A stretch of DNA of 59,926 nucleotides, from NCBI GenBank assembly GCA_944389345.1, contig CALXMA010000005.1:1-59926 (forward strand), read 5' to 3'. Below are positions 1 through 59,926 of the stretch, one piece after another (position 1 is the first letter of the stretch; each line of letters begins with the position of its first letter). The notes under the pieces are model-generated. The model did no database searches and was not told where the DNA came from. It worked only from the letters and a program-made list of their open reading frames with translations. The stretch comes from an uncultured Alphaproteobacteria bacterium. Lineage in GTDB: Bacteria > Pseudomonadota > Alphaproteobacteria > Rs-D84. A program made the translations under genes and the position numbers.

Positions 1-72
1 GATGTTGAGGGACTCAAACCCCCGACCCTCTCGGTGTAAACGAGATGCTCTAATCAACTGAGCTAAACATCC
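1..72 (-). tRNA. tRNA-Val(UAC), 3' end cut by window edge
   Basis: Read on the minus strand, the sequence folds as a tRNA. The acceptor 5' strand is GGATGTT. The D arm is GCTC...GAGC, the anticodon stem TCTCG/CGAGA carries loop TTTACAC (anticodon TAC, valine), and the T stem is GGGGG/CCCTC. The 3' acceptor strand reads AACATC up to position 1, so its last pairing base, the discriminator and any CCA lie outside the window. A promoter sits 14 bases upstream. Confidence 0.93.
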
Positions 73-86
73 AAAACAGTGCGGGA

Positions 87-115
87 ATGATAAAGCATTT
101 TTTCCCGATTGTCCA
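87..115 (-). promoter_or_regulatory. Promoter of tRNA-Val(UAC)
   Basis: On the minus strand a -35 TGGACA (110-115) and a -10 TATCAT (87-92) are separated by 17 bases. The -10 lies 14 bases before the tRNA 5' end, fitting a short tRNA leader. Confidence 0.6.
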
Positions 116-123
116 GTATTTTA

Positions 124-420
124 TTACGGCATCGGTATTCCCGCCGTTGCCGCGCCCATCACTTCATCAATCGTGGCGTCGGCCTTGGCCTTGGCATCGT
201 TGTACGCAGACATTACCAATTTTTCAATCGCCGGTGCACCACGGTCCAGTACGTCCGGTCGGATTGTTATGCCCGCCATATCGTATTTACCAGTTATATC
301 GACAATAACCGCACCGTCTTCGGCAATACCCTTGATATGGGTTTGGGCCAATTTTTCTTGGGCCATGCTGACGCGATTTTGCAATTCGCCCGCCTGGGCC
401 ATTAATGCTTCCATATCCAT
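124..420 (-). CDS. ybaB: YbaB/EbfC family nucleoid-associated protein
   Basis: The 98-residue product matches the YbaB/EbfC family: an N-terminal MDMEALMAQAGELQNRV helix, a central strand segment with GAVIVDITGKYDMAGI, and a C-terminal helix rich in lysine and alanine. Family members are small homodimeric DNA-binding proteins that coat the nucleoid. They often sit between dnaX and recR; neither is visible here, and the gene instead follows pnp. The ATG is preceded by a GGGGGG Shine-Dalgarno stretch. At 98 residues it is slightly shorter than the usual 105-110. The family assignment is firm, the cellular role is from family knowledge. Confidence 0.88.
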   Translation of the reverse strand: MDMEALMAQAGELQNRVSMAQEKLAQTHIKGIAEDGAVIVDITGKYDMAGITIRPDVLDRGAPAIEKLVMSAYNDAKAKADATIDEVMGAATAGIPMP

Positions 421-454
421 ACTGAAATTCCCCCCATTGTTATGTTGTTATGAA

Positions 455-474
455 TGCGCCCCGTATGGGGCGCA
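455..474. other. Perfect 8-bp GC hairpin between pnp and ybaB
   Basis: TGCGCCCC, loop GTAT, then GGGGCGCA forms a perfect inverted repeat just after the pnp stop. It is not followed by a T-run on either strand, so it does not look like an intrinsic terminator. It could stabilise or delimit the pnp mRNA 3' end. Function is inferred only. Confidence 0.55.
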
Positions 475-487
475 CATTCATACGCGG

Positions 488-2656
488 TTATTTTTCGATT
501 TCTGCGCCCGTTTTCTGGTCAATACCAACCATGGACATACGTGTTTTACCACGCTTGTCCGCGCCCAGATAGCGCACAAATACCTTGTCGCCTTCTTTGA
601 TTTTTGTGTCTTCTATCTTGGCGATTCTTTCACCGGTGATTTCAGAAATGTGAACCATCGATTCAAAACCGTTCAAGATTTTTACAAACAAACCAAAGTC
701 TTTTATACCAGACACGACACCCGGATAGATAACGCCAACTTCGGGTTCTGCGACGATATCTTTGATGCGCGCAATTGTGGCGTCGGCGTCTTCTTTGGAT
801 GTGGCCATAATTTTAACCGTGCCATCGTCTTCCAGGTCAATTTGAGTATTTGTTTCACGTGTTAATGCCTGGATAACAGAACCGCCCTTGCCAATGACAT
901 CGCGGACTTTGTCCGGATTGATTTTCATTGTGTACATTTGCGGGGCGAATTCAGACACGTGTGCACGTGGGGCCTTAATCGCCTTTTCTATTTTACCCAA
1001 GATGTGCATACGGCCATCACGCGCCTGGGCCAATGCATGTTCCATAATTTCAAAGGTAATAGATGTGATTTTAATATCCATCTGTAATGCGGTAATACCT
1101 TGGTCGGTACCTGTTACCTTGAAATCCATATCGCCCAAGTGGTCTTCGTCGCCCAAAATATCGGTCAAGATGGCGTAATCATCACCCTCTTTAATCAATC
1201 CCATGGCGATACCCGCAACCGGACGGGTCAATGGAACACCACCGTCCATCATGGCCAATGTCGCACCGCACGTCGTCGCCATAGACGAAGAACCATTTGA
1301 TTCCAAAATATCCGATACAACACGGACAACATAATCAAAATTTTCACGCGACGGCATCATCGGGTGCAATGCGCGCCATGCCAGATTACCGTGTCCAATT
1401 TCACGACGACCCGGGGATTTTAATCCCTTGCATTCGCCAACGGAATAACCCGGAAAGTTATAGTTCAATATGAAATCTTTTTCTTCGGCACCGTCCAGAC
1501 TTTCGATTGGCAGCGCATCTTTGCCACCGCCCAATGTCAAGGACACCAATGCCTGGGTTTCACCACGCGTGAACAGTGCAGATCCATGTGCACGTGGCAA
1601 CACGCCTAATTCAATTTCAATCGGACGCACGGTTTTATTATCACGCCCGTCAATACGTGGACGGCCCGCCAAAATATTCGTACGCATAATACGCGCCGTG
1701 ATATTTTCAACAATTTCATCCGCATAGGATTCCAGTGTCGATGTTGCCGTTTCTGTTTCTGGGAACAATTCTGGGATACGGGCCTTGGCCTGGGCATGAA
1801 TGTCCGCCAATGTATCCAGACGGTTTAATTTTTCTTTGATTTGCAACGCGGATTCAATTTGGCCGGCAAAAGATTCAAAATCTTGTTCCATTGCGATGTA
1901 TTCCGCAGATTTTTCAGGCACCGCCCAGCGTTCTTTGCCCGCCTGTTGTGCCAATTCGTTAATTGCGTTAATTACAACCTGTTGCGCATCAAAACCGAAT
2001 TTAACCGCGCCCAAAACAGTCGCTTCGTCCAGTTCGCCGATTTCCGATTCCACCATCAGCACGCCGTCCTTGGTTGCGGCAACAACCAGGTCCATTTCAG
2101 AATCTTCGACAAATTTCTTGGACGGGTTCAAAACATATTTACCATCGGCATAGCCAACACGCGCCGCACCAATCGGGCCCGCAAACGGAACCCCAGACAG
2201 TGCCAATGCCGCAGACGATGCAATCATGGCCAGAATATCTGGTTGGTTCTTTTTATCATACGAAAACACCTGGGCAATGATTTGCACCTTGTTCTTGAAC
2301 GTTTCCGGGAACAGTGGGCGAATTGGGCGGTCAATCAGACGCGCAATCAATGTTTCGCCGGTTGATGCCTTGCCTTCGCGTCTGTCGCGGGAACCGGGAA
2401 TACGGCCGGCGGACGCAAATTTTTCCTGGTAATCAACGGTTAACGGAAAGAAATCTTGGCCTTCGACCGCGGTCTTTTCCGCGCATACGGTTGCCAATAC
2501 CATTGTGCCACCCATTGTGGCCAGAACAGAACCATTTGCCTGTTTCGCCATGCGTCCCGTTTCCAGACGCAATGTTTCATCACCATATTTAACCTCTATG
2601 GCGACAGGATTGTTCAAATGTGTTTTTTCATCTTTGTTAAATAAACCAAATAACAT
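488..2656 (-). CDS. pnp: Polyribonucleotide nucleotidyltransferase (PNPase)
   Basis: PNPase is a phosphorolytic 3'-5' exoribonuclease and degradosome component. The 722-residue product shows the full architecture: first RNase PH domain, alpha-helical linker, second RNase PH domain (FTRGETQALVSLTLG, residues about 380-395), KH domain with VIGKGGSVIQ near residue 580, and a C-terminal S1 domain (GVVSGIKDFGLFVKI, VHISEI). I chose the ATG at 2656 because a GGAGAAA Shine-Dalgarno sits just before it and the protein then begins MLFGLFNKDEK; an in-frame extension of 28 residues has no homology character. It follows rpsO with about 200 bases between them, the conserved truB-rpsO-pnp order. Confidence 0.97.
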   Translation of the reverse strand: MLFGLFNKDEKTHLNNPVAIEVKYGDETLRLETGRMAKQANGSVLATMGGTMVLATVCAEKTAVEGQDFFPLTVDYQEKFASAGRIPGSRDRREGKASTGETLIARLIDRPIRPLFPETFKNKVQIIAQVFSYDKKNQPDILAMIASSAALALSGVPFAGPIGAARVGYADGKYVLNPSKKFVEDSEMDLVVAATKDGVLMVESEIGELDEATVLGAVKFGFDAQQVVINAINELAQQAGKERWAVPEKSAEYIAMEQDFESFAGQIESALQIKEKLNRLDTLADIHAQAKARIPELFPETETATSTLESYADEIVENITARIMRTNILAGRPRIDGRDNKTVRPIEIELGVLPRAHGSALFTRGETQALVSLTLGGGKDALPIESLDGAEEKDFILNYNFPGYSVGECKGLKSPGRREIGHGNLAWRALHPMMPSRENFDYVVRVVSDILESNGSSSMATTCGATLAMMDGGVPLTRPVAGIAMGLIKEGDDYAILTDILGDEDHLGDMDFKVTGTDQGITALQMDIKITSITFEIMEHALAQARDGRMHILGKIEKAIKAPRAHVSEFAPQMYTMKINPDKVRDVIGKGGSVIQALTRETNTQIDLEDDGTVKIMATSKEDADATIARIKDIVAEPEVGVIYPGVVSGIKDFGLFVKILNGFESMVHISEITGERIAKIEDTKIKEGDKVFVRYLGADKRGKTRMSMVGIDQKTGAEIEK

Positions 2657-2827
2657 ACTTTTTTCTCCATATTTACTGCTTTTATTGCGAAGAAAAATTA
2701 TTCGTTTTTGCATTCTGGAATAAAATGCAAGAATGAACAATTTTTCCCCCGCGTTGTGTGATTATAAAAGATATTTGCCCAGATGCAAATAATTTAATAG
2801 ATATTTCCCCGCCGACGTGGCGGTAAT

Positions 2828-2857
2828 AAAAAAGTGGGGCATTCGTCCCACTTTTTT
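2828..2857 (-). terminator. Intrinsic terminator after rpsO
   Basis: GTGGG (2834-2838) and CCCAC (2847-2851) pair, flanked by six A and six T residues, so the hairpin can terminate on either strand. It lies between rpsO and pnp and should reduce but need not abolish read-through into pnp. Confidence 0.8.
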
Positions 2858-2860
2858 ATT

Positions 2861-3133
2861 TTATTTACGCAGACCCAATTTCTTAATCAAATCTTCGTAT
2901 TCGGAAACATTGCGTTTCTTGATATATGCCAACAATTTTTTACGACGGTTTACCATCAGCAATAATCCACGACGCGAATGCTGGTCCTTGTGATTATTCT
3001 TCATGTGTTCCGTCAAATTGCGGATACGTTCCGTCAAAACAGCAACCTGGGATTCAACAGAACCGCCGTTGTCGTTTTCAGACGATTTGAACTGATTAAT
3101 CAATTCACTCTTTTTTTCTTTTGTAATGGACAT
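2861..3133 (-). CDS. rpsO: 30S ribosomal protein uS15
   Basis: The 90-residue product is a full-length uS15 with the typical core [21 protein letters not shown] and the [15 protein letters not shown] segment that contacts 16S rRNA helices 20-22. uS15 is a primary assembly protein of the small-subunit platform. The start ATG has an AGGGAA-like Shine-Dalgarno. It sits 18 bases after truB and before pnp, a widely conserved order, and is followed by an intrinsic terminator. Confidence 0.97.
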
Positions 3134-3151
3134 TGTTTATGTTCCCTATGG

Positions 3152-4036
3152 TTAAATTGTTCTTTTTGGGTGCAGTATACCGTCCGCAATATTGCCGATT
3201 CCAATAAATTCAGAACCACAATACACACGGCGCAATCCATCCGCACCACCCGTTTTAATAAACCCGCCGTGTTTGTACAATTCGGCCGATTTATCGTCCA
3301 AATCACAAACCGGAATGTCCCCCAGTCCGTAATCTGGTGATTTCAGATATTTTCTGATATCCCCGCCATTATTAAACAGATTTTCCAAAAAATCAAGTTG
3401 TACAGTATCTGACAGGGTAAAACCAAGACTTTCCGTGCGACGTATCATTTTTACCGTCGCGACCGTGTCGCACATATACGCCATATCACGCGCAATCGCA
3501 CGAACATATGTCCCGCGTGAACAGCGCGTACGAAATGTGTACGTATCCCCCGCCCCATCGATTATTTCCAGGGTATCCAGGTGCACACAACGTGGCGCAA
3601 TTTCAATACGTGCACCATCGGCCCGACGCGCCAATTCATACGCGCGACAGCCCGCGACATGCACCGCACTGAATATCGGGGGCGTTTGCAAAACATCGCC
3701 CGTCAATTTCGGCAATATCGCATCTATTTCATTCCTGGACGGGATTTTGTCCGCACGTCGCGTAATCCGACCACGTGTATCCAGCGTATCCGTTTCCGTG
3801 CCGAATTGCACCGTAAACATATATTCTTTGACATTGGGACGCACGTCTTCGATAAACGGTATCATCTTGGTCGCGCCACCAATCGCAATCGGCAGAACCC
3901 CAGACGCCATTTCATCCAGTGTGCCGATATGACCAAATGTTTTTGTACCAAACATTCGCGCCACACGCCCGCCGGCCGTGCGACTGAACATTCCCAAAGG
4001 TTTATCTAGTAAAATTATTCCGCGTGTGTTTATCAT
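3152..4036 (-). CDS. truB: tRNA pseudouridine(55) synthase TruB
   Basis: TruB isomerises U55 in the T loop of tRNAs. The 294-residue protein has the N-terminal GIILLDKPLGMFS segment and the active-site loop GHIGTLDEMASGVLPI, in which Asp41 (in GTLD) is the expected catalytic aspartate; the usual following Pro is Glu. The motif RCSRGTYVRAIARD is also typical. A C-terminal PUA-like tail reads through to residue 294. It heads the truB-rpsO-pnp cluster; nusA/infB/rbfA, often upstream, are absent, and a divergent P-loop gene lies there instead. Confidence 0.94.
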   Translation of the reverse strand: MINTRGIILLDKPLGMFSRTAGGRVARMFGTKTFGHIGTLDEMASGVLPIAIGGATKMIPFIEDVRPNVKEYMFTVQFGTETDTLDTRGRITRRADKIPSRNEIDAILPKLTGDVLQTPPIFSAVHVAGCRAYELARRADGARIEIAPRCVHLDTLEIIDGAGDTYTFRTRCSRGTYVRAIARDMAYMCDTVATVKMIRRTESLGFTLSDTVQLDFLENLFNNGGDIRKYLKSPDYGLGDIPVCDLDDKSAELYKHGGFIKTGGADGLRRVYCGSEFIGIGNIADGILHPKRTI

Positions 4037-4121
4037 TGCTGTATGCGTATAATATTTCTGTAATTTTTTCTTTTTGTACAGAATTTTTTTATTTATACTG
4101 GGTTATCCAAGAGGTATTTAA

Positions 4122-4733
4122 TTGAAAAACATCATTATCGTCGGTGTTTCACGCGCAGGTAAAACAACATTGGCCCAGGCGGTGGCACGGGCAATCGGGG
4201 CCACGGGTATGGCCGTATCTTTTATTTCCGCAGACGCATTGTTTGGTGGCGTTACGGAAATTAAAAAGCATTCCCTGTTCTATGTCGCATTTGCGCGCCC
4301 ATTAAAGCATCTGATACCCGCACTGGGGCGACGGCACAAACGCAATCTGCGACGTGATTTACATACCTGTGCGCACAGATTTATTAATGAACAGGCCCAG
4401 GTTTCTGTCGTCGTATACGAAGATGCGTACATGACACTGGCCCAGGCAAAACACATGTTTGATGATGATAAATTTCAAATTGTTGCGATTGGATATCCCG
4501 AATCTGATATAGATAAGAAAATTGCCGATATTCGAAAGTACGATGGCGATACACCTGCAAACAGAAAATCTTATTCTGAACTGTATCTGATGATTTCCAG
4601 TCTGGTCAAGGCCAGCAAGAAATTACGCGGTGATGCGCAAAAATACGGCATACCGTTCATAGATACATCTGTGCGGTATCGTGAAACAATCCAAGAATTC
4701 GCAGACGGCGTTGTGGATTTACTGAGTGAATAA
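4122..4733 (+). CDS. P-loop NTPase, nucleotide-kinase-like
   Basis: The 203-residue product starts MKNIIIVGVSRAGKTTLA, a clear Walker A (residues 8-15, GVSRAGKT). Later segments (VVVYEDAYMTL, IVAIGYPES) look like the strand-loop elements of small P-loop kinases such as adenylate or shikimate kinases, but I see no diagnostic substrate motif. Translation probably starts at TTG 4122, with GAGGT seven bases upstream; no ATG fits better. It is divergent from truB and convergent with a hypothetical gene. A soluble phosphotransferase is the reasonable inference; the substrate is unknown. Confidence 0.75.
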   Translation: MKNIIIVGVSRAGKTTLAQAVARAIGATGMAVSFISADALFGGVTEIKKHSLFYVAFARPLKHLIPALGRRHKRNLRRDLHTCAHRFINEQAQVSVVVYEDAYMTLAQAKHMFDDDKFQIVAIGYPESDIDKKIADIRKYDGDTPANRKSYSELYLMISSLVKASKKLRGDAQKYGIPFIDTSVRYRETIQEFADGVVDLLSE

Positions 4734-4737
4734 ATTT

Positions 4738-5226
4738 CTATCTGGTCCTGATGCGATATTTCTGGCGCGACAGTTTTGTCAGAAATTTTACATATTCAGA
4801 ACGCGATGCCTCACATTTTGGCCACAATTGGTGCATATCCCTGATATCCACTATCGCGTCCACCATTCCACGAAAAATCTGCATTGGACGATATTCACGG
4901 AAAACGGTTATTGCATCCAATTCTGATGTCGGTTTGTCAGACGGAACTTCTGCGAACATACGACCACCGCAATCATATACACGGCGCGCCACCAAAAATC
5001 GTGGTCCCCACTTTACATCTGATTCACAAAAATATCCGTCCAGCACGAATTCCAGTTTTGTCCCCAATTGAAATTCTGGACGACCTATGCTCATATTAGA
5101 AACCTCGTGCGGGCGCATAAAATCAAAACCCGCCAAAAAACGTGCCAGTTCTGACGGGTTGCGAAACTCATTATACTGTGGTGTGTAAAATGGTGTTTTG
5201 AATACTATCTTGGGGTAAATATACAT
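4738..5226 (-). CDS. Hypothetical protein downstream of mutS
   Basis: A 162-residue product starting MYIYPKIVFKTPF. The frame is open further upstream, but that part overlaps the mutS C-terminus in another frame, so the ATG 15 bases after the mutS stop is preferred. No signal peptide or membrane segment is visible. The sequence is mixed alpha/beta with several aromatic residues and a basic C-terminus (LSRQKYRIRTR). I do not recognise a family. Tight spacing behind mutS suggests cotranscription. Confidence 0.6.
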   Translation of the reverse strand: MYIYPKIVFKTPFYTPQYNEFRNPSELARFLAGFDFMRPHEVSNMSIGRPEFQLGTKLEFVLDGYFCESDVKWGPRFLVARRVYDCGGRMFAEVPSDKPTSELDAITVFREYRPMQIFRGMVDAIVDIRDMHQLWPKCEASRSEYVKFLTKLSRQKYRIRTR

Positions 5227-5240
5227 ATCATACCATGCCT

Positions 5241-7823
5241 TTATCCAAACAGTTTTAGTTGAACATGACCAGTCTTCGGCTGTTGGACCCGATTTTTTTG
5301 CTGGTCCGGGGTGGACGAATTGTCCGAAACATTGCCACCATCTGTGGGCCGGGGTTCCGGGGACGGCGCACACGATGGAACATCATCACACAATGTCGTG
5401 TTACGCGATTCCAGCGCATCCAAAACCGCAACCGCACGCGCAACCACGGATTGTGGCATACCCGCCATCTTGGCAACCTGAATCCCATATGAACGGTTTG
5501 CAACGCCCGGGACAATTTTATGCATAAATATTATTTCGTTATTGTGTTCACGAACATCAATCGTCAGACACGATACATTATTCAACATACCACTGTCGCA
5601 CCCAACCAGTGCCGTCAATTCGTGATAATGCGTCGCAAACAATGTGCGCGGTTGTAATTCGTTCAAGTATTCCAATACCGCCTGGGCAATGGCCATACCG
5701 TCGTATGTCGATGTGCCCCGCCCTATTTCATCAAAAATTATAAATGATTGGCGGGTGGCACGACGCAATATATTTGCCGTTTCTGTCATTTCCACCATGA
5801 ACGTAGATTGACCCGCGGCCAAATTATCCGATGCACCAACACGACTGAACAACTGGTCGCAGATACCAATTGTCGCACGTGTGGCCGGCACAAATGACCC
5901 CATGTGTGCCAGTACAACCAACAGTGCATTCTGGCGCAGGTATGTGGATTTACCCGCCATATTTGGTCCCGTCAACAGCGCAACCGATTTTACATTCAAA
6001 TTACAATCGTTTTTTACAAAATTATCCCCACGCGACCGCAAAACATAATCTATGACCGGGTGGCGACCGCCAACAATATCAAACGCGACATCGTCCGTGA
6101 TTTCTGGGCGCGTCCAAGAATATCTGTCCGCAACGTATGCCAAAGAATACCACACGTCTAAGTCCGCCAACAAATCCGCCACAGACAGCAAATCGTCCGA
6201 AATCGCGCGCACTGATTCAATTAAACGCGATATTATTTCCTGTTCTATACCGGCCGATTTTTCCGCAGCACTGCGTACGTCATTATCCAAATCTATCAGA
6301 CGCGACGTCGTAAAGCGCATATTCCCAGACATGGTCTGGCGATGAATAAACCCGGATTCTGGTTTCATCAATGCGTCCGCGCGCGCCGATGGAACCTCTA
6401 TAAAATACCCCAGAATATTATTGTACTTTATTTTCAGGTTATGAATCCCAGTGGCGGTGGCGTATTCCGACTGCATCCCCGCAATCGTTTCACGCGCCCC
6501 GTGGGATAATGCGCGCATATTGTCCAATGATATATCAAAACCGGTTCTGATAACATTACCATCACGGAAAAACGTCGGCAATTCATCCGCCAGCGCAGAA
6601 TTTAATTCCAACGCCAGACTATCATGCGTGTTTATTTCCGCAAACCGCGTCGCCATATCTGAATCTAGGCGCGCGCCTAACATCTTGGCATTTGGTAATT
6701 CTGTTAAAAAATCGGCAACATGGCGCATATCGCGCGGTGTACCACGGCCCGATAACAGGCGCGACAAACTGCGCCCGACGTCCGGTACAGACGACAACAC
6801 AGATGCAACAGAACCCATAACATCTGGGTTTAATAACAAATGCCCAATGTGCGCATGACGACGACGTATTTCATCGGCATCCCCGGACAAAGACCGCAAA
6901 TATGAACGCAATTTCCGCGCACCGGCCGATGTCTTGGTATTATCCAGAACATCGCACAGGCACATACCGCCATCATTTAGTGGCGCATCTATTTCCAAAC
7001 TTTTCCACGTGGCAGAATCTATTAATAACTGGCGCCCAGATTTATATACATACGGCGCGCGAAATGTTATTGACGCATCACGTTGGGTATTAAATAAATA
7101 ACCCGCCAACAGTTCTATGGCATTGTGATATTTGTCAGACGTGGCAACCGTATCCACAGACGCACCAAATACGCGCGCAACAATTTGTTCCATGTCCGCG
7201 CGCAGGTATAATTTTTCGTACACCGGGGTTGTCTTGAAAATATCACGTATGCGCATAATTGTTTCGTTTTCGGCAATGGATGCGGGATAAATAACCTCGG
7301 CCGGGTTAATGCGAACCAAATCGTCAATTATATCCGCAGATGTGCCGACAAAAAATTCGCCGGTTGATATATCACAACCCGCCAATTCAAACACGCCATC
7401 GCGCAAAACAACAGAAATCAAAAAATTAGAACGTGTCGGTGTCAATAAATTTTCATCGGTCAATGTGCCCGGCGTTAATACACGTATTATTTTTCTGTCT
7501 ATGAATTTGTGGCCACGGGCCTTGGCCTGGGCCGGCGTTTCCATTTGTTCAACCAACGCCACACGAAACCCCGCACGAACCAGACGGCCAAAATAATTAT
7601 CCGCCGCATGCCACGGTATCCCGCACATAGGTATGTTTTCACCGTCGCCATCGGTACCACGCTGGGTCAATACCAGCCCCAGGTTCTGACTGATTATGCG
7701 GGCGTCTTCAAAAAAAGCCTCGTAAAAATCACCCAAGCGAAACATCAACAACGCGTCGGGGTTTTCGCCCTTCATATCGACATATTGTTGCATAACTGGG
7801 GTTAACTTTGATTTTTCCGCCAC
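5241..7823 (-). CDS. mutS: DNA mismatch repair ATPase MutS
   Basis: MutS binds mismatches and, with MutL, starts repair. The 860-residue product has the N-terminal mismatch-binding loop LGDFYEAFFEDA (the Phe-x-Glu wedge is FYE), connector and lever domains, Walker A TGPNMAGKST near residue 620, and the Walker B/switch DEIGRGTSTYDG near residue 703. Start is GTG at 7823. The extreme C-terminus is unusual: a low-complexity acidic/proline linker ending in QLKLFG (residues 855-860), which resembles a sliding-clamp-binding peptide rather than the usual C-terminal oligomerisation helix. It lies 18 bases after xseB, so the two are probably cotranscribed. Confidence 0.97.
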   Translation of the reverse strand: MAEKSKLTPVMQQYVDMKGENPDALLMFRLGDFYEAFFEDARIISQNLGLVLTQRGTDGDGENIPMCGIPWHAADNYFGRLVRAGFRVALVEQMETPAQAKARGHKFIDRKIIRVLTPGTLTDENLLTPTRSNFLISVVLRDGVFELAGCDISTGEFFVGTSADIIDDLVRINPAEVIYPASIAENETIMRIRDIFKTTPVYEKLYLRADMEQIVARVFGASVDTVATSDKYHNAIELLAGYLFNTQRDASITFRAPYVYKSGRQLLIDSATWKSLEIDAPLNDGGMCLCDVLDNTKTSAGARKLRSYLRSLSGDADEIRRRHAHIGHLLLNPDVMGSVASVLSSVPDVGRSLSRLLSGRGTPRDMRHVADFLTELPNAKMLGARLDSDMATRFAEINTHDSLALELNSALADELPTFFRDGNVIRTGFDISLDNMRALSHGARETIAGMQSEYATATGIHNLKIKYNNILGYFIEVPSARADALMKPESGFIHRQTMSGNMRFTTSRLIDLDNDVRSAAEKSAGIEQEIISRLIESVRAISDDLLSVADLLADLDVWYSLAYVADRYSWTRPEITDDVAFDIVGGRHPVIDYVLRSRGDNFVKNDCNLNVKSVALLTGPNMAGKSTYLRQNALLVVLAHMGSFVPATRATIGICDQLFSRVGASDNLAAGQSTFMVEMTETANILRRATRQSFIIFDEIGRGTSTYDGMAIAQAVLEYLNELQPRTLFATHYHELTALVGCDSGMLNNVSCLTIDVREHNNEIIFMHKIVPGVANRSYGIQVAKMAGMPQSVVARAVAVLDALESRNTTLCDDVPSCAPSPEPRPTDGGNVSDNSSTPDQQKNRVQQPKTGHVQLKLFG

Positions 7824-7841
7824 GATAAATCCGTTATATTT

Positions 7842-8048
7842 TTACTGTGCCTGCGCGGGTGTGATTTTTAACGTTTCAATTTTCAATTCTGCTTCTTTCA
7901 GCAATTGTTCACAATATGCCTTTAACTTAATACCCTGTTCGTACGCGGCCACAGAATCCGCCAGGGGCAATTCCCCAGATTCCATTTTCTTGACCAATTC
8001 TGTTAACTGTTTATACGCGTCTTCGAAAGACAATTTTTTTTCGTCCAT
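7842..8048 (-). CDS. xseB: Exodeoxyribonuclease VII small subunit
   Basis: The 68-residue protein carries the XseB signature FEDAYKQLTELVKKMESGELPLADSVAAYEQGIKL, two helices that wrap the long coiled coil of XseA. Exo VII degrades single-stranded DNA in both directions. xseA is not in the window. Start ATG; the gene lies between infC and mutS on the same strand, with a terminator separating it from infC. Confidence 0.92.
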   Translation of the reverse strand: MDEKKLSFEDAYKQLTELVKKMESGELPLADSVAAYEQGIKLKAYCEQLLKEAELKIETLKITPAQAQ

Positions 8049-8103
8049 TACGCACCCTTTTGTTTAACCGCAACCATACAAAAATTATACGAAAAACGCA
8101 AAT

Positions 8104-8124
8104 AAAAAACCGCCAAACGGCGGT
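8104..8124 (-). terminator. Intrinsic terminator after infC
   Basis: ACCGCC (8109-8114), loop AAAC, GGCGGT (8119-8124), flanked by A- and T-runs on both sides. In the minus direction it immediately follows the infC stop. Confidence 0.85.
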
Positions 8125-8130
8125 TTTTTT

Positions 8131-8679
8131 TTATTTCGCAGGCGCAATTATTATCGACTTTGTTCGTTCGTCTGGTTTTGATTTAGATTCCAGTGTCCCG
8201 CGTTCGCCAACCATTTCCATTATGCGCGCAAATAATTCTGGGACCGCGTCTTTGCCACGGGCCAAAACCTTTTTAGAACCGCGGGTCATAACGGCAATCT
8301 TGACCTTGTTTCCGTCGCCCAAGAATTCAAACACCTTTTTCATTTTTATGTTCAGGTCATTTTCTTCGATGAATGGTTTAACCCAAACCTCTTTCATTTC
8401 AACGGTTTTTTGGTTCTTGCGAGCCTCGGACGCGCGTTTCTTTTGTTCGTATTTATATTTGCCATAGTCCATTATTTTTACAACCGGCGTCGCGCCGTTT
8501 GCACTGATTTCCACCAAATCCAAACCCGCATCAGACGCCATTTGTAACGCCTGGGCGGTGGGCATAATCCCCAAATTTTGGCCATCAGAACTGATTACCT
8601 GGACGGTTTTTGCAAAAATCCGATTGTTTATACGTGGGCCCATGTCCCGACGATTATCACGGTTAAAAGACGGTTTAAT
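8131..8679 (-). CDS. infC: Translation initiation factor IF-3, AUU start
   Basis: IF-3 prevents premature subunit joining and monitors start-codon choice. The protein has the N-terminal RINNRIFAKTVQVIS domain, basic linker (YEQKKRASEARKNQKTVEMKEVW) and C-terminal domain ending TKSIIIAPAK. The first in-frame ATG (8643) has no Shine-Dalgarno and would drop the usual basic N-terminus. Twelve codons upstream is ATT (8677-8679), preceded by AAAGGAG with a six-base spacer, giving a 182-residue protein starting MKPSFNRDNRRDMGPR. An AUU start is the known autoregulatory device of enterobacterial infC, so I chose it. rpmI-rplT are not adjacent; they lie at 42.7-43.3 kb. Confidence 0.93.
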   Translation of the reverse strand: MKPSFNRDNRRDMGPRINNRIFAKTVQVISSDGQNLGIMPTAQALQMASDAGLDLVEISANGATPVVKIMDYGKYKYEQKKRASEARKNQKTVEMKEVWVKPFIEENDLNIKMKKVFEFLGDGNKVKIAVMTRGSKKVLARGKDAVPELFARIMEMVGERGTLESKSKPDERTKSIIIAPAK

Positions 8680-8718
8680 GGTATGCTCCTTTGTTTGTTT
8701 ACCGTTTGAAATTATTAT

Positions 8719-9501
8719 CTATTTGTCCACAGTTTTCAACAAATTTTGCAATATTTGCAACGCGGTCCATGCATCACGCTTGGCCGCCGGTTTTAACATC
8801 AAATAATTCGGATGGTATATCGGCATCGCCGTTATCCCAGACGGCAATGAAACCGTCATCCCGTGGCCACGTGGCAGTGAAACATTCGCAATCTGGGACG
8901 CGGACAATGTCCCCAGTGTCAATATAAACCCGGGATGCAACAGTTCCACCATTCTGTCAACAAATGGTCGCGCCAATGCCAATTCTGTGTCTGTTGGTGC
9001 ACGCCCGCCCGGTGTACGCCAAAACACCAACGGCACAATAGACACATTATCACGCGACAACCCAATCGCAGCCAACATTTTATCCAATAATTCACCCGCC
9101 GGACCAGATAATATACGGCCACACGCATCGTCATCGCCACTGGGGATATCGGTAATAATCACCAAACCGTTCGGATTCGACGCAATATGCGGTAAAACAA
9201 CATTTGTCGCCCCCGCACGCAGTGGATGATTGAATTCTGCAATCATACGGTTTAACGATTCTGGATCGGTCGGACGCGCCGCCATCGCCACGGCCGTATC
9301 AACCGCCATCGGATGCGCGGGCGCAATCGGTGGCACAACAGACGTCTGGGTACGTGTGGGCGACGTCTGGACGGTTGGTGTAACCTGGGGGACATCATGC
9401 GCCAACGCAGACCGAACCGCACCCGCCATCACCAACGGGAAATCCGTTAATTCCCATTGTACGCCCGCCAATACTAAATCACGTAAATCACCGCCGTTCA
9501 T
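8719..9501 (-). CDS. Uracil-DNA glycosylase family 4-like protein, degenerate motifs
   Basis: The C-terminal 170 residues follow the family-4 UDG plan: GRILSGPAGELLDKMLAAIGL, VFWRTPGGRAPTDTEL and the HPNYLMLKP motif near the end. However the usual motif 1 (GEAPG) reads TDIPSGDDD, and of the four cysteines expected to hold the [4Fe-4S] cluster only one (in DDDACG) is clearly present. The N-terminal 90 residues (MNGGDLRDLVLAGVQWEL...) are alanine/proline rich with little structure. The enzyme may be inactive, cluster-free or changed in specificity. Divergent from pal. Family membership is seen; loss of activity is inference. Confidence 0.78.
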   Translation of the reverse strand: MNGGDLRDLVLAGVQWELTDFPLVMAGAVRSALAHDVPQVTPTVQTSPTRTQTSVVPPIAPAHPMAVDTAVAMAARPTDPESLNRMIAEFNHPLRAGATNVVLPHIASNPNGLVIITDIPSGDDDACGRILSGPAGELLDKMLAAIGLSRDNVSIVPLVFWRTPGGRAPTDTELALARPFVDRMVELLHPGFILTLGTLSASQIANVSLPRGHGMTVSLPSGITAMPIYHPNYLMLKPAAKRDAWTALQILQNLLKTVDK

Positions 9502-9515
9502 TTTTGCCTTTTTTC

Positions 9516-9544
9516 TTGATTTTTCAAACCTTTTAATCTAAAAT
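9516..9544 (+). promoter_or_regulatory. Promoter of pal
   Basis: TTGATT (9516-9521), 17-base spacer, TAAAAT (9539-9544). The predicted start near 9551 leaves a 30-base leader with a GGGAG Shine-Dalgarno before the pal ATG. Confidence 0.65.
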
Positions 9545-9580
9545 ATACCACGAGCAACAGAAACTCAAGGGAGTATTTTC

Positions 9581-9997
9581 ATGAAAATAAAAAACTTTGC
9601 TATGTTGGCTGGTATCGCGGGTCTGTTGTCTGCGTGCGGTGGTTCTTCCATCGTTGAACCGGCTGATTTGAACGAACAGCGCGTATTCTTTGCGTTCAAT
9701 TCATCTGAAATTTCCGATGAATCACGCGACAATCTGTTGGGCCAGGCGCTGTATATGAAAAATCACGAAGATGTGAAAATTCAAATCGCGGGTAACTGCG
9801 ACGAACGTGGTTCCACAGAATACAACTTGGCGTTGGGCGCACGTCGTGCAAATGCCGCCAAAGATGTTCTGGTAAATGACGGTATTGATCCGGCACGTAT
9901 TTCTACGATTTCATACGGTAAAGAACGCCCATTGGTTCAGGGTACCGGTGAAGAAGTATGGAAATACAACCGTAATGCCACAACAACAGTTAAATAA
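9581..9997 (+). CDS. pal: Peptidoglycan-associated lipoprotein Pal
   Basis: Pal anchors the outer membrane to peptidoglycan as part of Tol-Pal. The 138-residue protein has a lipoprotein signal with lipobox LLSAC (Cys19), a short linker, then an OmpA-like domain with VFFAFNSSEIS, IAGNCDERGSTEYNLALGARRA and ISYGKERP, the residues that bind diaminopimelate. tolB and ybgF, usual neighbours, are not present. Its own promoter and a downstream terminator suggest a monocistronic unit. Confidence 0.96.
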   Translation: MKIKNFAMLAGIAGLLSACGGSSIVEPADLNEQRVFFAFNSSEISDESRDNLLGQALYMKNHEDVKIQIAGNCDERGSTEYNLALGARRANAAKDVLVNDGIDPARISTISYGKERPLVQGTGEEVWKYNRNATTTVK

Positions 9998-10015
9998 TTG
10001 TTGTTAAACAAACAC

Positions 10016-10044
10016 AAAAACACCGGCAAATGCCGGTGTTTTTT
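10016..10044 (+). terminator. Terminator after pal
   Basis: CACCGG (10021-10026), loop, CCGGTG (10033-10038), preceded by five A and followed by six T. One of several terminators in the window sharing the stem CACCGG/CCGGTG. Confidence 0.88.
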
Positions 10045-10084
10045 ATATTTTTTTAGACATTGCGAAAATATAAAATATTTATAT

Positions 10085-10117
10085 AAAAAAAGCCGGCTTT
10101 TGCCGGCCTTTTTTTAT
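10085..10117 (-). terminator. Terminator after parB
   Basis: GCCGGC (10092-10097), TTTT loop, GCCGGC (10102-10107), flanked by seven A and seven T. Ends the parAB unit on the minus strand. Confidence 0.85.
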
Positions 10118-10125
10118 CATTTTTT

Positions 10126-11001
10126 TCACTTGGTCAATTTTTCAACCAAATCATTTAATTGCGTACGCGTTGAAAAAGACAAAACCAACTGGCCGGCACC
10201 ACCACGACGTTCACGCAATTTTACCCCGCAACCCAACGTCGCCGACACACGACGTTCTATATCACGTACGGTTTCGGCATCTATGGATTTGTTCACGTAT
10301 GCGCGACTGGTCGATTTACGCGCCGTTGCACGGACCAGTTTTTCCGTATCAGACACAGATAAATGACCATCTATGATTTGTTGTGCCAATTTTTCTGGGT
10401 CTTGGGCAACCGCAATAGTGCGCGCATGCGATGCGGATATTTTGCCCTGCTCTACTAATTTCTTGACATTATCCGACAAACCGTCCAGACGCATTATATT
10501 ACGTATATAACTGTCCGATTTTCCAATCAGGCGCGCAACATCGCCCAATTCATATCCACATTTTTCCATAATATTTTTGTATGCGTTGGCCTCTTCTATG
10601 GGATTCAGATTTTCACGTTGGACGTTTTCAATCAACGCTATTTCCATCGCGTTTTCAGGTGTAATATTTTTCACCAATGCCGGTATTTCTGTTAATCCCG
10701 CCATTTTACTGGCGCGGAAACGACGTTCGCCTGCGATAATTTCATACATGTACGGACGCCCCGTCACAGAACGCAATAAAATCGGCTGTAAAACGCCCTT
10801 TTCCCGAATGGATGCCGCCAAATCCGCCAATTCAGATTCTGTAAATGTCTTGCGTGGCTGGTCTGGATTTGCACCAATTTGCGACAATGGTATTTTACGA
10901 ACAACAACACGTTCGCCACCCGCCAGCACGGAAAAATCTGGGACACTACCTATTTCTTCCTTTAAGTCTGCCAACCCACGCGCCATTCCAAATTTAGACA
11001 T
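10126..11001 (-). CDS. parB: Chromosome partitioning protein ParB
   Basis: ParB binds parS, loads as a CTP-dependent clamp and positions the origin region with ParA. The 291-residue product has MSKFGMARGLADLKEE at the N-terminus (a ParA-contact region), the CTP-binding box GERRFRASKMAGL, a helix-turn-helix (VARLIGKSDSYIRNIMRL) and a C-terminal dimerisation domain. The ATG at 11001 has an AGGGGA Shine-Dalgarno and lies two bases after the parA stop; a longer in-frame start inside parA is unlikely. Followed by a terminator. Confidence 0.95.
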   Translation of the reverse strand: MSKFGMARGLADLKEEIGSVPDFSVLAGGERVVVRKIPLSQIGANPDQPRKTFTESELADLAASIREKGVLQPILLRSVTGRPYMYEIIAGERRFRASKMAGLTEIPALVKNITPENAMEIALIENVQRENLNPIEEANAYKNIMEKCGYELGDVARLIGKSDSYIRNIMRLDGLSDNVKKLVEQGKISASHARTIAVAQDPEKLAQQIIDGHLSVSDTEKLVRATARKSTSRAYVNKSIDAETVRDIERRVSATLGCGVKLRERRGGAGQLVLSFSTRTQLNDLVEKLTK

Positions 11002-11003
11002 TA

Positions 11004-11777
11004 TTATTCCCCTTTTTCTAAGCGTTCTACAACCTCGGTCGCAACACGTAAATACGCCTGGGCGCCGGGACAATCAAAATCATAAAACAACGCCGGAATA
11101 CCATGACTGGGTGCCTCGGACACGCGGACATTTCGTGGAATAACCGTTTTGAATACGGCATCACCAAACGTCTTGCGTACGTCTTCTTCGGCGGTACGTG
11201 TCTGGCCATAGCGTTTGTCGTACATAGTTAATAAAAATCCCAATACAGATAAATCCGGGTTCCATTTGTTTTTTATTTCGCGTACGGAATTTACCAAATG
11301 ACTGATACCCTGTAATGATAAAAATTCACACTGCAACGGTATTAGAACATTGTTCGCCGTCGTCAGTGCATTCAATGTAACAAACCCCATCGCCGGCGGA
11401 CAATCCAACAATATATAATCATAGTATTCATATAACGGCGCCAATGCATCACGCAGACGATATTCACGATTATCCAAATCATACAGTTCTGCTTCGGCCC
11501 CGGCCATCATCATAGACGACGGCATCAGGTGCAACCCCGGTGTCGCGGTTGTTAAAATATTGTCCTGGGCCGTGCCGTTTCCCATAATAACATCATATAC
11601 ATTTTGACGATATGCCGAACGCACAAAACCCAACCCAGTACTGGCATTGCCCTGGGAATCTAAATCTATTAATAAAACGCGCTTTTTTATCGACGCCAAT
11701 GACGCGCCTAAATTTATCGCGGTTGTCGTTTTACCAACACCGCCCTTTTGATTTGCAAATGCAATTATTTCTGCCAT
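11004..11777 (-). CDS. parA: Chromosome partitioning ATPase ParA (Soj)
   Basis: The 257-residue product has the deviant Walker A KGGVGKTTT (residues 11-19), Walker A' region LLIDLDSQGNAS, and the switch motif YILLDCPPAMGF, all typical of chromosomal Soj/ParA. It drives ParB-parS segregation using DNA-bound ATP dimers. GGGGAT precedes the ATG. In many alphaproteobacteria the order is mnmG-rsmG-parA-parB; here rsmG is upstream but an exported HExxH protein gene, in the opposite orientation, is inserted between them, and mnmG is 20 kb away. Confidence 0.96.
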   Translation of the reverse strand: MAEIIAFANQKGGVGKTTTAINLGASLASIKKRVLLIDLDSQGNASTGLGFVRSAYRQNVYDVIMGNGTAQDNILTTATPGLHLMPSSMMMAGAEAELYDLDNREYRLRDALAPLYEYYDYILLDCPPAMGFVTLNALTTANNVLIPLQCEFLSLQGISHLVNSVREIKNKWNPDLSVLGFLLTMYDKRYGQTRTAEEDVRKTFGDAVFKTVIPRNVRVSEAPSHGIPALFYDFDCPGAQAYLRVATEVVERLEKGE

Positions 11778-11896
11778 TTATCCCCGTCCTGATATACTTT
11801 ATTTAACAGATTCAGAATAGAATAAACCAATATATGCGGTCAAGACAAATATATTTTATTTTTCAAAAAACCAATAAAAACAATACGATACATTTT

Positions 11897-11910
11897 ATTT
11901 CACATGAAAT
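11897..11910. promoter_or_regulatory. Palindrome, copy 1 (parS-like or operator)
   Basis: ATTTCACATGAAAT is a near-perfect palindrome, preceded by TTTT. An almost identical 18-base element (differing at one base) lies at 12886-12903. Aligned to the general parS consensus it keeps the TTTCA..TGAAA core. It also ends 11 bases before the -35 of the next gene, so it could be an operator. Confidence 0.5.
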
Positions 11911-11921
11911 GAAAAATATAG

Positions 11922-11949
11922 TTGACAAATTTATTTTTTGGTATATATT
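11922..11949 (+). promoter_or_regulatory. Strong promoter of the HExxH gene, leaderless geometry
   Basis: TTGACA (11922-11927), 16-base spacer, TATATT (11944-11949). The start codon ATG is at 11956, so the predicted transcript begins on or next to it. No Shine-Dalgarno can fit. Confidence 0.65.
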
Positions 11950-11955
11950 TATAGT

Positions 11956-12870
11956 ATGAGATTCAAAACACTTTGTTCTTTGACCGCAACGATGATTATT
12001 GGCCTGGGGATGACATCCGGGCCACGGACCGATTCGTTTTCACAAAAAAAGCCGGTAAATACCGGACCAAAGCAACTGTATTCACATATTCATACATACA
12101 TTGATACATTGAACATAACCGACAGCACATTAAAAAGCAAAACCATTTTGGCCAACGGGATATTCTTTCCGTATACGGGTAAAATACAAATAAACTATAT
12201 GAAAACGAACAGTACCACACCAAAAATTCAACGTTTTTGTCAGGCGAATAACAATCAAATCAGATTAACCATTCGTCATGAAAAAGAACATGCCCGTAAA
12301 GCCAACCTGACAAAAAACACTTGGTTCTTTGAACCCAGTGTACGTGGCGCAATCGCCGCACACAACGAAATTATGGCGCCCGCCGCTGAAATTATAGAGG
12401 CGCTGGATTACCGTTATGAAACGGGCGAAGCGTATCCAACGTCTAAGATATTTATTCGTGATGCCGATAAAATAATCGTGGCAGAGGCACAAAAACGTAA
12501 TCTGGCATGGCCATTGGATTTCAACAACCCGCATATAGCACGGTTAGTAATGCAGTGCGCCACCGAACGTTTTGCAAATGAAGTCAAACGTGGCGTATAC
12601 CGCAAGGCTATATCGGACGCAGTTCTGAAATATAACGATAAGCAATACATAACAAACGACCTGTGTGATTCGTATCGTGCACTGGTATTTAAGCCACAAT
12701 GGAACATGTGGGGACCGATGTGGGAATTTACATCATTGCGTGGTCCGGTAAATTTGTGGCACGCCGTCGACAGCGAACAAAAGAGCAAATTAACCAACAC
12801 TGTTGATTCTATTGTTACCAGTATTGCCGGCAAAAAATCGATGTTTTTCAAATATACAAAAACGCGCTAA
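11956..12870 (+). CDS. Exported protein with HExxH motif, putative zinc peptidase
   Basis: The 304-residue product begins MRFKTLCSLTATMIIGLGM, a plausible signal peptide or N-terminal anchor. Residues 108-112 are HEKEH, an HExxH zinc-binding motif, and a Glu at about 138 in the helix AAHNEIMAPA could be the third ligand of a gluzincin-like site. No known family is recognised. The start is ATG 11956; upstream codons in frame are inside the promoter. It lies between parA and rsmG, opposite to both, flanked by two copies of a TTTTATTTCAYATGAAAT element, which suggests an inserted or separately regulated gene. Peptidase activity is inference from one motif. Confidence 0.7.
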   Translation: MRFKTLCSLTATMIIGLGMTSGPRTDSFSQKKPVNTGPKQLYSHIHTYIDTLNITDSTLKSKTILANGIFFPYTGKIQINYMKTNSTTPKIQRFCQANNNQIRLTIRHEKEHARKANLTKNTWFFEPSVRGAIAAHNEIMAPAAEIIEALDYRYETGEAYPTSKIFIRDADKIIVAEAQKRNLAWPLDFNNPHIARLVMQCATERFANEVKRGVYRKAISDAVLKYNDKQYITNDLCDSYRALVFKPQWNMWGPMWEFTSLRGPVNLWHAVDSEQKSKLTNTVDSIVTSIAGKKSMFFKYTKTR

Positions 12871-12889
12871 TATCAATCAGATACGTTTT

Positions 12890-12903
12890 ATTTCATATGA
12901 AAT
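12890..12903. promoter_or_regulatory. Palindrome, copy 2 (parS-like or operator)
   Basis: ATTTCATATGAAAT is a perfect palindrome, one base different from copy 1 and with the same TTTT prefix. It sits exactly between the end of the HExxH gene and the rsmG stop codon. Confidence 0.5.
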
Positions 12904-13460
12904 TACCGGTCTTTTTTGATAATTGTAATAAAACCGTCGCCGGTACGTGATGGTATTAATTCGTAATTGAATTTATATTTACGTTTCGCAACATCAATTT
13001 CGGCCGGTATTTCCCGGCCTTTTAATAAATATAAAGGCCGGCCCGTTTTACCAACATAATCCAATATTTTAACCAGTGGTGCAAACGCACGCGCCGTAAA
13101 CACGATTTTATTATCGTGGGCCAGGGTGGGGATGTAATTTTCCAAACGCCCGTGATATATTGTTAAATTATCCAATTTTAATTCATCACGAACCGCGGTC
13201 AAAAATGCAACCTTTTTACCAACAGATTCTGTACACGTAACGCGCCAGCCCAGTATTGCCAACACAACGCCGGGGAAACCGGCGCCACTGCCCAAATCAA
13301 TAACGTGCGCGTCGGGTGGTAAAACATCCGCCAACTGGGCAGAATCCGCGATATGACGCGTTTCTATGTCATTCAGTGTACTGGGCGCGACCAGGTTCAT
13401 TCGCGTTGACCATTCGCGTAGCATTTCAGCATACTTAGTAAATTTTTCTTTATTATTCAT
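12903..13460 (-). CDS. rsmG: 16S rRNA (guanine527-N7)-methyltransferase RsmG
   Basis: RsmG methylates G527 of 16S rRNA. The 185-residue product has the SAM-binding loop VIDLGSGAGFPGVVLAILG and later VFTARAFAPLVKILDY. This is slightly shorter than the usual 205-215. The ATG at 13460 is only 26 bases from a divergent gene. An extended -10 (TGC then TACAAT) ends 7 bases before the ATG and no Shine-Dalgarno is visible, so the message may be leaderless. Confidence 0.93.
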   Translation of the reverse strand: MNNKEKFTKYAEMLREWSTRMNLVAPSTLNDIETRHIADSAQLADVLPPDAHVIDLGSGAGFPGVVLAILGWRVTCTESVGKKVAFLTAVRDELKLDNLTIYHGRLENYIPTLAHDNKIVFTARAFAPLVKILDYVGKTGRPLYLLKGREIPAEIDVAKRKYKFNYELIPSRTGDGFITIIKKDR

Positions 13461-13486
13461 AAAGTTTATTGTAGCATATTTTTAAT

Positions 13487-15103
13487 ATGAAAAAAGCAGA
13501 AAGGTTATTTTTGGGTGTTGGCATTATCGCGGTTGTTGCCGTAATCGGTGGCGCGATATGGCAACATTGGTACGCAAACAGTTCGAATAAACAGTACGAA
13601 TATCCAACAACACAGTTCGGCGCATTCTTGGCAACCCAGCACGCGGTTTATGTAAACGATTTTGACAGTGCAACCGAATACGCCGGGCAATTAACTGATA
13701 CGGAATATCCAATTGTTCAGTCGGTTAAATTCTTGTCGGATTATCTGGCGGGCACAATGCCTGATGGCATAGAAATATTAGAAGAAGAAAAAACAACCGC
13801 ATCACGTTTAATTTATGAAACACACCTGGCACAACAGGGCGATTGGGACGAATTGTACAAGCGCCACAAGACCAATGATTCTGCATTGGCCGCGCCGTTG
13901 CGGATATGGCCCGGTGTCGCACTGGGGAAACAAAAAGACACCATTAAATTTATCCAAGATTTGCCAACAAATGAATCTTGGAAACATTTTGTCATTGGAC
14001 AAATTTACGCCCATGATGGCGACGCAGACCAGGCACGTGAACATTTTGAGCAGGTCAGCATTGATTTTATGAACATCAATGATTACCTGTATATCATGTC
14101 GTTTTATGCGCATAATGATATGATGGATGCGTCCCAAAAACTGCACGACGATTTTACATCACGCCCGGGCGGTATGTTTATGCTGGATTACAATACTGTT
14201 CCAGATTGGTCTATGTTTTCTGGTATTAATAATCAATTGGCGTTCAGTTTGGTGCAAACCGTGTCGCATACCCAAATTATGATGTATTCTGATTTGGCGA
14301 TGTTGTTATTGCGATTTGCGGAATTATCTGCGCCAGATTTTGCAAAAAACAACGATGCCATTAATTATTACACCGGGCAATATTTTTACACCAACGGTGG
14401 GGATTATTCGAAGTATTTTTCCAAAATAGACAGCGACAGTCCGTTTTACATGTTTGCACTGTTGCGTATGGCGGAACGCGACGAATCCATAGATATATTA
14501 CGCAATGCCATAGAAAAAAATCCACTGTTTGTGCCGGCAATAAATAAACAGATTGCATATTATATTCAACGCGGGGACAAACGTGATGCACTGCGTGTTA
14601 TTAATATGGCATTGGGTGATGAAAACTTGGACGAATTGGGATATGCGTTCTTTTTGAAATCCCGTGCGCATATTTATTACATGTTCGAAGAATACGAAGA
14701 CGCCCAGCGTGATTTACATGATGCGGCCAAGGTTTTACCACTGGACGCGGAAATATTATCGTTACAGGCGAAACTGTGGGCCGTCCAGGGACGCAATATC
14801 GAAGATGCATATGATTATGCAATGACACTGATTCGCCAGGATCCGACCAGTATTATGGCGTGGGATACGTTGGGGGTGGTTATCGCCGTCCGCGAAGGCG
14901 CCCAGCCGGCGTTGGATGTTCTGGTACGTGTGGGCGAGGTTGCAAATTCGCAATCATCGCTGTTTGAACACTTGGGTGATTTATATGTTGCCATTGGGGA
15001 CGAAAAATTGGCGCGTGATGCGTATCTGCGTGCAATTGAATTATCTGATGATGGATTAACGGTCGTCCCAAAAATTCAAAAAAAGTTAAAGGATATTAAA
15101 TGA
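13487..15103 (+). CDS. Membrane-anchored TPR protein
   Basis: The 538-residue product starts MKKAERLFLGVGIIAVVAVIGG, a single N-terminal transmembrane helix that would leave the rest in the periplasm. From about residue 330 on there are tetratricopeptide-like helical pairs (for example ALRVINMALGDENLDELGYAFFLKSRAHIYYMF, split in two segments, and LYVAIGDEKLARDAYLRAIEL). TPR proteins usually scaffold complexes; the partner is unknown. It overlaps gpsA by four bases (ATGA), indicating translational coupling. Only 26 bases separate it from rsmG, and a CATATT hexamer lies six bases before the ATG. Confidence 0.82.
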   Translation: MKKAERLFLGVGIIAVVAVIGGAIWQHWYANSSNKQYEYPTTQFGAFLATQHAVYVNDFDSATEYAGQLTDTEYPIVQSVKFLSDYLAGTMPDGIEILEEEKTTASRLIYETHLAQQGDWDELYKRHKTNDSALAAPLRIWPGVALGKQKDTIKFIQDLPTNESWKHFVIGQIYAHDGDADQAREHFEQVSIDFMNINDYLYIMSFYAHNDMMDASQKLHDDFTSRPGGMFMLDYNTVPDWSMFSGINNQLAFSLVQTVSHTQIMMYSDLAMLLLRFAELSAPDFAKNNDAINYYTGQYFYTNGGDYSKYFSKIDSDSPFYMFALLRMAERDESIDILRNAIEKNPLFVPAINKQIAYYIQRGDKRDALRVINMALGDENLDELGYAFFLKSRAHIYYMFEEYEDAQRDLHDAAKVLPLDAEILSLQAKLWAVQGRNIEDAYDYAMTLIRQDPTSIMAWDTLGVVIAVREGAQPALDVLVRVGEVANSQSSLFEHLGDLYVAIGDEKLARDAYLRAIELSDDGLTVVPKIQKKLKDIK

Positions 15104-15969
15104 AAATTGCTGTGATTGGTGCGGGCGCGTGGGGTACCGCATTGTCTGTTATTTCCGCACGGGGTGGGGCGGACGTTATTTTATGGTCTTATGATGGTGG
15201 TTTCAAAGAATTCGATGGTGTGGAAATGCCACAAAATATTCAAATAACATCCGAAATGGCCGATATCGCCACAACAGACGCATGGCTGATCGTAACCCCG
15301 GGGGCGTTTTTCCGTGAAACACTGCGTCGCGCAACACAGTACTATAATAATCAACCAATTATCATTTGTACCAAGGGCGCCGAAAGCACAACAGGATGTT
15401 TTATGTCGGAAATCATGCGTGCAGAATTGCCCAATGCGGTGGATTTTGGCGTTTTGTCGGGTCCACAATTCGCGGCCGAAGTTGCACGTGGTATTCCAAC
15501 AGGGTCCACATTAGCCGGAACGGCGCGCGCGATTGATGCCGGAAAACAGATTTTGTCTGGGCTGTATCTGAACCCCAGCGATGATATTATCGGCGCAGAA
15601 ATGTGCGGTGTTGGAAAAAACGCGGTCGCATTGATTTGCGGATATAATTCTGTGGCGGCGGGTGGCGAAAACGAACGTGCATTAATCTTTACGCGCGCCT
15701 GGAACGAGGTTATGAGTATCGGCATCGCAATGGGCGCAAAAATGGCATCTTTCTTGGATTTGTGCGGAATAGGGGACTTGTTTTTGTCCGCAACGTCCGC
15801 AACCAGTCGTAATTTCGCCGGTGGTATGGCAATTGCAAACGGCAATCCACCCGTCGGCACGGTCGAAGGCATATTCGCACTGGGCGGGTTAATACGTCGT
15901 GCCAAAGATATGGGAATTGATGTTCCTGTTTTGCGCGATATGCAGAAAAAAATGGGATTGGCAAATTGA
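15100..15969 (+). CDS. gpsA: Glycerol-3-phosphate dehydrogenase [NAD(P)+]
   Basis: GpsA reduces dihydroxyacetone phosphate to sn-glycerol-3-phosphate for phospholipid synthesis. The 289-residue protein has the Rossmann motif GAGAWGTAL, the conserved GPQFAAEVARGIPT segment, catalytic Lys173 in GVGKNAVALICG, and LCGIGDLFLSATS near the substrate site. At 289 residues it is shorter than the usual 320-335, so some loops or the C-terminal helix are trimmed. Coupled by ATGA overlap to the upstream TPR gene and followed by a terminator. Confidence 0.93.
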   Translation: MKIAVIGAGAWGTALSVISARGGADVILWSYDGGFKEFDGVEMPQNIQITSEMADIATTDAWLIVTPGAFFRETLRRATQYYNNQPIIICTKGAESTTGCFMSEIMRAELPNAVDFGVLSGPQFAAEVARGIPTGSTLAGTARAIDAGKQILSGLYLNPSDDIIGAEMCGVGKNAVALICGYNSVAAGGENERALIFTRAWNEVMSIGIAMGAKMASFLDLCGIGDLFLSATSATSRNFAGGMAIANGNPPVGTVEGIFALGGLIRRAKDMGIDVPVLRDMQKKMGLAN

Positions 15970-15970
15970 T

Positions 15971-16002
15971 AAAAAAACACCGGCATTTACCGGTGTTTTT
16001 TA
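15971..16002. terminator. Bidirectional terminator between gpsA and radical SAM gene
   Basis: CACCGG (15978-15983), loop CATTTA, CCGGTG (15990-15995), with seven A before and seven T after. Serves two convergent genes. Confidence 0.88.
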
Positions 16003-16986
16003 TTATTTTTGCAACACTTTTTTGCCGGTCAAAATACGATAACGTAATTCTTCGTATTGTGCACGGGACACTAAATCACGTCTGATATTCCATAATGAAC
16101 GCGACGTCCCATCAGATGCGCGCCATCTGGTTTTTATTTTATGACCATCGTTTTCGCCCAATGTAACACGGCCAAACGAATCAAACGCCATTAATGTATG
16201 CATATCATCACTGAGTACAGTAAATTGTGGTATCTTGTTATGATACGCGTCTGATAAATTCTTTGCGCGACCGCCCGCGAACAACGTCCCCAACGTTGGA
16301 TACATAATTACGTTATTTACCACATCAAACCGTTGGCCCGTATTTGGTGAAAATGCGCGACCAACACGAAATCCACGTTCGCGCAGATGTTTTTTTAATT
16401 CGTCATAATCATTCGAAGCACTGGGCCCCAGCATGCAGATATGAATACACACACGCATATCAGGACGGGTCGCGATTTTAGTTATAAATTTCAAACTGTT
16501 TTCCATACTGTTTGCATGAAATTTATCCAGCGATAAAGATACCTGTAACCAGTAATCTGGGCCACCCGTGACAACTGTGTGCAGGTCATCAAATATTTGC
16601 GTGGCGACGGACGTATTTATCCACCCCGTATTTGTTTTCAAATCCGTCCCCAGTTTATTATCACGACAAAATGTTAACAATTCTGGGACATAGTCAGCGT
16701 TATCAAAGCGATACGAAGACATTATTTCACCACCAGTAAACACGACGTTTTTATCAAACATGGGGTCGGCCATGGCCTGGGCCAGGTATGATTTTATCGT
16801 CGTGGCCGGAATAAATGTCGTCATCTGGTCCGGGCCCGCAGATTCACAGCAATGCGCACATTTGTACCAGCACCAATTTGTGGTCTTGAATACAATGGCG
16901 TACGGATTACGACGAACCAGGCCACCAAATGGCAAATGCCGGTCCATAAAATCAAAATATTTTTTATGTAATTTTGTAATGTTCAT
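16003..16986 (-). CDS. Radical SAM protein of unknown function
   Basis: The 327-residue product has the cluster motif CWYKCAHC (Cys39, Cys43, Cys46; Cx3Cx2C), a GGE motif (VVFTGGEIMSS) and QVSLSLDKFH, all typical radical SAM core elements that bind a [4Fe-4S] cluster and SAM. There is no obvious SPASM or twitch C-terminal cysteine cluster, so the C-terminal 120 residues likely define the substrate, which I cannot name. A TTGACA-16-TATATT promoter ends ten bases before the ATG and no Shine-Dalgarno is seen. It is divergent from a structured RNA and two Cys-rich exported proteins. Confidence 0.85.
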   Translation of the reverse strand: MNITKLHKKYFDFMDRHLPFGGLVRRNPYAIVFKTTNWCWYKCAHCCESAGPDQMTTFIPATTIKSYLAQAMADPMFDKNVVFTGGEIMSSYRFDNADYVPELLTFCRDNKLGTDLKTNTGWINTSVATQIFDDLHTVVTGGPDYWLQVSLSLDKFHANSMENSLKFITKIATRPDMRVCIHICMLGPSASNDYDELKKHLRERGFRVGRAFSPNTGQRFDVVNNVIMYPTLGTLFAGGRAKNLSDAYHNKIPQFTVLSDDMHTLMAFDSFGRVTLGENDGHKIKTRWRASDGTSRSLWNIRRDLVSRAQYEELRYRILTGKKVLQK

Positions 16987-16996
16987 AGCGCCCGAA

Positions 16997-17024
16997 AATA
17001 TAACACGTATATCTTTTTTGTCAA
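16997..17024 (-). promoter_or_regulatory. Promoter of the radical SAM gene
   Basis: On the minus strand TTGACA (17019-17024) and TATATT (16997-17002) with 16-base spacing, both close to consensus. The ATG is ten bases downstream, giving a leader of only a few bases. Confidence 0.65.
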
Positions 17025-17041
17025 AGTTTTTTTAGATTTAC

Positions 17042-17071
17042 TTGCAAAATACAAACGAAATGATGCATAAT
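17042..17071 (+). promoter_or_regulatory. Promoter of the structured RNA
   Basis: TTGCAA (17042-17047), 18-base spacer, CATAAT (17066-17071). Back-to-back with the radical SAM promoter; the two -35 elements are 17 bases apart. Confidence 0.5.
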
Positions 17072-17075
17072 ATCG

Positions 17076-17316
17076 GTGAAGACACTTCGGATGTGGCTTC
17101 GGGACCTGAAAAATCCTGTATTGTGACGCCGTGAATGATTTTTACGGTGTGAATCCGACATGAAAACGTCGGCGCATAGGCGCCGTGTGTTTTATCACCC
17201 GACATAAAAGTCGGGGATCTGCGACCATAGAACAGGGGGCAATCCCCAAAAATCGCGGGGTCATTTCACAATATGATTTTTCAATCCCCGACCGCCAATT
17301 CCACGGCGGTTTTATT
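17076..17316 (+). ncRNA. Candidate structured RNA or leader, about 240 nt
   Basis: No credible reading frame covers this stretch, but hairpins are dense: GAAG...CTTC with an inner C(UUCG)G loop (17079-17100); ACGCCGT/ACGGTGT (17126-17150); two near-identical hairpins, CCGAC/GTCGG at 17155-17172 and 17199-17214, each with an A-rich loop. It ends in the intrinsic terminator at 17291-17322. GTCGGGGAT (17210-17218) can alternatively pair perfectly with ATCCCCGAC (17284-17292), which touches the terminator stem, so it may be a switching leader for the downstream Cys-rich genes rather than a stand-alone sRNA. It lacks the hallmarks of tmRNA, SRP RNA, RNase P RNA or a known riboswitch. Confidence 0.5.
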
Positions 17317-17322
17317 TTATTC
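17291..17322 (+). terminator. Terminator of the structured RNA
   Basis: ACCGCC (17291-17296), eight-base loop, GGCGGT (17305-17310), then TTTTATTTTATT. It stands 46 bases before the start of the first Cys-rich gene. Confidence 0.75.
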
Positions 17323-17367
17323 ACCAACGCATACGCGATGGCGAATCTAACAAAAAGGGAATTGAAA

Positions 17368-17739
17368 ATGAAAAAAATACATAAATTAATATTGCCCATG
17401 CTGGTGGCGGGAACAACGATGATTACGCCACCGGCAATGGCAATTATGACGATATGCCAAGCCGCCGGGACTTGCCAAGCTAGTCTTAGTTGCAAAAACA
17501 ATGGCGGGTATTGTTGCAAAACATCAACACAAACAAGATATACATGTCCAACTGGCTGGACGCCAAATCAGACAACAGGTGTATGCAGTCGCGCGGCAAC
17601 AACACGTTCAGACGCCAAGGGCACGTACAAACAAAACTATGGCACATGTCAAGGAAGCCGAACAACACAAGATTGTTATACGTGGTCCGCTGTTAATACC
17701 GGTGGATGCACCCTGTGTTTCCGAGACAGCTGGCAATAA
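17368..17739 (+). CDS. Exported cysteine-rich protein 1
   Basis: A 123-residue product with a clear Sec signal peptide (MKKIHKLILPMLVAG...PPAMA, cleavage near residue 25). The mature part carries about a dozen cysteines in small CxxC-like and CC groupings (TCQASLSCKNNGGYCC, CPTGW, CTLCFRDSW). The start ATG has an AGGGA Shine-Dalgarno; longer in-frame starts would run through the upstream terminator. No family recognised. Disulphide-bonded periplasmic or surface localisation is inferred. Forms a pair with the next gene, 24 bases downstream. Confidence 0.75.
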   Translation: MKKIHKLILPMLVAGTTMITPPAMAIMTICQAAGTCQASLSCKNNGGYCCKTSTQTRYTCPTGWTPNQTTGVCSRAATTRSDAKGTYKQNYGTCQGSRTTQDCYTWSAVNTGGCTLCFRDSWQ

Positions 17740-17763
17740 TTATTGATTTATATGGGGGAAAAA

Positions 17764-18039
17764 ATGAAAAAGATTTTAATAGGCATGGCCATGGCGGTGT
17801 TTTCAGTTAACGCGTATGGCGCGTGCGAGGCAACAACAAAAGACTATACATCATGCAATTCTGGATATTACCTTATGACCGATTACGCTAGTGGCACCAG
17901 CAGTTGCTGGTCTTGTCCGTCGCCCGGCAGTGCGTCCGATGGTGGTACGTCCGGTATCAGTGGTTGTTATATACCGTCCGGGACAACCGGGTCTGATGGG
18001 TCCGGATCGTACACGTATTCTGGTAATTGTTATTACTGA
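17764..18039 (+). CDS. Exported cysteine-rich protein 2
   Basis: A 91-residue product with a signal peptide (MKKILIGMAMAVFSVNAYG) and a mature region of Cys-rich repeats: CNSGYYLMT, CWSCPSPGS, ISGCYIPSG, then Ser/Gly-rich sequence and CYY. The pattern C..GYYL..C..CP resembles growth-factor-receptor-like cysteine repeats seen in some surface proteins. GGGGGA precedes the ATG. Function unknown; adjacency to Cys-rich protein 1 suggests a shared extracytoplasmic role. Confidence 0.72.
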   Translation: MKKILIGMAMAVFSVNAYGACEATTKDYTSCNSGYYLMTDYASGTSSCWSCPSPGSASDGGTSGISGCYIPSGTTGSDGSGSYTYSGNCYY

Positions 18040-18062
18040 TTTTATGGCCGATTTGTTCGGGA

Positions 18063-19280
18063 TTATTCGTACCGTAAACTGTCGATTGGGTTCAGTTTAG
18101 CCGCCTTCATCGCGGGCATCACACCCGACGCCAACCCAACGACCAGCGCAACGGACACCGATACAACAACGGGCCATGCGCTGAACGGGACGTTATATCC
18201 CATTACAAATCGGCCAATACCCTGGGACAGACCAACACCGAATATCAACCCAACCATCGATCCGATGAATGATATTAATATCGCTTCGGACAAAAACTGG
18301 GTTATTATATGCTTTTCGCGGGCACCAATCGCCTTGCGTATGCCGATTTCACGCGTGCGTTCCGCCACAGACACTAACATCATGTTCATAATGCCAATCG
18401 ATCCCACCAACAGTGATACCGCCGCAATCGCAACCAATAACATTGTCATGTATCCTGTGACACTGTCCATGGCCTCCATAACCTGTTTCATATCCATAAT
18501 TTGAAAATCGTCCGCATCATCATCGGCCAAATTATGACGGTCGCGCAACAGTGCCGTTATTTGTTCAATAACCAGGGCATTATCTGCGCCGTCCCGTAAT
18601 TTTATGGTTATCATATTAACAGAATTTGGGAAACGACTGCCTTGCAGACGCTTTTTCAACGTCGTAATCGGTATAATTACCATGTCATCTTGACTGCCCA
18701 TTGCGGAATCGCCACGTTCACGCGTCATGCCTATAATCGTAAAAGGCATGTTCTGGACGCGAATTATCTCGCCCACGGGGTTTGTTGGCATATTTAATTC
18801 TTTGGCCGTCTGGGGGCCGATTATCGCGTACGTAGACCCATTGCGTACGGCTGACTGGTTAAAGAACGTGCCGTATTCCATTTCCAGATTTTGGACCTGT
18901 TCATAGCCGGGGTATGCGCCAACCATCGACGAAGACCAGTTTTGATTTCCATATATAACCTGGGCCGCACTGTTTTGTACGGGACTGTACGCCGCGACAT
19001 CTGGTAATTGGCCGATGAATTCGGCGTCTTGGATGGTCAATGTCTGGCGATTACCCGTACGAACACCCGCACTTTGTGCCGCGCCCGCACGTATCATTAT
19101 CGTGTTTGTCCCCAGGGACGAAAATTGGTCATTAATTTGTTTGGAAACCGTTTCGCCAACCGCAACCATTATAACCACCGCCATAACGCCAATAATAATA
19201 CCCAACACGGTCAGAAAAGAACGGACTTTGTTGCCACTGATGGATAACCACGATTCTTTCATAATATCGTTAAATGTCAT
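18063..19280 (-). CDS. MacB-like ABC transporter permease
   Basis: The 405-residue product has the MacB/FtsX layout: one N-terminal membrane helix (VLGIIIGVMAVVIMVAVGE), a large periplasmic MacB_PCD domain (SLGTNTIMIRAG to residue 280), then three membrane helices including LVGSIGIMNMMLVSVAERTREIGIRKAIGA, a family signature. It lacks a fused ATPase; the partner ATPase is the gene just upstream, 12 bases away. Together with the adaptor and outer-membrane channel it would form a tripartite mechanotransmission exporter. The substrate (macrolide, peptide or lipoprotein) cannot be told from sequence. Confidence 0.92.
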   Translation of the reverse strand: MTFNDIMKESWLSISGNKVRSFLTVLGIIIGVMAVVIMVAVGETVSKQINDQFSSLGTNTIMIRAGAAQSAGVRTGNRQTLTIQDAEFIGQLPDVAAYSPVQNSAAQVIYGNQNWSSSMVGAYPGYEQVQNLEMEYGTFFNQSAVRNGSTYAIIGPQTAKELNMPTNPVGEIIRVQNMPFTIIGMTRERGDSAMGSQDDMVIIPITTLKKRLQGSRFPNSVNMITIKLRDGADNALVIEQITALLRDRHNLADDDADDFQIMDMKQVMEAMDSVTGYMTMLLVAIAAVSLLVGSIGIMNMMLVSVAERTREIGIRKAIGAREKHIITQFLSEAILISFIGSMVGLIFGVGLSQGIGRFVMGYNVPFSAWPVVVSVSVALVVGLASGVMPAMKAAKLNPIDSLRYE

Positions 19281-19292
19281 TATACACCCCCA

Positions 19293-20036
19293 TTATTGTT
19301 GCAATGCACGTTCGTCACGTGGTACGGGGCCATCATACGTTATCCGCCCGTCATAGATATGTATTAAACGATTAGAATACTGGGCAATTTCAAATTCATG
19401 CGTAATCATGACTATGGTTATGCCCATTTCGCGATTTAATTGCTTAAAGAACGTTAATATCTCGTTCCCCATTTTACTGTCCAATGCACCCGTCGGTTCG
19501 TCCGCCAGAATCAGTTTCGGATCACCCGCCAATGCACGCGCAATGGCCACACGCTGTTTCATACCACCAGACAGTTGTGTCGGCAAATATGATTCAAATT
19601 TTTCCAATCCGACACGCGCCAACATTTCACGGGCACGTGATATACGTTCATTCATGGGCAGGCCACGGTACATCAATGGCAACATAACGTTGTCCAAAAC
19701 ACTGCGCTTGGACAATAAATTAAATTGCTGGAAAACAAATCCTATGTATTCATTACGAACAACCGCCAATTCATCAGACGACAAATGCGTTACATCACGA
19801 CCATACAATTTGTACGTACCACTGGTCGGTGTATCCAGCGCACCAATTATATTCATACATGTGGATTTACCACTGCCCGATGGGCCCATAATAGATACAA
19901 ATTCACCCTGGAATACGTCAAAGGTTATGTCAAACAATACCTGTTGTTCGCCACCCATTTCCACGGGAAAACTTTTACAAATTTTATCCATAGAAATTAT
20001 ATTTACATTGGTGGATTTATCAGATTTTTTCTTCAT
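19293..20036 (-). CDS. MacB-like ABC transporter ATP-binding protein
   Basis: A 247-residue LolD/MacB-class ATPase with Walker A GPSGSGKST, Q loop FVFQQFNLL, signature LSGGMKQRVAIARA, Walker B LILADEPTGALD and H loop ITHE. I placed the start at ATG 20036 (MKKKSDKSTNVNI), downstream of a strong promoter and a GAGA-type ribosome site; the upstream in-frame extension overlaps that promoter. Cotranscribed with the permease downstream. Confidence 0.93.
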   Translation of the reverse strand: MKKKSDKSTNVNIISMDKICKSFPVEMGGEQQVLFDITFDVFQGEFVSIMGPSGSGKSTCMNIIGALDTPTSGTYKLYGRDVTHLSSDELAVVRNEYIGFVFQQFNLLSKRSVLDNVMLPLMYRGLPMNERISRAREMLARVGLEKFESYLPTQLSGGMKQRVAIARALAGDPKLILADEPTGALDSKMGNEILTFFKQLNREMGITIVMITHEFEIAQYSNRLIHIYDGRITYDGPVPRDERALQQ

Positions 20037-20061
20037 TTTACATTCTCTTGCTGTGGCCCGT

Positions 20062-20090
20062 ATTATACCATTTATGGGCAAAAAATTCAA
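20062..20090 (-). promoter_or_regulatory. Strong internal promoter before the ABC ATPase
   Basis: On the minus strand TTGAAT (20085-20090), exactly 17 bases, then consensus TATAAT (20062-20067). It follows a terminator, so the ATPase-permease pair is its own transcription unit. Confidence 0.75.
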
Positions 20091-20101
20091 ATTTTTGACA
20101 T

Positions 20102-20125
20102 AAAAAAAGCGGGGCATTGCCCCGC
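20102..20125 (-). terminator. Terminator between adaptor and ABC ATPase
   Basis: GCGGGGC (20109-20115), three-base loop, GCCCCGC (20119-20125), followed on the minus strand by seven T. It separates the tolC-adaptor transcript from the ATPase-permease transcript. Confidence 0.88.
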
Positions 20126-20128
20126 AGA

Positions 20129-21313
20129 TTAACGTGGTGGTCCCATACGCGCGGACCCCGTCGATGCCAACCCATATCGGCCAAAGATAACACGGTCGCC
20201 GGGTTGAATTTCATCAGATATAATTTCTGTTTCGGTCGCCGTGGTCAGACCCTTTTGATACGGCACCAACACAACCGTTTGTTCGCCGTCCACTTCACGC
20301 ATTATTGCCAGATGGTCATTCGGGGTCGCATCACCGGCATCGGCCACTATGCCATCAAATGAACGCAGTATTAATGCGGAATTTTGAACCTTCCATACGT
20401 CATTTTTTTCGGAAATCAGAATTGTAACGAATGCCGTCATTCCGGGTTTCAGGCGCAGGTCAGAATTATCCACATCAATCACCACCGTGTACACAACAAC
20501 GTTCGATGTAATTGTTGGCGATAAACGAACCTGGCGGACAAAGCCTTCGAAAGTTTGGGTCGGGTATGCGTCCACGGTAAATGTTACAGATTGACCCTCG
20601 GTAATCATGCCAATGTCAGCCTCGGACACGGCGGTTTCAATTTGCATTTTTGACAAATCTTCGGCTATTTCGAACAAGTCGGGCGTTTGGAACGATGCCG
20701 CAACAGTTTGACCGACGTCAACCTGGCGCGAAATAACAGTACCGTCCACGGGCGATGTAATCGTTGCATAGCCCAGGTTTGTTACCGCACGGTCGTATTG
20801 GGATTGCATACGTTTAACAGACTGTTCCGCCTGTTCGTATGTTGTTTGTGATTGTTCCAAATCGGCACGTGGAATAATATCTTTATCATACAAAATTTTA
20901 TTACGTTCATATTCACTTTTTGCATAATTGCGCTGTGATTCTGCACTGACCAGTGATGCATATGCTTCGTCCACAGACGCCTGTAATACAGACGGTTCTA
21001 TTTCCAATAACACATCGCCTTTTTTAACCTTGGAATTATAATCGACGTAAATCGCCTGGATGGTGCCACTGACCTGGGAACCGACATTAATCGTGTTCAG
21101 TGGTTGAATTTCACCCGTTGCGGTTACAACCTGGCGCAGGTCGCCACGCGAAATCGTTGCCGTTGCAAATCCCGTACCCTGGGATTCTTCACCAGCCATA
21201 AAGTATATAAAACCGCCCGCAACCAGCAAAAACAGTAATATCCACCATTTACGACGACGCACCCAAGATAAAAATCTATTCGGCGTCTTGTTCGTCTGTG
21301 TCTGTTGTTTCAT
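20129..21313 (-). CDS. MacA-like periplasmic adaptor (HlyD family)
   Basis: The 394-residue product has an N-terminal membrane helix (KWWILLFLLVAGGFIYFM), then lipoyl/biotinyl-like half motifs (GEIQPLNTINVGSQVSGTI and DGTVISRQVDVGQTV), a long coiled-coil hairpin (residues about 100-190) and a beta-barrel domain. This is the MacA/HlyD adaptor plan, linking an inner-membrane ABC pump to TolC. The ATG is inside the 3' end of the upstream tolC-like gene (38-base overlap) with GGGAGAG ahead of it. Confidence 0.93.
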   Translation of the reverse strand: MKQQTQTNKTPNRFLSWVRRRKWWILLFLLVAGGFIYFMAGEESQGTGFATATISRGDLRQVVTATGEIQPLNTINVGSQVSGTIQAIYVDYNSKVKKGDVLLEIEPSVLQASVDEAYASLVSAESQRNYAKSEYERNKILYDKDIIPRADLEQSQTTYEQAEQSVKRMQSQYDRAVTNLGYATITSPVDGTVISRQVDVGQTVAASFQTPDLFEIAEDLSKMQIETAVSEADIGMITEGQSVTFTVDAYPTQTFEGFVRQVRLSPTITSNVVVYTVVIDVDNSDLRLKPGMTAFVTILISEKNDVWKVQNSALILRSFDGIVADAGDATPNDHLAIMREVDGEQTVVLVPYQKGLTTATETEIISDEIQPGDRVIFGRYGLASTGSARMGPPR

Positions 21314-22643
21314 TTAACTCTCCCTCGCTTCTTAATCCGTCACGTATATCACCAATGGCCAACGCCAGTGCGGCACGCTTGGTAAACAGGTCATATTTCG
21401 CCGCATTATTTTGCTTGTGCGCATCCGCCAGGTCCGCCAAAGCCTGTTGCCAATCCAACATGGTTGCTTTGCCAACCTTGTACATACTGGCGGTAACACT
21501 TTCTGTCTCGCGCGCCGATGCCAATAAAGTTTCGGTTTGCTTTAACACTGTTTGTGCAGTTTTATAGTTTTGATATGCACTGAACACGTCCAACATTGCG
21601 TTATCGGTGGTTTGGCGTTCTTGTTCGATTGCACGTTCATAATTTGCCTGGGCCGAACGAACGTTATACATGTTCGAAAAACCCGCAAAAATCGGCATTG
21701 ATGCACGAATACCGATACTGCCACTCCATTCATCTTGGCCGGCATTGTATACATCGGACGGAACATTATTCCAAGATAAACTGCCACTGGCCGAAATTGT
21801 TGGTAAATTCGATAAAAACGCACTGTTGCGACGATGCCATGCGGAATCTTTGTTCGCACTGGCCCGTAACAGGTCTGGGCGTTTTTCACGCGCAATTTCA
21901 ATTAATTCGTCAATGCTTTTGTTTTCATCTGTACTGCCAAAATTCGCCGGCATATCTGCGATTTTTATATCCTGGTCCGCTGGAAAAGACAGTTTTGCCA
22001 GTAATGTTCCCTTGGCAATTTCACGATTATTTTTTGCGCGTTCCAAATCCAATTCACTGCTGGCCAGGGTAACATCGGCCTTTAATACATCGGCCTTGGC
22101 CACGACACCGGCCTTGTATTTAGTATCTGCCATATCTTTGGCGGTTTTAGAAACCTGTTGTACAGCCGTGGCGGTGGCAACGTCGGCATCCGCGTTCAAC
22201 AATGCATAATATGCACCAATAACACTGTAAACATAATTTTGTACGGATTCACTGTAATCAAAGCCCGTCGCGCGCCATGTATCTATTAACTGATTCACAT
22301 CAGACAGACGTTTACCAAAATCAAAAATCAAATACGATGCAGAAATTGACGCACCATAAGACCAATCGTCGAATTCACGATTACGATACGGTAAACTGGC
22401 CGATGCAGATGCACTGATACTGGGCAGATATTGGGAATATCCCGCATTCTTGTTAAACCGCGCGGATTCCAATGACAGATACGCCGATGCCGTTTCAGGA
22501 TTACGGCACAACCCCAGTTCTATGACATCCCACAGCGTCATTTCATCCGCCGGAACCGTCGTCATCGTTCGGCAATTTTCGCCATCGTCCGCAATTGCCA
22601 GCGTCGGAACCAGGCATAACGCCAATAATAAAGATTTCTTCAT
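21276..22643 (-). CDS. TolC-family outer membrane efflux protein
   Basis: A 455-residue product with a signal peptide (MKKSLLLALCLVPTLAIA) and two OEP repeats: LWDVIELGLCRNPE, ASYLIFDFGKRLSDV, later GSIGIRASMPIFAGFSN and a second helical hairpin. TolC proteins form trimeric channels through the outer membrane and periplasm. It is the first gene of the tolC-adaptor unit and is only about 100 bases from a divergent tRNA-Cys. A TATAAT-type -10 and a 12-base direct repeat lie upstream. Confidence 0.93.
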   Translation of the reverse strand: MKKSLLLALCLVPTLAIADDGENCRTMTTVPADEMTLWDVIELGLCRNPETASAYLSLESARFNKNAGYSQYLPSISASASASLPYRNREFDDWSYGASISASYLIFDFGKRLSDVNQLIDTWRATGFDYSESVQNYVYSVIGAYYALLNADADVATATAVQQVSKTAKDMADTKYKAGVVAKADVLKADVTLASSELDLERAKNNREIAKGTLLAKLSFPADQDIKIADMPANFGSTDENKSIDELIEIAREKRPDLLRASANKDSAWHRRNSAFLSNLPTISASGSLSWNNVPSDVYNAGQDEWSGSIGIRASMPIFAGFSNMYNVRSAQANYERAIEQERQTTDNAMLDVFSAYQNYKTAQTVLKQTETLLASARETESVTASMYKVGKATMLDWQQALADLADAHKQNNAAKYDLFTKRAALALAIGDIRDGLRSEGELNETTDTDEQDAE

Positions 22644-22683
22644 AACTCTCTCTCGGATACTTTTTTCGAATTATATAACATAT

Positions 22684-22714
22684 ATTACAATTTTTATGTT
22701 GAATTACAATTTTT
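22684..22714. repeat. 12-base direct repeat in the tolC / tRNA-Cys intergenic region
   Basis: ATTACAATTTTT occurs at 22684-22695 and 22703-22714, a 19-base period. It overlaps the tRNA-Cys -35 region and lies upstream of the tolC -10, so it could be an operator, or simply AT-rich promoter DNA. Confidence 0.4.
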
Positions 22715-22727
22715 TTTTGCTTAGTAT
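22699..22727 (+). promoter_or_regulatory. Promoter of tRNA-Cys
   Basis: TTGAAT (22699-22704), 17-base spacer, TAGTAT (22722-22727), 20 bases before the tRNA. Confidence 0.55.
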
Positions 22728-22747
22728 TGTTTCACACATTTCAGTTT

Positions 22748-22821
22748 GGCCTGGTGGCAGAGTGGTTATGCAGAGGACTGCAAATCCTTGTATGCCGGTT
22801 CGATTCCGACCCAGGCCTCCA
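22748..22821 (+). tRNA. tRNA-Cys(GCA)
   Basis: Acceptor GGCCTGG/CCAGGCC, D arm, anticodon stem AGGAC..., loop CTGCAAA with anticodon GCA, T arm GCCGG TTCGATT CCGAC, discriminator T and encoded CCA. All arms pair. Confidence 0.96.
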
Positions 22822-22860
22822 AAATAAAAACATCCATGCAAATGGGTGTTTTTGTTTTAT

Positions 22861-22889
22861 TTGTATTTTATGTTCAATCGTTGTATTAT
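22861..22889 (+). promoter_or_regulatory. recF promoter, leaderless geometry
   Basis: TTGTAT (22861-22866), 17-base spacer, TATTAT (22884-22889), then six bases and the recF ATG at 22896. Predicted transcription begins at the start codon. Confidence 0.6.
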
Positions 22890-22895
22890 CGGGGC

Positions 22896-23981
22896 ATGAT
22901 TGAAACTGTTAGTCTGACCGATTTTCGTAATCACAGGGCGTGTCGTATCCAAACACACGGTCGGCGTAATGTCATTATAACCGGACCAAATGGTGCCGGT
23001 AAAACCGCTGTGTTAGAGGCGGTATCTATGTTATCTGGCGATCGCGGTATGCGTGGCGCCGGCATGGGTGATATTGCACGTTTTGGGGGCGACGGGGGAT
23101 TTTCCGTTTTTGCATCACTGGGGGATGAAACAGAGGTCTGTGTTTATTTCACCCCAGGCGACACAAATCGGCGTGTTAAAATAGATGGCGACAATGCAAC
23201 ACTGGGTGAATTAGGCGCGCGGTTGCGCATGGTATGGGTTACACCACGCGAAGACAGAATCTTTGTCGAAGGTGCCAGCGACAGACGTGCGTTCTTTGAC
23301 CGTCTGGCCGCCAGTTTTGATTCACACCACGCGGGGCGGGTTGCCCGATTGTCCAAGTTATTATCAGAACGTGCATTCGTGTTAAAAAACCGTGGTGATG
23401 ACAGATGGCTGGATGTGTTGGATACACAAATTGCCGGTATCGCAACCGCCGTGGCGGTGGCACGCATTCAATATGCGGGCGAATTAAATTACTTCTTGGA
23501 CAGGTGTGCGATTACCGTGTCGGGGATGATTGAAAAAATGCTGATAGATGGACAAACGGCCGCCGGGGCGGAACGTGAATATCTGGCGTATTTGCATGGT
23601 GCGCGCGAACTGGTCGGGGATAAAATGGTTTTAGATGGACCACACAAGTCTGACTTTGGCGTGTTTAATAATGCACTGAATTTGCCCGCGGAATTAACCA
23701 GCACAGGACAACAAAAAACAACACTGTTGGATTTGATACTGGCACATGCAAAACTGATTCATACGAAAACCACGCACAGTCCGATAATATTACTGGACGA
23801 AGCCGTCGCGCATCTGGATGCAAATGCGCGGGCGTATCTGTTTCGCAGTCTGGGGGAATCTGATGCCCAGGTTTGGGCAACGGGGTTGGACGCGAATGTT
23901 TTTGCAGATGTTCCAGATGCTGTATTTGTTGCTTGCATGGACGGGGAAATAAATAATATACTGGTTGGCGGGAAAGGTTAA
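22896..23981 (+). CDS. recF: DNA replication and repair protein RecF
   Basis: RecF loads RecA at gaps together with RecO and RecR. The 361-residue product has MIETVSLTDFRNHRA at the start, Walker A GPNGAGKT (residues 30-37), the SMC-like signature LTSTGQQKTTLLDLIL, and Walker B IILLDEAVAHLD. ATG 22896 gives the canonical N-terminus; the frame is open back through the tRNA but that is not coding. No Shine-Dalgarno is seen and the promoter ends six bases upstream. dnaN, its usual partner, is absent. sspB follows directly. Confidence 0.93.
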   Translation: MIETVSLTDFRNHRACRIQTHGRRNVIITGPNGAGKTAVLEAVSMLSGDRGMRGAGMGDIARFGGDGGFSVFASLGDETEVCVYFTPGDTNRRVKIDGDNATLGELGARLRMVWVTPREDRIFVEGASDRRAFFDRLAASFDSHHAGRVARLSKLLSERAFVLKNRGDDRWLDVLDTQIAGIATAVAVARIQYAGELNYFLDRCAITVSGMIEKMLIDGQTAAGAEREYLAYLHGARELVGDKMVLDGPHKSDFGVFNNALNLPAELTSTGQQKTTLLDLILAHAKLIHTKTTHSPIILLDEAVAHLDANARAYLFRSLGESDAQVWATGLDANVFADVPDAVFVACMDGEINNILVGGKG

Positions 23982-23982
23982 A

Positions 23983-24447
23983 ATGGGAAAAATTGATTAT
24001 CAAAACTTGTTGGATAACGCATTAAAGTCCGTTGTAAAAGAAGCGTTGGTATTCGCACAGTTTAATGGACTGGGGGACGGAACGCATTTTTATATAACAT
24101 TCAAAACACGTGCACCCGGTGTTGTATTACCGGATTTTCTGCGTATACGGTATCCGGAAACAATGACAATTGTTTTGCAATATTCTTATAATAATTTGCA
24201 TGTGTCAGATAAAGAATTTGGTGTTCAATTGACGTTTGATGGCCGACCGTTCTTTATACGTGTGCCTTTTTCTGCGTTGACTGAATTCAAAGACCCGTCT
24301 GTCGATTTTATGTTAACATTTCATCCAAAGGGCGGGGTGGCCGCGGACAATGATATGGAATTGCCGTTGGATGAAAAGCCCGGCAGTGTCCCCGACAATG
24401 GCCGCATTGTATCGATTGATGAATTCAGAAAAAATAGAAAAAATTAA
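23983..24447 (+). CDS. sspB: SspB-like ClpXP adaptor (alphaproteobacterial type)
   Basis: SspB tethers ssrA-tagged proteins to ClpXP. The 154-residue product matches SspB-alpha: MGKIDYQNLLDNALKSVV, HFYITFKTRAPGVVLPDFLR, ETMTIVLQYSYNNLHV and FFIRVPFSALTEFKDPSVDF, plus a flexible tail ending SIDEFRKNRKN, comparable to the ClpX-docking peptide. It starts one base after the recF stop with AAAGG upstream. This alpha-type form supports the taxonomic placement. Confidence 0.9.
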   Translation: MGKIDYQNLLDNALKSVVKEALVFAQFNGLGDGTHFYITFKTRAPGVVLPDFLRIRYPETMTIVLQYSYNNLHVSDKEFGVQLTFDGRPFFIRVPFSALTEFKDPSVDFMLTFHPKGGVAADNDMELPLDEKPGSVPDNGRIVSIDEFRKNRKN

Positions 24448-24450
24448 TCA

Positions 24451-24482
24451 AAAAAAACACCGGCATTTACCGGTGTTTTTTT
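24451..24482. terminator. Bidirectional terminator between sspB and accC
   Basis: CACCGG (24458-24463), loop CATTTA, CCGGTG (24470-24475), with flanking A- and T-runs; identical core to the gpsA terminator. Confidence 0.88.
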
Positions 24483-24483
24483 A

Positions 24484-25896
24484 TTATTCCGTATCCGTCT
24501 TGTCCGTGTCCGACGCGTCGTTTTTTTTCTGTTTTGCGGTGGCACGTTCTTGTTCGGATTTCAGGTATGTTTCCAACCAATGATTATCAAAGTTCAATGT
24601 TTTAACATCGCGATTCTTTAATAATTTCTGTTGTAATGGAATGGTTGTTTTTACACCTTCGATAACGAATTCATCCAATGCACGCGTTGCACGCATAATA
24701 CATGCCGGACGCGATTGGGCATGGACAATCAATTTCGCAATCATAGAATCGTATGTCGGCGGAATTGTGTATCCAGTGTAAACCGCGCTGTCCACGCGAA
24801 CCCCCAGACCACCCGATGGCGCATATAATGTAATCTTGCCGGGATTCGGGATAAAGTTTTCCGGATCTTCGGCATTGATACGAAATTCAATCGCATGACC
24901 ATGTGGGACAACGTTTGATTGCGTGTATCCCAATTTTTCGCCGGCCGCGACACGTATTTGTTCACGCACCAAATCAACACCGTATACCATTTCCGTCACA
25001 GGGTGTTCCACCTGTAATCTGGTGTTCATTTCCAAGAAATAGAATTTCCCGTCTTCGAACATAAATTCAAATGTCCCGGCATTAACATAGCCCATTTTCT
25101 TGGCGGCGTTTTTACAAATTTCTATCATATCGTCGCGCTGTTTCTGGGTCAGAATCGCCGCGGGGCATTCTTCCATAACCTTTTGGTTTTTGCGTTGCAA
25201 TGAACAATCACGTTCACCAAAGATTACAACATTTCCATGTTTGTCGCCCAACACCTGGAATTCAATATGACGCGGGTGCAACAGCAATTTTTCCATATAC
25301 AGCGTATCATCACCAAAACCGGACTTTGCCTCGTTCTTGGTCATCTGGAACGCTTCGGCCATTTGATCGGCAGACAATACCGGACGAATACCACGCCCAC
25401 CACCACCGGCGGCGGCCTTTAACATAACGGGATATCCGATTTTTTCCGCCCATGCGTACGCATCTTCCAGTGTATCAACAGCGCCATCAGACCCGGGCAC
25501 CACCGGCAGACCACATTTTATAGCGGTCTGTTTGGCATTAACCTTGTCCCCCATTTTTTCAATCATCTGGGCAGACGGGCCAATCCATATCAACCCATGC
25601 TGTTCAACCTTTTGCGCGAAATCCGCGCGTTCGGATAAAAATCCATAGCCCGGGTGAATTGCATCCGCATTTGTCAGCAACGCCGCCGTCAAAATCGCGG
25701 ATTCGTTCAGATAAGAATCCTTGGACGGGCCGGGACCAATACATACAGATTCGTCCGCCAATTGAACATGCATTGCATTTTTATCAACGGTTGAATATAC
25801 CGCAACCGTACGAATACCCATGTCGCGACACGCACGAATAATACGCAGTGCGATTTCGCCACGATTGGCAATTAAAACTTTCTTTATTTGAGACAT
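24484..25896 (-). CDS. accC: Acetyl-CoA carboxylase biotin carboxylase subunit
   Basis: AccC carboxylates the biotin on AccB using ATP and bicarbonate, the first step of fatty acid synthesis. The 470-residue enzyme starts MSQIKKVLIANRGEIALRIIRA and has the ATP-grasp glycine loop AAAGGGGRGI, FGERDCSLQRKNQKV, the catalytic EMNTRLQVEHPVTE and the C-terminal domain. It carries a 20-residue hydrophilic tail (about residues 447-470) beyond the usual end. Lies 12 bases after accB. Confidence 0.97.
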   Translation of the reverse strand: MSQIKKVLIANRGEIALRIIRACRDMGIRTVAVYSTVDKNAMHVQLADESVCIGPGPSKDSYLNESAILTAALLTNADAIHPGYGFLSERADFAQKVEQHGLIWIGPSAQMIEKMGDKVNAKQTAIKCGLPVVPGSDGAVDTLEDAYAWAEKIGYPVMLKAAAGGGGRGIRPVLSADQMAEAFQMTKNEAKSGFGDDTLYMEKLLLHPRHIEFQVLGDKHGNVVIFGERDCSLQRKNQKVMEECPAAILTQKQRDDMIEICKNAAKKMGYVNAGTFEFMFEDGKFYFLEMNTRLQVEHPVTEMVYGVDLVREQIRVAAGEKLGYTQSNVVPHGHAIEFRINAEDPENFIPNPGKITLYAPSGGLGVRVDSAVYTGYTIPPTYDSMIAKLIVHAQSRPACIMRATRALDEFVIEGVKTTIPLQQKLLKNRDVKTLNFDNHWLETYLKSEQERATAKQKKNDASDTDKTDTE

Positions 25897-25908
25897 TGTT
25901 CAGTGCGC

Positions 25909-26361
25909 TTATTCAATAACAATTATCGGTTGATCGAATTCAACGGCCTGGCCATCGGAAACCAAAATTTCTTTGACAACACCGTCTTTGTCAGATTTTA
26001 TCGGATTAAAGGTTTTCATCGCCTCTATCAATGCGACGGTATCACCAACCTTAATCTGGGCGCCCACAGACGTAAATGGCTTTGCACCAGGTTCTGGGGC
26101 CAAATATGCAACACCAACCATCGGCGATTTTAATGCATATCCACTGGTCTGGCCGGCATCGTCGGCCGGTTCACTGGTCGTGTTTTTGGATTCAGATGCC
26201 ACAGGGAAGTTGGGCATCGCAACGGCCGTGGCCTGTTGCTTGGACAAATGAATATGTTTGCGATACACGCCAAATAAAAACTGGCGTTCCAGTTCCAATT
26301 CTGTAATTCCCATTTCATCCATTATCTTTGACATAGATTCAACGGTTGCACGAAATGACAT
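25909..26361 (-). CDS. accB: Biotin carboxyl carrier protein of acetyl-CoA carboxylase
   Basis: The 150-residue protein has an N-terminal helical region, an Ala/Pro/Thr linker, and a C-terminal biotinyl domain with EAMKTFNPI; Lys116, 34 residues from the end, is the expected biotinylation site. The variant EAMKTFN instead of EAMKLMN is seen in some alphas. Cotranscribed with accC from a promoter at 26428-26455. Confidence 0.95.
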   Translation of the reverse strand: MSFRATVESMSKIMDEMGITELELERQFLFGVYRKHIHLSKQQATAVAMPNFPVASESKNTTSEPADDAGQTSGYALKSPMVGVAYLAPEPGAKPFTSVGAQIKVGDTVALIEAMKTFNPIKSDKDGVVKEILVSDGQAVEFDQPIIVIE

Positions 26362-26427
26362 TTTCTATCCTTTATCTAATAATTCTTTGACTGGTACAAG
26401 TATAATTTTTGTCCCAGTGTGCCCCAA

Positions 26428-26455
26428 ATTTTACCACAATCCACGCGTATGTCAA
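26428..26455 (-). promoter_or_regulatory. Promoter of accBC
   Basis: On the minus strand a consensus TTGACA (26450-26455), 16-base spacer and TAAAAT (26428-26433). The -35 overlaps the last codons of yidD. The leader is about 60 bases and has AAAGGA before accB. Confidence 0.7.
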
Positions 26456-26706
26456 GGGACCGGGTCATAACCAAACCCGCCACCCGGCCGACACCGCAAT
26501 ATACGGCGCATTCCCATGATTGCGCCACGTAGCAAACCATATTTCTGGATTGCGGTTGCGGTATATTCACTGCACGTGGGGATAAACCGGCATGTGGCGC
26601 GCCCGCCAATGTACGGCGATATGGCCCGCTGGTACAGGTGTATCATACCAATTGCAACATGGCGCGGTATGGATGTGATTTTATTTTTTCTTGCGGGATT
26701 TTTCAT
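26452..26706 (-). CDS. yidD: Membrane protein insertion efficiency factor YidD
   Basis: The 84-residue product has the YidD signature: IHLYQRAISPYIGGRATCRFIPTC split over residues 23-46, SEYTATAIQKYG and the C-terminal RCRPGGGFGYDPVP. YidD is a small amphipathic membrane-associated protein helping YidC-dependent insertion. It overlaps rnpA by 26 bases. The usual rpmH upstream and yidC downstream are missing; accBC follow instead. Confidence 0.92.
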   Translation of the reverse strand: MKNPARKNKITSIPRHVAIGMIHLYQRAISPYIGGRATCRFIPTCSEYTATAIQKYGLLRGAIMGMRRILRCRPGGGFGYDPVP

Positions 26707-27034
26707 ACGTTCTTTTTATGTAATGTAATGCCTTTTTCATGGCCGTACGCCCATCTGTACGCCCAGAAAACAACAGCGGTCGGCGCGCAATAAATACATA
26801 GTCCAGGTCATTACACATCTGGTTTTCATTAAACCGAATCCAATCACGCAACATACGCTTGGCACGGTTTCTGTCCACGGCCAATTTGAATGTTTTTTTT
26901 GTCACAATCAGTCCATATCGGGCATCATCACCGAACCGTGCAGGGCGCGCCCGTACAAAAAACATCGCGCAACGCGCGTTAAAATCATCGGGGCCAACTA
27001 AAAAATCATCATGCTTCTTTATAGTGTTTCTCAT
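26681..27034 (-). CDS. rnpA: Ribonuclease P protein component
   Basis: RnpA assists RNase P RNA in 5' tRNA processing. The 117-residue product has the RNR box VDRNRAKRMLRDWIR, preceded by RYGLIVTKKTFKLA. rpmH does not precede it. The start ATG (27034) lies 7 bases after an extended -10 element and has no Shine-Dalgarno, suggesting a leaderless message. Divergent from mreB. Confidence 0.92.
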   Translation of the reverse strand: MRNTIKKHDDFLVGPDDFNARCAMFFVRARPARFGDDARYGLIVTKKTFKLAVDRNRAKRMLRDWIRFNENQMCNDLDYVFIARRPLLFSGRTDGRTAMKKALHYIKRTYEKSRKKK

Positions 27035-27041
27035 ACGGCCT

Positions 27042-27050
27042 ATAATACCA
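27042..27050 (-). promoter_or_regulatory. Extended -10 promoter of rnpA
   Basis: TGG followed by TATTAT on the minus strand (27050 to 27042) makes an extended -10, seven bases before the ATG. The -35 region is weak, as is usual with extended -10 promoters. Confidence 0.5.
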
Positions 27051-27097
27051 TATTATATTAATAAGCAAATAAAAAAGCATTTTTAGTGTGCGCGTGC

Positions 27098-28208
<1,111 letters not shown>

Positions 28209-28212
28209 AAAT

Positions 28213-28235
28213 GCCGGCGAAAGCCGGTGTTTTTT
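28213..28235. terminator. Terminator after mreB
   Basis: TGCCGGC (28212-28218) and GCCGGTG (28223-28229) pair around a GAAA tetraloop, followed by six T. Confidence 0.82.
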
Positions 28236-28422
28236 ATTCCAAACTTTTCATTGAGTGGTGCGTGGAATCAATAAACATTATCAGTTGATAAACTGTGGGT
28301 TTTTGTCGACCAATCAGAATTTGATGATAGCCATTTTCATCGGTATCAAATATAGAATATACAATAAATAACGGCATATTACATTTTTGTCGGATTTGTT
28401 CTATTTCATTACCCAGTGTCAT
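28234..28422 (-). CDS. Small hypothetical protein
   Basis: A 62-residue product beginning MTLGNEIEQIRQKCNMPLF, with a hydrophobic strand region (FIVYSIFDTDENGYHQIL) and no signal peptide. The ATG at 28422 has GGGGG four bases upstream, better than a more distal ATG in frame. No family recognised. Convergent with mreB and adjacent to a structured RNA element. Confidence 0.5.
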   Translation of the reverse strand: MTLGNEIEQIRQKCNMPLFIVYSIFDTDENGYHQILIGRQKPTVYQLIMFIDSTHHSMKSLE

Positions 28423-28447
28423 TTTACCCCCGATATTCAAAAATAAA

Positions 28448-28554
28448 ACCACCGAAAAAAATTCAGGTGGTTGGAGGTTCACAACAATTGTCAAGAATTG
28501 CGACTTTTATTCAATATATTTAAAGTCCCTCCAACCGGGGGTTGGAGTTTTTTT
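28448..28554 (+). promoter_or_regulatory. Candidate RNA attenuator with competing hairpins
   Basis: Three mutually exclusive pairings are visible on the plus strand: ACCACC/GGTGGT (28448-28453 with 28466-28471), GGTTGGAGG/CCTCCAACC (28469-28477 with 28528-28536), and the terminator stem CTCCAACC/GGTTGGAG (28529-28536 with 28540-28547) followed by seven T. The middle pairing would block the terminator. GGAGG at 28473-28477 could also act as a Shine-Dalgarno for an 11-codon frame starting TTG 28488. What it controls is unclear: tRNA-Val and metG lie downstream. Confidence 0.5.
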
Positions 28555-28642
28555 CGTCCCTGCGGACGCTTGCTAATGGATTAGATGTATCCAGTGGCAG
28601 AACACCTGCCACGGGAATTATTATAGTCGGCACAAAATAATA

Positions 28643-28670
28643 TTGCAATCTGAAATTTGTTTGATATAAT
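28643..28670 (+). promoter_or_regulatory. Promoter of tRNA-Val(GAC)
   Basis: TTGCAA (28643-28648), 16-base spacer, consensus TATAAT (28665-28670), 13 bases before the tRNA. Confidence 0.65.
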
Positions 28671-28683
28671 TTGTGCGATTTTT

Positions 28684-28760
28684 GGGTGGTTAGCTCAGTT
28701 GGTTAGAGCGTTACGTTGACATCGTAAAGGTCGTTGGTTCGAGTCCAATACCACCCACCA
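28684..28760 (+). tRNA. tRNA-Val(GAC)
   Basis: Acceptor GGGTGGT/ACCACCC, D arm, anticodon stem TTACG/CGTAA with loop TTGACAT (anticodon GAC), T arm, discriminator A and encoded CCA. Second valine tRNA in the window, complementing the UAC isoacceptor at the left edge. Confidence 0.96.
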
Positions 28761-28895
28761 CGCTTCGCGGAACGCTTCGGGTGGCAGGCCACCAAACCGC
28801 AAAATGCTTTGTATGGCGTAATGGTAAAAAATTAAAGTTATAAAGAATAATGCGAATGTACAATTAATCTTAATCAAAAATTCTGACGGGATTCG

Positions 28896-28926
28896 TGGGC
28901 GCCCCGTTGGGTGCCCATATATTTTT
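28896..28926 (+). terminator. Terminator upstream of metG
   Basis: TGGGCGCCC (28896-28904), loop CGTT, GGGTGCCCA (28909-28917), followed by TATATTTTTA. It ends the tRNA-Val transcript, or attenuates metG if metG starts further upstream. Confidence 0.65.
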
Positions 28927-28944
28927 ACAAAAAAGGGCATTAAT

Positions 28945-30951
28945 ATGACGACCAATAAAAAACAAAAATATTTAATCACATCTGCGTTGCCGTATGTAAA
29001 TGGTGATTTGCACCTGGGGCATTTGGTTGGGTGTTGGTTGCCATCTGATGTATATGCACGTTTCTGTCGCGCACGTGGACGCGATGTGTTATATGTATGT
29101 GGCGCGGATGAGCATGGAACACCATCTATTGTTGGCGCCATGAAAGAAAATATGCCCATTTTAGAATATACTAATAAATATTATGAAAAGCATCTGCGGG
29201 CGGTGCGCGATTTCAATCTGTCGTTCGATTTATACGGGCGTACGCATACGGAATTACAGGAAAAATTGGTCCAAGATTTATTTACACGTTTGGATGCATT
29301 GGGACTGATCGAAGAACGCGAAACACTGCAACCTTTTTCCGTTGATGACAATATGTTTTTGGCCGACCGGCAATTAGAAGGAACATGTCCAAAATGCGGA
29401 TATGAACATGCGCGTGGCGACCAATGTGATAATTGCAGTTCTACGTACGACGCATCCGAATTAATTAATCCGCGCAGTACGATTTCTGGCAGTACAAATA
29501 TAGAAATGCGCCCAACAAAGAACTTGTTTTTCTTGGCGTCCCGTGTCCAGGATACTTGGCATGAATGGTTGCATGTGCATGCACCAAAGTGGTCAAAAAC
29601 CGCATCGGCAATTGCACGCGGTTGGGCGAACGACGAACTGCGCGATACGTCCATTACACGCGATTTAGTGTGGGGGATTCCCGTTAATAAACCAGGATAT
29701 GAAGACAAGGTTTTCTATGTTTGGTTTGATGCACCGTGGGGATATGTTTCTATATCCCAGGCCGCAACCGATGATTGGGCGTCTTGGTGGAAAAATGACG
29801 ATACGTACTATGCACAATTTATGGGTAAAGACAATGTAAAATTCCATGCCGTATTTTTCCCAGAACAACAGTTGGCGATGAACGATAATTGGAAAACTGT
29901 TGATATGCTGAAATCCATGAATTTCCTGAATTTCGAAGGTGGTAAATTTTCTAAATCACAAAATCGTGGTGTGTTCTTGGAAGACGCGATTTCTATCGCA
30001 CCCGCGGATGCATGGCGTTATGCGTTGATGGCGTCGGCCCCAGAAACAGATGATACTAATTTTACATTTGAACGTTTTGCCGATATTGTAAACAAAGACC
30101 TGAACGGTATGTTGGGGAACTTTGTTTCGCGCGTTTGCAAATTAACAAACAAAAACTTTGGCGATGTTGTACCAAACGCCGGTGCACGCGATATCGATTT
30201 AGAAAAACAAATAAATGAAAAGTTATGCGAATTGACCGATGCGTTGGATGCGTGCGAATTCCGCAATGCGATTGTTGCGTTGCGTTCACTGTACGCAATC
30301 GGAAATGAATATATGACAGTGCGTGAACCATGGACATTGGTAAAAAATGGCGATATGGATTCTGCCGGTGCGGTATTAAATCAATGTTTCCAATTGATTG
30401 ATTTATATGCACGCGTATCCGCGCCGTTCATACCGGGGGCGGCCGAAAAAATGCGCAGTGTGTTTGTGGATTCTGAATTGGATTTGTCTTGGCCGGATAA
30501 ATACGCGCCACGCATCGCAGATGGCGCAAAATTCGCCGTGCCAGAAAATCTGTTTTCGCGTATTGATGATGAAACGGTTGCAAAATTAACAGAACAATAT
30601 GCACCAAAAACAGATAATGTTCCCCGGCCAATCATTGCAAAAATAGTTGCGGTAAAAAATCACCCGACACGCGACGATTTGCATATTTTAACTGTGGATG
30701 ATGGTGTAAATCACGCGTTACAAATCGTATGTGGCGCGCCAAATGTACGTGCGGGCTTGGTTGGTGTTTTGGCACCAATTGGTGCAATACTGCCGGGACA
30801 AAAGAAACCAATTACCCAGCGCACGGTTGCAGGCGTTGAATCATATGGCATGATGTGCAGTGGCGCCGAAATCGGCGCGGGCGATGATGCGGACAATATC
30901 ATCGAAATGGATAATGATGCAAAAATCGGCACAGAATATACAGTAAAATGA
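28945..30951 (+). CDS. metG: Methionyl-tRNA synthetase
   Basis: MetRS charges tRNA-Met. The 668-residue enzyme has a HIGH-type motif HLGHL (residues 23-27), a zinc knuckle CPKCGYEHARGDQCDNC near residue 147, a KFSKS form of the KMSKS loop near 334, and a fused C-terminal EMAP/Trbp111 tRNA-binding domain (HPTRDDLHILTVDDG, IVCGAPNVRAGLVGV). AAGGGC precedes the ATG. It overlaps queH by four bases (ATGA). Confidence 0.97.
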   Translation: MTTNKKQKYLITSALPYVNGDLHLGHLVGCWLPSDVYARFCRARGRDVLYVCGADEHGTPSIVGAMKENMPILEYTNKYYEKHLRAVRDFNLSFDLYGRTHTELQEKLVQDLFTRLDALGLIEERETLQPFSVDDNMFLADRQLEGTCPKCGYEHARGDQCDNCSSTYDASELINPRSTISGSTNIEMRPTKNLFFLASRVQDTWHEWLHVHAPKWSKTASAIARGWANDELRDTSITRDLVWGIPVNKPGYEDKVFYVWFDAPWGYVSISQAATDDWASWWKNDDTYYAQFMGKDNVKFHAVFFPEQQLAMNDNWKTVDMLKSMNFLNFEGGKFSKSQNRGVFLEDAISIAPADAWRYALMASAPETDDTNFTFERFADIVNKDLNGMLGNFVSRVCKLTNKNFGDVVPNAGARDIDLEKQINEKLCELTDALDACEFRNAIVALRSLYAIGNEYMTVREPWTLVKNGDMDSAGAVLNQCFQLIDLYARVSAPFIPGAAEKMRSVFVDSELDLSWPDKYAPRIADGAKFAVPENLFSRIDDETVAKLTEQYAPKTDNVPRPIIAKIVAVKNHPTRDDLHILTVDDGVNHALQIVCGAPNVRAGLVGVLAPIGAILPGQKKPITQRTVAGVESYGMMCSGAEIGAGDDADNIIEMDNDAKIGTEYTVK

Positions 30952-31517
30952 AACTGGTGTTAATGTCTTGCTGTGCACCGTGCAGTGCGGGTGCAATAAA
31001 ACAACTGGCCGACCGGCAAATATCGGGGGTGGATGATTTTATTGTTTTGTTCTTTAACCCGAACATATTTCCGGCCACCGAATACGATAAACGTTTGGCC
31101 GAACAAATACGGTATTGTGAAAAATTAGGTGTGAAATACGCAATTGGCGAATATGACCATGGCGCATGGCGCGATGCCGTACGTGGTCTGGAAGACGCCC
31201 CAGAACGTGGCGCACGTTGCAGTATTTGTTTTCAATTTCGCTTTGCATATGCGCGCCGGTGGGCCGCGGAACACGGATATGATGCGGTGTCGTCTGTATT
31301 CGGTGTATCGCGACACAAAGACCAGATTCAGGTCGATAATGCCGGAAACGCCGCCCTGGGCGTGCAATATATTCCGATAAAATGGGACGAAAAACTGCGG
31401 TGCGATATTAATCGTGCATCTGATTTTTATCGGCAAAAATATTGCGGTTGCGAATTTTCTATGCGTCGCGACGCCGATAAAGTACAAAACACTGATAAAA
31501 TTGTGTCCGTCAGATAG
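30948..31517 (+). CDS. queH: Epoxyqueuosine reductase QueH
   Basis: QueH performs the last step of queuosine biosynthesis on tRNA. The 189-residue protein has the diagnostic cysteine pairs: MSCCAPCSAG at residues 6-15, ARCSICFQFRFAYARRWA in the middle and YCGCEFSM near the end, which bind an Fe-S cluster and a second metal. FNPNIFPATEYDKR is also typical. It replaces the cobalamin-dependent QueG. Translationally coupled to metG. Confidence 0.92.
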   Translation: MKLVLMSCCAPCSAGAIKQLADRQISGVDDFIVLFFNPNIFPATEYDKRLAEQIRYCEKLGVKYAIGEYDHGAWRDAVRGLEDAPERGARCSICFQFRFAYARRWAAEHGYDAVSSVFGVSRHKDQIQVDNAGNAALGVQYIPIKWDEKLRCDINRASDFYRQKYCGCEFSMRRDADKVQNTDKIVSVR

Positions 31518-31520
31518 TAT

Positions 31521-31549
31521 TTGCGCACGGCGCTTTTCAATTCTATAAT
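31521..31549 (+). promoter_or_regulatory. Promoter of fabD-fabG-mnmG
   Basis: TTGCGC (31521-31526), 17-base spacer, consensus TATAAT (31544-31549); predicted start near 31556, then AAAGGAG and the fabD ATG. Confidence 0.65.
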
Positions 31550-31574
31550 TATCCCGATTATAAAAGGAGTATAT

Positions 31575-32465
31575 ATGTCATCTGTGTTCGAAACATCGAT
31601 ACTGGTTTTCCCAGGCCAGGGTTCCCAGGCCGTTGGTATGGGTAAAGATTTATACGATAATAATCCAGACGCACGCGCCGTGTTTGACGAAGTTGATGAT
31701 GCATTGAATCAAAAACTGTCGGATATAATATTTAATGGGCCAATGGAAGAATTGACACTGACCGCGAATGTGCAACCCGCAATTATGGCCGTGTCCATTG
31801 CTATGTTGCGTGCATCGGGTGTAAAATTAACCAAGTATGTCGCAGGACACAGTTTGGGTGAATATACCGCATTGTGTGCGGCCGGGGCGTTGTCGGTTGG
31901 TGATACGGCCCGATTGTTGCGTCTGCGTGGGGATGCAATGCAACGCGCGGTTCCAGTTGGTGCGGGATTGACCGCGGTAATACTGGGGTTGGATATTGAA
32001 AAAGTGCGCGAAATTTGTGCACAGACCGATTGCGATGTTGCAAATGATAATTCCCCGGGCCAGGTGGTTGTTTCTGGGGCACGCGATATTGTGGAAAAGA
32101 CACTGGAACTGGCCAAAACGGCGGGCGCAAAACGCGCGATGCCGTTGGCATTATCTGTGCCCGTGCATTGCAGAATCCAGGCGCCGGCCGCAGATGAAAT
32201 GCGCAACGCATTGGAAAAAATTGAAATAAAAGCCCCCCAGGCTATTTTGATTTCTAATAAAACAGCCATGCCTATGACCGACCCGGCCGAAATAAAAGAC
32301 GCGTTGGTATATCAAATTACACATGGTGTACATTGGCGTGAATCTGTATTAAAAATGCATGAATTGGGAATAACCGAGACAATCGAAGTTGGACCAGGTG
32401 CGGTACTGACCGGGTTAACACCACGTATTTGTTCAGATATGACATCAAAAAAATTGGAGATATAA
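31575..32465 (+). CDS. fabD: Malonyl-CoA:ACP transacylase
   Basis: FabD transfers malonyl from CoA to ACP. The 296-residue enzyme has VFPGQGSQAVGMG, the nucleophile elbow GHSLGEYTA (Ser about residue 92) and SVPVHCRIQAPA with the catalytic His. ATG 31575 has AAAGGAG upstream; the open frame 18 codons further up lies inside the promoter. fabG follows one base after the stop; fabH, plsX and acpP are not in the window. Confidence 0.96.
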   Translation: MSSVFETSILVFPGQGSQAVGMGKDLYDNNPDARAVFDEVDDALNQKLSDIIFNGPMEELTLTANVQPAIMAVSIAMLRASGVKLTKYVAGHSLGEYTALCAAGALSVGDTARLLRLRGDAMQRAVPVGAGLTAVILGLDIEKVREICAQTDCDVANDNSPGQVVVSGARDIVEKTLELAKTAGAKRAMPLALSVPVHCRIQAPAADEMRNALEKIEIKAPQAILISNKTAMPMTDPAEIKDALVYQITHGVHWRESVLKMHELGITETIEVGPGAVLTGLTPRICSDMTSKKLEI

Positions 32466-32466
32466 A

Positions 32467-33195
32467 ATGTTTGATTTATCAGGTAAAGTCGCATTAATTA
32501 CTGGCGCAACCGGTGGTATCGGTGGCGCAATCGCAAAACGTATGAAAGACGCAGGCGCAACCGTTGTTGTGTCTGGACGCAGTATAGATAAACTGAATAC
32601 CCAGTTTGATGACGCATATATTAAAATTCCGGTTGATTTGGCGTCTGACGGTGGCGCAATTGATTTAGTACAATCTACGATTGATACGGCGGGAAAAATC
32701 GATATCGTCGTGAATAACGCCGGGATTACCAAAGATACATTGTTGATGCGTATGACAGACGACCAATTCGACGATGTTATAAATACTAATCTGCGGTCTT
32801 GTTTCAAAATGTGTCGCGCGGTCATTATGCCTATGATGAAAAATCGCAGTGGACGTATCATCAATATGGCGTCCATTATCGGCGCAATCGGTGGTCCGGG
32901 CCAGGCGAACTATGCGGCGTCCAAGGGTGGTATGATTGCAATGACAAAATCTATTGCGGCCGAGGTTGGATCACGTGGTATCACCGCAAACTGTATTGCA
33001 CCGGGTTTTATCAAAACACCCATGACAGACGTTTTATCCGATGAACTGAAAAAATCATATCTGGCCCAGATTCCTGCGGGACGCTTTGGCGAACCAGACG
33101 ATATTGCAACCGCATGCGTATTCTTGGCATCTGACGAAGCGTCTTATATAAACGGTCAGGTATTGCATATCAATGGTGGTATGGGACGCTTTTAA
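32467..33195 (+). CDS. fabG: 3-oxoacyl-ACP reductase
   Basis: FabG reduces beta-ketoacyl-ACP with NADPH. The 242-residue SDR has the cofactor loop TGATGGIGGAIA, NNAGITKDTL, catalytic YAASK (Tyr149, Lys153) and PGFIKTPMTD. GGAG precedes the ATG. Sits between fabD and mnmG with three-base gaps, so likely one operon. Confidence 0.96.
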   Translation: MFDLSGKVALITGATGGIGGAIAKRMKDAGATVVVSGRSIDKLNTQFDDAYIKIPVDLASDGGAIDLVQSTIDTAGKIDIVVNNAGITKDTLLMRMTDDQFDDVINTNLRSCFKMCRAVIMPMMKNRSGRIINMASIIGAIGGPGQANYAASKGGMIAMTKSIAAEVGSRGITANCIAPGFIKTPMTDVLSDELKKSYLAQIPAGRFGEPDDIATACVFLASDEASYINGQVLHINGGMGRF

Positions 33196-33198
33196 TCT

Positions 33199-34848
33199 AT
33201 GACAGAATTTGACGTTATCGTTATTGGTGGGGGACACGCCGGGATTGAGGCCGCCACGGCCGCGGCCCGGCGTGGTGCACGTACATTATTGTTGACCCAG
33301 CGTGAATATGATTTGGGCGCCATGTCATGTAATCCGTCAATCGGCGGGCCGGGCAAATCACAAATGGTGGCCGAAATTGACGCGATGGGTGGCGTTATGG
33401 GGCGTGCGGCCGATGCGTCTGGGATACATTTTCGTACATTGAACGCGTCACATGGTGCCGCAACCCAGGCATTGCGCGCCCAGATTGACCGCGAATTATA
33501 TCACAACGCAATTGTTAATATTCTGAATGGATATAAAAATCTGACCGTGCAATTTTGTATGGTTAAATCACTGGACATAGAAAAAAAGATTGTTAATGGC
33601 GAATTTTCTGCGCGGGCAATCGTGTTAACAACGGGGACTTTTCTGCGCGGATTGGTCACACGTGGGGCGGAAAAAATCCCATCTGGGCGTATTATGGACG
33701 ATGGCGAATTCCAGGCGCCCGATGTAAATATTTCAGGCGTATTGGCACGGGCCGGTTTTAATATATTACGTCTGAAAACAGGAACACCCGCACGCATTGA
33801 CAAATCATCCATAGATTATTCTGTATGCGAAGTGCAACCAGGCGATGTGCCACACGATTGGTTCAGTGCACCCAACCCAAATAATAACTATGACGCGGTA
33901 TGCTATATAACACATACAACACAAAAAACGCATGACATCATACGCGAAAATATCCGTAATGCACCAATGTATAACGGCGATATTCAGGGAACAGGACCAC
34001 GGTACTGTCCCAGCATCGAAGACAAGGTTATGCGTTTCCCAGAACATACGTCGCATCATGTGTTTCTGGAACCCGAAGGTATAAACAGCAATTTAATTTA
34101 TCCAAATGGTATTTCAACCAGTTTCGGCGCAGATATCCAAGATATATGGATTCGCACAATACCCGGACTGGAAAACGCACATATCGTACGTTATGGGTAC
34201 GCAATTGAATATGATGCAATCGATGCACGCGCATTGCGTGATACACTGGAATCAAAAGATATCCCGGGACTGTTTTTCGCGGGACAAATAAACGGGACAT
34301 CTGGGTATGAAGAAGCCGCCGCCCAGGGCATCGTTGCGGGTGCAAATGCCGCCGCGCGCGCATTGGGACACGCGCCCCTGCAACTGGACAGAACAAATGC
34401 AATGATTGGTGTGTTGATTGATGATATAACAACACTGGGGGTGGACGAACCGTATCGTATGTTTACATCGCGCGCAGAATACAGACTGTCGTTGCGGGCC
34501 GATAATGCAATTGCCCGACTGGGAAATATGGCGGTGGAACTGGGACTGTTAAGTGCGGTGGCGCGTGATGAAAAATATGAATATCGCGCAGATAAAATCC
34601 GCGAAAACGACAAATTCTATGCCGGATATATCCAGCGCAATGAACGTGAAATCGCCGCGTACAGACGTGATGCGGAATTAAAAATACCGTCGCATTTTGA
34701 ATATCGTGGATTACCGGGGCTGACAAATGAACTGGTTGAAAAATTGACCGCGGTGCGCCCGGAAAATATCGCCGACCTGGGGCGCATTCCGGGAATGACA
34801 CCGGCCGGTATTATGGTTGTTTTACGCAAAATAAAATGCGGTAATTAA
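33199..34848 (+). CDS. mnmG: tRNA uridine-5-carboxymethylaminomethyl enzyme MnmG, shortened
   Basis: MnmG (GidA), with MnmE, modifies U34 of several tRNAs. The 549-residue product has the FAD loop [14 protein letters not shown], the conserved cysteine motif [14 protein letters not shown] (Cys44), [18 protein letters not shown] with the second catalytic cysteine, and the C-terminal PGMTPAGI. It is about 70-80 residues shorter than usual; the gap falls in the helical insertion between [12 protein letters not shown] and [12 protein letters not shown]. All catalytic parts remain. rsmG, its classical neighbour, is 20 kb away. Confidence 0.95.
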
Positions 34849-34853
34849 AATAT

Positions 34854-34882
34854 AAAAAACACCGGCAAATACCGGTGTTTTT
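34854..34882 (+). terminator. Terminator after mnmG
   Basis: CACCGG (34860-34865), loop CAAATA, CCGGTG (34872-34877), with A-run before and five T after. A second, weaker CCGG repeat pair with a T-run follows at about 34910-34932. Confidence 0.85.
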
Positions 34883-35050
34883 ACAATGTGTTTGCAAATG
34901 TACAATATTGCCGGTATTTCCCGGTATTTTTTTACTTTTTCTTTATCACCGATATTTTGCCGTGGTGATATTGTGCGATGAATACATTTTCAGGGTCACG
35001 AATTTATTACTGGAAATCAAGAAAAACATATACTATTATATAACGCACGT

Positions 35051-35126
35051 GCCGGTTTAGCTCAGCTGGTAGAGCATCTCATTCGTAATGAGGGGGTCGT
35101 AGGTTCAAGTCCTATAACCGGCACCA
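35051..35126 (+). tRNA. tRNA-Thr(CGU)
   Basis: Acceptor GCCGGTT/AACCGGC, D arm GCTC...GAGC, anticodon stem TCTCA/TGAGG with loop TTCGTAA (anticodon CGT), T arm, discriminator A and encoded CCA. Confidence 0.95.
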
Positions 35127-35201
35127 GGAATTTTAACAAGATGAATAACACGGCGATAATTATTATAAGATAAACTGGCACGGCGCTTCTGCACGTGGCT
35201 G

Positions 35202-35225
35202 GGGCGCATAGGCGCCCGTTTTTAT
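35202..35225 (+). terminator. Terminator between tRNA-Thr and ileS
   Basis: GGGCGC (35202-35207), loop ATAG, GCGCCC (35212-35217), then GTTTTTATT. The 14-base core GGCGCATAGGCGCC recurs at 17171-17184. Confidence 0.75.
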
Positions 35226-35257
35226 TAAAAATAAAAGTACAACAAGGAGCACATCTG

Positions 35258-38200
35258 ATGGCATACCCAAAGACCGAACCTAAGGCTGATTTCCCGGCGT
35301 TGGAACATGAAATTTTGGCATTTTGGCGCAGTGATGACACGTTTCATAAATCGTTAAATCAAACCAAACTGGGACATCCGTTTTCTTTCTATGACGGGCC
35401 ACCATTCGCAAATAATCTGCCTCATTGGGGACATCTGGGGGTGTCCGCCGTCAAAGATATGGTCGGACGTTATCAGACCATGCGTGGTCGGCATGTTGTA
35501 CGCGAACTGGGGTGGGATTGCCACGGATTGCCCGCTGAAAATTCTGTGGAAAAAAAGCAGGGCAGACAGGCCAAAGATATTGTCGCAACAGATGGTATTG
35601 ATGCGTTCTGTGATATGTGCCGGGCGGATGTGTTAACGTATTCCAGCGAATGGATTAAGTTTATCGAACGTATTGGGCGTTGGGTTGATGGTGGCAATGA
35701 CCACGGTTATCGCACAATGGATAAAAACTATATGGAATCCGTGATGTGGGCCATCAAAGAACTGCATAATCGCGGGTTGTTGTACAAAGATTATCGTGTT
35801 AATCCATATGATTGGAAACTGGGGACCGTGTTATCTAATTCCGAGGCATCATCTGAATACATGGATGTTGTTGATGATGCGATTACCGTTTGGTTTGAAC
35901 TGGAATCTGGTGAACGCGTGTTGGCGTGGACAACAACGCCATGGACGTTGCCGGCGAATTCCGCGTTGGCGGTGAATCCGGGTATGAAATATCTGCGTAT
36001 GCGCGATGGCGATGGTGCCGTTTATATCATCGCAGAATCCAGATTATCTGCATACGAAAAACAATTCAGCACATGCGAAAAAATCGGCGAAGTTATGGGT
36101 GCAGAATTGGTTGGTAAATCATATATCCCGTTGTTCGATTATTATGCCGGAACATCTGATTTGTTATATAAAATAATACCGGCCGATTATGTGTCTGATT
36201 CTGATGGTACCGGAATCGTGCACATAGCGCCCGCATACGGCGAAGACGATTTTTGGGCCGCAAAAAATATCGATCCAAAATTCCCGGTTATTTTGAATGT
36301 TGATGACTATGGCAATTTTACAGACGATGTTCGTGATTGGGCCGGTGAAAATATATTTGTCGCGAACCCAAAAATTATACAACATCTGCGCGAAAATGGG
36401 CACCTGGTAAAAAAAGAACAGTACAAGCATTCTTATCCGTATGGTCCGCGCAGTAAAGAAAAGTTGATTTATCGCGCAACAGATTCTTGGTATATTGATG
36501 TACCAAAAATCCGCGAAAAATTAATCGAAAATACAAAGAAATATACTCACTGGACATCGGCCGGCGACAGATTTTTATCATGGATAGAAGGCGCGCGTCC
36601 GTGGTCTATTTCCCGCAATCGTTTCTGGGGGACACCGTTGCCAATATGGGTGCGTGATGGCGAATACAAAATATTTGGTTCTATTGCAGAAATCGAAGAA
36701 TTCTTTGATGTGAAAATTGATGATTTGCATCGGCCAACGTTGGACAAATTAACCAAAGACGGATGGGTGCGCATCCCGGACGTTTTGGATTGTTGGGTTG
36801 AATCCGGGTCTATGCCGTTCGCATCGTTGCATTATCCGTTCGAAAACACCGACAAATTCAAAGATACTTTCCCGGCTGATTATATTATCGAAGGTCAAGA
36901 TCAAACACGTGGTTGGTTTTATTCGTTGATGGTTCTGGCAACCGCATTGTTTGACAGTCCCGCGTTCAAGACCGTATCTGTGAATGGTATGGTTGTCGAC
37001 GATAATAAAAAGAAAATGTCTAAATCGTTGGGGAATTTTGTTAACCCGTCTGAACAAATAGAAAAATATGGTGCGGACGCGGTTCGTCTGTTTATATTGG
37101 GTTCTAATTTCTTAAAGGCCGAACCCGTTGGCATTGATATGGCGGGCAAGGTGTTTTCTGAATCAACCAAGACTATTTTAACACCACTGTGGAATGCGTA
37201 TCATTTCTTTACCCTGTATGCGAACGCCGGACACGTTGTCGCACGTGATGATGTGTCGTCTGATAATGCGCTGGACCAGTATATTATCGCAGAACTGAAC
37301 GAATTGATTTCGGTTGTTGGTGTGGCATTGGATGAATACAAGCCCGATGTCGCCGTCAAAGAATTTGTACGTTTCTTGGACGTGTTAAATAACTGGTACA
37401 TTCGTCGTGGTCGTGCACGTTTCTGGGACGAAGAACAATCTGCGTTTGATACATTGTATGTTGTTTTGACAACGCTGTGTCGCACGCTGGCACCGTTCGC
37501 ACCATTTATTTCAGATTATATATATAAAAACCTGACCGGGGCGGAAAGCGTGCATCTGCAATCTTTCCCGACATCAACGGAATACAACACAGATATTGTG
37601 CGCGATATGCGTCGTGTACAGGCCGTCGTTTCCGTTGGAAAACAATTGCGCGAACAATATAAACTGCGTAATCGTTTGCCGTTAAACAAACTGACGGTGG
37701 CGGGTATAAATCTGGCCGAATATGCAGATATTATTCGCGATGAATTAAATGTAAAGTCTGTGGAATTTACAGACACTTACAGTGATGTCGCAGATGCGTT
37801 CGTATATCTGATTACACCAAAAATCGGTGCGCGTCTGGGTGGCGCGTTGCGTGAAATCATACCGGCGGTAAAACGCGGTGAATACACGATTTCTGGGGAT
37901 AAACTAGTTGTGGGCGAATACGAATTAAACGCCGATGAATTTGAAAATCGTTTAACCGTACGCGATGGCATAACCGGCGCGACATTACCCGACAACACCG
38001 CCGTGGTTGTGTTGGATACAGAAATTAATTCTGAATTGGTTGCCGAAGGACTGGCCAATGATGCATTGCGCTTTATCCAAGACAGTCGGAAAACCGCGGG
38101 ACTGGATGTGTCTGACCGTATTAATTTAACGTATCATGCGGACCCGGCGTTGGCAAACGCCATAGAACAACATCGGGAACGCATAATGCGCGATGCGCTG

Positions 38201-38287
38201 ATAAAAAATATGTTGCAAGGCGATGATGGGGTGTATAATACGGATATAGAAGGGTATAATTTATCTGTTTCCATAGAAAAGGCATAA
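35258..38287 (+). CDS. ileS: Isoleucyl-tRNA synthetase, type 2 (eukaryote-like)
   Basis: The 1009-residue enzyme has HIGH-type HWGHL (residues 56-60) within FYDGPPFANNLPHWGHL, the editing CP1 domain (AWTTTPWTLPANSALAVNPG, GTGIVHIAPAYGEDDFW), WGTPLPIWV and KMSKSLGN near residue 587. FYDGPPFA...H.GH and the C-terminal extension, lacking the bacterial zinc finger, mark the type 2 form shared with eukaryotes and Rickettsia and generally insensitive to mupirocin (established for the class, not tested here). ATG 35258 has AAGGAG; the longer frame overlaps the tRNA terminator. Confidence 0.95.
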   Translation: MAYPKTEPKADFPALEHEILAFWRSDDTFHKSLNQTKLGHPFSFYDGPPFANNLPHWGHLGVSAVKDMVGRYQTMRGRHVVRELGWDCHGLPAENSVEKKQGRQAKDIVATDGIDAFCDMCRADVLTYSSEWIKFIERIGRWVDGGNDHGYRTMDKNYMESVMWAIKELHNRGLLYKDYRVNPYDWKLGTVLSNSEASSEYMDVVDDAITVWFELESGERVLAWTTTPWTLPANSALAVNPGMKYLRMRDGDGAVYIIAESRLSAYEKQFSTCEKIGEVMGAELVGKSYIPLFDYYAGTSDLLYKIIPADYVSDSDGTGIVHIAPAYGEDDFWAAKNIDPKFPVILNVDDYGNFTDDVRDWAGENIFVANPKIIQHLRENGHLVKKEQYKHSYPYGPRSKEKLIYRATDSWYIDVPKIREKLIENTKKYTHWTSAGDRFLSWIEGARPWSISRNRFWGTPLPIWVRDGEYKIFGSIAEIEEFFDVKIDDLHRPTLDKLTKDGWVRIPDVLDCWVESGSMPFASLHYPFENTDKFKDTFPADYIIEGQDQTRGWFYSLMVLATALFDSPAFKTVSVNGMVVDDNKKKMSKSLGNFVNPSEQIEKYGADAVRLFILGSNFLKAEPVGIDMAGKVFSESTKTILTPLWNAYHFFTLYANAGHVVARDDVSSDNALDQYIIAELNELISVVGVALDEYKPDVAVKEFVRFLDVLNNWYIRRGRARFWDEEQSAFDTLYVVLTTLCRTLAPFAPFISDYIYKNLTGAESVHLQSFPTSTEYNTDIVRDMRRVQAVVSVGKQLREQYKLRNRLPLNKLTVAGINLAEYADIIRDELNVKSVEFTDTYSDVADAFVYLITPKIGARLGGALREIIPAVKRGEYTISGDKLVVGEYELNADEFENRLTVRDGITGATLPDNTAVVVLDTEINSELVAEGLANDALRFIQDSRKTAGLDVSDRINLTYHADPALANAIEQHRERIMRDALIKNMLQGDDGVYNTDIEGYNLSVSIEKA

Positions 38288-38300
38288 AAAGGAGAATTTC

Positions 38301-38684
38301 ATGCACATACATAAATCTTTGCACTGGTTGGGATGGGGCGCAGGAATGTTAATTATTTTCTTTTCTGGGTTTTATATTGGAACCCTGGATGCCAGTGAAA
38401 ATACCGTGCGTATAACATCGCAATGTACAGGTTTCGGTGTTTCCAAGAGTTTTTCATCAAGTTATGAGTCCATCAATGGACAAGTTGTACGCGATGAAAG
38501 CAAAAATTCTGAAACATATACCGCACGCTGTTTGTGCTTTGCGTCCGATACATCACATAAAAACGTTTGGGTTGATACGGTTGAAATTGCCGGTGATTCC
38601 GCAGAATCTGTGCGCACAACATGTAATAACGATTGCCAGACACTGTGCGAAGGACGTCTGGTTGGGTTTACGTTTGCCGAATAA
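38301..38684 (+). CDS. Small membrane-anchored or exported Cys-containing protein
   Basis: A 127-residue product with an N-terminal hydrophobic helix (LGWGAGMLIIFFSGFYIG, residues about 10-27) and a mature part with seven cysteines, including RCLCF and CNNDCQTLCEG. AAGGAG precedes the ATG. No family recognised. It lies 13 bases after ileS and 3 bases before nth, so it is likely cotranscribed. Resembles the Cys-rich exported proteins near 17.5 kb in general style only. Confidence 0.65.
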   Translation: MHIHKSLHWLGWGAGMLIIFFSGFYIGTLDASENTVRITSQCTGFGVSKSFSSSYESINGQVVRDESKNSETYTARCLCFASDTSHKNVWVDTVEIAGDSAESVRTTCNNDCQTLCEGRLVGFTFAE

Positions 38685-38687
38685 CAC

Positions 38688-39350
38688 ATGGGACCCACAC
38701 CAGATATTTATTTTAAGTATGTTCCGACCGTAATTGATATGAGTATACGGTCGGAATTGTACAGCGTAAACGAATTTACATTCGCGGTGGCGGTTATATT
38801 GTCCGCCCAGGCAACTGATAAAAAAGTAAACGAGGTTACGCCCGATTTATTTCGCGTGGCACCATCGCCTGCAAAAATGTTGATGTTGGGCGAAGACGGG
38901 TTAAAAAATCATATTCGCGTTTTATCGTTCTTTAATAACAAGGCCAAAAGCATTATGGGATTGGCAACGCAATTAATGAATGATGAAAATCCAAATGATG
39001 ATAATTACAAATTTCCAAAAAAATATCATAATCGCGATAATTTAATGAAATTGCCGGGTGTGGGCCAGAAAACGGCTAATGTTATTATGAATGTTTTGTG
39101 GGGCGCACCGAATATTGGTGTGGATACGCATGTTTTCCGCAATGCACACAGGTATGGTTGGGTCGGAAATGATGCAAATACACCCGAAAAAGTCGAAGAA
39201 CAATTAATAAAAATTATTCCGAAAAAATACCACCCAATTGTAAATCATGTAATGGTTTTACATGGTCGGTATATATGTCGGGCATTACGACCAAAATGCG
39301 GTGAATGTCCCGTTGCAAAATGGTGTACGGCCCCGGATAAAACGATATAA
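38688..39350 (+). CDS. nth: Endonuclease III (DNA glycosylase/AP lyase)
   Basis: Nth removes oxidised pyrimidines. The 220-residue enzyme has the helix-hairpin-helix LPGVGQKTANVI with catalytic Lys128, catalytic Asp146 in VDTHVFR (18 residues later, as in E. coli), and the [4Fe-4S] cluster motif CRALRPKCGECPVAKWC. LSAQATDKKVNEVTPDLF near the N-terminus is conserved. No clear Shine-Dalgarno; it probably relies on coupling to the upstream gene. Confidence 0.96.
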   Translation: MGPTPDIYFKYVPTVIDMSIRSELYSVNEFTFAVAVILSAQATDKKVNEVTPDLFRVAPSPAKMLMLGEDGLKNHIRVLSFFNNKAKSIMGLATQLMNDENPNDDNYKFPKKYHNRDNLMKLPGVGQKTANVIMNVLWGAPNIGVDTHVFRNAHRYGWVGNDANTPEKVEEQLIKIIPKKYHPIVNHVMVLHGRYICRALRPKCGECPVAKWCTAPDKTI

Positions 39351-39359
39351 AATTTATAT

Positions 39360-39390
39360 AAAAAACACCGGCTTTTACCGGTGTTTTTTA
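39360..39390. terminator. Bidirectional terminator between nth and pheT
   Basis: CACCGG (39366-39371), loop CTTTTA, CCGGTG (39378-39383), flanked by A- and T-runs. Confidence 0.87.
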
Positions 39391-39407
39391 TGTTTTTTGC
39401 GTGCATA

Positions 39408-41711
39408 TTATTTATCACGAATTTTTGCATCGCATTTCTTTTCAACATTCGCAATAACCGCAGATTGAATTGCCTGTAAATCTGAATCTGACATATTATC
39501 AGTCGGGGTTATTGTTATCGTAAATGCAATAGACTGTTTCCCGTCGCCCATATTAAACACATCGAACACAACCGCGTCCGTTATGCGGGCATCCGTGGCA
39601 ACCGCCGTCGACACCAATTTTTCCGCGGGCGTGTCAGCGTCTACGATAAATGCAAAATCACGTGTTATTGGCTGGAAATCAGATAACGTGGGTTCGTGAA
39701 TCTTGCGCGCGCCCGGCAGATTTTCAACATCATCAACAATTGCAATATTTACGTTTGTCTTGATTTTTAACGCATGCGCAATCATTGGTGATAATTCTCC
39801 GAATTCCGCAATTTTACGCTTGCCCTGGTATATGGCACCATATCTGAACGGGTGCGCCCAATGTGGCGGATTTTCAGACGATACCGTAAACCGCGCACCA
39901 TGTAATAATGATACCAGGTCGGCCTTTACATCATATATATCCGTTGGACGATTACGATGTGTCCAATGACGTGGTGCGGTATTACCCGTACGTACAATGC
40001 AAATCTGGGTATGTTGCGCGTTTGGTGTATCACCATCAAAAACCGTGCCCAGTTCAAACAAGTTCAAATCTGGGAATCCACGACGTTCGTTTTCCGCAAC
40101 AAACCCCAGCAAGTTTTCCAACAAACCACAACGCGCCGTATCCATATCGGAAATAATTGGATTTGCAATCTTTACAGGCGCGTTTTCATACAACAGTTCT
40201 TCGATTTTCGAACTGCCGAATCCGAATGATTTAGCCTCGTTCAAACCACGTGTGGCCAATTCACGCTTGGTATTTATATAATAATCGCGATGTGGTGCAG
40301 AATCCGATGGAATATGTTTTGCGTTTGCAATTATGTTATCATACCCATATATACGGATTAATTCAGATACTATGTTTTCTGCGATAACAACATCCACACG
40401 CGCAGATGTTGGTGTTATAATCCATTTATCACCATTTTTTTCAATTCCAAAACCTAATTTGGTTAATATTTCCATCTGGCGCGCCGGTGTCATATCCAGG
40501 CCTGTTTTTTGTTTGAACAGTTCTGGTGCGTATTCTATTTTCCGAACATCTGTTGGAATTTCCCCGCCGATGCCCGTACCAACAATTATTCCACCGCACG
40601 CATCCATTATAATTCGCGTGGCACGTGATAACGCAATACCGGTTATTGTCGGGTCTATGCCACGTTCGTATCTGTACGAAGAATCTGTGGATATACCCAA
40701 ACGCTTGGCCGTTTTACGAACAGACACCGGATTAAAATACGCACTTTCCAATATAATATTGCGCGTGTTTTCTGTGGTCATTCCGCGTGCACCACCAACA
40801 ACACCGGCCAATGCCAATATGCCCGTGTCGTCGGCAATAACCATATCAGATGAAACCAATTCGTGTTCCACACCGAACAGGTCTGTGAATTTTTCACCCG
40901 CGTTCGCCATGCGCACGGTTATATCGCCATTTATTTCATCGGCATCAAAACAGTGCATGGGTTGTGCCATATCAAAACAAATGTAATTTGTCGCATCAAT
41001 AGGTGCGTTCTTGGGATTAATTCCAATCGCCCCCAAACGGGATTTGATTGTTGGATTGCTGTCCGTGATTTTTATATCGTGAATTTCACAGAACTGGTAC
41101 ACGGGACATTTGTCTGTTTTGATATGTACACGACGTGTTGATTTCACGGGTTTTAACAATTCGTCATCCGGTGCAATATATTCACCCGCACCACACGCAG
41201 ATAAATCACGTGCAATTCCGCGCACCGCCAGATAGTCTGGCCGATTTGGCGTAATTCCCGCGTCGAACACCGTTTCCATTTGCAGTACCGGGGTACCGAT
41301 AACAGAATCATCCGGCAATTCAATAATTCCGGTATGGTCGTTATTCAGCCCCAGTTCCAGTCCACTGCACATCATACCGTCCGACAAAACACCACGCAAT
41401 TTGCCACTTTTTATTTCATGTCCCTGGATAACGCATCCTGGTAATGCCAATGCGGACACCAATCCCACACGTGCATTCGGGGCACCACATACAACCTGGC
41501 GTAATTTATCGGTACCGTCGTTTACCATTAATATGTGCAAATGATCACTGTTTTCCATCGGCCGACATTCAACAATTTTTGCAACAATCGGTGCAACAGG
41601 AACGGTCAGGCCTTCTACTTCTAAACCAGTACGGGTCAACGTATCCGCAATCTGTTCCGGCGTCGCGTCAGTTTTCAAATAATCTTTTAACCAATTATAT
41701 GTCCATTTCAT
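39408..41711 (-). CDS. pheT: Phenylalanyl-tRNA synthetase beta subunit
   Basis: The 767-residue protein has the N-terminal tRNA-binding domain (MENSDHLHILMVNDG, VVCGAPNARVGLVSAL), B3/B4 editing domain, B5 domain, the catalytic-like core and the C-terminal ferredoxin-fold anticodon-binding domain (PTLSDFQPITRDFAFIVD). It forms an alpha2-beta2 enzyme with PheS, encoded 15 bases upstream. The N-terminal domain resembles the one fused to MetRS in this window. Confidence 0.96.
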   Translation of the reverse strand: MKWTYNWLKDYLKTDATPEQIADTLTRTGLEVEGLTVPVAPIVAKIVECRPMENSDHLHILMVNDGTDKLRQVVCGAPNARVGLVSALALPGCVIQGHEIKSGKLRGVLSDGMMCSGLELGLNNDHTGIIELPDDSVIGTPVLQMETVFDAGITPNRPDYLAVRGIARDLSACGAGEYIAPDDELLKPVKSTRRVHIKTDKCPVYQFCEIHDIKITDSNPTIKSRLGAIGINPKNAPIDATNYICFDMAQPMHCFDADEINGDITVRMANAGEKFTDLFGVEHELVSSDMVIADDTGILALAGVVGGARGMTTENTRNIILESAYFNPVSVRKTAKRLGISTDSSYRYERGIDPTITGIALSRATRIIMDACGGIIVGTGIGGEIPTDVRKIEYAPELFKQKTGLDMTPARQMEILTKLGFGIEKNGDKWIITPTSARVDVVIAENIVSELIRIYGYDNIIANAKHIPSDSAPHRDYYINTKRELATRGLNEAKSFGFGSSKIEELLYENAPVKIANPIISDMDTARCGLLENLLGFVAENERRGFPDLNLFELGTVFDGDTPNAQHTQICIVRTGNTAPRHWTHRNRPTDIYDVKADLVSLLHGARFTVSSENPPHWAHPFRYGAIYQGKRKIAEFGELSPMIAHALKIKTNVNIAIVDDVENLPGARKIHEPTLSDFQPITRDFAFIVDADTPAEKLVSTAVATDARITDAVVFDVFNMGDGKQSIAFTITITPTDNMSDSDLQAIQSAVIANVEKKCDAKIRDK

Positions 41712-41726
41712 CTTTTGCCCCCGTAA

Positions 41727-42674
41727 TTAAAAACCCGTGGCCTGTAACCAGCGCACATCACCATCATAAAATTTACGTATATCGTCCAGACCGTATTTTA
41801 ACATTGCCAATCTGTCCCATCCAAAACCAAAGGCGAATCCCTGGTACACATCTGGGTCAATATTACAATTACGTAAAACATTTGGATGAACCATGCCCGC
41901 GCCCATAATTTCCAACCATTTTCCACCATGCCATTTCATGTCTATTTCTATGCTGGGTTCGGTAAATGGAAAATACGACGGACGAACACGTAATTCAATA
42001 TTATCCACACAGAAAAAGCGTTTCAAAAATTCGCGCACATCGGCAATTAAATCCGACATTGTTATATCTTTGTCTATATACAGACCTTCTATTTGATGAA
42101 ACATAGGACTGTGTGTGGCGTCCATTTCTTTGCGATATGTTGCGCCAATACCAAACATCTTTATTGGGGCGCCCGTTTTTTCCATACTGCGAATTTGAAT
42201 TGCGGATGTTTGGGTACGCATAACATTTCCATTATCCAAGAAAAATGTATCTTGCATATCACGGGCAGGGTGATATTCCGGTGTATTCAACGCGGTAAAA
42301 TTATGCCAGTCGTCTTCGATTTCAGGCCCCGTCCACATTTCATAACCGAATGATTCCAGTATCATGGACAGATCATGCAAACTTTGCGTTAATGGATGCA
42401 ATGTGCCACGATTTTCCGGGACCGCGTTTAATGACACGTCCAAGCGCTGTTTTTCCAGACGGGCATACATGGCCGCATATTCCAGTTCAGTCTGGCGCGT
42501 TTTGAACAATTCACGCAATTCCGTATTTTCACGGTTTAATTCGGCACGCGCATCGTTATCCATATTTTTCATATTGCGCAATTTCGCCGTCATAGTACCG
42601 TTTTTACCGAATGTTGCGGTGTATAACGCCTGTAATTCTTCCAGTGTTTTTATATTTTTTATTTGTTCTTGCAT
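41727..42674 (-). CDS. pheS: Phenylalanyl-tRNA synthetase alpha subunit
   Basis: The 315-residue class II synthetase catalytic subunit has the N-terminal coiled coil, HPLTQSLHDLSMILESFG, motif 2 region (FGIGATYRKEMDATHSPMFHQIEGL), and motif 3 GFAFGFGWDRLAMLKYG. ATG 42674 has GGGGTT upstream; a short upstream in-frame start overlaps a terminator. Downstream of rplT, as in many bacteria, with a hairpin terminator between. Confidence 0.96.
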   Translation of the reverse strand: MQEQIKNIKTLEELQALYTATFGKNGTMTAKLRNMKNMDNDARAELNRENTELRELFKTRQTELEYAAMYARLEKQRLDVSLNAVPENRGTLHPLTQSLHDLSMILESFGYEMWTGPEIEDDWHNFTALNTPEYHPARDMQDTFFLDNGNVMRTQTSAIQIRSMEKTGAPIKMFGIGATYRKEMDATHSPMFHQIEGLYIDKDITMSDLIADVREFLKRFFCVDNIELRVRPSYFPFTEPSIEIDMKWHGGKWLEIMGAGMVHPNVLRNCNIDPDVYQGFAFGFGWDRLAMLKYGLDDIRKFYDGDVRWLQATGF

Positions 42675-42690
42675 ATTTTTAACCCCAATA

Positions 42691-42719
42691 AAAAACAAAA
42701 GCCGTCAATGACGGCTTTT
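42691..42719 (-). terminator. Terminator between rplT and pheS (possible attenuator)
   Basis: GCCGTC (42701-42706) and GACGGC (42710-42715) with flanking AAAA/TTTT. On the minus strand a TAGAAT -10-like hexamer lies just upstream, so the hairpin could also sit in a short pheS leader. Confidence 0.7.
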
Positions 42720-42753
42720 ATTCTACAAAATAAAATACCCAACCGCCAAGGCC

Positions 42754-43122
42754 TTATTTAGCATCGGCAGAGATAAATCGTTTTGCTGTATCAACCAATT
42801 TTACAAAGTTTGCATCGCCGGCATAGGCCATTTCGGCCAAAACCTTTCTGTCCAGGGCGACACCGGCCTTTTTCAGACCATTCATAAACTGGCTGTATGT
42901 CATGCCATTGGCACGAACGGCGGCATTAATACGTACAATCCACAAACCACGAAATTCACGTTTTTTAACGCGACGATCACGATATGCGTACTGACCCGCC
43001 TTTTCAGTTTTTTCACGTGCGGCACGGTATGTTGTGCTGTGACGGCCCAAATAACCCTTGGCACGTGCCAATATTTTATTATGTTTTTGCTTTACGGTTG
43101 TTCCGCGTTTAACCCTTGCCAT
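42754..43122 (-). CDS. rplT: 50S ribosomal protein bL20
   Basis: The 122-residue protein has the long basic N-terminal extension ([29 protein letters not shown] in parts) and globular domain [21 protein letters not shown] of bL20, an early 50S assembly protein. Sixteen bases after rpmI; infC, often upstream of these two, is elsewhere (8.1 kb). Confidence 0.97.
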
Positions 43123-43138
43123 AATCTTACCCCCTTGA

Positions 43139-43342
43139 TTATTTCAGTCCATATGGGGCCAAGATTTTTGCCTGTCCCATCATGTTATCATTCAAATACT
43201 GTGCCTTGGACCCAGCGTTGTTTGCACGCTTGGACTTGTGACGCAACAGTTTTTTGTGGGCATTTCTGGCAACACGGATTTTACCGGTCGCAGTCATAGA
43301 TGCGCGCTTTTTCAAGTACGACTTTGTCTTTAATTTTGGCAT
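43139..43342 (-). CDS. rpmI: 50S ribosomal protein bL35
   Basis: The 67-residue protein matches bL35: [39 protein letters not shown] and a short C-terminus. AAGGGG precedes the ATG. First gene of rpmI-rplT. Confidence 0.97.
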
Positions 43343-43367
43343 TTTTACCCCTTTTTATTTACGTCTG

Positions 43368-43386
43368 ATGGCAATGCCGTTGCCAT
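43368..43386 (-). promoter_or_regulatory. Hairpin in the rpmI-rplT leader
   Basis: ATGGCAA (43368-43374), loop TGCCG, TTGCCAT (43380-43386) is a perfect 7-bp hairpin in the 5' leader. bL20 autoregulates its operon through leader RNA in other bacteria; this hairpin is a candidate site, without proof. Confidence 0.4.
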
Positions 43387-43445
43387 TTCGACATCGTTGA
43401 TACGCGTGCTATTTTGACATAATTAAACGAAAAATCAAGTTTTTA

Positions 43446-43474
43446 TTGAATATCTGGTTTTTAGTGTCTAAACT
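43446..43474 (+). promoter_or_regulatory. Promoter of mreC operon, near-leaderless
   Basis: TTGAAT (43446-43451), 17-base spacer, TAAACT (43469-43474). The mreC ATG is eight bases later and no Shine-Dalgarno intervenes. Confidence 0.5.
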
Positions 43475-43482
43475 TATGCCCG

Positions 43483-44313
43483 ATGAACCAAAATAAACTG
43501 TCCACCAGATTACGTACTATTATTAAATCCGCGGTCGCGGTGGCTGTTTTGCCTGTGCTGTTTATCTATATCATGATTGCAAAGCCGGATTATGCGTTAA
43601 TGAACGGGCTGGGGCATGTGGTTTTACCAGTTGCGGGTTGGGTTGGCGATGTTATTACATGGCCCGTACGTGCAATTGGGTCCGCCATTGATAATATCCG
43701 CGAATTGTCAAATCTGCGCACGGAAAACGAAGAATTACGCGTGCGTTTGGATGACGCCCTGCGGAATCAGCATGCATGTATGGTTGCAATGGATGAAAAT
43801 CAAAAGTTGGCACGTGAACTGGATATAGTAAACAATCAACCAACTGACACCGTATTGGCAGATGTTAAGCATGATAATACCGCATTCCATCACAGTACTT
43901 TTTTCATTACCAAGGGTTCAGAACACGGATTAGCCAATGGTATGGCGGTGGTGTCTTTGGACGGAATGCTGGTCGGGGTTATAACAGATGTTGCGCCACG
44001 GTTCGCACGTGTGCGGTCTTTGATTGATTCTGGGACCAATATTGCCGTACGTATCGCCGGGTCAGAGGTATATGGATTCCTGCGTGGCAATGGTTCTGAT
44101 ACACCGACAATGGGATTTTTCAGCGATCCTGAATTTCAACCGTCTGCGGGCGTTAAACTGATAACCAGTAATATCAGCGGTATGTTACCAAACGGTATTA
44201 TCGTCGGCGATATGATTAACGAAACAGATGTACGCGTTATTCAACCAAAAACACTGTCGCGCGTCGTTGTGTTAAAATTTGACGATACAGATAAATACAG
44301 CGATGAAATATAA
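43483..44313 (+). CDS. mreC: Rod shape-determining protein MreC
   Basis: MreC is a bitopic scaffold of the elongasome. The 276-residue protein has a short cytoplasmic start, one membrane helix (AVAVAVLPVLFIYIMIA), a coiled coil (SNLRTENEELRVRLDDAL) and the periplasmic beta domain (TKGSEHGLANGMAVV, GVITDVAPRFARV, ITSNISGMLPNGIIVGDM). First gene of mreC-mreD-mrdA-rodA; mreB itself is 15 kb upstream. Confidence 0.94.
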   Translation: MNQNKLSTRLRTIIKSAVAVAVLPVLFIYIMIAKPDYALMNGLGHVVLPVAGWVGDVITWPVRAIGSAIDNIRELSNLRTENEELRVRLDDALRNQHACMVAMDENQKLARELDIVNNQPTDTVLADVKHDNTAFHHSTFFITKGSEHGLANGMAVVSLDGMLVGVITDVAPRFARVRSLIDSGTNIAVRIAGSEVYGFLRGNGSDTPTMGFFSDPEFQPSAGVKLITSNISGMLPNGIIVGDMINETDVRVIQPKTLSRVVVLKFDDTDKYSDEI

Positions 44314-44761
44314 AATTATAAAGTTTTTACGTGATGCGTTTCCTTTTATTGCCGTAATATTTTTATGGCGTTTGTCTGTAACGTTTTGGAATCCTGCGGG
44401 AATTTTGGCAATTATTCCTATTTTTTATTGCTCTTTTGTATGTCCGGTGCCATGGTTTGCGCCGTTCGCGTTGTTATTCTGTTTCTTGATAGATTACAGA
44501 TTTGACACACTGTTATTCTGGACCGTTATGTATTTAATATTTTATGCAATTAATGGATTTCAGACATTCTTGGATATAACGCGCATAGATAAAAATGCAT
44601 TGTATGTATTTATGGTATTCTTTGGCGTTTGTGTATTATTATTAACCATATCACATCTGAATATAAACAATTTAATGCGGGGCGCATGGTTGTTTGCATG
44701 GGTATCCACGCTGTACGTGCCGATTTGCGCCCTGATAAAAAAGGTTTATTATGATAGATAA
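44303..44761 (+). CDS. mreD: Rod shape-determining protein MreD
   Basis: A 152-residue hydrophobic protein with about five membrane helices (AVIFLWRLSVTF, LAIIPIFYCSFVCPV, LFWTVMYLIFYAI, VFFGVCVLLLTIS, FAWVSTLYVPICAL). Sequence identity to MreD is low, as usual, but size, topology and position between mreC and mrdA fit. ATG 44303 overlaps mreC by 11 bases. Confidence 0.82.
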   Translation: MKYKIIKFLRDAFPFIAVIFLWRLSVTFWNPAGILAIIPIFYCSFVCPVPWFAPFALLFCFLIDYRFDTLLFWTVMYLIFYAINGFQTFLDITRIDKNALYVFMVFFGVCVLLLTISHLNINNLMRGAWLFAWVSTLYVPICALIKKVYYDR

Positions 44762-46535
44762 AGAAGTTGCACGTACTTTTGACAGACGCAGTGCGTTGTT
44801 TCTGACGGCGGGGGCGGTGTTGACGTCTGCGCTGGTGTTGCGTATGTTACAGATGCAATTATTTAACTATCGTGAATATACCAAAAAAAGTGAAAATAAT
44901 TCTTTTCGTATACAAATTAATATGCCGGAACGGGGTAAGATTTTGTCTGCGTCCGGTGCACCAATTTCGCGCGATGCCCAGATTTACCGCATATACATCA
45001 TCCCAGAAGAAACCGTTGATTTAGATAATGTTATTTCTGTGGTCGCAGATGAATTAAAATTAAAGAAAAAGCGTATCGACAGAATATATGCCCAGATAAA
45101 AAAACAACGTGGTTTTCAACCCGTATTGGTCAGTGAAAATTCTAACTGGGAAGAATTAGCAAAATTACAGGCAAAAAATATCCCGGGTCTGCATGTGCGT
45201 AATGGTTTTTCACGCGTATATGAAATGGGACCGGCCGGGGCGCAAATATTCGGTTATGTTGGTGCGCCCGATACACCGGTGGAAAATGCACCATTTTTCA
45301 CAACGGGCATTACCGGTCTGGAACGCAGATTTAACGAAGAATTATCCGGTATCGCCGGCCAGACCGTTATGATTACAAATGCCGTCGGGCGTATAACAGG
45401 CGAAGATAAATCGCAATTTCGGCCGGCAATTGCCGGGCATAACCTGCAAACAACAATCAATGATTCTGTCCAGCGTATCATGTATGATTCGCTGATGTTG
45501 CATCGGGCGGGATGTGGTGTGGCACTGGATATAAACAATGGTGATATTTTGGCCATGGTATCCGCCCCCAGTTTTGATCCAAATATGTTCGGCGCAGATG
45601 ATGGCGAAGAATATATCAATTCTTTGCGTAATGATTATATGAAGCCATTTATGAACAAGACCATCGAAGGTCTGTATCCACCGGGGTCCACGTTCAAAAT
45701 AATTGTTGCGTTGGCCGCGTTGGAATCCGGGGCAATTACGCCACGTGAAAAAATATTTTGCCCAGGACATTGGGACTATGGCGACAGACGTTATCACTGT
45801 TGGGAAGCAGAAGGACATGGTTGGGTCGATTTGGCCGGCGCGTTAAAGCATTCTTGCGACATATACTTTTATCAATTGGCATTACGTATTGGTATTGATT
45901 CTATTAAAGAAATGGCAATCAAAATGGGATTGCAACAAAAGTATATGGACAATGTGTTATCACGCGAAATGGCCGGCGTTATACCGGACAGACACTGGAA
46001 AGCGGAACAAATTGGATATAACTGGGTTCATGGTGATACGATTATTACCGGCATCGGCCAGGGGTTCACGTTAACTAACTGTTTACAATTGGCGGTTATG
46101 ATTGCAAGGTGCGCGTCTAATAAACTTGTTGTGCCACGTCTGATTACAGACGGGGTAAATCCAAAATTTGATTCATTGGGGTTGCAACAGAAAAATGTTA
46201 ATGCCGTATTGGCCGGTCTGGAACAAGTAACACGCAAGGGCGGTACCGCCGCAGGCAGTGCAATTAATGTAAATGGTGCACGTATGGGCGGAAAGACCGG
46301 TACGTCCCAGGTGCGCAGTATTTCACGCGCAGAACGTGAAAGCGGGGTATTGACCAATGAACAATTAAGTTGGAATATGAGAAACCATGGTCTGTTTGTT
46401 GGATATGCACCAACGAACAAGCCACAATATGCGGTGTGCGTGATAACCGAACATTCCGGGGGCAGTGGACTGGCCGCACGTACGACCGCCGCCGTTATGC
46501 GAAATTTACTGGGCGACAAGGGCAAGGCAAAATAA
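44751..46535 (+). CDS. mrdA: Penicillin-binding protein 2 (class B transpeptidase)
   Basis: PBP2 cross-links peptidoglycan for cell elongation with RodA. The 594-residue protein has a membrane anchor (ALFLTAGAVLTSALVLRML), the pedestal domain (MPERGKILSASGAPISRD), and a transpeptidase domain with active-site PPGSTFK (Ser313, Lys316), SCD in place of SxN (LKHSCDIYFYQLALR) and KTG (GKTGTSQ). Overlaps mreD by 11 bases. Confidence 0.96.
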   Translation: MIDKEVARTFDRRSALFLTAGAVLTSALVLRMLQMQLFNYREYTKKSENNSFRIQINMPERGKILSASGAPISRDAQIYRIYIIPEETVDLDNVISVVADELKLKKKRIDRIYAQIKKQRGFQPVLVSENSNWEELAKLQAKNIPGLHVRNGFSRVYEMGPAGAQIFGYVGAPDTPVENAPFFTTGITGLERRFNEELSGIAGQTVMITNAVGRITGEDKSQFRPAIAGHNLQTTINDSVQRIMYDSLMLHRAGCGVALDINNGDILAMVSAPSFDPNMFGADDGEEYINSLRNDYMKPFMNKTIEGLYPPGSTFKIIVALAALESGAITPREKIFCPGHWDYGDRRYHCWEAEGHGWVDLAGALKHSCDIYFYQLALRIGIDSIKEMAIKMGLQQKYMDNVLSREMAGVIPDRHWKAEQIGYNWVHGDTIITGIGQGFTLTNCLQLAVMIARCASNKLVVPRLITDGVNPKFDSLGLQQKNVNAVLAGLEQVTRKGGTAAGSAINVNGARMGGKTGTSQVRSISRAERESGVLTNEQLSWNMRNHGLFVGYAPTNKPQYAVCVITEHSGGSGLAARTTAAVMRNLLGDKGKAK

Positions 46536-46540
46536 AAAAA

Positions 46541-47686
46541 ATGACACGTCAAACACGCGTTTCTAATGCAAATATGATGAGTTTCCCAGAAAAACTTAAT
46601 CGTTTTTCGTGGGCTTTGTTTATTCCGATGTGTTTGGTGTTGGCTATATCCATTGTTGTTTTGTATTCTGCGGGTGGTGGTGGATGGCAACCGTTCGCGT
46701 TTTCCCAGTTGGTAAAAATTATCCTGGGGTTTGCGGTTTTCTTTTTTGCCAGTTTTACCAATATAAAAACATGGATTAAATCTGCATATCTTATCTATAT
46801 CGTCGCGTTGGTTATGATTGTAATGGTTACATTCGTCGGACACACGGGAATGGGTGCACAAAGATGGCTGAATCTGGGATTCTTTCATGTACAACCGTCA
46901 GAATTAATTAAAATTGCGCTGGTTTTGGCGTTGGCACGATATTTTGCATGGATGAATTCTGTGGAATTGTCACAACTGAAAAATTATGTCGTGCCAACCG
47001 CAATGCTGTTAATACCGTTTCTGTTAATCGTGGCACAACCAGATTTGGGTACCGCGTTATCTTTGGGGATGATTACGGTCGGTATATTCTATATTGTTGG
47101 TGCACAAAAAAAGTGGTTTATTATCGCGATGGTGTTGGGATTATTGTCTGCGCCACTGGTATGGTATGGGGGATTACACGACTATCAACGCGACAGAATC
47201 ATAACCTTTATCAACCCAGAACATGACGCCCAGGGCGCAGGATATCAAATTAACCAGGCAAAAATCGCATTTGGTTCTGGGGGAATGCTGGGCAAAGGAT
47301 ATATGGCCGGAACACAATCACAGCAGTCTTTCTTGCCAGAAAAACAAACCGATTTTATATTTACTATGTTGGGTGAAGAATTTGGGTTCTTTGGCGCGTT
47401 TACGTTGTTATTACTGTATACCATCATAATATTAGTTCTGTTTTGGTGCGCGAAAACATGTCGAAACCGATTTGGACAATTGGTGTGTTTTGGTTTTATG
47501 TTGAACTTTTTTATTTATTATTTTATAAATATTTCTATGGTTCTGGGGTTGATGCCGACGGTTGGAGTGCCGTTGCCGTTGATGTCGTACGGTGGCAGCA
47601 GTCTGTTATCATTAATGTTCGGTTTCGGTTTGTGCCAGAACGCACATATTCACAAAGACCAACAATTATCTGCAAAGGGAAGTTAG
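46541..47686 (+). CDS. rodA: Peptidoglycan glycosyltransferase RodA (SEDS family)
   Basis: RodA polymerises glycan strands. The 381-residue protein has about ten membrane helices and SEDS motifs: GAQRWLNLGFFHVQPSELIKIALVLALARYF (conserved W and QPSE), VAQPDLGTAL with the catalytic Asp, and VLGLMPTVGVPLPLMSYGGSSLL. Start is ATG 46541, five bases after the mrdA stop; a longer frame inside mrdA is spurious. Confidence 0.96.
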   Translation: MTRQTRVSNANMMSFPEKLNRFSWALFIPMCLVLAISIVVLYSAGGGGWQPFAFSQLVKIILGFAVFFFASFTNIKTWIKSAYLIYIVALVMIVMVTFVGHTGMGAQRWLNLGFFHVQPSELIKIALVLALARYFAWMNSVELSQLKNYVVPTAMLLIPFLLIVAQPDLGTALSLGMITVGIFYIVGAQKKWFIIAMVLGLLSAPLVWYGGLHDYQRDRIITFINPEHDAQGAGYQINQAKIAFGSGGMLGKGYMAGTQSQQSFLPEKQTDFIFTMLGEEFGFFGAFTLLLLYTIIILVLFWCAKTCRNRFGQLVCFGFMLNFFIYYFINISMVLGLMPTVGVPLPLMSYGGSSLLSLMFGFGLCQNAHIHKDQQLSAKGS

Positions 47687-47690
47687 AATT

Positions 47691-49967
47691 ATGAACTTGC
47701 TTATCGTTGAATCACCGTCAAAGGCGAAAACCATAGAAAAATATCTGGGGGCGGGGTGGCGCGTTGTCGCGTCTGTTGGGCATGTGCGTGATTTAGTTCC
47801 CGAGAATGGCAGTGTTGACCCAGATAACGATTTTGCAATGCGGTGGCAGATTATGCCGGGCAAGGAAAAGCAAATTAATCTGATTATTAATGAATTAAAA
47901 AAGGCCGACGCGGTATATCTGGCATCGGACCCGGACCGCGAAGGTGAAGCAATTGCGTGGCATATATTGGATATTCTGCGTGCACGTAATGCATTGGGCG
48001 GGAAAAAGGTATATCGTGTCGCGTTTCATGAAATTACCAAGCATGCCGTTTTGGACGCAATTGAAAACCCACGTGAAATTGATAAAGATTTGGTTGATGC
48101 GTATCTGGTTCGGCGCGCGTTGGATTATTTAATCGGGTTCGGTATTTCACCATTGCTGTGGCGCAGAAATCTGGGGCGCAGTGCCGGACGCGTACAATCG
48201 GTTGCCGTAAAATTGGTTGTTGACCGTGAACGGGAAATAGAATCTTTTAAGCCACAAGAATATTGGTCTGTGGGTGCGCGTTGCAATGCACATGGTTGTG
48301 ATTTTGATGCACAACTGTCAAATTTCGATGGTAAAAAAATCGAAAAAATGACAATAGAAAACGGCGTCTATGTGCATGAAATCCAGGAAAAAATTGGTCA
48401 ACCAGAATTACGTGCAAATGTTATTTCGGTGGATAAAAAGAAAACATCGCGTCGTGCCGCCGCACCGTTCACCACCAGTACACTGCAACAAGAAGCATCA
48501 CGCAAATTATATTTTTCTTCTAAACGAACAATGTCTTGTGCGCAGAAATTGTATGAACAAGGTTTAATAACATATATGCGTACAGACGCAACAAATCTGT
48601 CTGCGGATGCCGTCGCGGAAATTCGCGCGTATATTGGTAAAAACTATGGCGATGCATTTGTGCCAAAAACACCAAATGTATATGTTACTAAATCCAAAAA
48701 TGCCCAAGAAGCACACGAGGCTATTCGTCCAACGCACTTTGACGGAAATATGCCAAAGTTATCCGGGGATGAAGAAAAACTGTACAATTTAATATGGAAA
48801 CGCACCATCGCATGTCAAATGACAAATGCAGAATTCGACAGTGTTTCCGCCGATATCAAAACGGAAAATAATGTCGCCGTATTCCATGCCGTTGGTACCA
48901 CACGAACATTTGATGGTTTTATGCGCGTGTATACCGAAGATAAAGACGATTCCGAAGAAAAGGGTGAAACTAAATTACCTGTACTGTCTGTGGGTGATGA
49001 TGTCATTATAACCGAAATATTACCAGAACAGCATTTTACGCAACCGCCCGCCAGATATACAGAAGCATCGCTGGTAAAAAAATTAGAAGAACTGGGTATC
49101 GGGCGTCCATCAACGTATGCAACAATTATGTCAACAATAGTAGACAGAAAATACGTTGTCCAAGATAAACAACGGCGTTTTCATCCAACACCCGGTGGAT
49201 GGGTTATTTCTGCGTATTTATCTAAATATTTTCACGATTTGGTTGATGTGAATTTTACCGCAAAAACAGAAGATACTTTGGACGATGTTTCAAATGGAAA
49301 ACGCGATAAGTTAGATGCACTGCGCGCATTCTGGGGGCCAACACATCAAATGATTGATGGGGCGCGCGATATTAAAACAACAGAAATCATTGATGCAATC
49401 AATGAAATTATGCGACCGCATTTGTTCGCAGATGGAAATGATAAATGTCCAAAATGTGGCGGAAAATTAGGTATAAAACTGTCGCGGTATGGCGCGTTTA
49501 TTGGATGCGAAAATTATCCACAGTGTAATTATACGCAAAAGTTAGATTCTGATGATGCGGGTACAACACCGGGTACCGGCGACGATGCGAATACATCACA
49601 AAAAAATACATCTGGTAATATTGATTTAGGTGATGGAATTTCGTTCCGCATAGGGCGGTTTGGGCCATACGTTACAAATGGAACAAAAAATGTCCCGGCA
49701 AAACAATATAATGCCGACACCATTACATTAGATATTGCGCGTGATTTATTGGAAAACGGTGTGAAAAAGGCAGAACCGATTAATCTGGGGGATAATCCAG
49801 AAACAGGTAAACCCATATTCTTTTATCCGACGGGACGTTATGGTGCGTATATATCGTCTAATCGGGTGAATGTTTCGGTCAAAGAACAACCTGATTTGGA
49901 TACCGCAATCAGTTTAATCAATAATAAAAAATCAAATCCACGGGGCAGAAAATCAACGCGTAAGTGA
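47691..49967 (+). CDS. topA: DNA topoisomerase I
   Basis: TopA relaxes negative supercoils. The 758-residue enzyme has the TOPRIM start NLLIVESPSKAKTIEKYLG, SDPDREGEAIAWH, the active-site tyrosine Tyr295 in GLITYMRTD, the type IA body (RPSTYATIMSTI), one C4 zinc finger (CPKCGGKLGIKLSRYGAFIGC) and C-terminal basic repeats. Shorter than the E. coli enzyme, with a single zinc finger. Its TGA overlaps the dnaG ATG (TGATG). Confidence 0.97.
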   Translation: MNLLIVESPSKAKTIEKYLGAGWRVVASVGHVRDLVPENGSVDPDNDFAMRWQIMPGKEKQINLIINELKKADAVYLASDPDREGEAIAWHILDILRARNALGGKKVYRVAFHEITKHAVLDAIENPREIDKDLVDAYLVRRALDYLIGFGISPLLWRRNLGRSAGRVQSVAVKLVVDREREIESFKPQEYWSVGARCNAHGCDFDAQLSNFDGKKIEKMTIENGVYVHEIQEKIGQPELRANVISVDKKKTSRRAAAPFTTSTLQQEASRKLYFSSKRTMSCAQKLYEQGLITYMRTDATNLSADAVAEIRAYIGKNYGDAFVPKTPNVYVTKSKNAQEAHEAIRPTHFDGNMPKLSGDEEKLYNLIWKRTIACQMTNAEFDSVSADIKTENNVAVFHAVGTTRTFDGFMRVYTEDKDDSEEKGETKLPVLSVGDDVIITEILPEQHFTQPPARYTEASLVKKLEELGIGRPSTYATIMSTIVDRKYVVQDKQRRFHPTPGGWVISAYLSKYFHDLVDVNFTAKTEDTLDDVSNGKRDKLDALRAFWGPTHQMIDGARDIKTTEIIDAINEIMRPHLFADGNDKCPKCGGKLGIKLSRYGAFIGCENYPQCNYTQKLDSDDAGTTPGTGDDANTSQKNTSGNIDLGDGISFRIGRFGPYVTNGTKNVPAKQYNADTITLDIARDLLENGVKKAEPINLGDNPETGKPIFFYPTGRYGAYISSNRVNVSVKEQPDLDTAISLINNKKSNPRGRKSTRK

Positions 49968-51583
49968 TGGCAAAATATGACAGAAATTTTACAGATGAAT
50001 TACGTGAACGTCTGTCTATTGTTGACGTTGTCGGCCGGCGTGTTCCATTGGTAAAAAAGGGCCAGAATTATTGGGGATGTTGTCCGTTTCATAATGAAAA
50101 AACACCCAGTTTTTCTGTTAATGAAGACAAGGGATTTTATCACTGTTTTGGATGTGGTGAACACGGCGATATTATATCGTTCGTGATGAAATCTGAAAAT
50201 GTCGATTTTCGTGGCGCAATTTCAGAACTGGCCGATATGGCCGGATTAAAGGTTCCAGATTATAAACCACGGCCCGCAGATGTTGTTGCACGCGAAGAAT
50301 CTTTTTTATCCATAATGGAAAAATCCGCAGAAATCTACTATCAACAACTGTTTTCGCAATCTGGAAATGTGGCACTGGAATACATACGTCGGCGCGGTTT
50401 CAGTGATGAAATGATAAAAAAATATAAGCTGGGGTATGCGCCAAAAAACAATATTATCGCGGGACATTTTGCAAACACACGCCAAGATATTTTACTGGCC
50501 ACGGGTATGTGTCGGCGCGGTGAATATGGTATGTATGATTTCTTTCGTGATAAATTAATGTTTCCTATATTCAATGCACGCGGACAAATTGTTGCGTTTT
50601 CAGGACGGTGTTTGGATGGGTCTGAACCAAAATATATAAATACAACAGATACAGAATTATTCCATAAACGTCGTACCATATTTGGATTTAATTTCGCGCG
50701 TGATGCAATTCACCGCGCAAACCGCAGTATCATTGTCGAAGGCCAGATTGATGCAATACAAATGCAATGCAATGGATTTCCAGAAACGGTCGCACCATTG
50801 GGAACGGCACTGACCGAAGATCATATTGCAATATTGTGCAAGGCCAATCGTAATATAGTTTTCTGTTTTGATGGTGATAACGCCGGACGCAAGGCCGCCG
50901 CGCGCGCATGCGATATTGTTATGCCGTTTTTGCGCGATACATCAGATGTACGTTTTGCATTTGTCACGGGCGGTAAAGACCCGGATGAAATACTGAAAAA
51001 CAGTGGCACAGATGCCATGAAAAAAATCATAGACGGTGCAATATCTTTGACTGATTTTTTATGGAATTTGGCGAATACCAATTTCCCGGTTTTAACCCCG
51101 GGCGGTCGTGTTAGTGCAGAAAAATTCTTGAAGCAAAAAACAGAAAAAATCGCGGATGTCGCATTACGCGCAGAATACGATAAAGAATATAAATCACGAA
51201 TATTTAATCAATGGCATAAATGGAAGCGCACAGAACGCGATGTGATAAAAATTAACTTGCCCGATATTGATGTAATAACAAAAAATACTGTTATTTTTAT
51301 CGTTAATAAATACCCGGAAATTGCCGAAAGATATGGCGATTTTCTGGCGACACTGAATATAAATATGGATGATAATGTTGTTGATATGACGCTGGACGAA
51401 AAGTCCGCCGAAAAATACATTGTGTCATTAAAATTACAAAAATACATTACACGGTTGCAATCTGAAAAGAAAGCGCTAGTATCACAATTGTTGGCAGGTG
51501 CAGATGTCCAAAACAAAATTTCCGAGATAGATGCAAAAATTGCCGATGCAACCGAAAAAATGAATACTTTGATTACAATATGA
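49967..51583 (+). CDS. dnaG: DNA primase
   Basis: DnaG makes RNA primers. The 538-residue protein has the zinc-binding domain (CPFH at 39-42, Cys60 and Cys63 in YHCFGCGEHGD), the RNA polymerase domain (FPIFNARGQIVAFSGR, IIVEGQIDAIQMQCNG, VFCFDGDNAGRKAAARA TOPRIM) and a poorly conserved C-terminal helicase-binding region. ATG 49967 is coupled to topA; GTG 49964 is an alternative one codon upstream. rpoD, often next, is absent. Confidence 0.96.
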   Translation: MAKYDRNFTDELRERLSIVDVVGRRVPLVKKGQNYWGCCPFHNEKTPSFSVNEDKGFYHCFGCGEHGDIISFVMKSENVDFRGAISELADMAGLKVPDYKPRPADVVAREESFLSIMEKSAEIYYQQLFSQSGNVALEYIRRRGFSDEMIKKYKLGYAPKNNIIAGHFANTRQDILLATGMCRRGEYGMYDFFRDKLMFPIFNARGQIVAFSGRCLDGSEPKYINTTDTELFHKRRTIFGFNFARDAIHRANRSIIVEGQIDAIQMQCNGFPETVAPLGTALTEDHIAILCKANRNIVFCFDGDNAGRKAAARACDIVMPFLRDTSDVRFAFVTGGKDPDEILKNSGTDAMKKIIDGAISLTDFLWNLANTNFPVLTPGGRVSAEKFLKQKTEKIADVALRAEYDKEYKSRIFNQWHKWKRTERDVIKINLPDIDVITKNTVIFIVNKYPEIAERYGDFLATLNINMDDNVVDMTLDEKSAEKYIVSLKLQKYITRLQSEKKALVSQLLAGADVQNKISEIDAKIADATEKMNTLITI

Positions 51584-51936
51584 CAATAGACGTACAGTAC
51601 AGATATTTATTTAGAAAAATTGGCGAAAACACTGTATCCGCATACTATGTACCGGTACAGGGACGGCCGGTTCCGTTAAATAAAATATTAGAAATGTTGG
51701 CGCGCAGTAATTCAACATTACGTCATTTTCAAATTGGTGTTCAAATACAGGTCAAAGATAAAAAATTTATTGAATGGCGTAAACCCATATATCGTGTATA
51801 CGGCGCAAATCAGCATATACAGCAAAATAAAAACGAAATTGCATTAAATGAAAACTTTGAATTTTTATTCACACAAAACGCGCGTTCGGGTCAAATAATA
51901 CAAAAATTTTTAGATGCGCGTTTACCAGTCAGATAA
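51580..51936 (+). CDS. Conserved-looking hypothetical protein coupled to dnaG
   Basis: A 118-residue product overlapping dnaG by four bases (ATGA). Beta-rich start (TIDVQYRYLFRKIGENTVSAYYVPV), basic middle (VKDKKFIEWRKPIYRVY) and helical C-terminus. No membrane segment. Function unknown; coupling to dnaG hints at a replication or nucleic-acid role. Confidence 0.65.
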   Translation: MTIDVQYRYLFRKIGENTVSAYYVPVQGRPVPLNKILEMLARSNSTLRHFQIGVQIQVKDKKFIEWRKPIYRVYGANQHIQQNKNEIALNENFEFLFTQNARSGQIIQKFLDARLPVR

Positions 51937-51942
51937 GAAAAA

Positions 51943-51969
51943 GACCGGTAAATACCGGTCATTATTTTT
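51943..51969 (+). terminator. Terminator after the dnaG operon
   Basis: GACCGG (51943-51948), loop TAAATA, CCGGTC (51955-51960), followed by ATTATTTTTT; same family of ACCGG stems as other terminators here. Confidence 0.75.
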
Positions 51970-51973
51970 TGAA

Positions 51974-52107
51974 AAAAAGGGGTTGTAACCTCTTTCGGAA
52001 GAATCCAAATTGTAGGCGTCCCCTAAAAAAGCATATGTCTTTTTTTTACCACGCCTCGTTAATTGTTACAGAGAATGTTTATATTCTAACGGGCGTGTAT
52101 GGCCATG
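51974..52107. other. Structured convergent intergenic region
   Basis: No gene fits. AGGGG/CCCCT encloses an inner hairpin TCTT(TCGG)AAGA; AAAAAAG/CTTTTTT follows at about 52026-52048; then CACGCC/GGCGTG with CGTT/AACG and an inner AGAAT/ATTCT hairpin (about 52052-52098). It may be overlapping terminators of ychF and the dnaG operon or a small RNA. Confidence 0.4.
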
Positions 52108-53187
52108 TTAATTATTAAATAAGAAATGACAAATATCGCCATCTTGCATAACATATTCTTTGCCAACCAGACGCATTTTTCCGGCCTCTTTGACGGCAAC
52201 TTCGCCACCATATTCTATAAAATCCGCCGGCGATATTATTTCGGCACGAATAAATCCACGTTCAAAATCCGTGTGTATTTTACCCGCAGCCTGGGGCGCG
52301 GTCATACCAACAGTTATCGTCCATGCATGCGCTTCTTTGGGGCCAACAGTATAAAATGTTTGCAATCCCAATGTTTTATAACCTGTGCGAATAACCTGGT
52401 CCAGGCCGGATTCTGATAATCCCAAATCTTCTAAAAACATACGACGTTCAGACGGGTCGACAATTTGCGCAATTTCCATTTCTATCTTAGACGAAATAAT
52501 CAACACAGGTGCCGTGTCGCCATATTTTTCCCGTACCGCATCAGAAAATTTATTCCCGGTGGCGGCCGATGCTTCGTCCACATTACATACATAAATAACC
52601 GGTTTCGCCGTTAACAAATTAAACGGACGGGCGTCAACATCACCCGCACGCGCAGGCACACCACGCGCCAAACCATCGCGTATCGTATTGGCGTCTGATA
52701 ATAACTTTATTGCGTTTTTGTCCAGACCATGCGCCTTTTTTTCAAGGTTCTTGATTTGTTTGTCCAGACTGTCTATGTCCGCCAACATTAATTCTGTTTC
52801 AATTGTATCGATATCGCCAATCGGGTCTATGCGCCCGTTTACGTGGACTATGTCATCGTTTTCAAAGCAACGGACCACATGAATTATCGCATCTGTGGAT
52901 AAAATATTACCCAAGAACTTGTTTCCCAATCCTTCGCCCGCAGACGCACCACGAACCAGGCCCGCAATATCGACAATTTCCAGTTGTGTCGGTATAATTT
53001 TTTCGGACTTTGCCACGTCCGCCAATTTTAACAATGCCGCATCAGGCACAACAACACGACCCGTGTTCGGTTCAATCGTACAAAACGGATAGTTTTGCGC
53101 GTCGGCCGTGGCACTTTGCGTCAATGCATTAAATAATGTAGATTTGCCAACATTCGGTAATCCAACAATTCCACAATTGAATCCCAT
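52108..53187 (-). CDS. ychF: Ribosome-associated ATPase YchF/OLA1
   Basis: YchF is an Obg-family protein that prefers ATP and binds ribosomes. The 359-residue product has P-loop GLPNVGKST (residues 9-17), NYPFCTIEPNTG, DIAGLVRGASAGEGLGNKFL, the altered NVDE in place of NKxD, and a C-terminal TGS domain (FYTVGPKEAHAWTI). AAAGGA precedes the ATG. Confidence 0.97.
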   Translation of the reverse strand: MGFNCGIVGLPNVGKSTLFNALTQSATADAQNYPFCTIEPNTGRVVVPDAALLKLADVAKSEKIIPTQLEIVDIAGLVRGASAGEGLGNKFLGNILSTDAIIHVVRCFENDDIVHVNGRIDPIGDIDTIETELMLADIDSLDKQIKNLEKKAHGLDKNAIKLLSDANTIRDGLARGVPARAGDVDARPFNLLTAKPVIYVCNVDEASAATGNKFSDAVREKYGDTAPVLIISSKIEMEIAQIVDPSERRMFLEDLGLSESGLDQVIRTGYKTLGLQTFYTVGPKEAHAWTITVGMTAPQAAGKIHTDFERGFIRAEIISPADFIEYGGEVAVKEAGKMRLVGKEYVMQDGDICHFLFNN

Positions 53188-53205
53188 ATTTATTTCCTTT
53201 ATAAT
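53177..53205 (+). promoter_or_regulatory. Promoter of the SufD-like gene, leaderless geometry
   Basis: TTGAAT (53177-53182), 17-base spacer, consensus TATAAT (53200-53205), ATG nine bases later at 53215. The -35 lies inside the first codons of divergent ychF. Confidence 0.65.
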
Positions 53206-53214
53206 AACGTTAAT

Positions 53215-53904
53215 ATGTCATACATGTGGGACGAATTCAATATAAAAACCTGGGACGCGGAAACGGTCGTTTTTCGCGATGGTGTTTTTTGCCCAGATTT
53301 ATCCACGTTGAATTCAACAGATATAACAAAAAAATACAATCGTGATGTTCATATAATTTATGTCGGTGAAATTGCCGGCAATTGCCGGTTAAATATTAAT
53401 ATTTTAACCGAAAATCAGCCTGTGTTTTTAACCGTAAAAATAAAAAATAAAAAGCCGGCCTTTTTTAACATTTTTGTAAAAAATGCCGGGAAAAATTCTG
53501 AATTTCGCGGACACGTTATGTTGGAAAATTTTTCCAATCTGGAAACGGATTTTGTAATGCAACATTCGGCGTCTGATACCATCGCGTTATTACATACCAA
53601 AATTTTGGCAGAAAAAAATACCCTATCTAAATTATCAGGTGTGGCGATTATTGACGCAAATACAAAAAATACGACATCAGATATCAATTTTTCTGCGTTG
53701 GCCGATAAAACCGCACGTATAGAATTTACCCCCGCACAACGTATTTCTGCGGTCCCAAATGATGCCGGACACAGCGCATCTTTGTATCGCCCGGGTACAC
53801 CACAAATCGAATATTTGCGCGGTGCCGGATTGGCACATGATGAAATTCGCGACGCATTACGCGAAGCGTTCTTGAACGATTATTCTTTGTTTGTAAATAA
53901 ATAA
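53215..53904 (+). CDS. Divergent SufB/SufD-like protein
   Basis: The 229-residue product resembles the SufBD beta-helix core: repeated hydrophobic strands (IIYVGEIAGNCRLNINIL, GHVMLENFSNLETDFVM) and a C-terminal PQIEYLRGAGLAHDEIRDALREAFL like the SufD FYLRSRGI helix. The usual HGATVG segment reads HSASLYRPG. It is much shorter than SufD (about 400) and no suf genes adjoin. It could be a minimal SufD or a diverged paralogue. The assignment is tentative. Confidence 0.6.
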   Translation: MSYMWDEFNIKTWDAETVVFRDGVFCPDLSTLNSTDITKKYNRDVHIIYVGEIAGNCRLNINILTENQPVFLTVKIKNKKPAFFNIFVKNAGKNSEFRGHVMLENFSNLETDFVMQHSASDTIALLHTKILAEKNTLSKLSGVAIIDANTKNTTSDINFSALADKTARIEFTPAQRISAVPNDAGHSASLYRPGTPQIEYLRGAGLAHDEIRDALREAFLNDYSLFVNK

Positions 53905-53930
53905 AAAATGCCCGGAATTCCGGACATAAA
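53905..53930 (-). terminator. Terminator after rpmJ / SufD-like gene
   Basis: Palindrome CCGGAATTCCGG (53912-53923) with AT-rich flanks; on the minus strand it is followed by GCATTTTTTATTT, fitting termination of rpmJ. Confidence 0.65.
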
Positions 53931-53962
53931 AAATCATGAACCGCAATCATTACGGAACGGAT

Positions 53963-54097
53963 TTATTTTTTTCTGAAACCCTGTTTTGCCTTTAACTTAG
54001 GATTATTAGGGTCAATCAGGATAACCTGTTTACCACGGCGAATTTGTTTTACATTACCGCGTTTCTTCCAGGCACGTAATGAACTTAAAAACTTCAT
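53963..54097 (-). CDS. rpmJ: 50S ribosomal protein bL36, cysteine-free form
   Basis: A 44-residue protein starting MKFLSSLRAWKKRGNVKQI with LIDPNNPKLKAKQG near the end, matching bL36. The zinc-ligand Cys/His positions of the classic form are absent, as in the C-minus paralogue, and there is an extra FRKK tail. AAAGGA precedes the ATG. Bounded by a terminator and the AT-rich region. Confidence 0.85.
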   Translation of the reverse strand: MKFLSSLRAWKKRGNVKQIRRGKQVILIDPNNPKLKAKQGFRKK

Positions 54098-54192
54098 ATC
54101 TAAATCCTTTGTTGTGTGGTCATTATAAACAGTTTTTGTTAAAAATCAAATACTATTATTATATTTGTAGTTGTAGTAGGCCCTGTTTGTTA

Positions 54193-54387
54193 TGTTGAAA
54201 AGCGTTTTTAGTTTTTTATCAACAAGTTTTCAACAATTTTTTGCCGGATTTTTGCGGTGTTTGCGAAATGTGTTGAAAAAGTATGCCTGATAATTAACAG
54301 TTGAAATTGCCGATCATTTTCAACATTTTTAACATTTTTGCCGGTATGCTTTTTATACTTGTTGAAAATTGTTGAAATTGTTATAAT
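54193..54387. other. Cluster of TTTTCAACA 9-mers, candidate oriC or regulator array
   Basis: Non-coding stretch 54098-54418. TGTTGAAAA (reverse complement TTTTCAACA) occurs at 54193-54201, 54271-54279 and 54360-54368; TTTTCAACA at 54227-54235 and 54317-54325; TTATCAACA, one mismatch from a DnaA box, at 54216-54224; degenerate copies at 54299-54307 and 54370-54378. The DNA around is T- and A-rich. The window also holds parAB, recF, rnpA, mnmG and rsmG, often origin-proximal. Alternatively the repeats control the virB3 promoter they overlap. Confidence 0.5.
54359..54387 (+). promoter_or_regulatory. Promoter of virB3-virB4 operon
   Basis: TTGTTG (54359-54364), 17 bases, consensus TATAAT (54382-54387), overlapping two of the GTTGAAA repeats. 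The leader carries GGGGGAGGG before the virB3 ATG. Confidence 0.6.
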
Positions 54388-54418
54388 TCAGGCAACAGGG
54401 GGAGGGTCTTTCCATATA

Positions 54419-54715
54419 ATGAGACAACAAGTATTAAAAGCATTGGCAAATCCGGCGCGCATATTTTATGTGCCTTATTCGTTGGCCGTGATTAATTTTG
54501 CCGTGCAATTCATTGTTTTTATTGTGCTTTTTATTATCGGGTTGGCGGTATATGGTGTGGATTCTGGGATTTACCCGTTGTATTTTATGGTGTCTGTTAT
54601 CATAGTTCATGCAATTTTGGCCGTGTTTTCCCGGCGGGAACCACAACTGGGCCAGATTGTGGCGGCGAAAATACAACTGATGAAGAAAAAAATACCTGGG
54701 CGGTTGGCGGCGTAA
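54419..54715 (+). CDS. virB3: VirB3-like type IV secretion protein
   Basis: A 98-residue protein with two membrane helices (VINFAVQFIVFIVLFIIGLAV and LYFMVSVIIVHAILAVF) after a short N-terminus containing LKALANPARIFYVPYS, which fits the VirB3 fold. Start ATG 54419 has GGAGGG. Immediately upstream of virB4, the conserved VirB3-VirB4 order. VirB3 sits in the inner membrane part of the T4SS. Confidence 0.85.
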   Translation: MRQQVLKALANPARIFYVPYSLAVINFAVQFIVFIVLFIIGLAVYGVDSGIYPLYFMVSVIIVHAILAVFSRREPQLGQIVAAKIQLMKKKIPGRLAA

Positions 54716-54718
54716 GAT

Positions 54719-57136
54719 ATGAATGGATTTATACAACATTTTGCAGGTGGTGAATTTCCTTTGACGGCGATAATACTGGTTATGGCCGTGGTGTTCGTTT
54801 TTATTATTCTGATGATGTATTTACCGGTGTTGACCAAAAAGATATTTCCTAAATTCGGATATGTCAGATATTCACAGTATTTACCTTTTGGCACAGTGTA
54901 TACTGATAACACGATGACGTTGACCGATGGTGGTATTATTCGTGTTTACCGCGTGTCCGGTGTTCAAACCAGTATGCAAGATAATGCCACACGTGAAAAA
55001 TTCTTGGATTTACGGGCGCAATTGTTTAATCAAATTCGCGACCCAAATGTTGTTTTACGCTTCTATACCGTTCGTGATGCGGTTGGGGAAAACACGGACT
55101 ATGAATTTGACCAGCCTGTTTTGCAAAAAATCTATGATAAATGGAAAAGGCAGGGACTGCGCATATTTACAAATAATTATTATATTGTTTTGTCTGTGGG
55201 GGGTACCGGGGCACGTGATAAATTAAATCAATACAGCAGTTATATAGAATCTGTGTTGGCGGCATATCATCCGGTTGTATTACGTAATGATGCCAAGGAT
55301 AATATGGCGCGGTTCTTTGGACGTATTTTGTCCCCAATTTCAAAGCCGTCCCCGGCCGTATGCGACCAAAGTATTGCTGATGTCGCAACGGTTGACGATG
55401 TCGATTTTATGGATAATGGGATTATTCGTTATATTGGTGGCGGACGTCAATCTTTTGCAGTTGCGATTTCGTTCAAGATTTCGCCAGATTATTTGGATGA
55501 AGATTTCTTTGATTCTGTGTCCACAATACAAACAGAAATGATTTGTATGAATGCGTTTGGAATTATGGGCAATGCAGATGTTGAATCTGTGTTGCGTCAA
55601 CGTCGTGCAACCGTCAAAGAAAACGAAGATTCCGCCACAGAACAGATATCCGAGGCGCAATCCGCAATGGATGAAAATATTTCGGGAAATCAGAATCTGG
55701 TTAATTATTATCCTGTGTTTTTAATATTCGGTGCAACGGTTGATGCGTTAACAAAATATATCGAAGAATTTAATAAAATTGCCGCCGCGTTCGGTGTGTC
55801 GCCTATTGTTGAAACATTTGCGTCAAAGGTTTCTTGGTTTTCTTTGATTCCGGGATTTGATGTTTTCCCGCGCAGTTTCAAAATGCTGTCGCGTACCGCC
55901 GCAATCAGTATACCTATGTCCAGTACACCACGTGGGGTGGCGAACTGTGATTGGGGTCCGGGACCATTGGTTGTTTTCCCAACCGCCCAGGGTACACCGT
56001 ATCAATTCCAGTTTCATGTATCAGATAAACCGGCCGCGGTGGCACATACGTTGGCAATTGGTCCAACGGGTGGTGGTAAAACAACTTTGTTCAGTTTCTT
56101 AATCGCGCAATCGTTGCGACATAAACAGTTAAAGGCGTTCTTTTTCGACAGAAACAAGGGTGCGGAAATATTTACTTTGGCCGTGGGCGGAAAATATGTA
56201 ACCATGACGGGTAAAGATAAAAATAAAGCGGATTCCGGGCGGTTTTTAACACATCTGAATCCATTAAAAATGGCCGACAGTCCAGAAAATCGTGCGTTTT
56301 TGCGTCGGTGGTTGGCAATGATTACGGGAAATTCTGATGCCGGGTCCGCAGATGAAATTGCGCGTGCGGTTTCTGTGAATTTTGATTATTTACAGCAATC
56401 GGACAGATTGTTAAAAAATCTGTGGGAAAGTTGTTTTTCATCCGCGGGAAATATGCGACCTGCGTTGAAAAAATGGGTCGATCCATTACAATATGGCGAT
56501 ATATTCAATGAAGATTCTGATACGTTGGATTTGAATGCACGGTTGACCACGTTTGATTTTACAGATATTTTGCAAGACGAAACGTTGGCGCCCGCCGTTA
56601 TTTCATATATTTTACACAGAATTAATAATAATACTGTGGCGGGTGGAAATCCATCGCTGATTATGATTGATGAAACGGCGCCTATGTTGGAAAACAAAAT
56701 GTTCCGTGATAATTTTATCGTTGGTTTGCAAGAAGGACGTAAAAATCGACAGGCGTATATGGTCGCGTTCCAGCGTGCAAATGTGTTAGATAAACTGGGG
56801 ATTGGTGATGTTGTCCGTGGCCAGGCTCAAACCGTGTTGTTTTTCAGAAATCCGGCCGCAGATGCGTCTGATTATCAATATTGGAATTTGAATCCGTTGG
56901 AAATGGCGTTTATCCAGGGCAAGGCGTATCCGACATTAAAACGGGCCGTGCTGTTATCACGTCCGGTTACGGGCGAATCTGTGATATTAAATACAGAACT
57001 GGGCGGATTGGGCAATTTGTTGCGTCTGTTTGAATCTGGGCGGTCGTCGGTGTTATTGGCCGAAGAATTATATGCACAATATGGAAATAACTTTGTGGCC
57101 GAATATTTGAAAAAACAAGGGGCGGGTGATTTATAA
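54719..57136 (+). CDS. virB4: VirB4-family type IV secretion ATPase
   Basis: VirB4 energises T4SS assembly and transfer. The 805-residue product has Walker A GPTGGGKTT near residue 447, Walker B SLIMIDETAPML near 646, VGLQEGRKNRQAYMVAFQ and the C-terminal AEELYAQYGNNFVAEYL. Unlike classical soluble VirB4 it begins with a strong membrane helix (TAIILVMAVVFVFIILMMYLP split, residues about 16-36). Three bases after virB3. Other virB genes are not in the window. Confidence 0.94.
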   Translation: MNGFIQHFAGGEFPLTAIILVMAVVFVFIILMMYLPVLTKKIFPKFGYVRYSQYLPFGTVYTDNTMTLTDGGIIRVYRVSGVQTSMQDNATREKFLDLRAQLFNQIRDPNVVLRFYTVRDAVGENTDYEFDQPVLQKIYDKWKRQGLRIFTNNYYIVLSVGGTGARDKLNQYSSYIESVLAAYHPVVLRNDAKDNMARFFGRILSPISKPSPAVCDQSIADVATVDDVDFMDNGIIRYIGGGRQSFAVAISFKISPDYLDEDFFDSVSTIQTEMICMNAFGIMGNADVESVLRQRRATVKENEDSATEQISEAQSAMDENISGNQNLVNYYPVFLIFGATVDALTKYIEEFNKIAAAFGVSPIVETFASKVSWFSLIPGFDVFPRSFKMLSRTAAISIPMSSTPRGVANCDWGPGPLVVFPTAQGTPYQFQFHVSDKPAAVAHTLAIGPTGGGKTTLFSFLIAQSLRHKQLKAFFFDRNKGAEIFTLAVGGKYVTMTGKDKNKADSGRFLTHLNPLKMADSPENRAFLRRWLAMITGNSDAGSADEIARAVSVNFDYLQQSDRLLKNLWESCFSSAGNMRPALKKWVDPLQYGDIFNEDSDTLDLNARLTTFDFTDILQDETLAPAVISYILHRINNNTVAGGNPSLIMIDETAPMLENKMFRDNFIVGLQEGRKNRQAYMVAFQRANVLDKLGIGDVVRGQAQTVLFFRNPAADASDYQYWNLNPLEMAFIQGKAYPTLKRAVLLSRPVTGESVILNTELGGLGNLLRLFESGRSSVLLAEELYAQYGNNFVAEYLKKQGAGDL

Positions 57137-57139
57137 AAT

Positions 57140-57760
57140 ATGAAATTTTACAGAATTTTATATTTGTTGGTCGTATGTATACCCGGGGTGGCGGTGGCGT
57201 ATGATGACTGTTTGTCGTATAAGTTAAATCCGCGCATTGTTTTGGAAACACCCGCATGGTCCAAAGAGGTTGTACAACCATTACGTCAAATGGATTTGTG
57301 GCATGGTAATGTTGTTGCAACAATGGTTGATAATTACGATATTGTTGCGGATATTACCAATATCGAAGATGGATATTGTGTCGCGTTAAAGTCTGTGGAT
57401 GCGTCTGTTGGGTATACTGATTTCTTGGTCCAAATTGATATCAGGCATAAACCAAATACATGTTCTTATAATGCGATTCTGGCGCACGAAGACGAACATA
57501 TACGCGCGTATTTATCTGTAATAGACGATTACAAAAAAGAATTACAGGATTCTGTGTATTCGGCGGCTAATTCTATTACACCGATTTTTGTGCGTCGCGC
57601 CGAAGATATAGATTACGCAATCAGTGAATTAAATGCGGAATTACAGGCACACCCAGATTTAATTTTAATCAAACAAAAAATCAAGGCCGCAGAAGAAATA
57701 AGAAACAAGCGTGTGGATCAACATGATACTGGTGAAAGTCTGCGTAAATGTTTCCAATAA
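57140..57760 (+). CDS. Exported HExxH protein in the virB3-virB4 operon
   Basis: A 206-residue product with a signal peptide (MKFYRILYLLVVCIPGVAVA). Residues 116-120 are HEDEH, an HExxH zinc-binding motif within SYNAILAHEDEHIRAYL, and the C-terminal half is helical (residues 120-200). Cysteines at 24, 80, 108 and near the end could form disulphides. It starts three bases after virB4. A periplasmic zinc protease acting on the envelope or T4SS is plausible but only inferred. Confidence 0.7.
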   Translation: MKFYRILYLLVVCIPGVAVAYDDCLSYKLNPRIVLETPAWSKEVVQPLRQMDLWHGNVVATMVDNYDIVADITNIEDGYCVALKSVDASVGYTDFLVQIDIRHKPNTCSYNAILAHEDEHIRAYLSVIDDYKKELQDSVYSAANSITPIFVRRAEDIDYAISELNAELQAHPDLILIKQKIKAAEEIRNKRVDQHDTGESLRKCFQ

Positions 57761-57764
57761 AAAT

Positions 57765-57796
57765 ACCCGTAATTTTTAGATTACGGGTTTTATTTT
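57765..57796. terminator. Bidirectional terminator after the virB operon
   Basis: ACCCGTAAT (57765-57773) and ATTACGGGT (57780-57788) form a perfect 9-bp stem, followed by TTTATTTTATT. Confidence 0.85.
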
Positions 57797-58130
57797 ATTC
57801 ACGTATGTATTTATATGTTATATCACCATCACGTAAGATTAATGTATTATCATCCAGTGATTCTATTGTATATGTTTGTGTGAATTCTATGGTTTGACCG
57901 TTGCCGATACTGTTGCCGGTCATTACCAGTTCATCGCCATCGCGCGACCACGTTTCATATTCCAGTGTGGCCATATTTACCGATTGTGCCGTTCCATCGG
58001 TGTTTAATACAAATCCCTGGGTCATATTTTCCATTCCTGGTACGGGCTGGGTCCAGGTGCCGGTAATTTGCGGGGTGTCATTACATGCGGTCAGCATTAT
58101 CAGACCAATAATTGGTAATAATTTCTTCAT
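57795..58130 (-). CDS. Small lipoprotein, lipocalin-like
   Basis: A 111-residue protein with lipobox LTAC (Cys16). The mature part is beta-rich: ITGTWTQPVPGM, FVLNTDGTAQSV, DELVMTGNSIG, TQTYTIESLDDNTLIL, a pattern seen in lipocalin-like single-domain lipoproteins. Function unknown. Convergent with the virB operon. Confidence 0.72.
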   Translation of the reverse strand: MKKLLPIIGLIMLTACNDTPQITGTWTQPVPGMENMTQGFVLNTDGTAQSVNMATLEYETWSRDGDELVMTGNSIGNGQTIEFTQTYTIESLDDNTLILRDGDITYKYIRE

Positions 58131-58173
58131 AAGATATCCTTTGGTTAACCACGGTAATTATATCAATTAAAAC

Positions 58174-58202
58174 TTGCCACGTAAAAGATTAATTCATAAA
58201 AT
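58174..58202 (+). promoter_or_regulatory. Promoter of the ABC-F gene, leaderless geometry
   Basis: TTGCCA (58174-58179), 17-base spacer, TAAAAT (58197-58202), ATG six bases later at 58209; no Shine-Dalgarno. Confidence 0.6.
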
Positions 58203-58208
58203 CCACGC

Positions 58209-59819
58209 ATGCGTGCTGAAAATTTATCTTTGTCGTTTGGAACCAATATTGTTTATGACAATGCGTCGTTCAATTTGCCAAAAAATGTCAAGGCTGGGAT
58301 AGTCGGGGTGAATGGCGCGGGTAAAACGACATTGTTCAAAATTATGATGGGCCAGATTACGCCTGATTCTGGGGTGATAGATGTTGATGGGGCGGAATTG
58401 GGCTATTTGCCCCAGGTCATAGAAATACCAGATCCGAATATAACCGTTTGGGATTTTATTATGTCTGGTCGGCCAATTGAAAAATTGGAATCTGCGCTGA
58501 ATAAACTGTACATGGATTTGGCCCAGAACCCAGATGATGCACGTATTTTAGATGAAATTTCCGCGGTCCAGGATAAATTAAATCACTATGATGTTTATAA
58601 TGCCGATGCAATAATGTTGAATATCATAGAAAATATGAACCTGGGCGATATGCTTGATATGCCGTTGTCCAAGTTATCTGGTGGACAAAAGTCCAAGGTT
58701 GCGTTCGCAAGATTACTGTATTCTGGGGCGGGTGTTTTATTATTGGATGAACCGACAAATCATCTGGATGCAGAAAGTCGCGATTTTGTTTGTGATTATC
58801 TGCGACGTTATCGTGGAACTGTATTGATTATCAGTCATGATGTTGATTTCTTGAATAAAATTGTGTCCAAGATTTTATATATAGACAAGGTCGCGCACAG
58901 TATAACCGTGTTTGATGGAAATTGGGATGATTATAAGCGTAAATCTGGGCAATTGCGACGGCAACGCGATGCAAAAATAAAATCAGAAGAAAGACAGATA
59001 AAACACTTGTCTGAATTTGTTGCACGTGCAAATGCGTCCAGTCCAACCGCACACGGATTAAAGCGGGCAGGGCATGTACGGGCCGGACAATTGGAAAAGT
59101 TATTGGCACATCGTACCGTACGCGAAACCGAATACAAGCGTGTGAAAATGGATTTATCCCCCATGCGTGAAGGTGCACGGTTTCCAATTATGGTTGATGA
59201 TTTATGGTTCAGATATCCTGGGAAAAAATTGTTGTATCGAAAATTATCTTTTCATATATCGGGTGGCGAAAGGTTTTTAATCGTTGGTGAAAATGGGACA
59301 GGTAAATCAACACTGTTGAAATTAATTATGGGATATTTAACCCCAGAACGCGGAATCATAGATATAAATCCAAAGACCGATATTGCGTACTATGCCCAGG
59401 AATTAGAACAGTTGGATATGGATAAAACCGTATTAGAAAATATCGCAATGCCACAATATAATGAATTGCAATTGCGTGCGGTGGCGGCGAATTTTTTGTT
59501 CTTTGATATGGATGTGTTCAAACGTGTCGGAATTTTGTCGCCGGGTGAACGGGCGCGTGTCGCATTGTGCAAGTTATTGTTAAAACGTGCAAATTTACTG
59601 ATTTTAGATGAACCAACAAATCATCTGGACCCAGATACCCAAAGAATTATAGGTGATAATTTTCATGATTTTCCAGGCACCATCATAGTGGTCAGTCATA
59701 ATCCAGAATTTGTTGAACAAATTGGTATTACACGTATGTTGGTGTTGCCGTCGGGACGTATAGAAGACTATGACCACGAAAAGTTAGAATATTATTATTC
59801 GGTGAACAGTAAAGAATAA
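58209..59819 (+). CDS. ABC-F family ATPase
   Basis: ABC-F proteins act on ribosomes or translation rather than transport. The 536-residue protein has two ABC domains and no membrane segments: Walker A GVNGAGKTT (33-41), signature LSGGQKSKVAFARLL, Walker B LLLDEPTNHLDA; then a basic linker (RRQRDAKIKSEERQIKHL) and the second domain with GENGTGKST, LSPGERARVALCKLL and LILDEPTNHLDP. EttA/Uup/YbiT-type housekeeping member is likely; which one is not clear. Confidence 0.94.
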   Translation: MRAENLSLSFGTNIVYDNASFNLPKNVKAGIVGVNGAGKTTLFKIMMGQITPDSGVIDVDGAELGYLPQVIEIPDPNITVWDFIMSGRPIEKLESALNKLYMDLAQNPDDARILDEISAVQDKLNHYDVYNADAIMLNIIENMNLGDMLDMPLSKLSGGQKSKVAFARLLYSGAGVLLLDEPTNHLDAESRDFVCDYLRRYRGTVLIISHDVDFLNKIVSKILYIDKVAHSITVFDGNWDDYKRKSGQLRRQRDAKIKSEERQIKHLSEFVARANASSPTAHGLKRAGHVRAGQLEKLLAHRTVRETEYKRVKMDLSPMREGARFPIMVDDLWFRYPGKKLLYRKLSFHISGGERFLIVGENGTGKSTLLKLIMGYLTPERGIIDINPKTDIAYYAQELEQLDMDKTVLENIAMPQYNELQLRAVAANFLFFDMDVFKRVGILSPGERARVALCKLLLKRANLLILDEPTNHLDPDTQRIIGDNFHDFPGTIIVVSHNPEFVEQIGITRMLVLPSGRIEDYDHEKLEYYYSVNSKE

Positions 59820-59839
59820 ATAATATTTTTGTGTCTTTT

Positions 59840-59926
59840 TCATTTATTTCCTTTGGCGCGATTATGTGTTTTGCATAGCATTTGGCAATTTTTAATATCT
59901 GTTGCACCACCATTTGACCATGCGGT
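59840..59926 (-). CDS. HNH endonuclease, C-terminal fragment at window edge
   Basis: On the minus strand an open frame enters from outside the window and reads ...AWSNGGATDIKNCQMLCKTHNRAKGNK then TGA. NxQxLCxxHNxxKG is the second half of an HNH nuclease fold. Only 28 residues are visible; whether it belongs to a restriction, phage or housekeeping enzyme is unknown. Confidence 0.7.
   Translation of the reverse strand, partial: TAWSNGGATDIKNCQMLCKTHNRAKGNK

Follow-up and report, generated by a model that had tools for sequence, protein, structure and literature searches.

Does the gap between a ribosomal protein L36 gene and virB3 hold the origin of replication (oriC) of the ‘Ca. Enterousia’ chromosome? 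The window, i.e., the whole stretch of 59,926 nucleotides analyzed here, is contig C5 of a 23-contig ‘Ca. Enterousia’ MAG (894 kb, 98.8% complete) from the order Rs-D84, Alphaproteobacteria. With the VirB4 protein of the window as query, close relatives were found in Candidatus Enterousia, with an identity of up to 88%. Enterousia has been assigned to this alphaproteobacterial order; its genomes are described as reduced, and it probably depends on a host or partner (PMC12306168). We found no account of an L36-virB3 origin in the literature consulted on Ca. Enterousia, and the cited paper mentions neither oriC nor dnaA.

An initial annotation had proposed a candidate chromosome origin in this gap, referring in part to a gene set typical of origin regions. 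The listed genes are indeed present in the window: parB (10129-11073), parA (11007-11777), rsmG (12906-13460), recF (~22.7-24.0 kb), rnpA (26684-27034), and mnmG (33199-34845). They are located 20-45 kb from the array and are non-contiguous, and thus lend weak support to an origin by themselves. Despite the parAB genes at 10129-11777, no canonical parS (TGTTTCACGTGAAACA, up to two mismatches) was found in the window. The dnaA gene is distant from the array, being located on contig C10 in the window's genome and at 443.6 kb in the relative OX097180 (G001), a single contig of 1,001,484 bases that was used for the whole-chromosome tests. A DprA-like gene, recognized by eye from its translation, adjoins dnaA on the same strand in both genomes (L009 and L140).

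The box array and its conservation

Five exact 9-mers, one variant and two degenerate copies had been described in AT-rich non-coding DNA, and all their positions were confirmed (Table 1). The array spans 54193-54378, in intergenic DNA with an A+T content of 70% versus 56% for the window. A further one-mismatch box is located at 54137 on the minus strand, outside the initially delimited region (54193-54387). The pattern TTWTCAACA occurs six times in the gap, against a mean of 0.036 and a maximum of two in dinucleotide-preserving shuffles of the same intergenic DNA (n = 20,000, none of which reaches six), and TTWTNAACA occurs nine times against a shuffle mean of 0.25. Elsewhere in the window the exact 9-mer appears only as single copies, as had been noted, four in number (1704, 8733, 39439, and 39721, two of them 282 bp apart), and there is no second box cluster. 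Counted over whole genomes (the window's genome, G000, and G001), TTTTCAACA has 56 copies versus 13 for the reversed pattern and TTWTCMACA has 141 versus 46. Both patterns are thus common beyond the origin, and these counts do not separate composition from function.

Table 1. Features of the L36-virB3 gap and its flanks (positions in the window).
Feature	Position	Strand	Basis
Whole candidate oriC, L36-virB3 intergenic, 321 bp	54098-54418		Box excess over shuffles, 78-species layout, corrected GC3-skew switch
Candidate duplex-unwinding element: T-rich top strand, TTATT/TTGT/TWG (TTG-TAG-TTG-TAG-TAG), ends at GC-rich patch	54150-54182	+	At least two TT[AG]T in 78/78
DnaA box 1, exact TTTTCAACA, adjoins unwinding stretch	54193-54201	-	TTTTCAACA in 54/78 species
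DnaA box 2, TTATCAACA	54216-54224	+	Family consensus TTATNAACA
DnaA box 3, exact TTTTCAACA	54227-54235	+	TTTT(C/T)AACA in 77/78
DnaA box 4, exact TTTTCAACA	54271-54279	-	78-species alignment
DnaA box 5, exact TTTTCAACA	54317-54325	+	78-species alignment
Weaker box 6, TTTTTAACA, one mismatch	54326-54334	+	Core kept in 78 species
DnaA box 7, exact TTTTCAACA	54360-54368	-	TTTTCAACA in 71/78
DnaA box 8, ATTTCAACA, one mismatch, tandem with box 7	54370-54378	-	Identical in 66/76
Candidate virB3-virB4 promoter: extended -10 TGTTATAAT (54379-54387), possible -35 TTGTTG (54359-54364)	54359-54387	+	Near-invariant in 78 species
Left flank, gene for ribosomal protein L36 of type B (YkgO-like)	53963-54097	-	NCBIfam NF002021 E 8e-6, Pfam L36 E 2e-4, both below cut-off
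virB3, right flank	54419-54715	+	Pfam VirB3, 24.6 bits (cut-off 23.9)
virB4	54719-57136	+	Pfam CagE_TrbE_VirB E 1.9e-12

The distances and orientations of the boxes upstream of virB4 are the same in all 80 relatives fetched, with one to seven exact copies each. Comparison of the 9-mer in sister genomes, which the initial annotation had suggested, was based on an alignment of the 78 sequences with enough upstream DNA (window included), and place and orientation are kept in all of these species. Pooling five boxes over the 78 species gives the consensus T T T/A T (C/T) A A C A: position 6 is A in 98.5% and position 8 is C in 97%, position 5 is free (C/T/A), and position 3 is mainly T/A. The C at position 6 that canonical TTWTNCACA requires is thus absent from the consensus of these five boxes in the 78 species. 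Boxes 7 and 8 and the neighboring TGTTATAAT are almost invariant across the alignment. Of 201 genomes from the order, 129 contain a single copy of a 30-bp signature taken from this end of the array and none contains two; the class members sampled from other orders all lack it. The more distant genera of the family keep the array, with T being commoner at position 5. It is also present in G177, which belongs to another family (f127), and no array was found upstream of virB4 in the examined members of families f126, f128, and f129.

DnaA residues and the changed box code

The bases of the E. coli box (TTWTNCACA) are contacted by DnaA residues 399, 423, 432-435, 438, and 439 (PMC5043019). R399 recognizes the TTA half from the minor groove, the helix starting at residue 434 (with T435) reads TnCACA, and both T435M and R399A are defective (PMC5742627). 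Since the initial annotation had remarked on a non-standard box consensus and pointed to domain IV of DnaA, we compared these residues, numbered by their E. coli equivalents after alignment to 1J1V. The expected deviation was found: in all 38 family proteins parsed, A stands in place of T435 and Y in place of H439, and P423 has given way to T, S, A, V, or N, with R399 and H434 kept in the same 38 proteins. Among 30 other alphaproteobacterial DnaA proteins, P423 and T435 are retained in all and H439 in 29, a contrast that may be somewhat sharpened because these 30 were the best-scoring of a broad draw.

TTTTCAACA and TTTTCCACA contrast at box position 6, with A in TTTTCAACA, and this C-to-A change falls in the half that is read by the replaced DnaA residues. 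The two changes fit each other, but the evidence is correlative, and the changed box can be read in more than one way, including A+T drift. We lean slightly toward the one in which replacement of residues 423, 435, and 439 switched position 6 from C to A throughout the origin, creating an origin with a non-canonical code and a T4SS promoter wired into it. The box code would then have drifted from TTWTNCACA to TTWTNAACA together with these residues. It is also possible, albeit rather doubtful, that the origin is correctly placed and that its consensus changed by mutational drift under A+T pressure, unrelated to the DnaA residues. The intergenic DNA is indeed A+T-rich, and DnaA of f126, a sister family in the same order, has A435 (often with Y439, P423 being kept) without a known matching origin. 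Drift does not readily account, however, for a pattern in which fixation to A (98.5%) is confined to position 6, with 97% C retained at position 8 and position 5 left free, nor for DnaA changes among the very residues reading that box half. As f126 combines A435 with the lack of an array upstream of virB4, its origin not having been found, the link between protein and box is correlative only. A search for the f126 origin via tandem boxes yielded matches inside coding sequence (L290 and L291) and was discarded.

The motif TT(T/A)TCAACA has been proposed as the DnaA box of mollicutes, although it is sparse in phytoplasmas and its role there has been doubted (PMC3322544). This is the same 9-mer in a distant phylum, which in Enterousia forms a conserved array, so the box change would be convergent. 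A shift linked to DnaA would represent a natural change in box specificity, spread over ~80+ related genomes and tied to a residue (Thr435) that was singled out by E. coli biochemistry.

Two further observations concern DnaA. In three related species, the DnaA proteins L144, L156, and L162 (of G009, G010, and G015, respectively) have Asn at the place of an almost universal Asp (D433 in E. coli), so that RDHAT has become RNHAT. The C-terminal DnaA domain (PF08299) has no match in three members of the order (G178, which is 97% complete, G352, and G364) and in four other genomes of the class (G030 and G150, both sampled f8 members, G045, and G097), where DnaA may be divergent or missing.

The candidate unwinding stretch and comparison with known origins

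The top strand left of box 1 reads TTATTATATTTGTAGTTGTAGTAGGCCC, and all 78 sequences contain at least two TT[AG]T motifs at this side. Judged by sequence only, the conserved T-rich TTATT/TTGT stretch next to the box qualifies as a candidate duplex-unwinding element. The parts thus follow each other as T-rich stretch, GC-rich patch, box array, and candidate promoter over the last two boxes. The trinucleotide rhythm of the stretch is TTG/TTT, and the window and a few relatives also have TAG. In 29 of the 78 sequences, a second box (at most one mismatch) occupies the nine bases immediately left of box 1, giving a tandem box pair, an arrangement found in many origins. DnaA of E. coli depends on TTGT and TTATT to hold the melted strand (PMC5742627), and the corresponding motifs in B. 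subtilis are TA(A/G) trinucleotides (PMC10316083). The stretch found here therefore looks nearer to the E. coli mode, with a trace of the B. subtilis mode.

The likeness to E. coli oriC extends to the layout, in which a top-strand T-rich TTATT/TTGT stretch is followed by a reverse-oriented box and an array in both orientations, to the absence of dnaA from the origin, and to box positions 5 (free) and 3 (mainly T/A). Unlike E. coli oriC, the Enterousia origin has A instead of C at box position 6, is flanked by the L36 and virB3 genes, and contains no canonical IHF site; GANTC was not found in the window's origin region either. The origins of Caulobacter and Rickettsiales are located at the hemE-COG1806 or hemE-COG1253 boundary (PMC1914354). 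They share with the present region an alphaproteobacterial host, an A+T-rich intergenic location and a few DnaA boxes, but differ in their flanking genes (there is no hemE beside the Enterousia array) and in their box (TTATNCACA versus TTWTNAACA). The CtrA site TTAA-N7-TTAA is absent from the window's region and is present in 23 of the 78 relatives.

The Bacillus-type basal unwinding system has a box, a GC-rich patch and a trinucleotide-periodic stretch (PMC8287927), here found in the same order and on the same strand, and the tandem pair at box 1 in many Enterousia relatives is a further likeness. The Enterousia trinucleotides are mostly TTG/TTT, however, and three consecutive NAN are absent beside box 1 in most species. 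The published rule for DnaA-trios asks for a run of three or more 3'-NAN-5' on the proper strand, no farther than 16 bp from a DnaA box (PMC8287927). We rejected such a system here, as at most two are found beside box 1 in 68 of the 78 species; the four consecutive NAN of the window are at another place, with a weaker box.

Chromosomal position, strand skew, and function

In the complete chromosome of G001, the densest box cluster (nine boxes per 250 bases, allowing one mismatch) is located at 597.1-597.3 kb, which is the orthologous place. It is followed by an independent place at 598.8 kb with four boxes, and by places with three elsewhere. Repeats upstream of many unrelated promoters would have spoken against an origin; G001 has only this dense cluster, and the 30-bp signature is found at most once per genome in 201 genomes. 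Canonical tandem boxes (TGTGNAWAA pairs) were also considered as a sign of a second origin, but are merely scattered pairs that suggest none.

The raw cumulative skew of G001 has its minimum at 635 kb, on a flat floor that starts at 595 kb. We therefore fitted the per-gene third-codon-position (GC3) skew with terms for gene strand and replichore. This corrected fit places the origin of G001 at 600-601 kb (support 596-603 kb), versus 597.1 kb for the cluster, and the terminus at ~150 kb. On 200-kb stretches of four other genomes, the corrected switch and the cluster are located at 99.0 and 99.6 kb (G002), 98.5 and 98.8 kb (G011), 98.5 and 99.3 kb (G015), and 99.5 and 99.8 kb (G003), respectively. 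The two thus lie within 1 kb of each other in these four genomes and ~4 kb apart in G001. The change-point was unmoved when the stretches were re-cut off-centre (0-130 or 70-200 kb), and the sign of the switch fits an origin rather than a terminus. In the window alone, the corrected fit peaks at 54.0 kb with a broad support of 12.5-55.5 kb. We should note that raw cumulative GC skew is a misleading locator here, with minima 10-40 kb off the cluster. Gene orientation explains this offset, since correction for gene strand brings the fit to the cluster. The raw minima could have been taken for the distant skew switch that was named as a counter-argument to the origin, but the corrected switch is at the cluster.

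Could DnaA, or some other regulator, instead use the array as an operator to control virB3-virB4 (or the L36 gene), with replication starting elsewhere? The array is located between divergent genes, and its boxes 7 and 8 overlap the virB3 promoter with its near-invariant extended -10. Both would fit, but we consider this very unlikely, since the array covers 185 bp, well past one promoter, lies next to a T-rich melting stretch that is conserved, and is where the corrected skew switches in five genomes. More improbable still is a locus near the origin that titrates DnaA or has a regulatory role (datA/DARS-like): clustered DnaA boxes alone would fit it, but no other cluster on the entire G001 chromosome is as dense, and this one has a candidate unwinding stretch beside it and matches the skew switch to ~1 kb in four genomes.

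The origin originally proposed thus gains support from the conserved and unique array, from the position of the corrected skew switch, and from the replaced DnaA residues. With a probability of about 94%, positions 54098-54418 represent the oriC of Ca. Enterousia, comprising a putative DnaA-bound TTWTNAACA array, a melting stretch, a drifted code, and a promoter link. As far as can be read from the DNA, the L36-virB3 gap is a relocated oriC with a shifted DnaA code. DnaA, encoded elsewhere, would bind the fixed array through domain IV, oligomerize leftward from box 1, and melt the adjoining T-rich stretch, gripping the top strand via the TTATT/TTGT/TWG motifs. Helicases would load on the melted stretch and two forks would depart. 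Because boxes 7 and 8 overlap the conserved promoter, DnaA bound to them probably also modulates transcription of virB3-virB4.

An origin of this kind would be overlooked or wrongly placed in searches that rely on TTATCCACA and raw GC skew. Knowing the Enterousia origin makes growth-rate estimates from metagenome coverage accessible for a common uncultured gut lineage. The virB3-virB4 genes are linked to the origin in all family members examined, and by remaining beside it the T4SS operon stays where gene dosage on the chromosome is highest.
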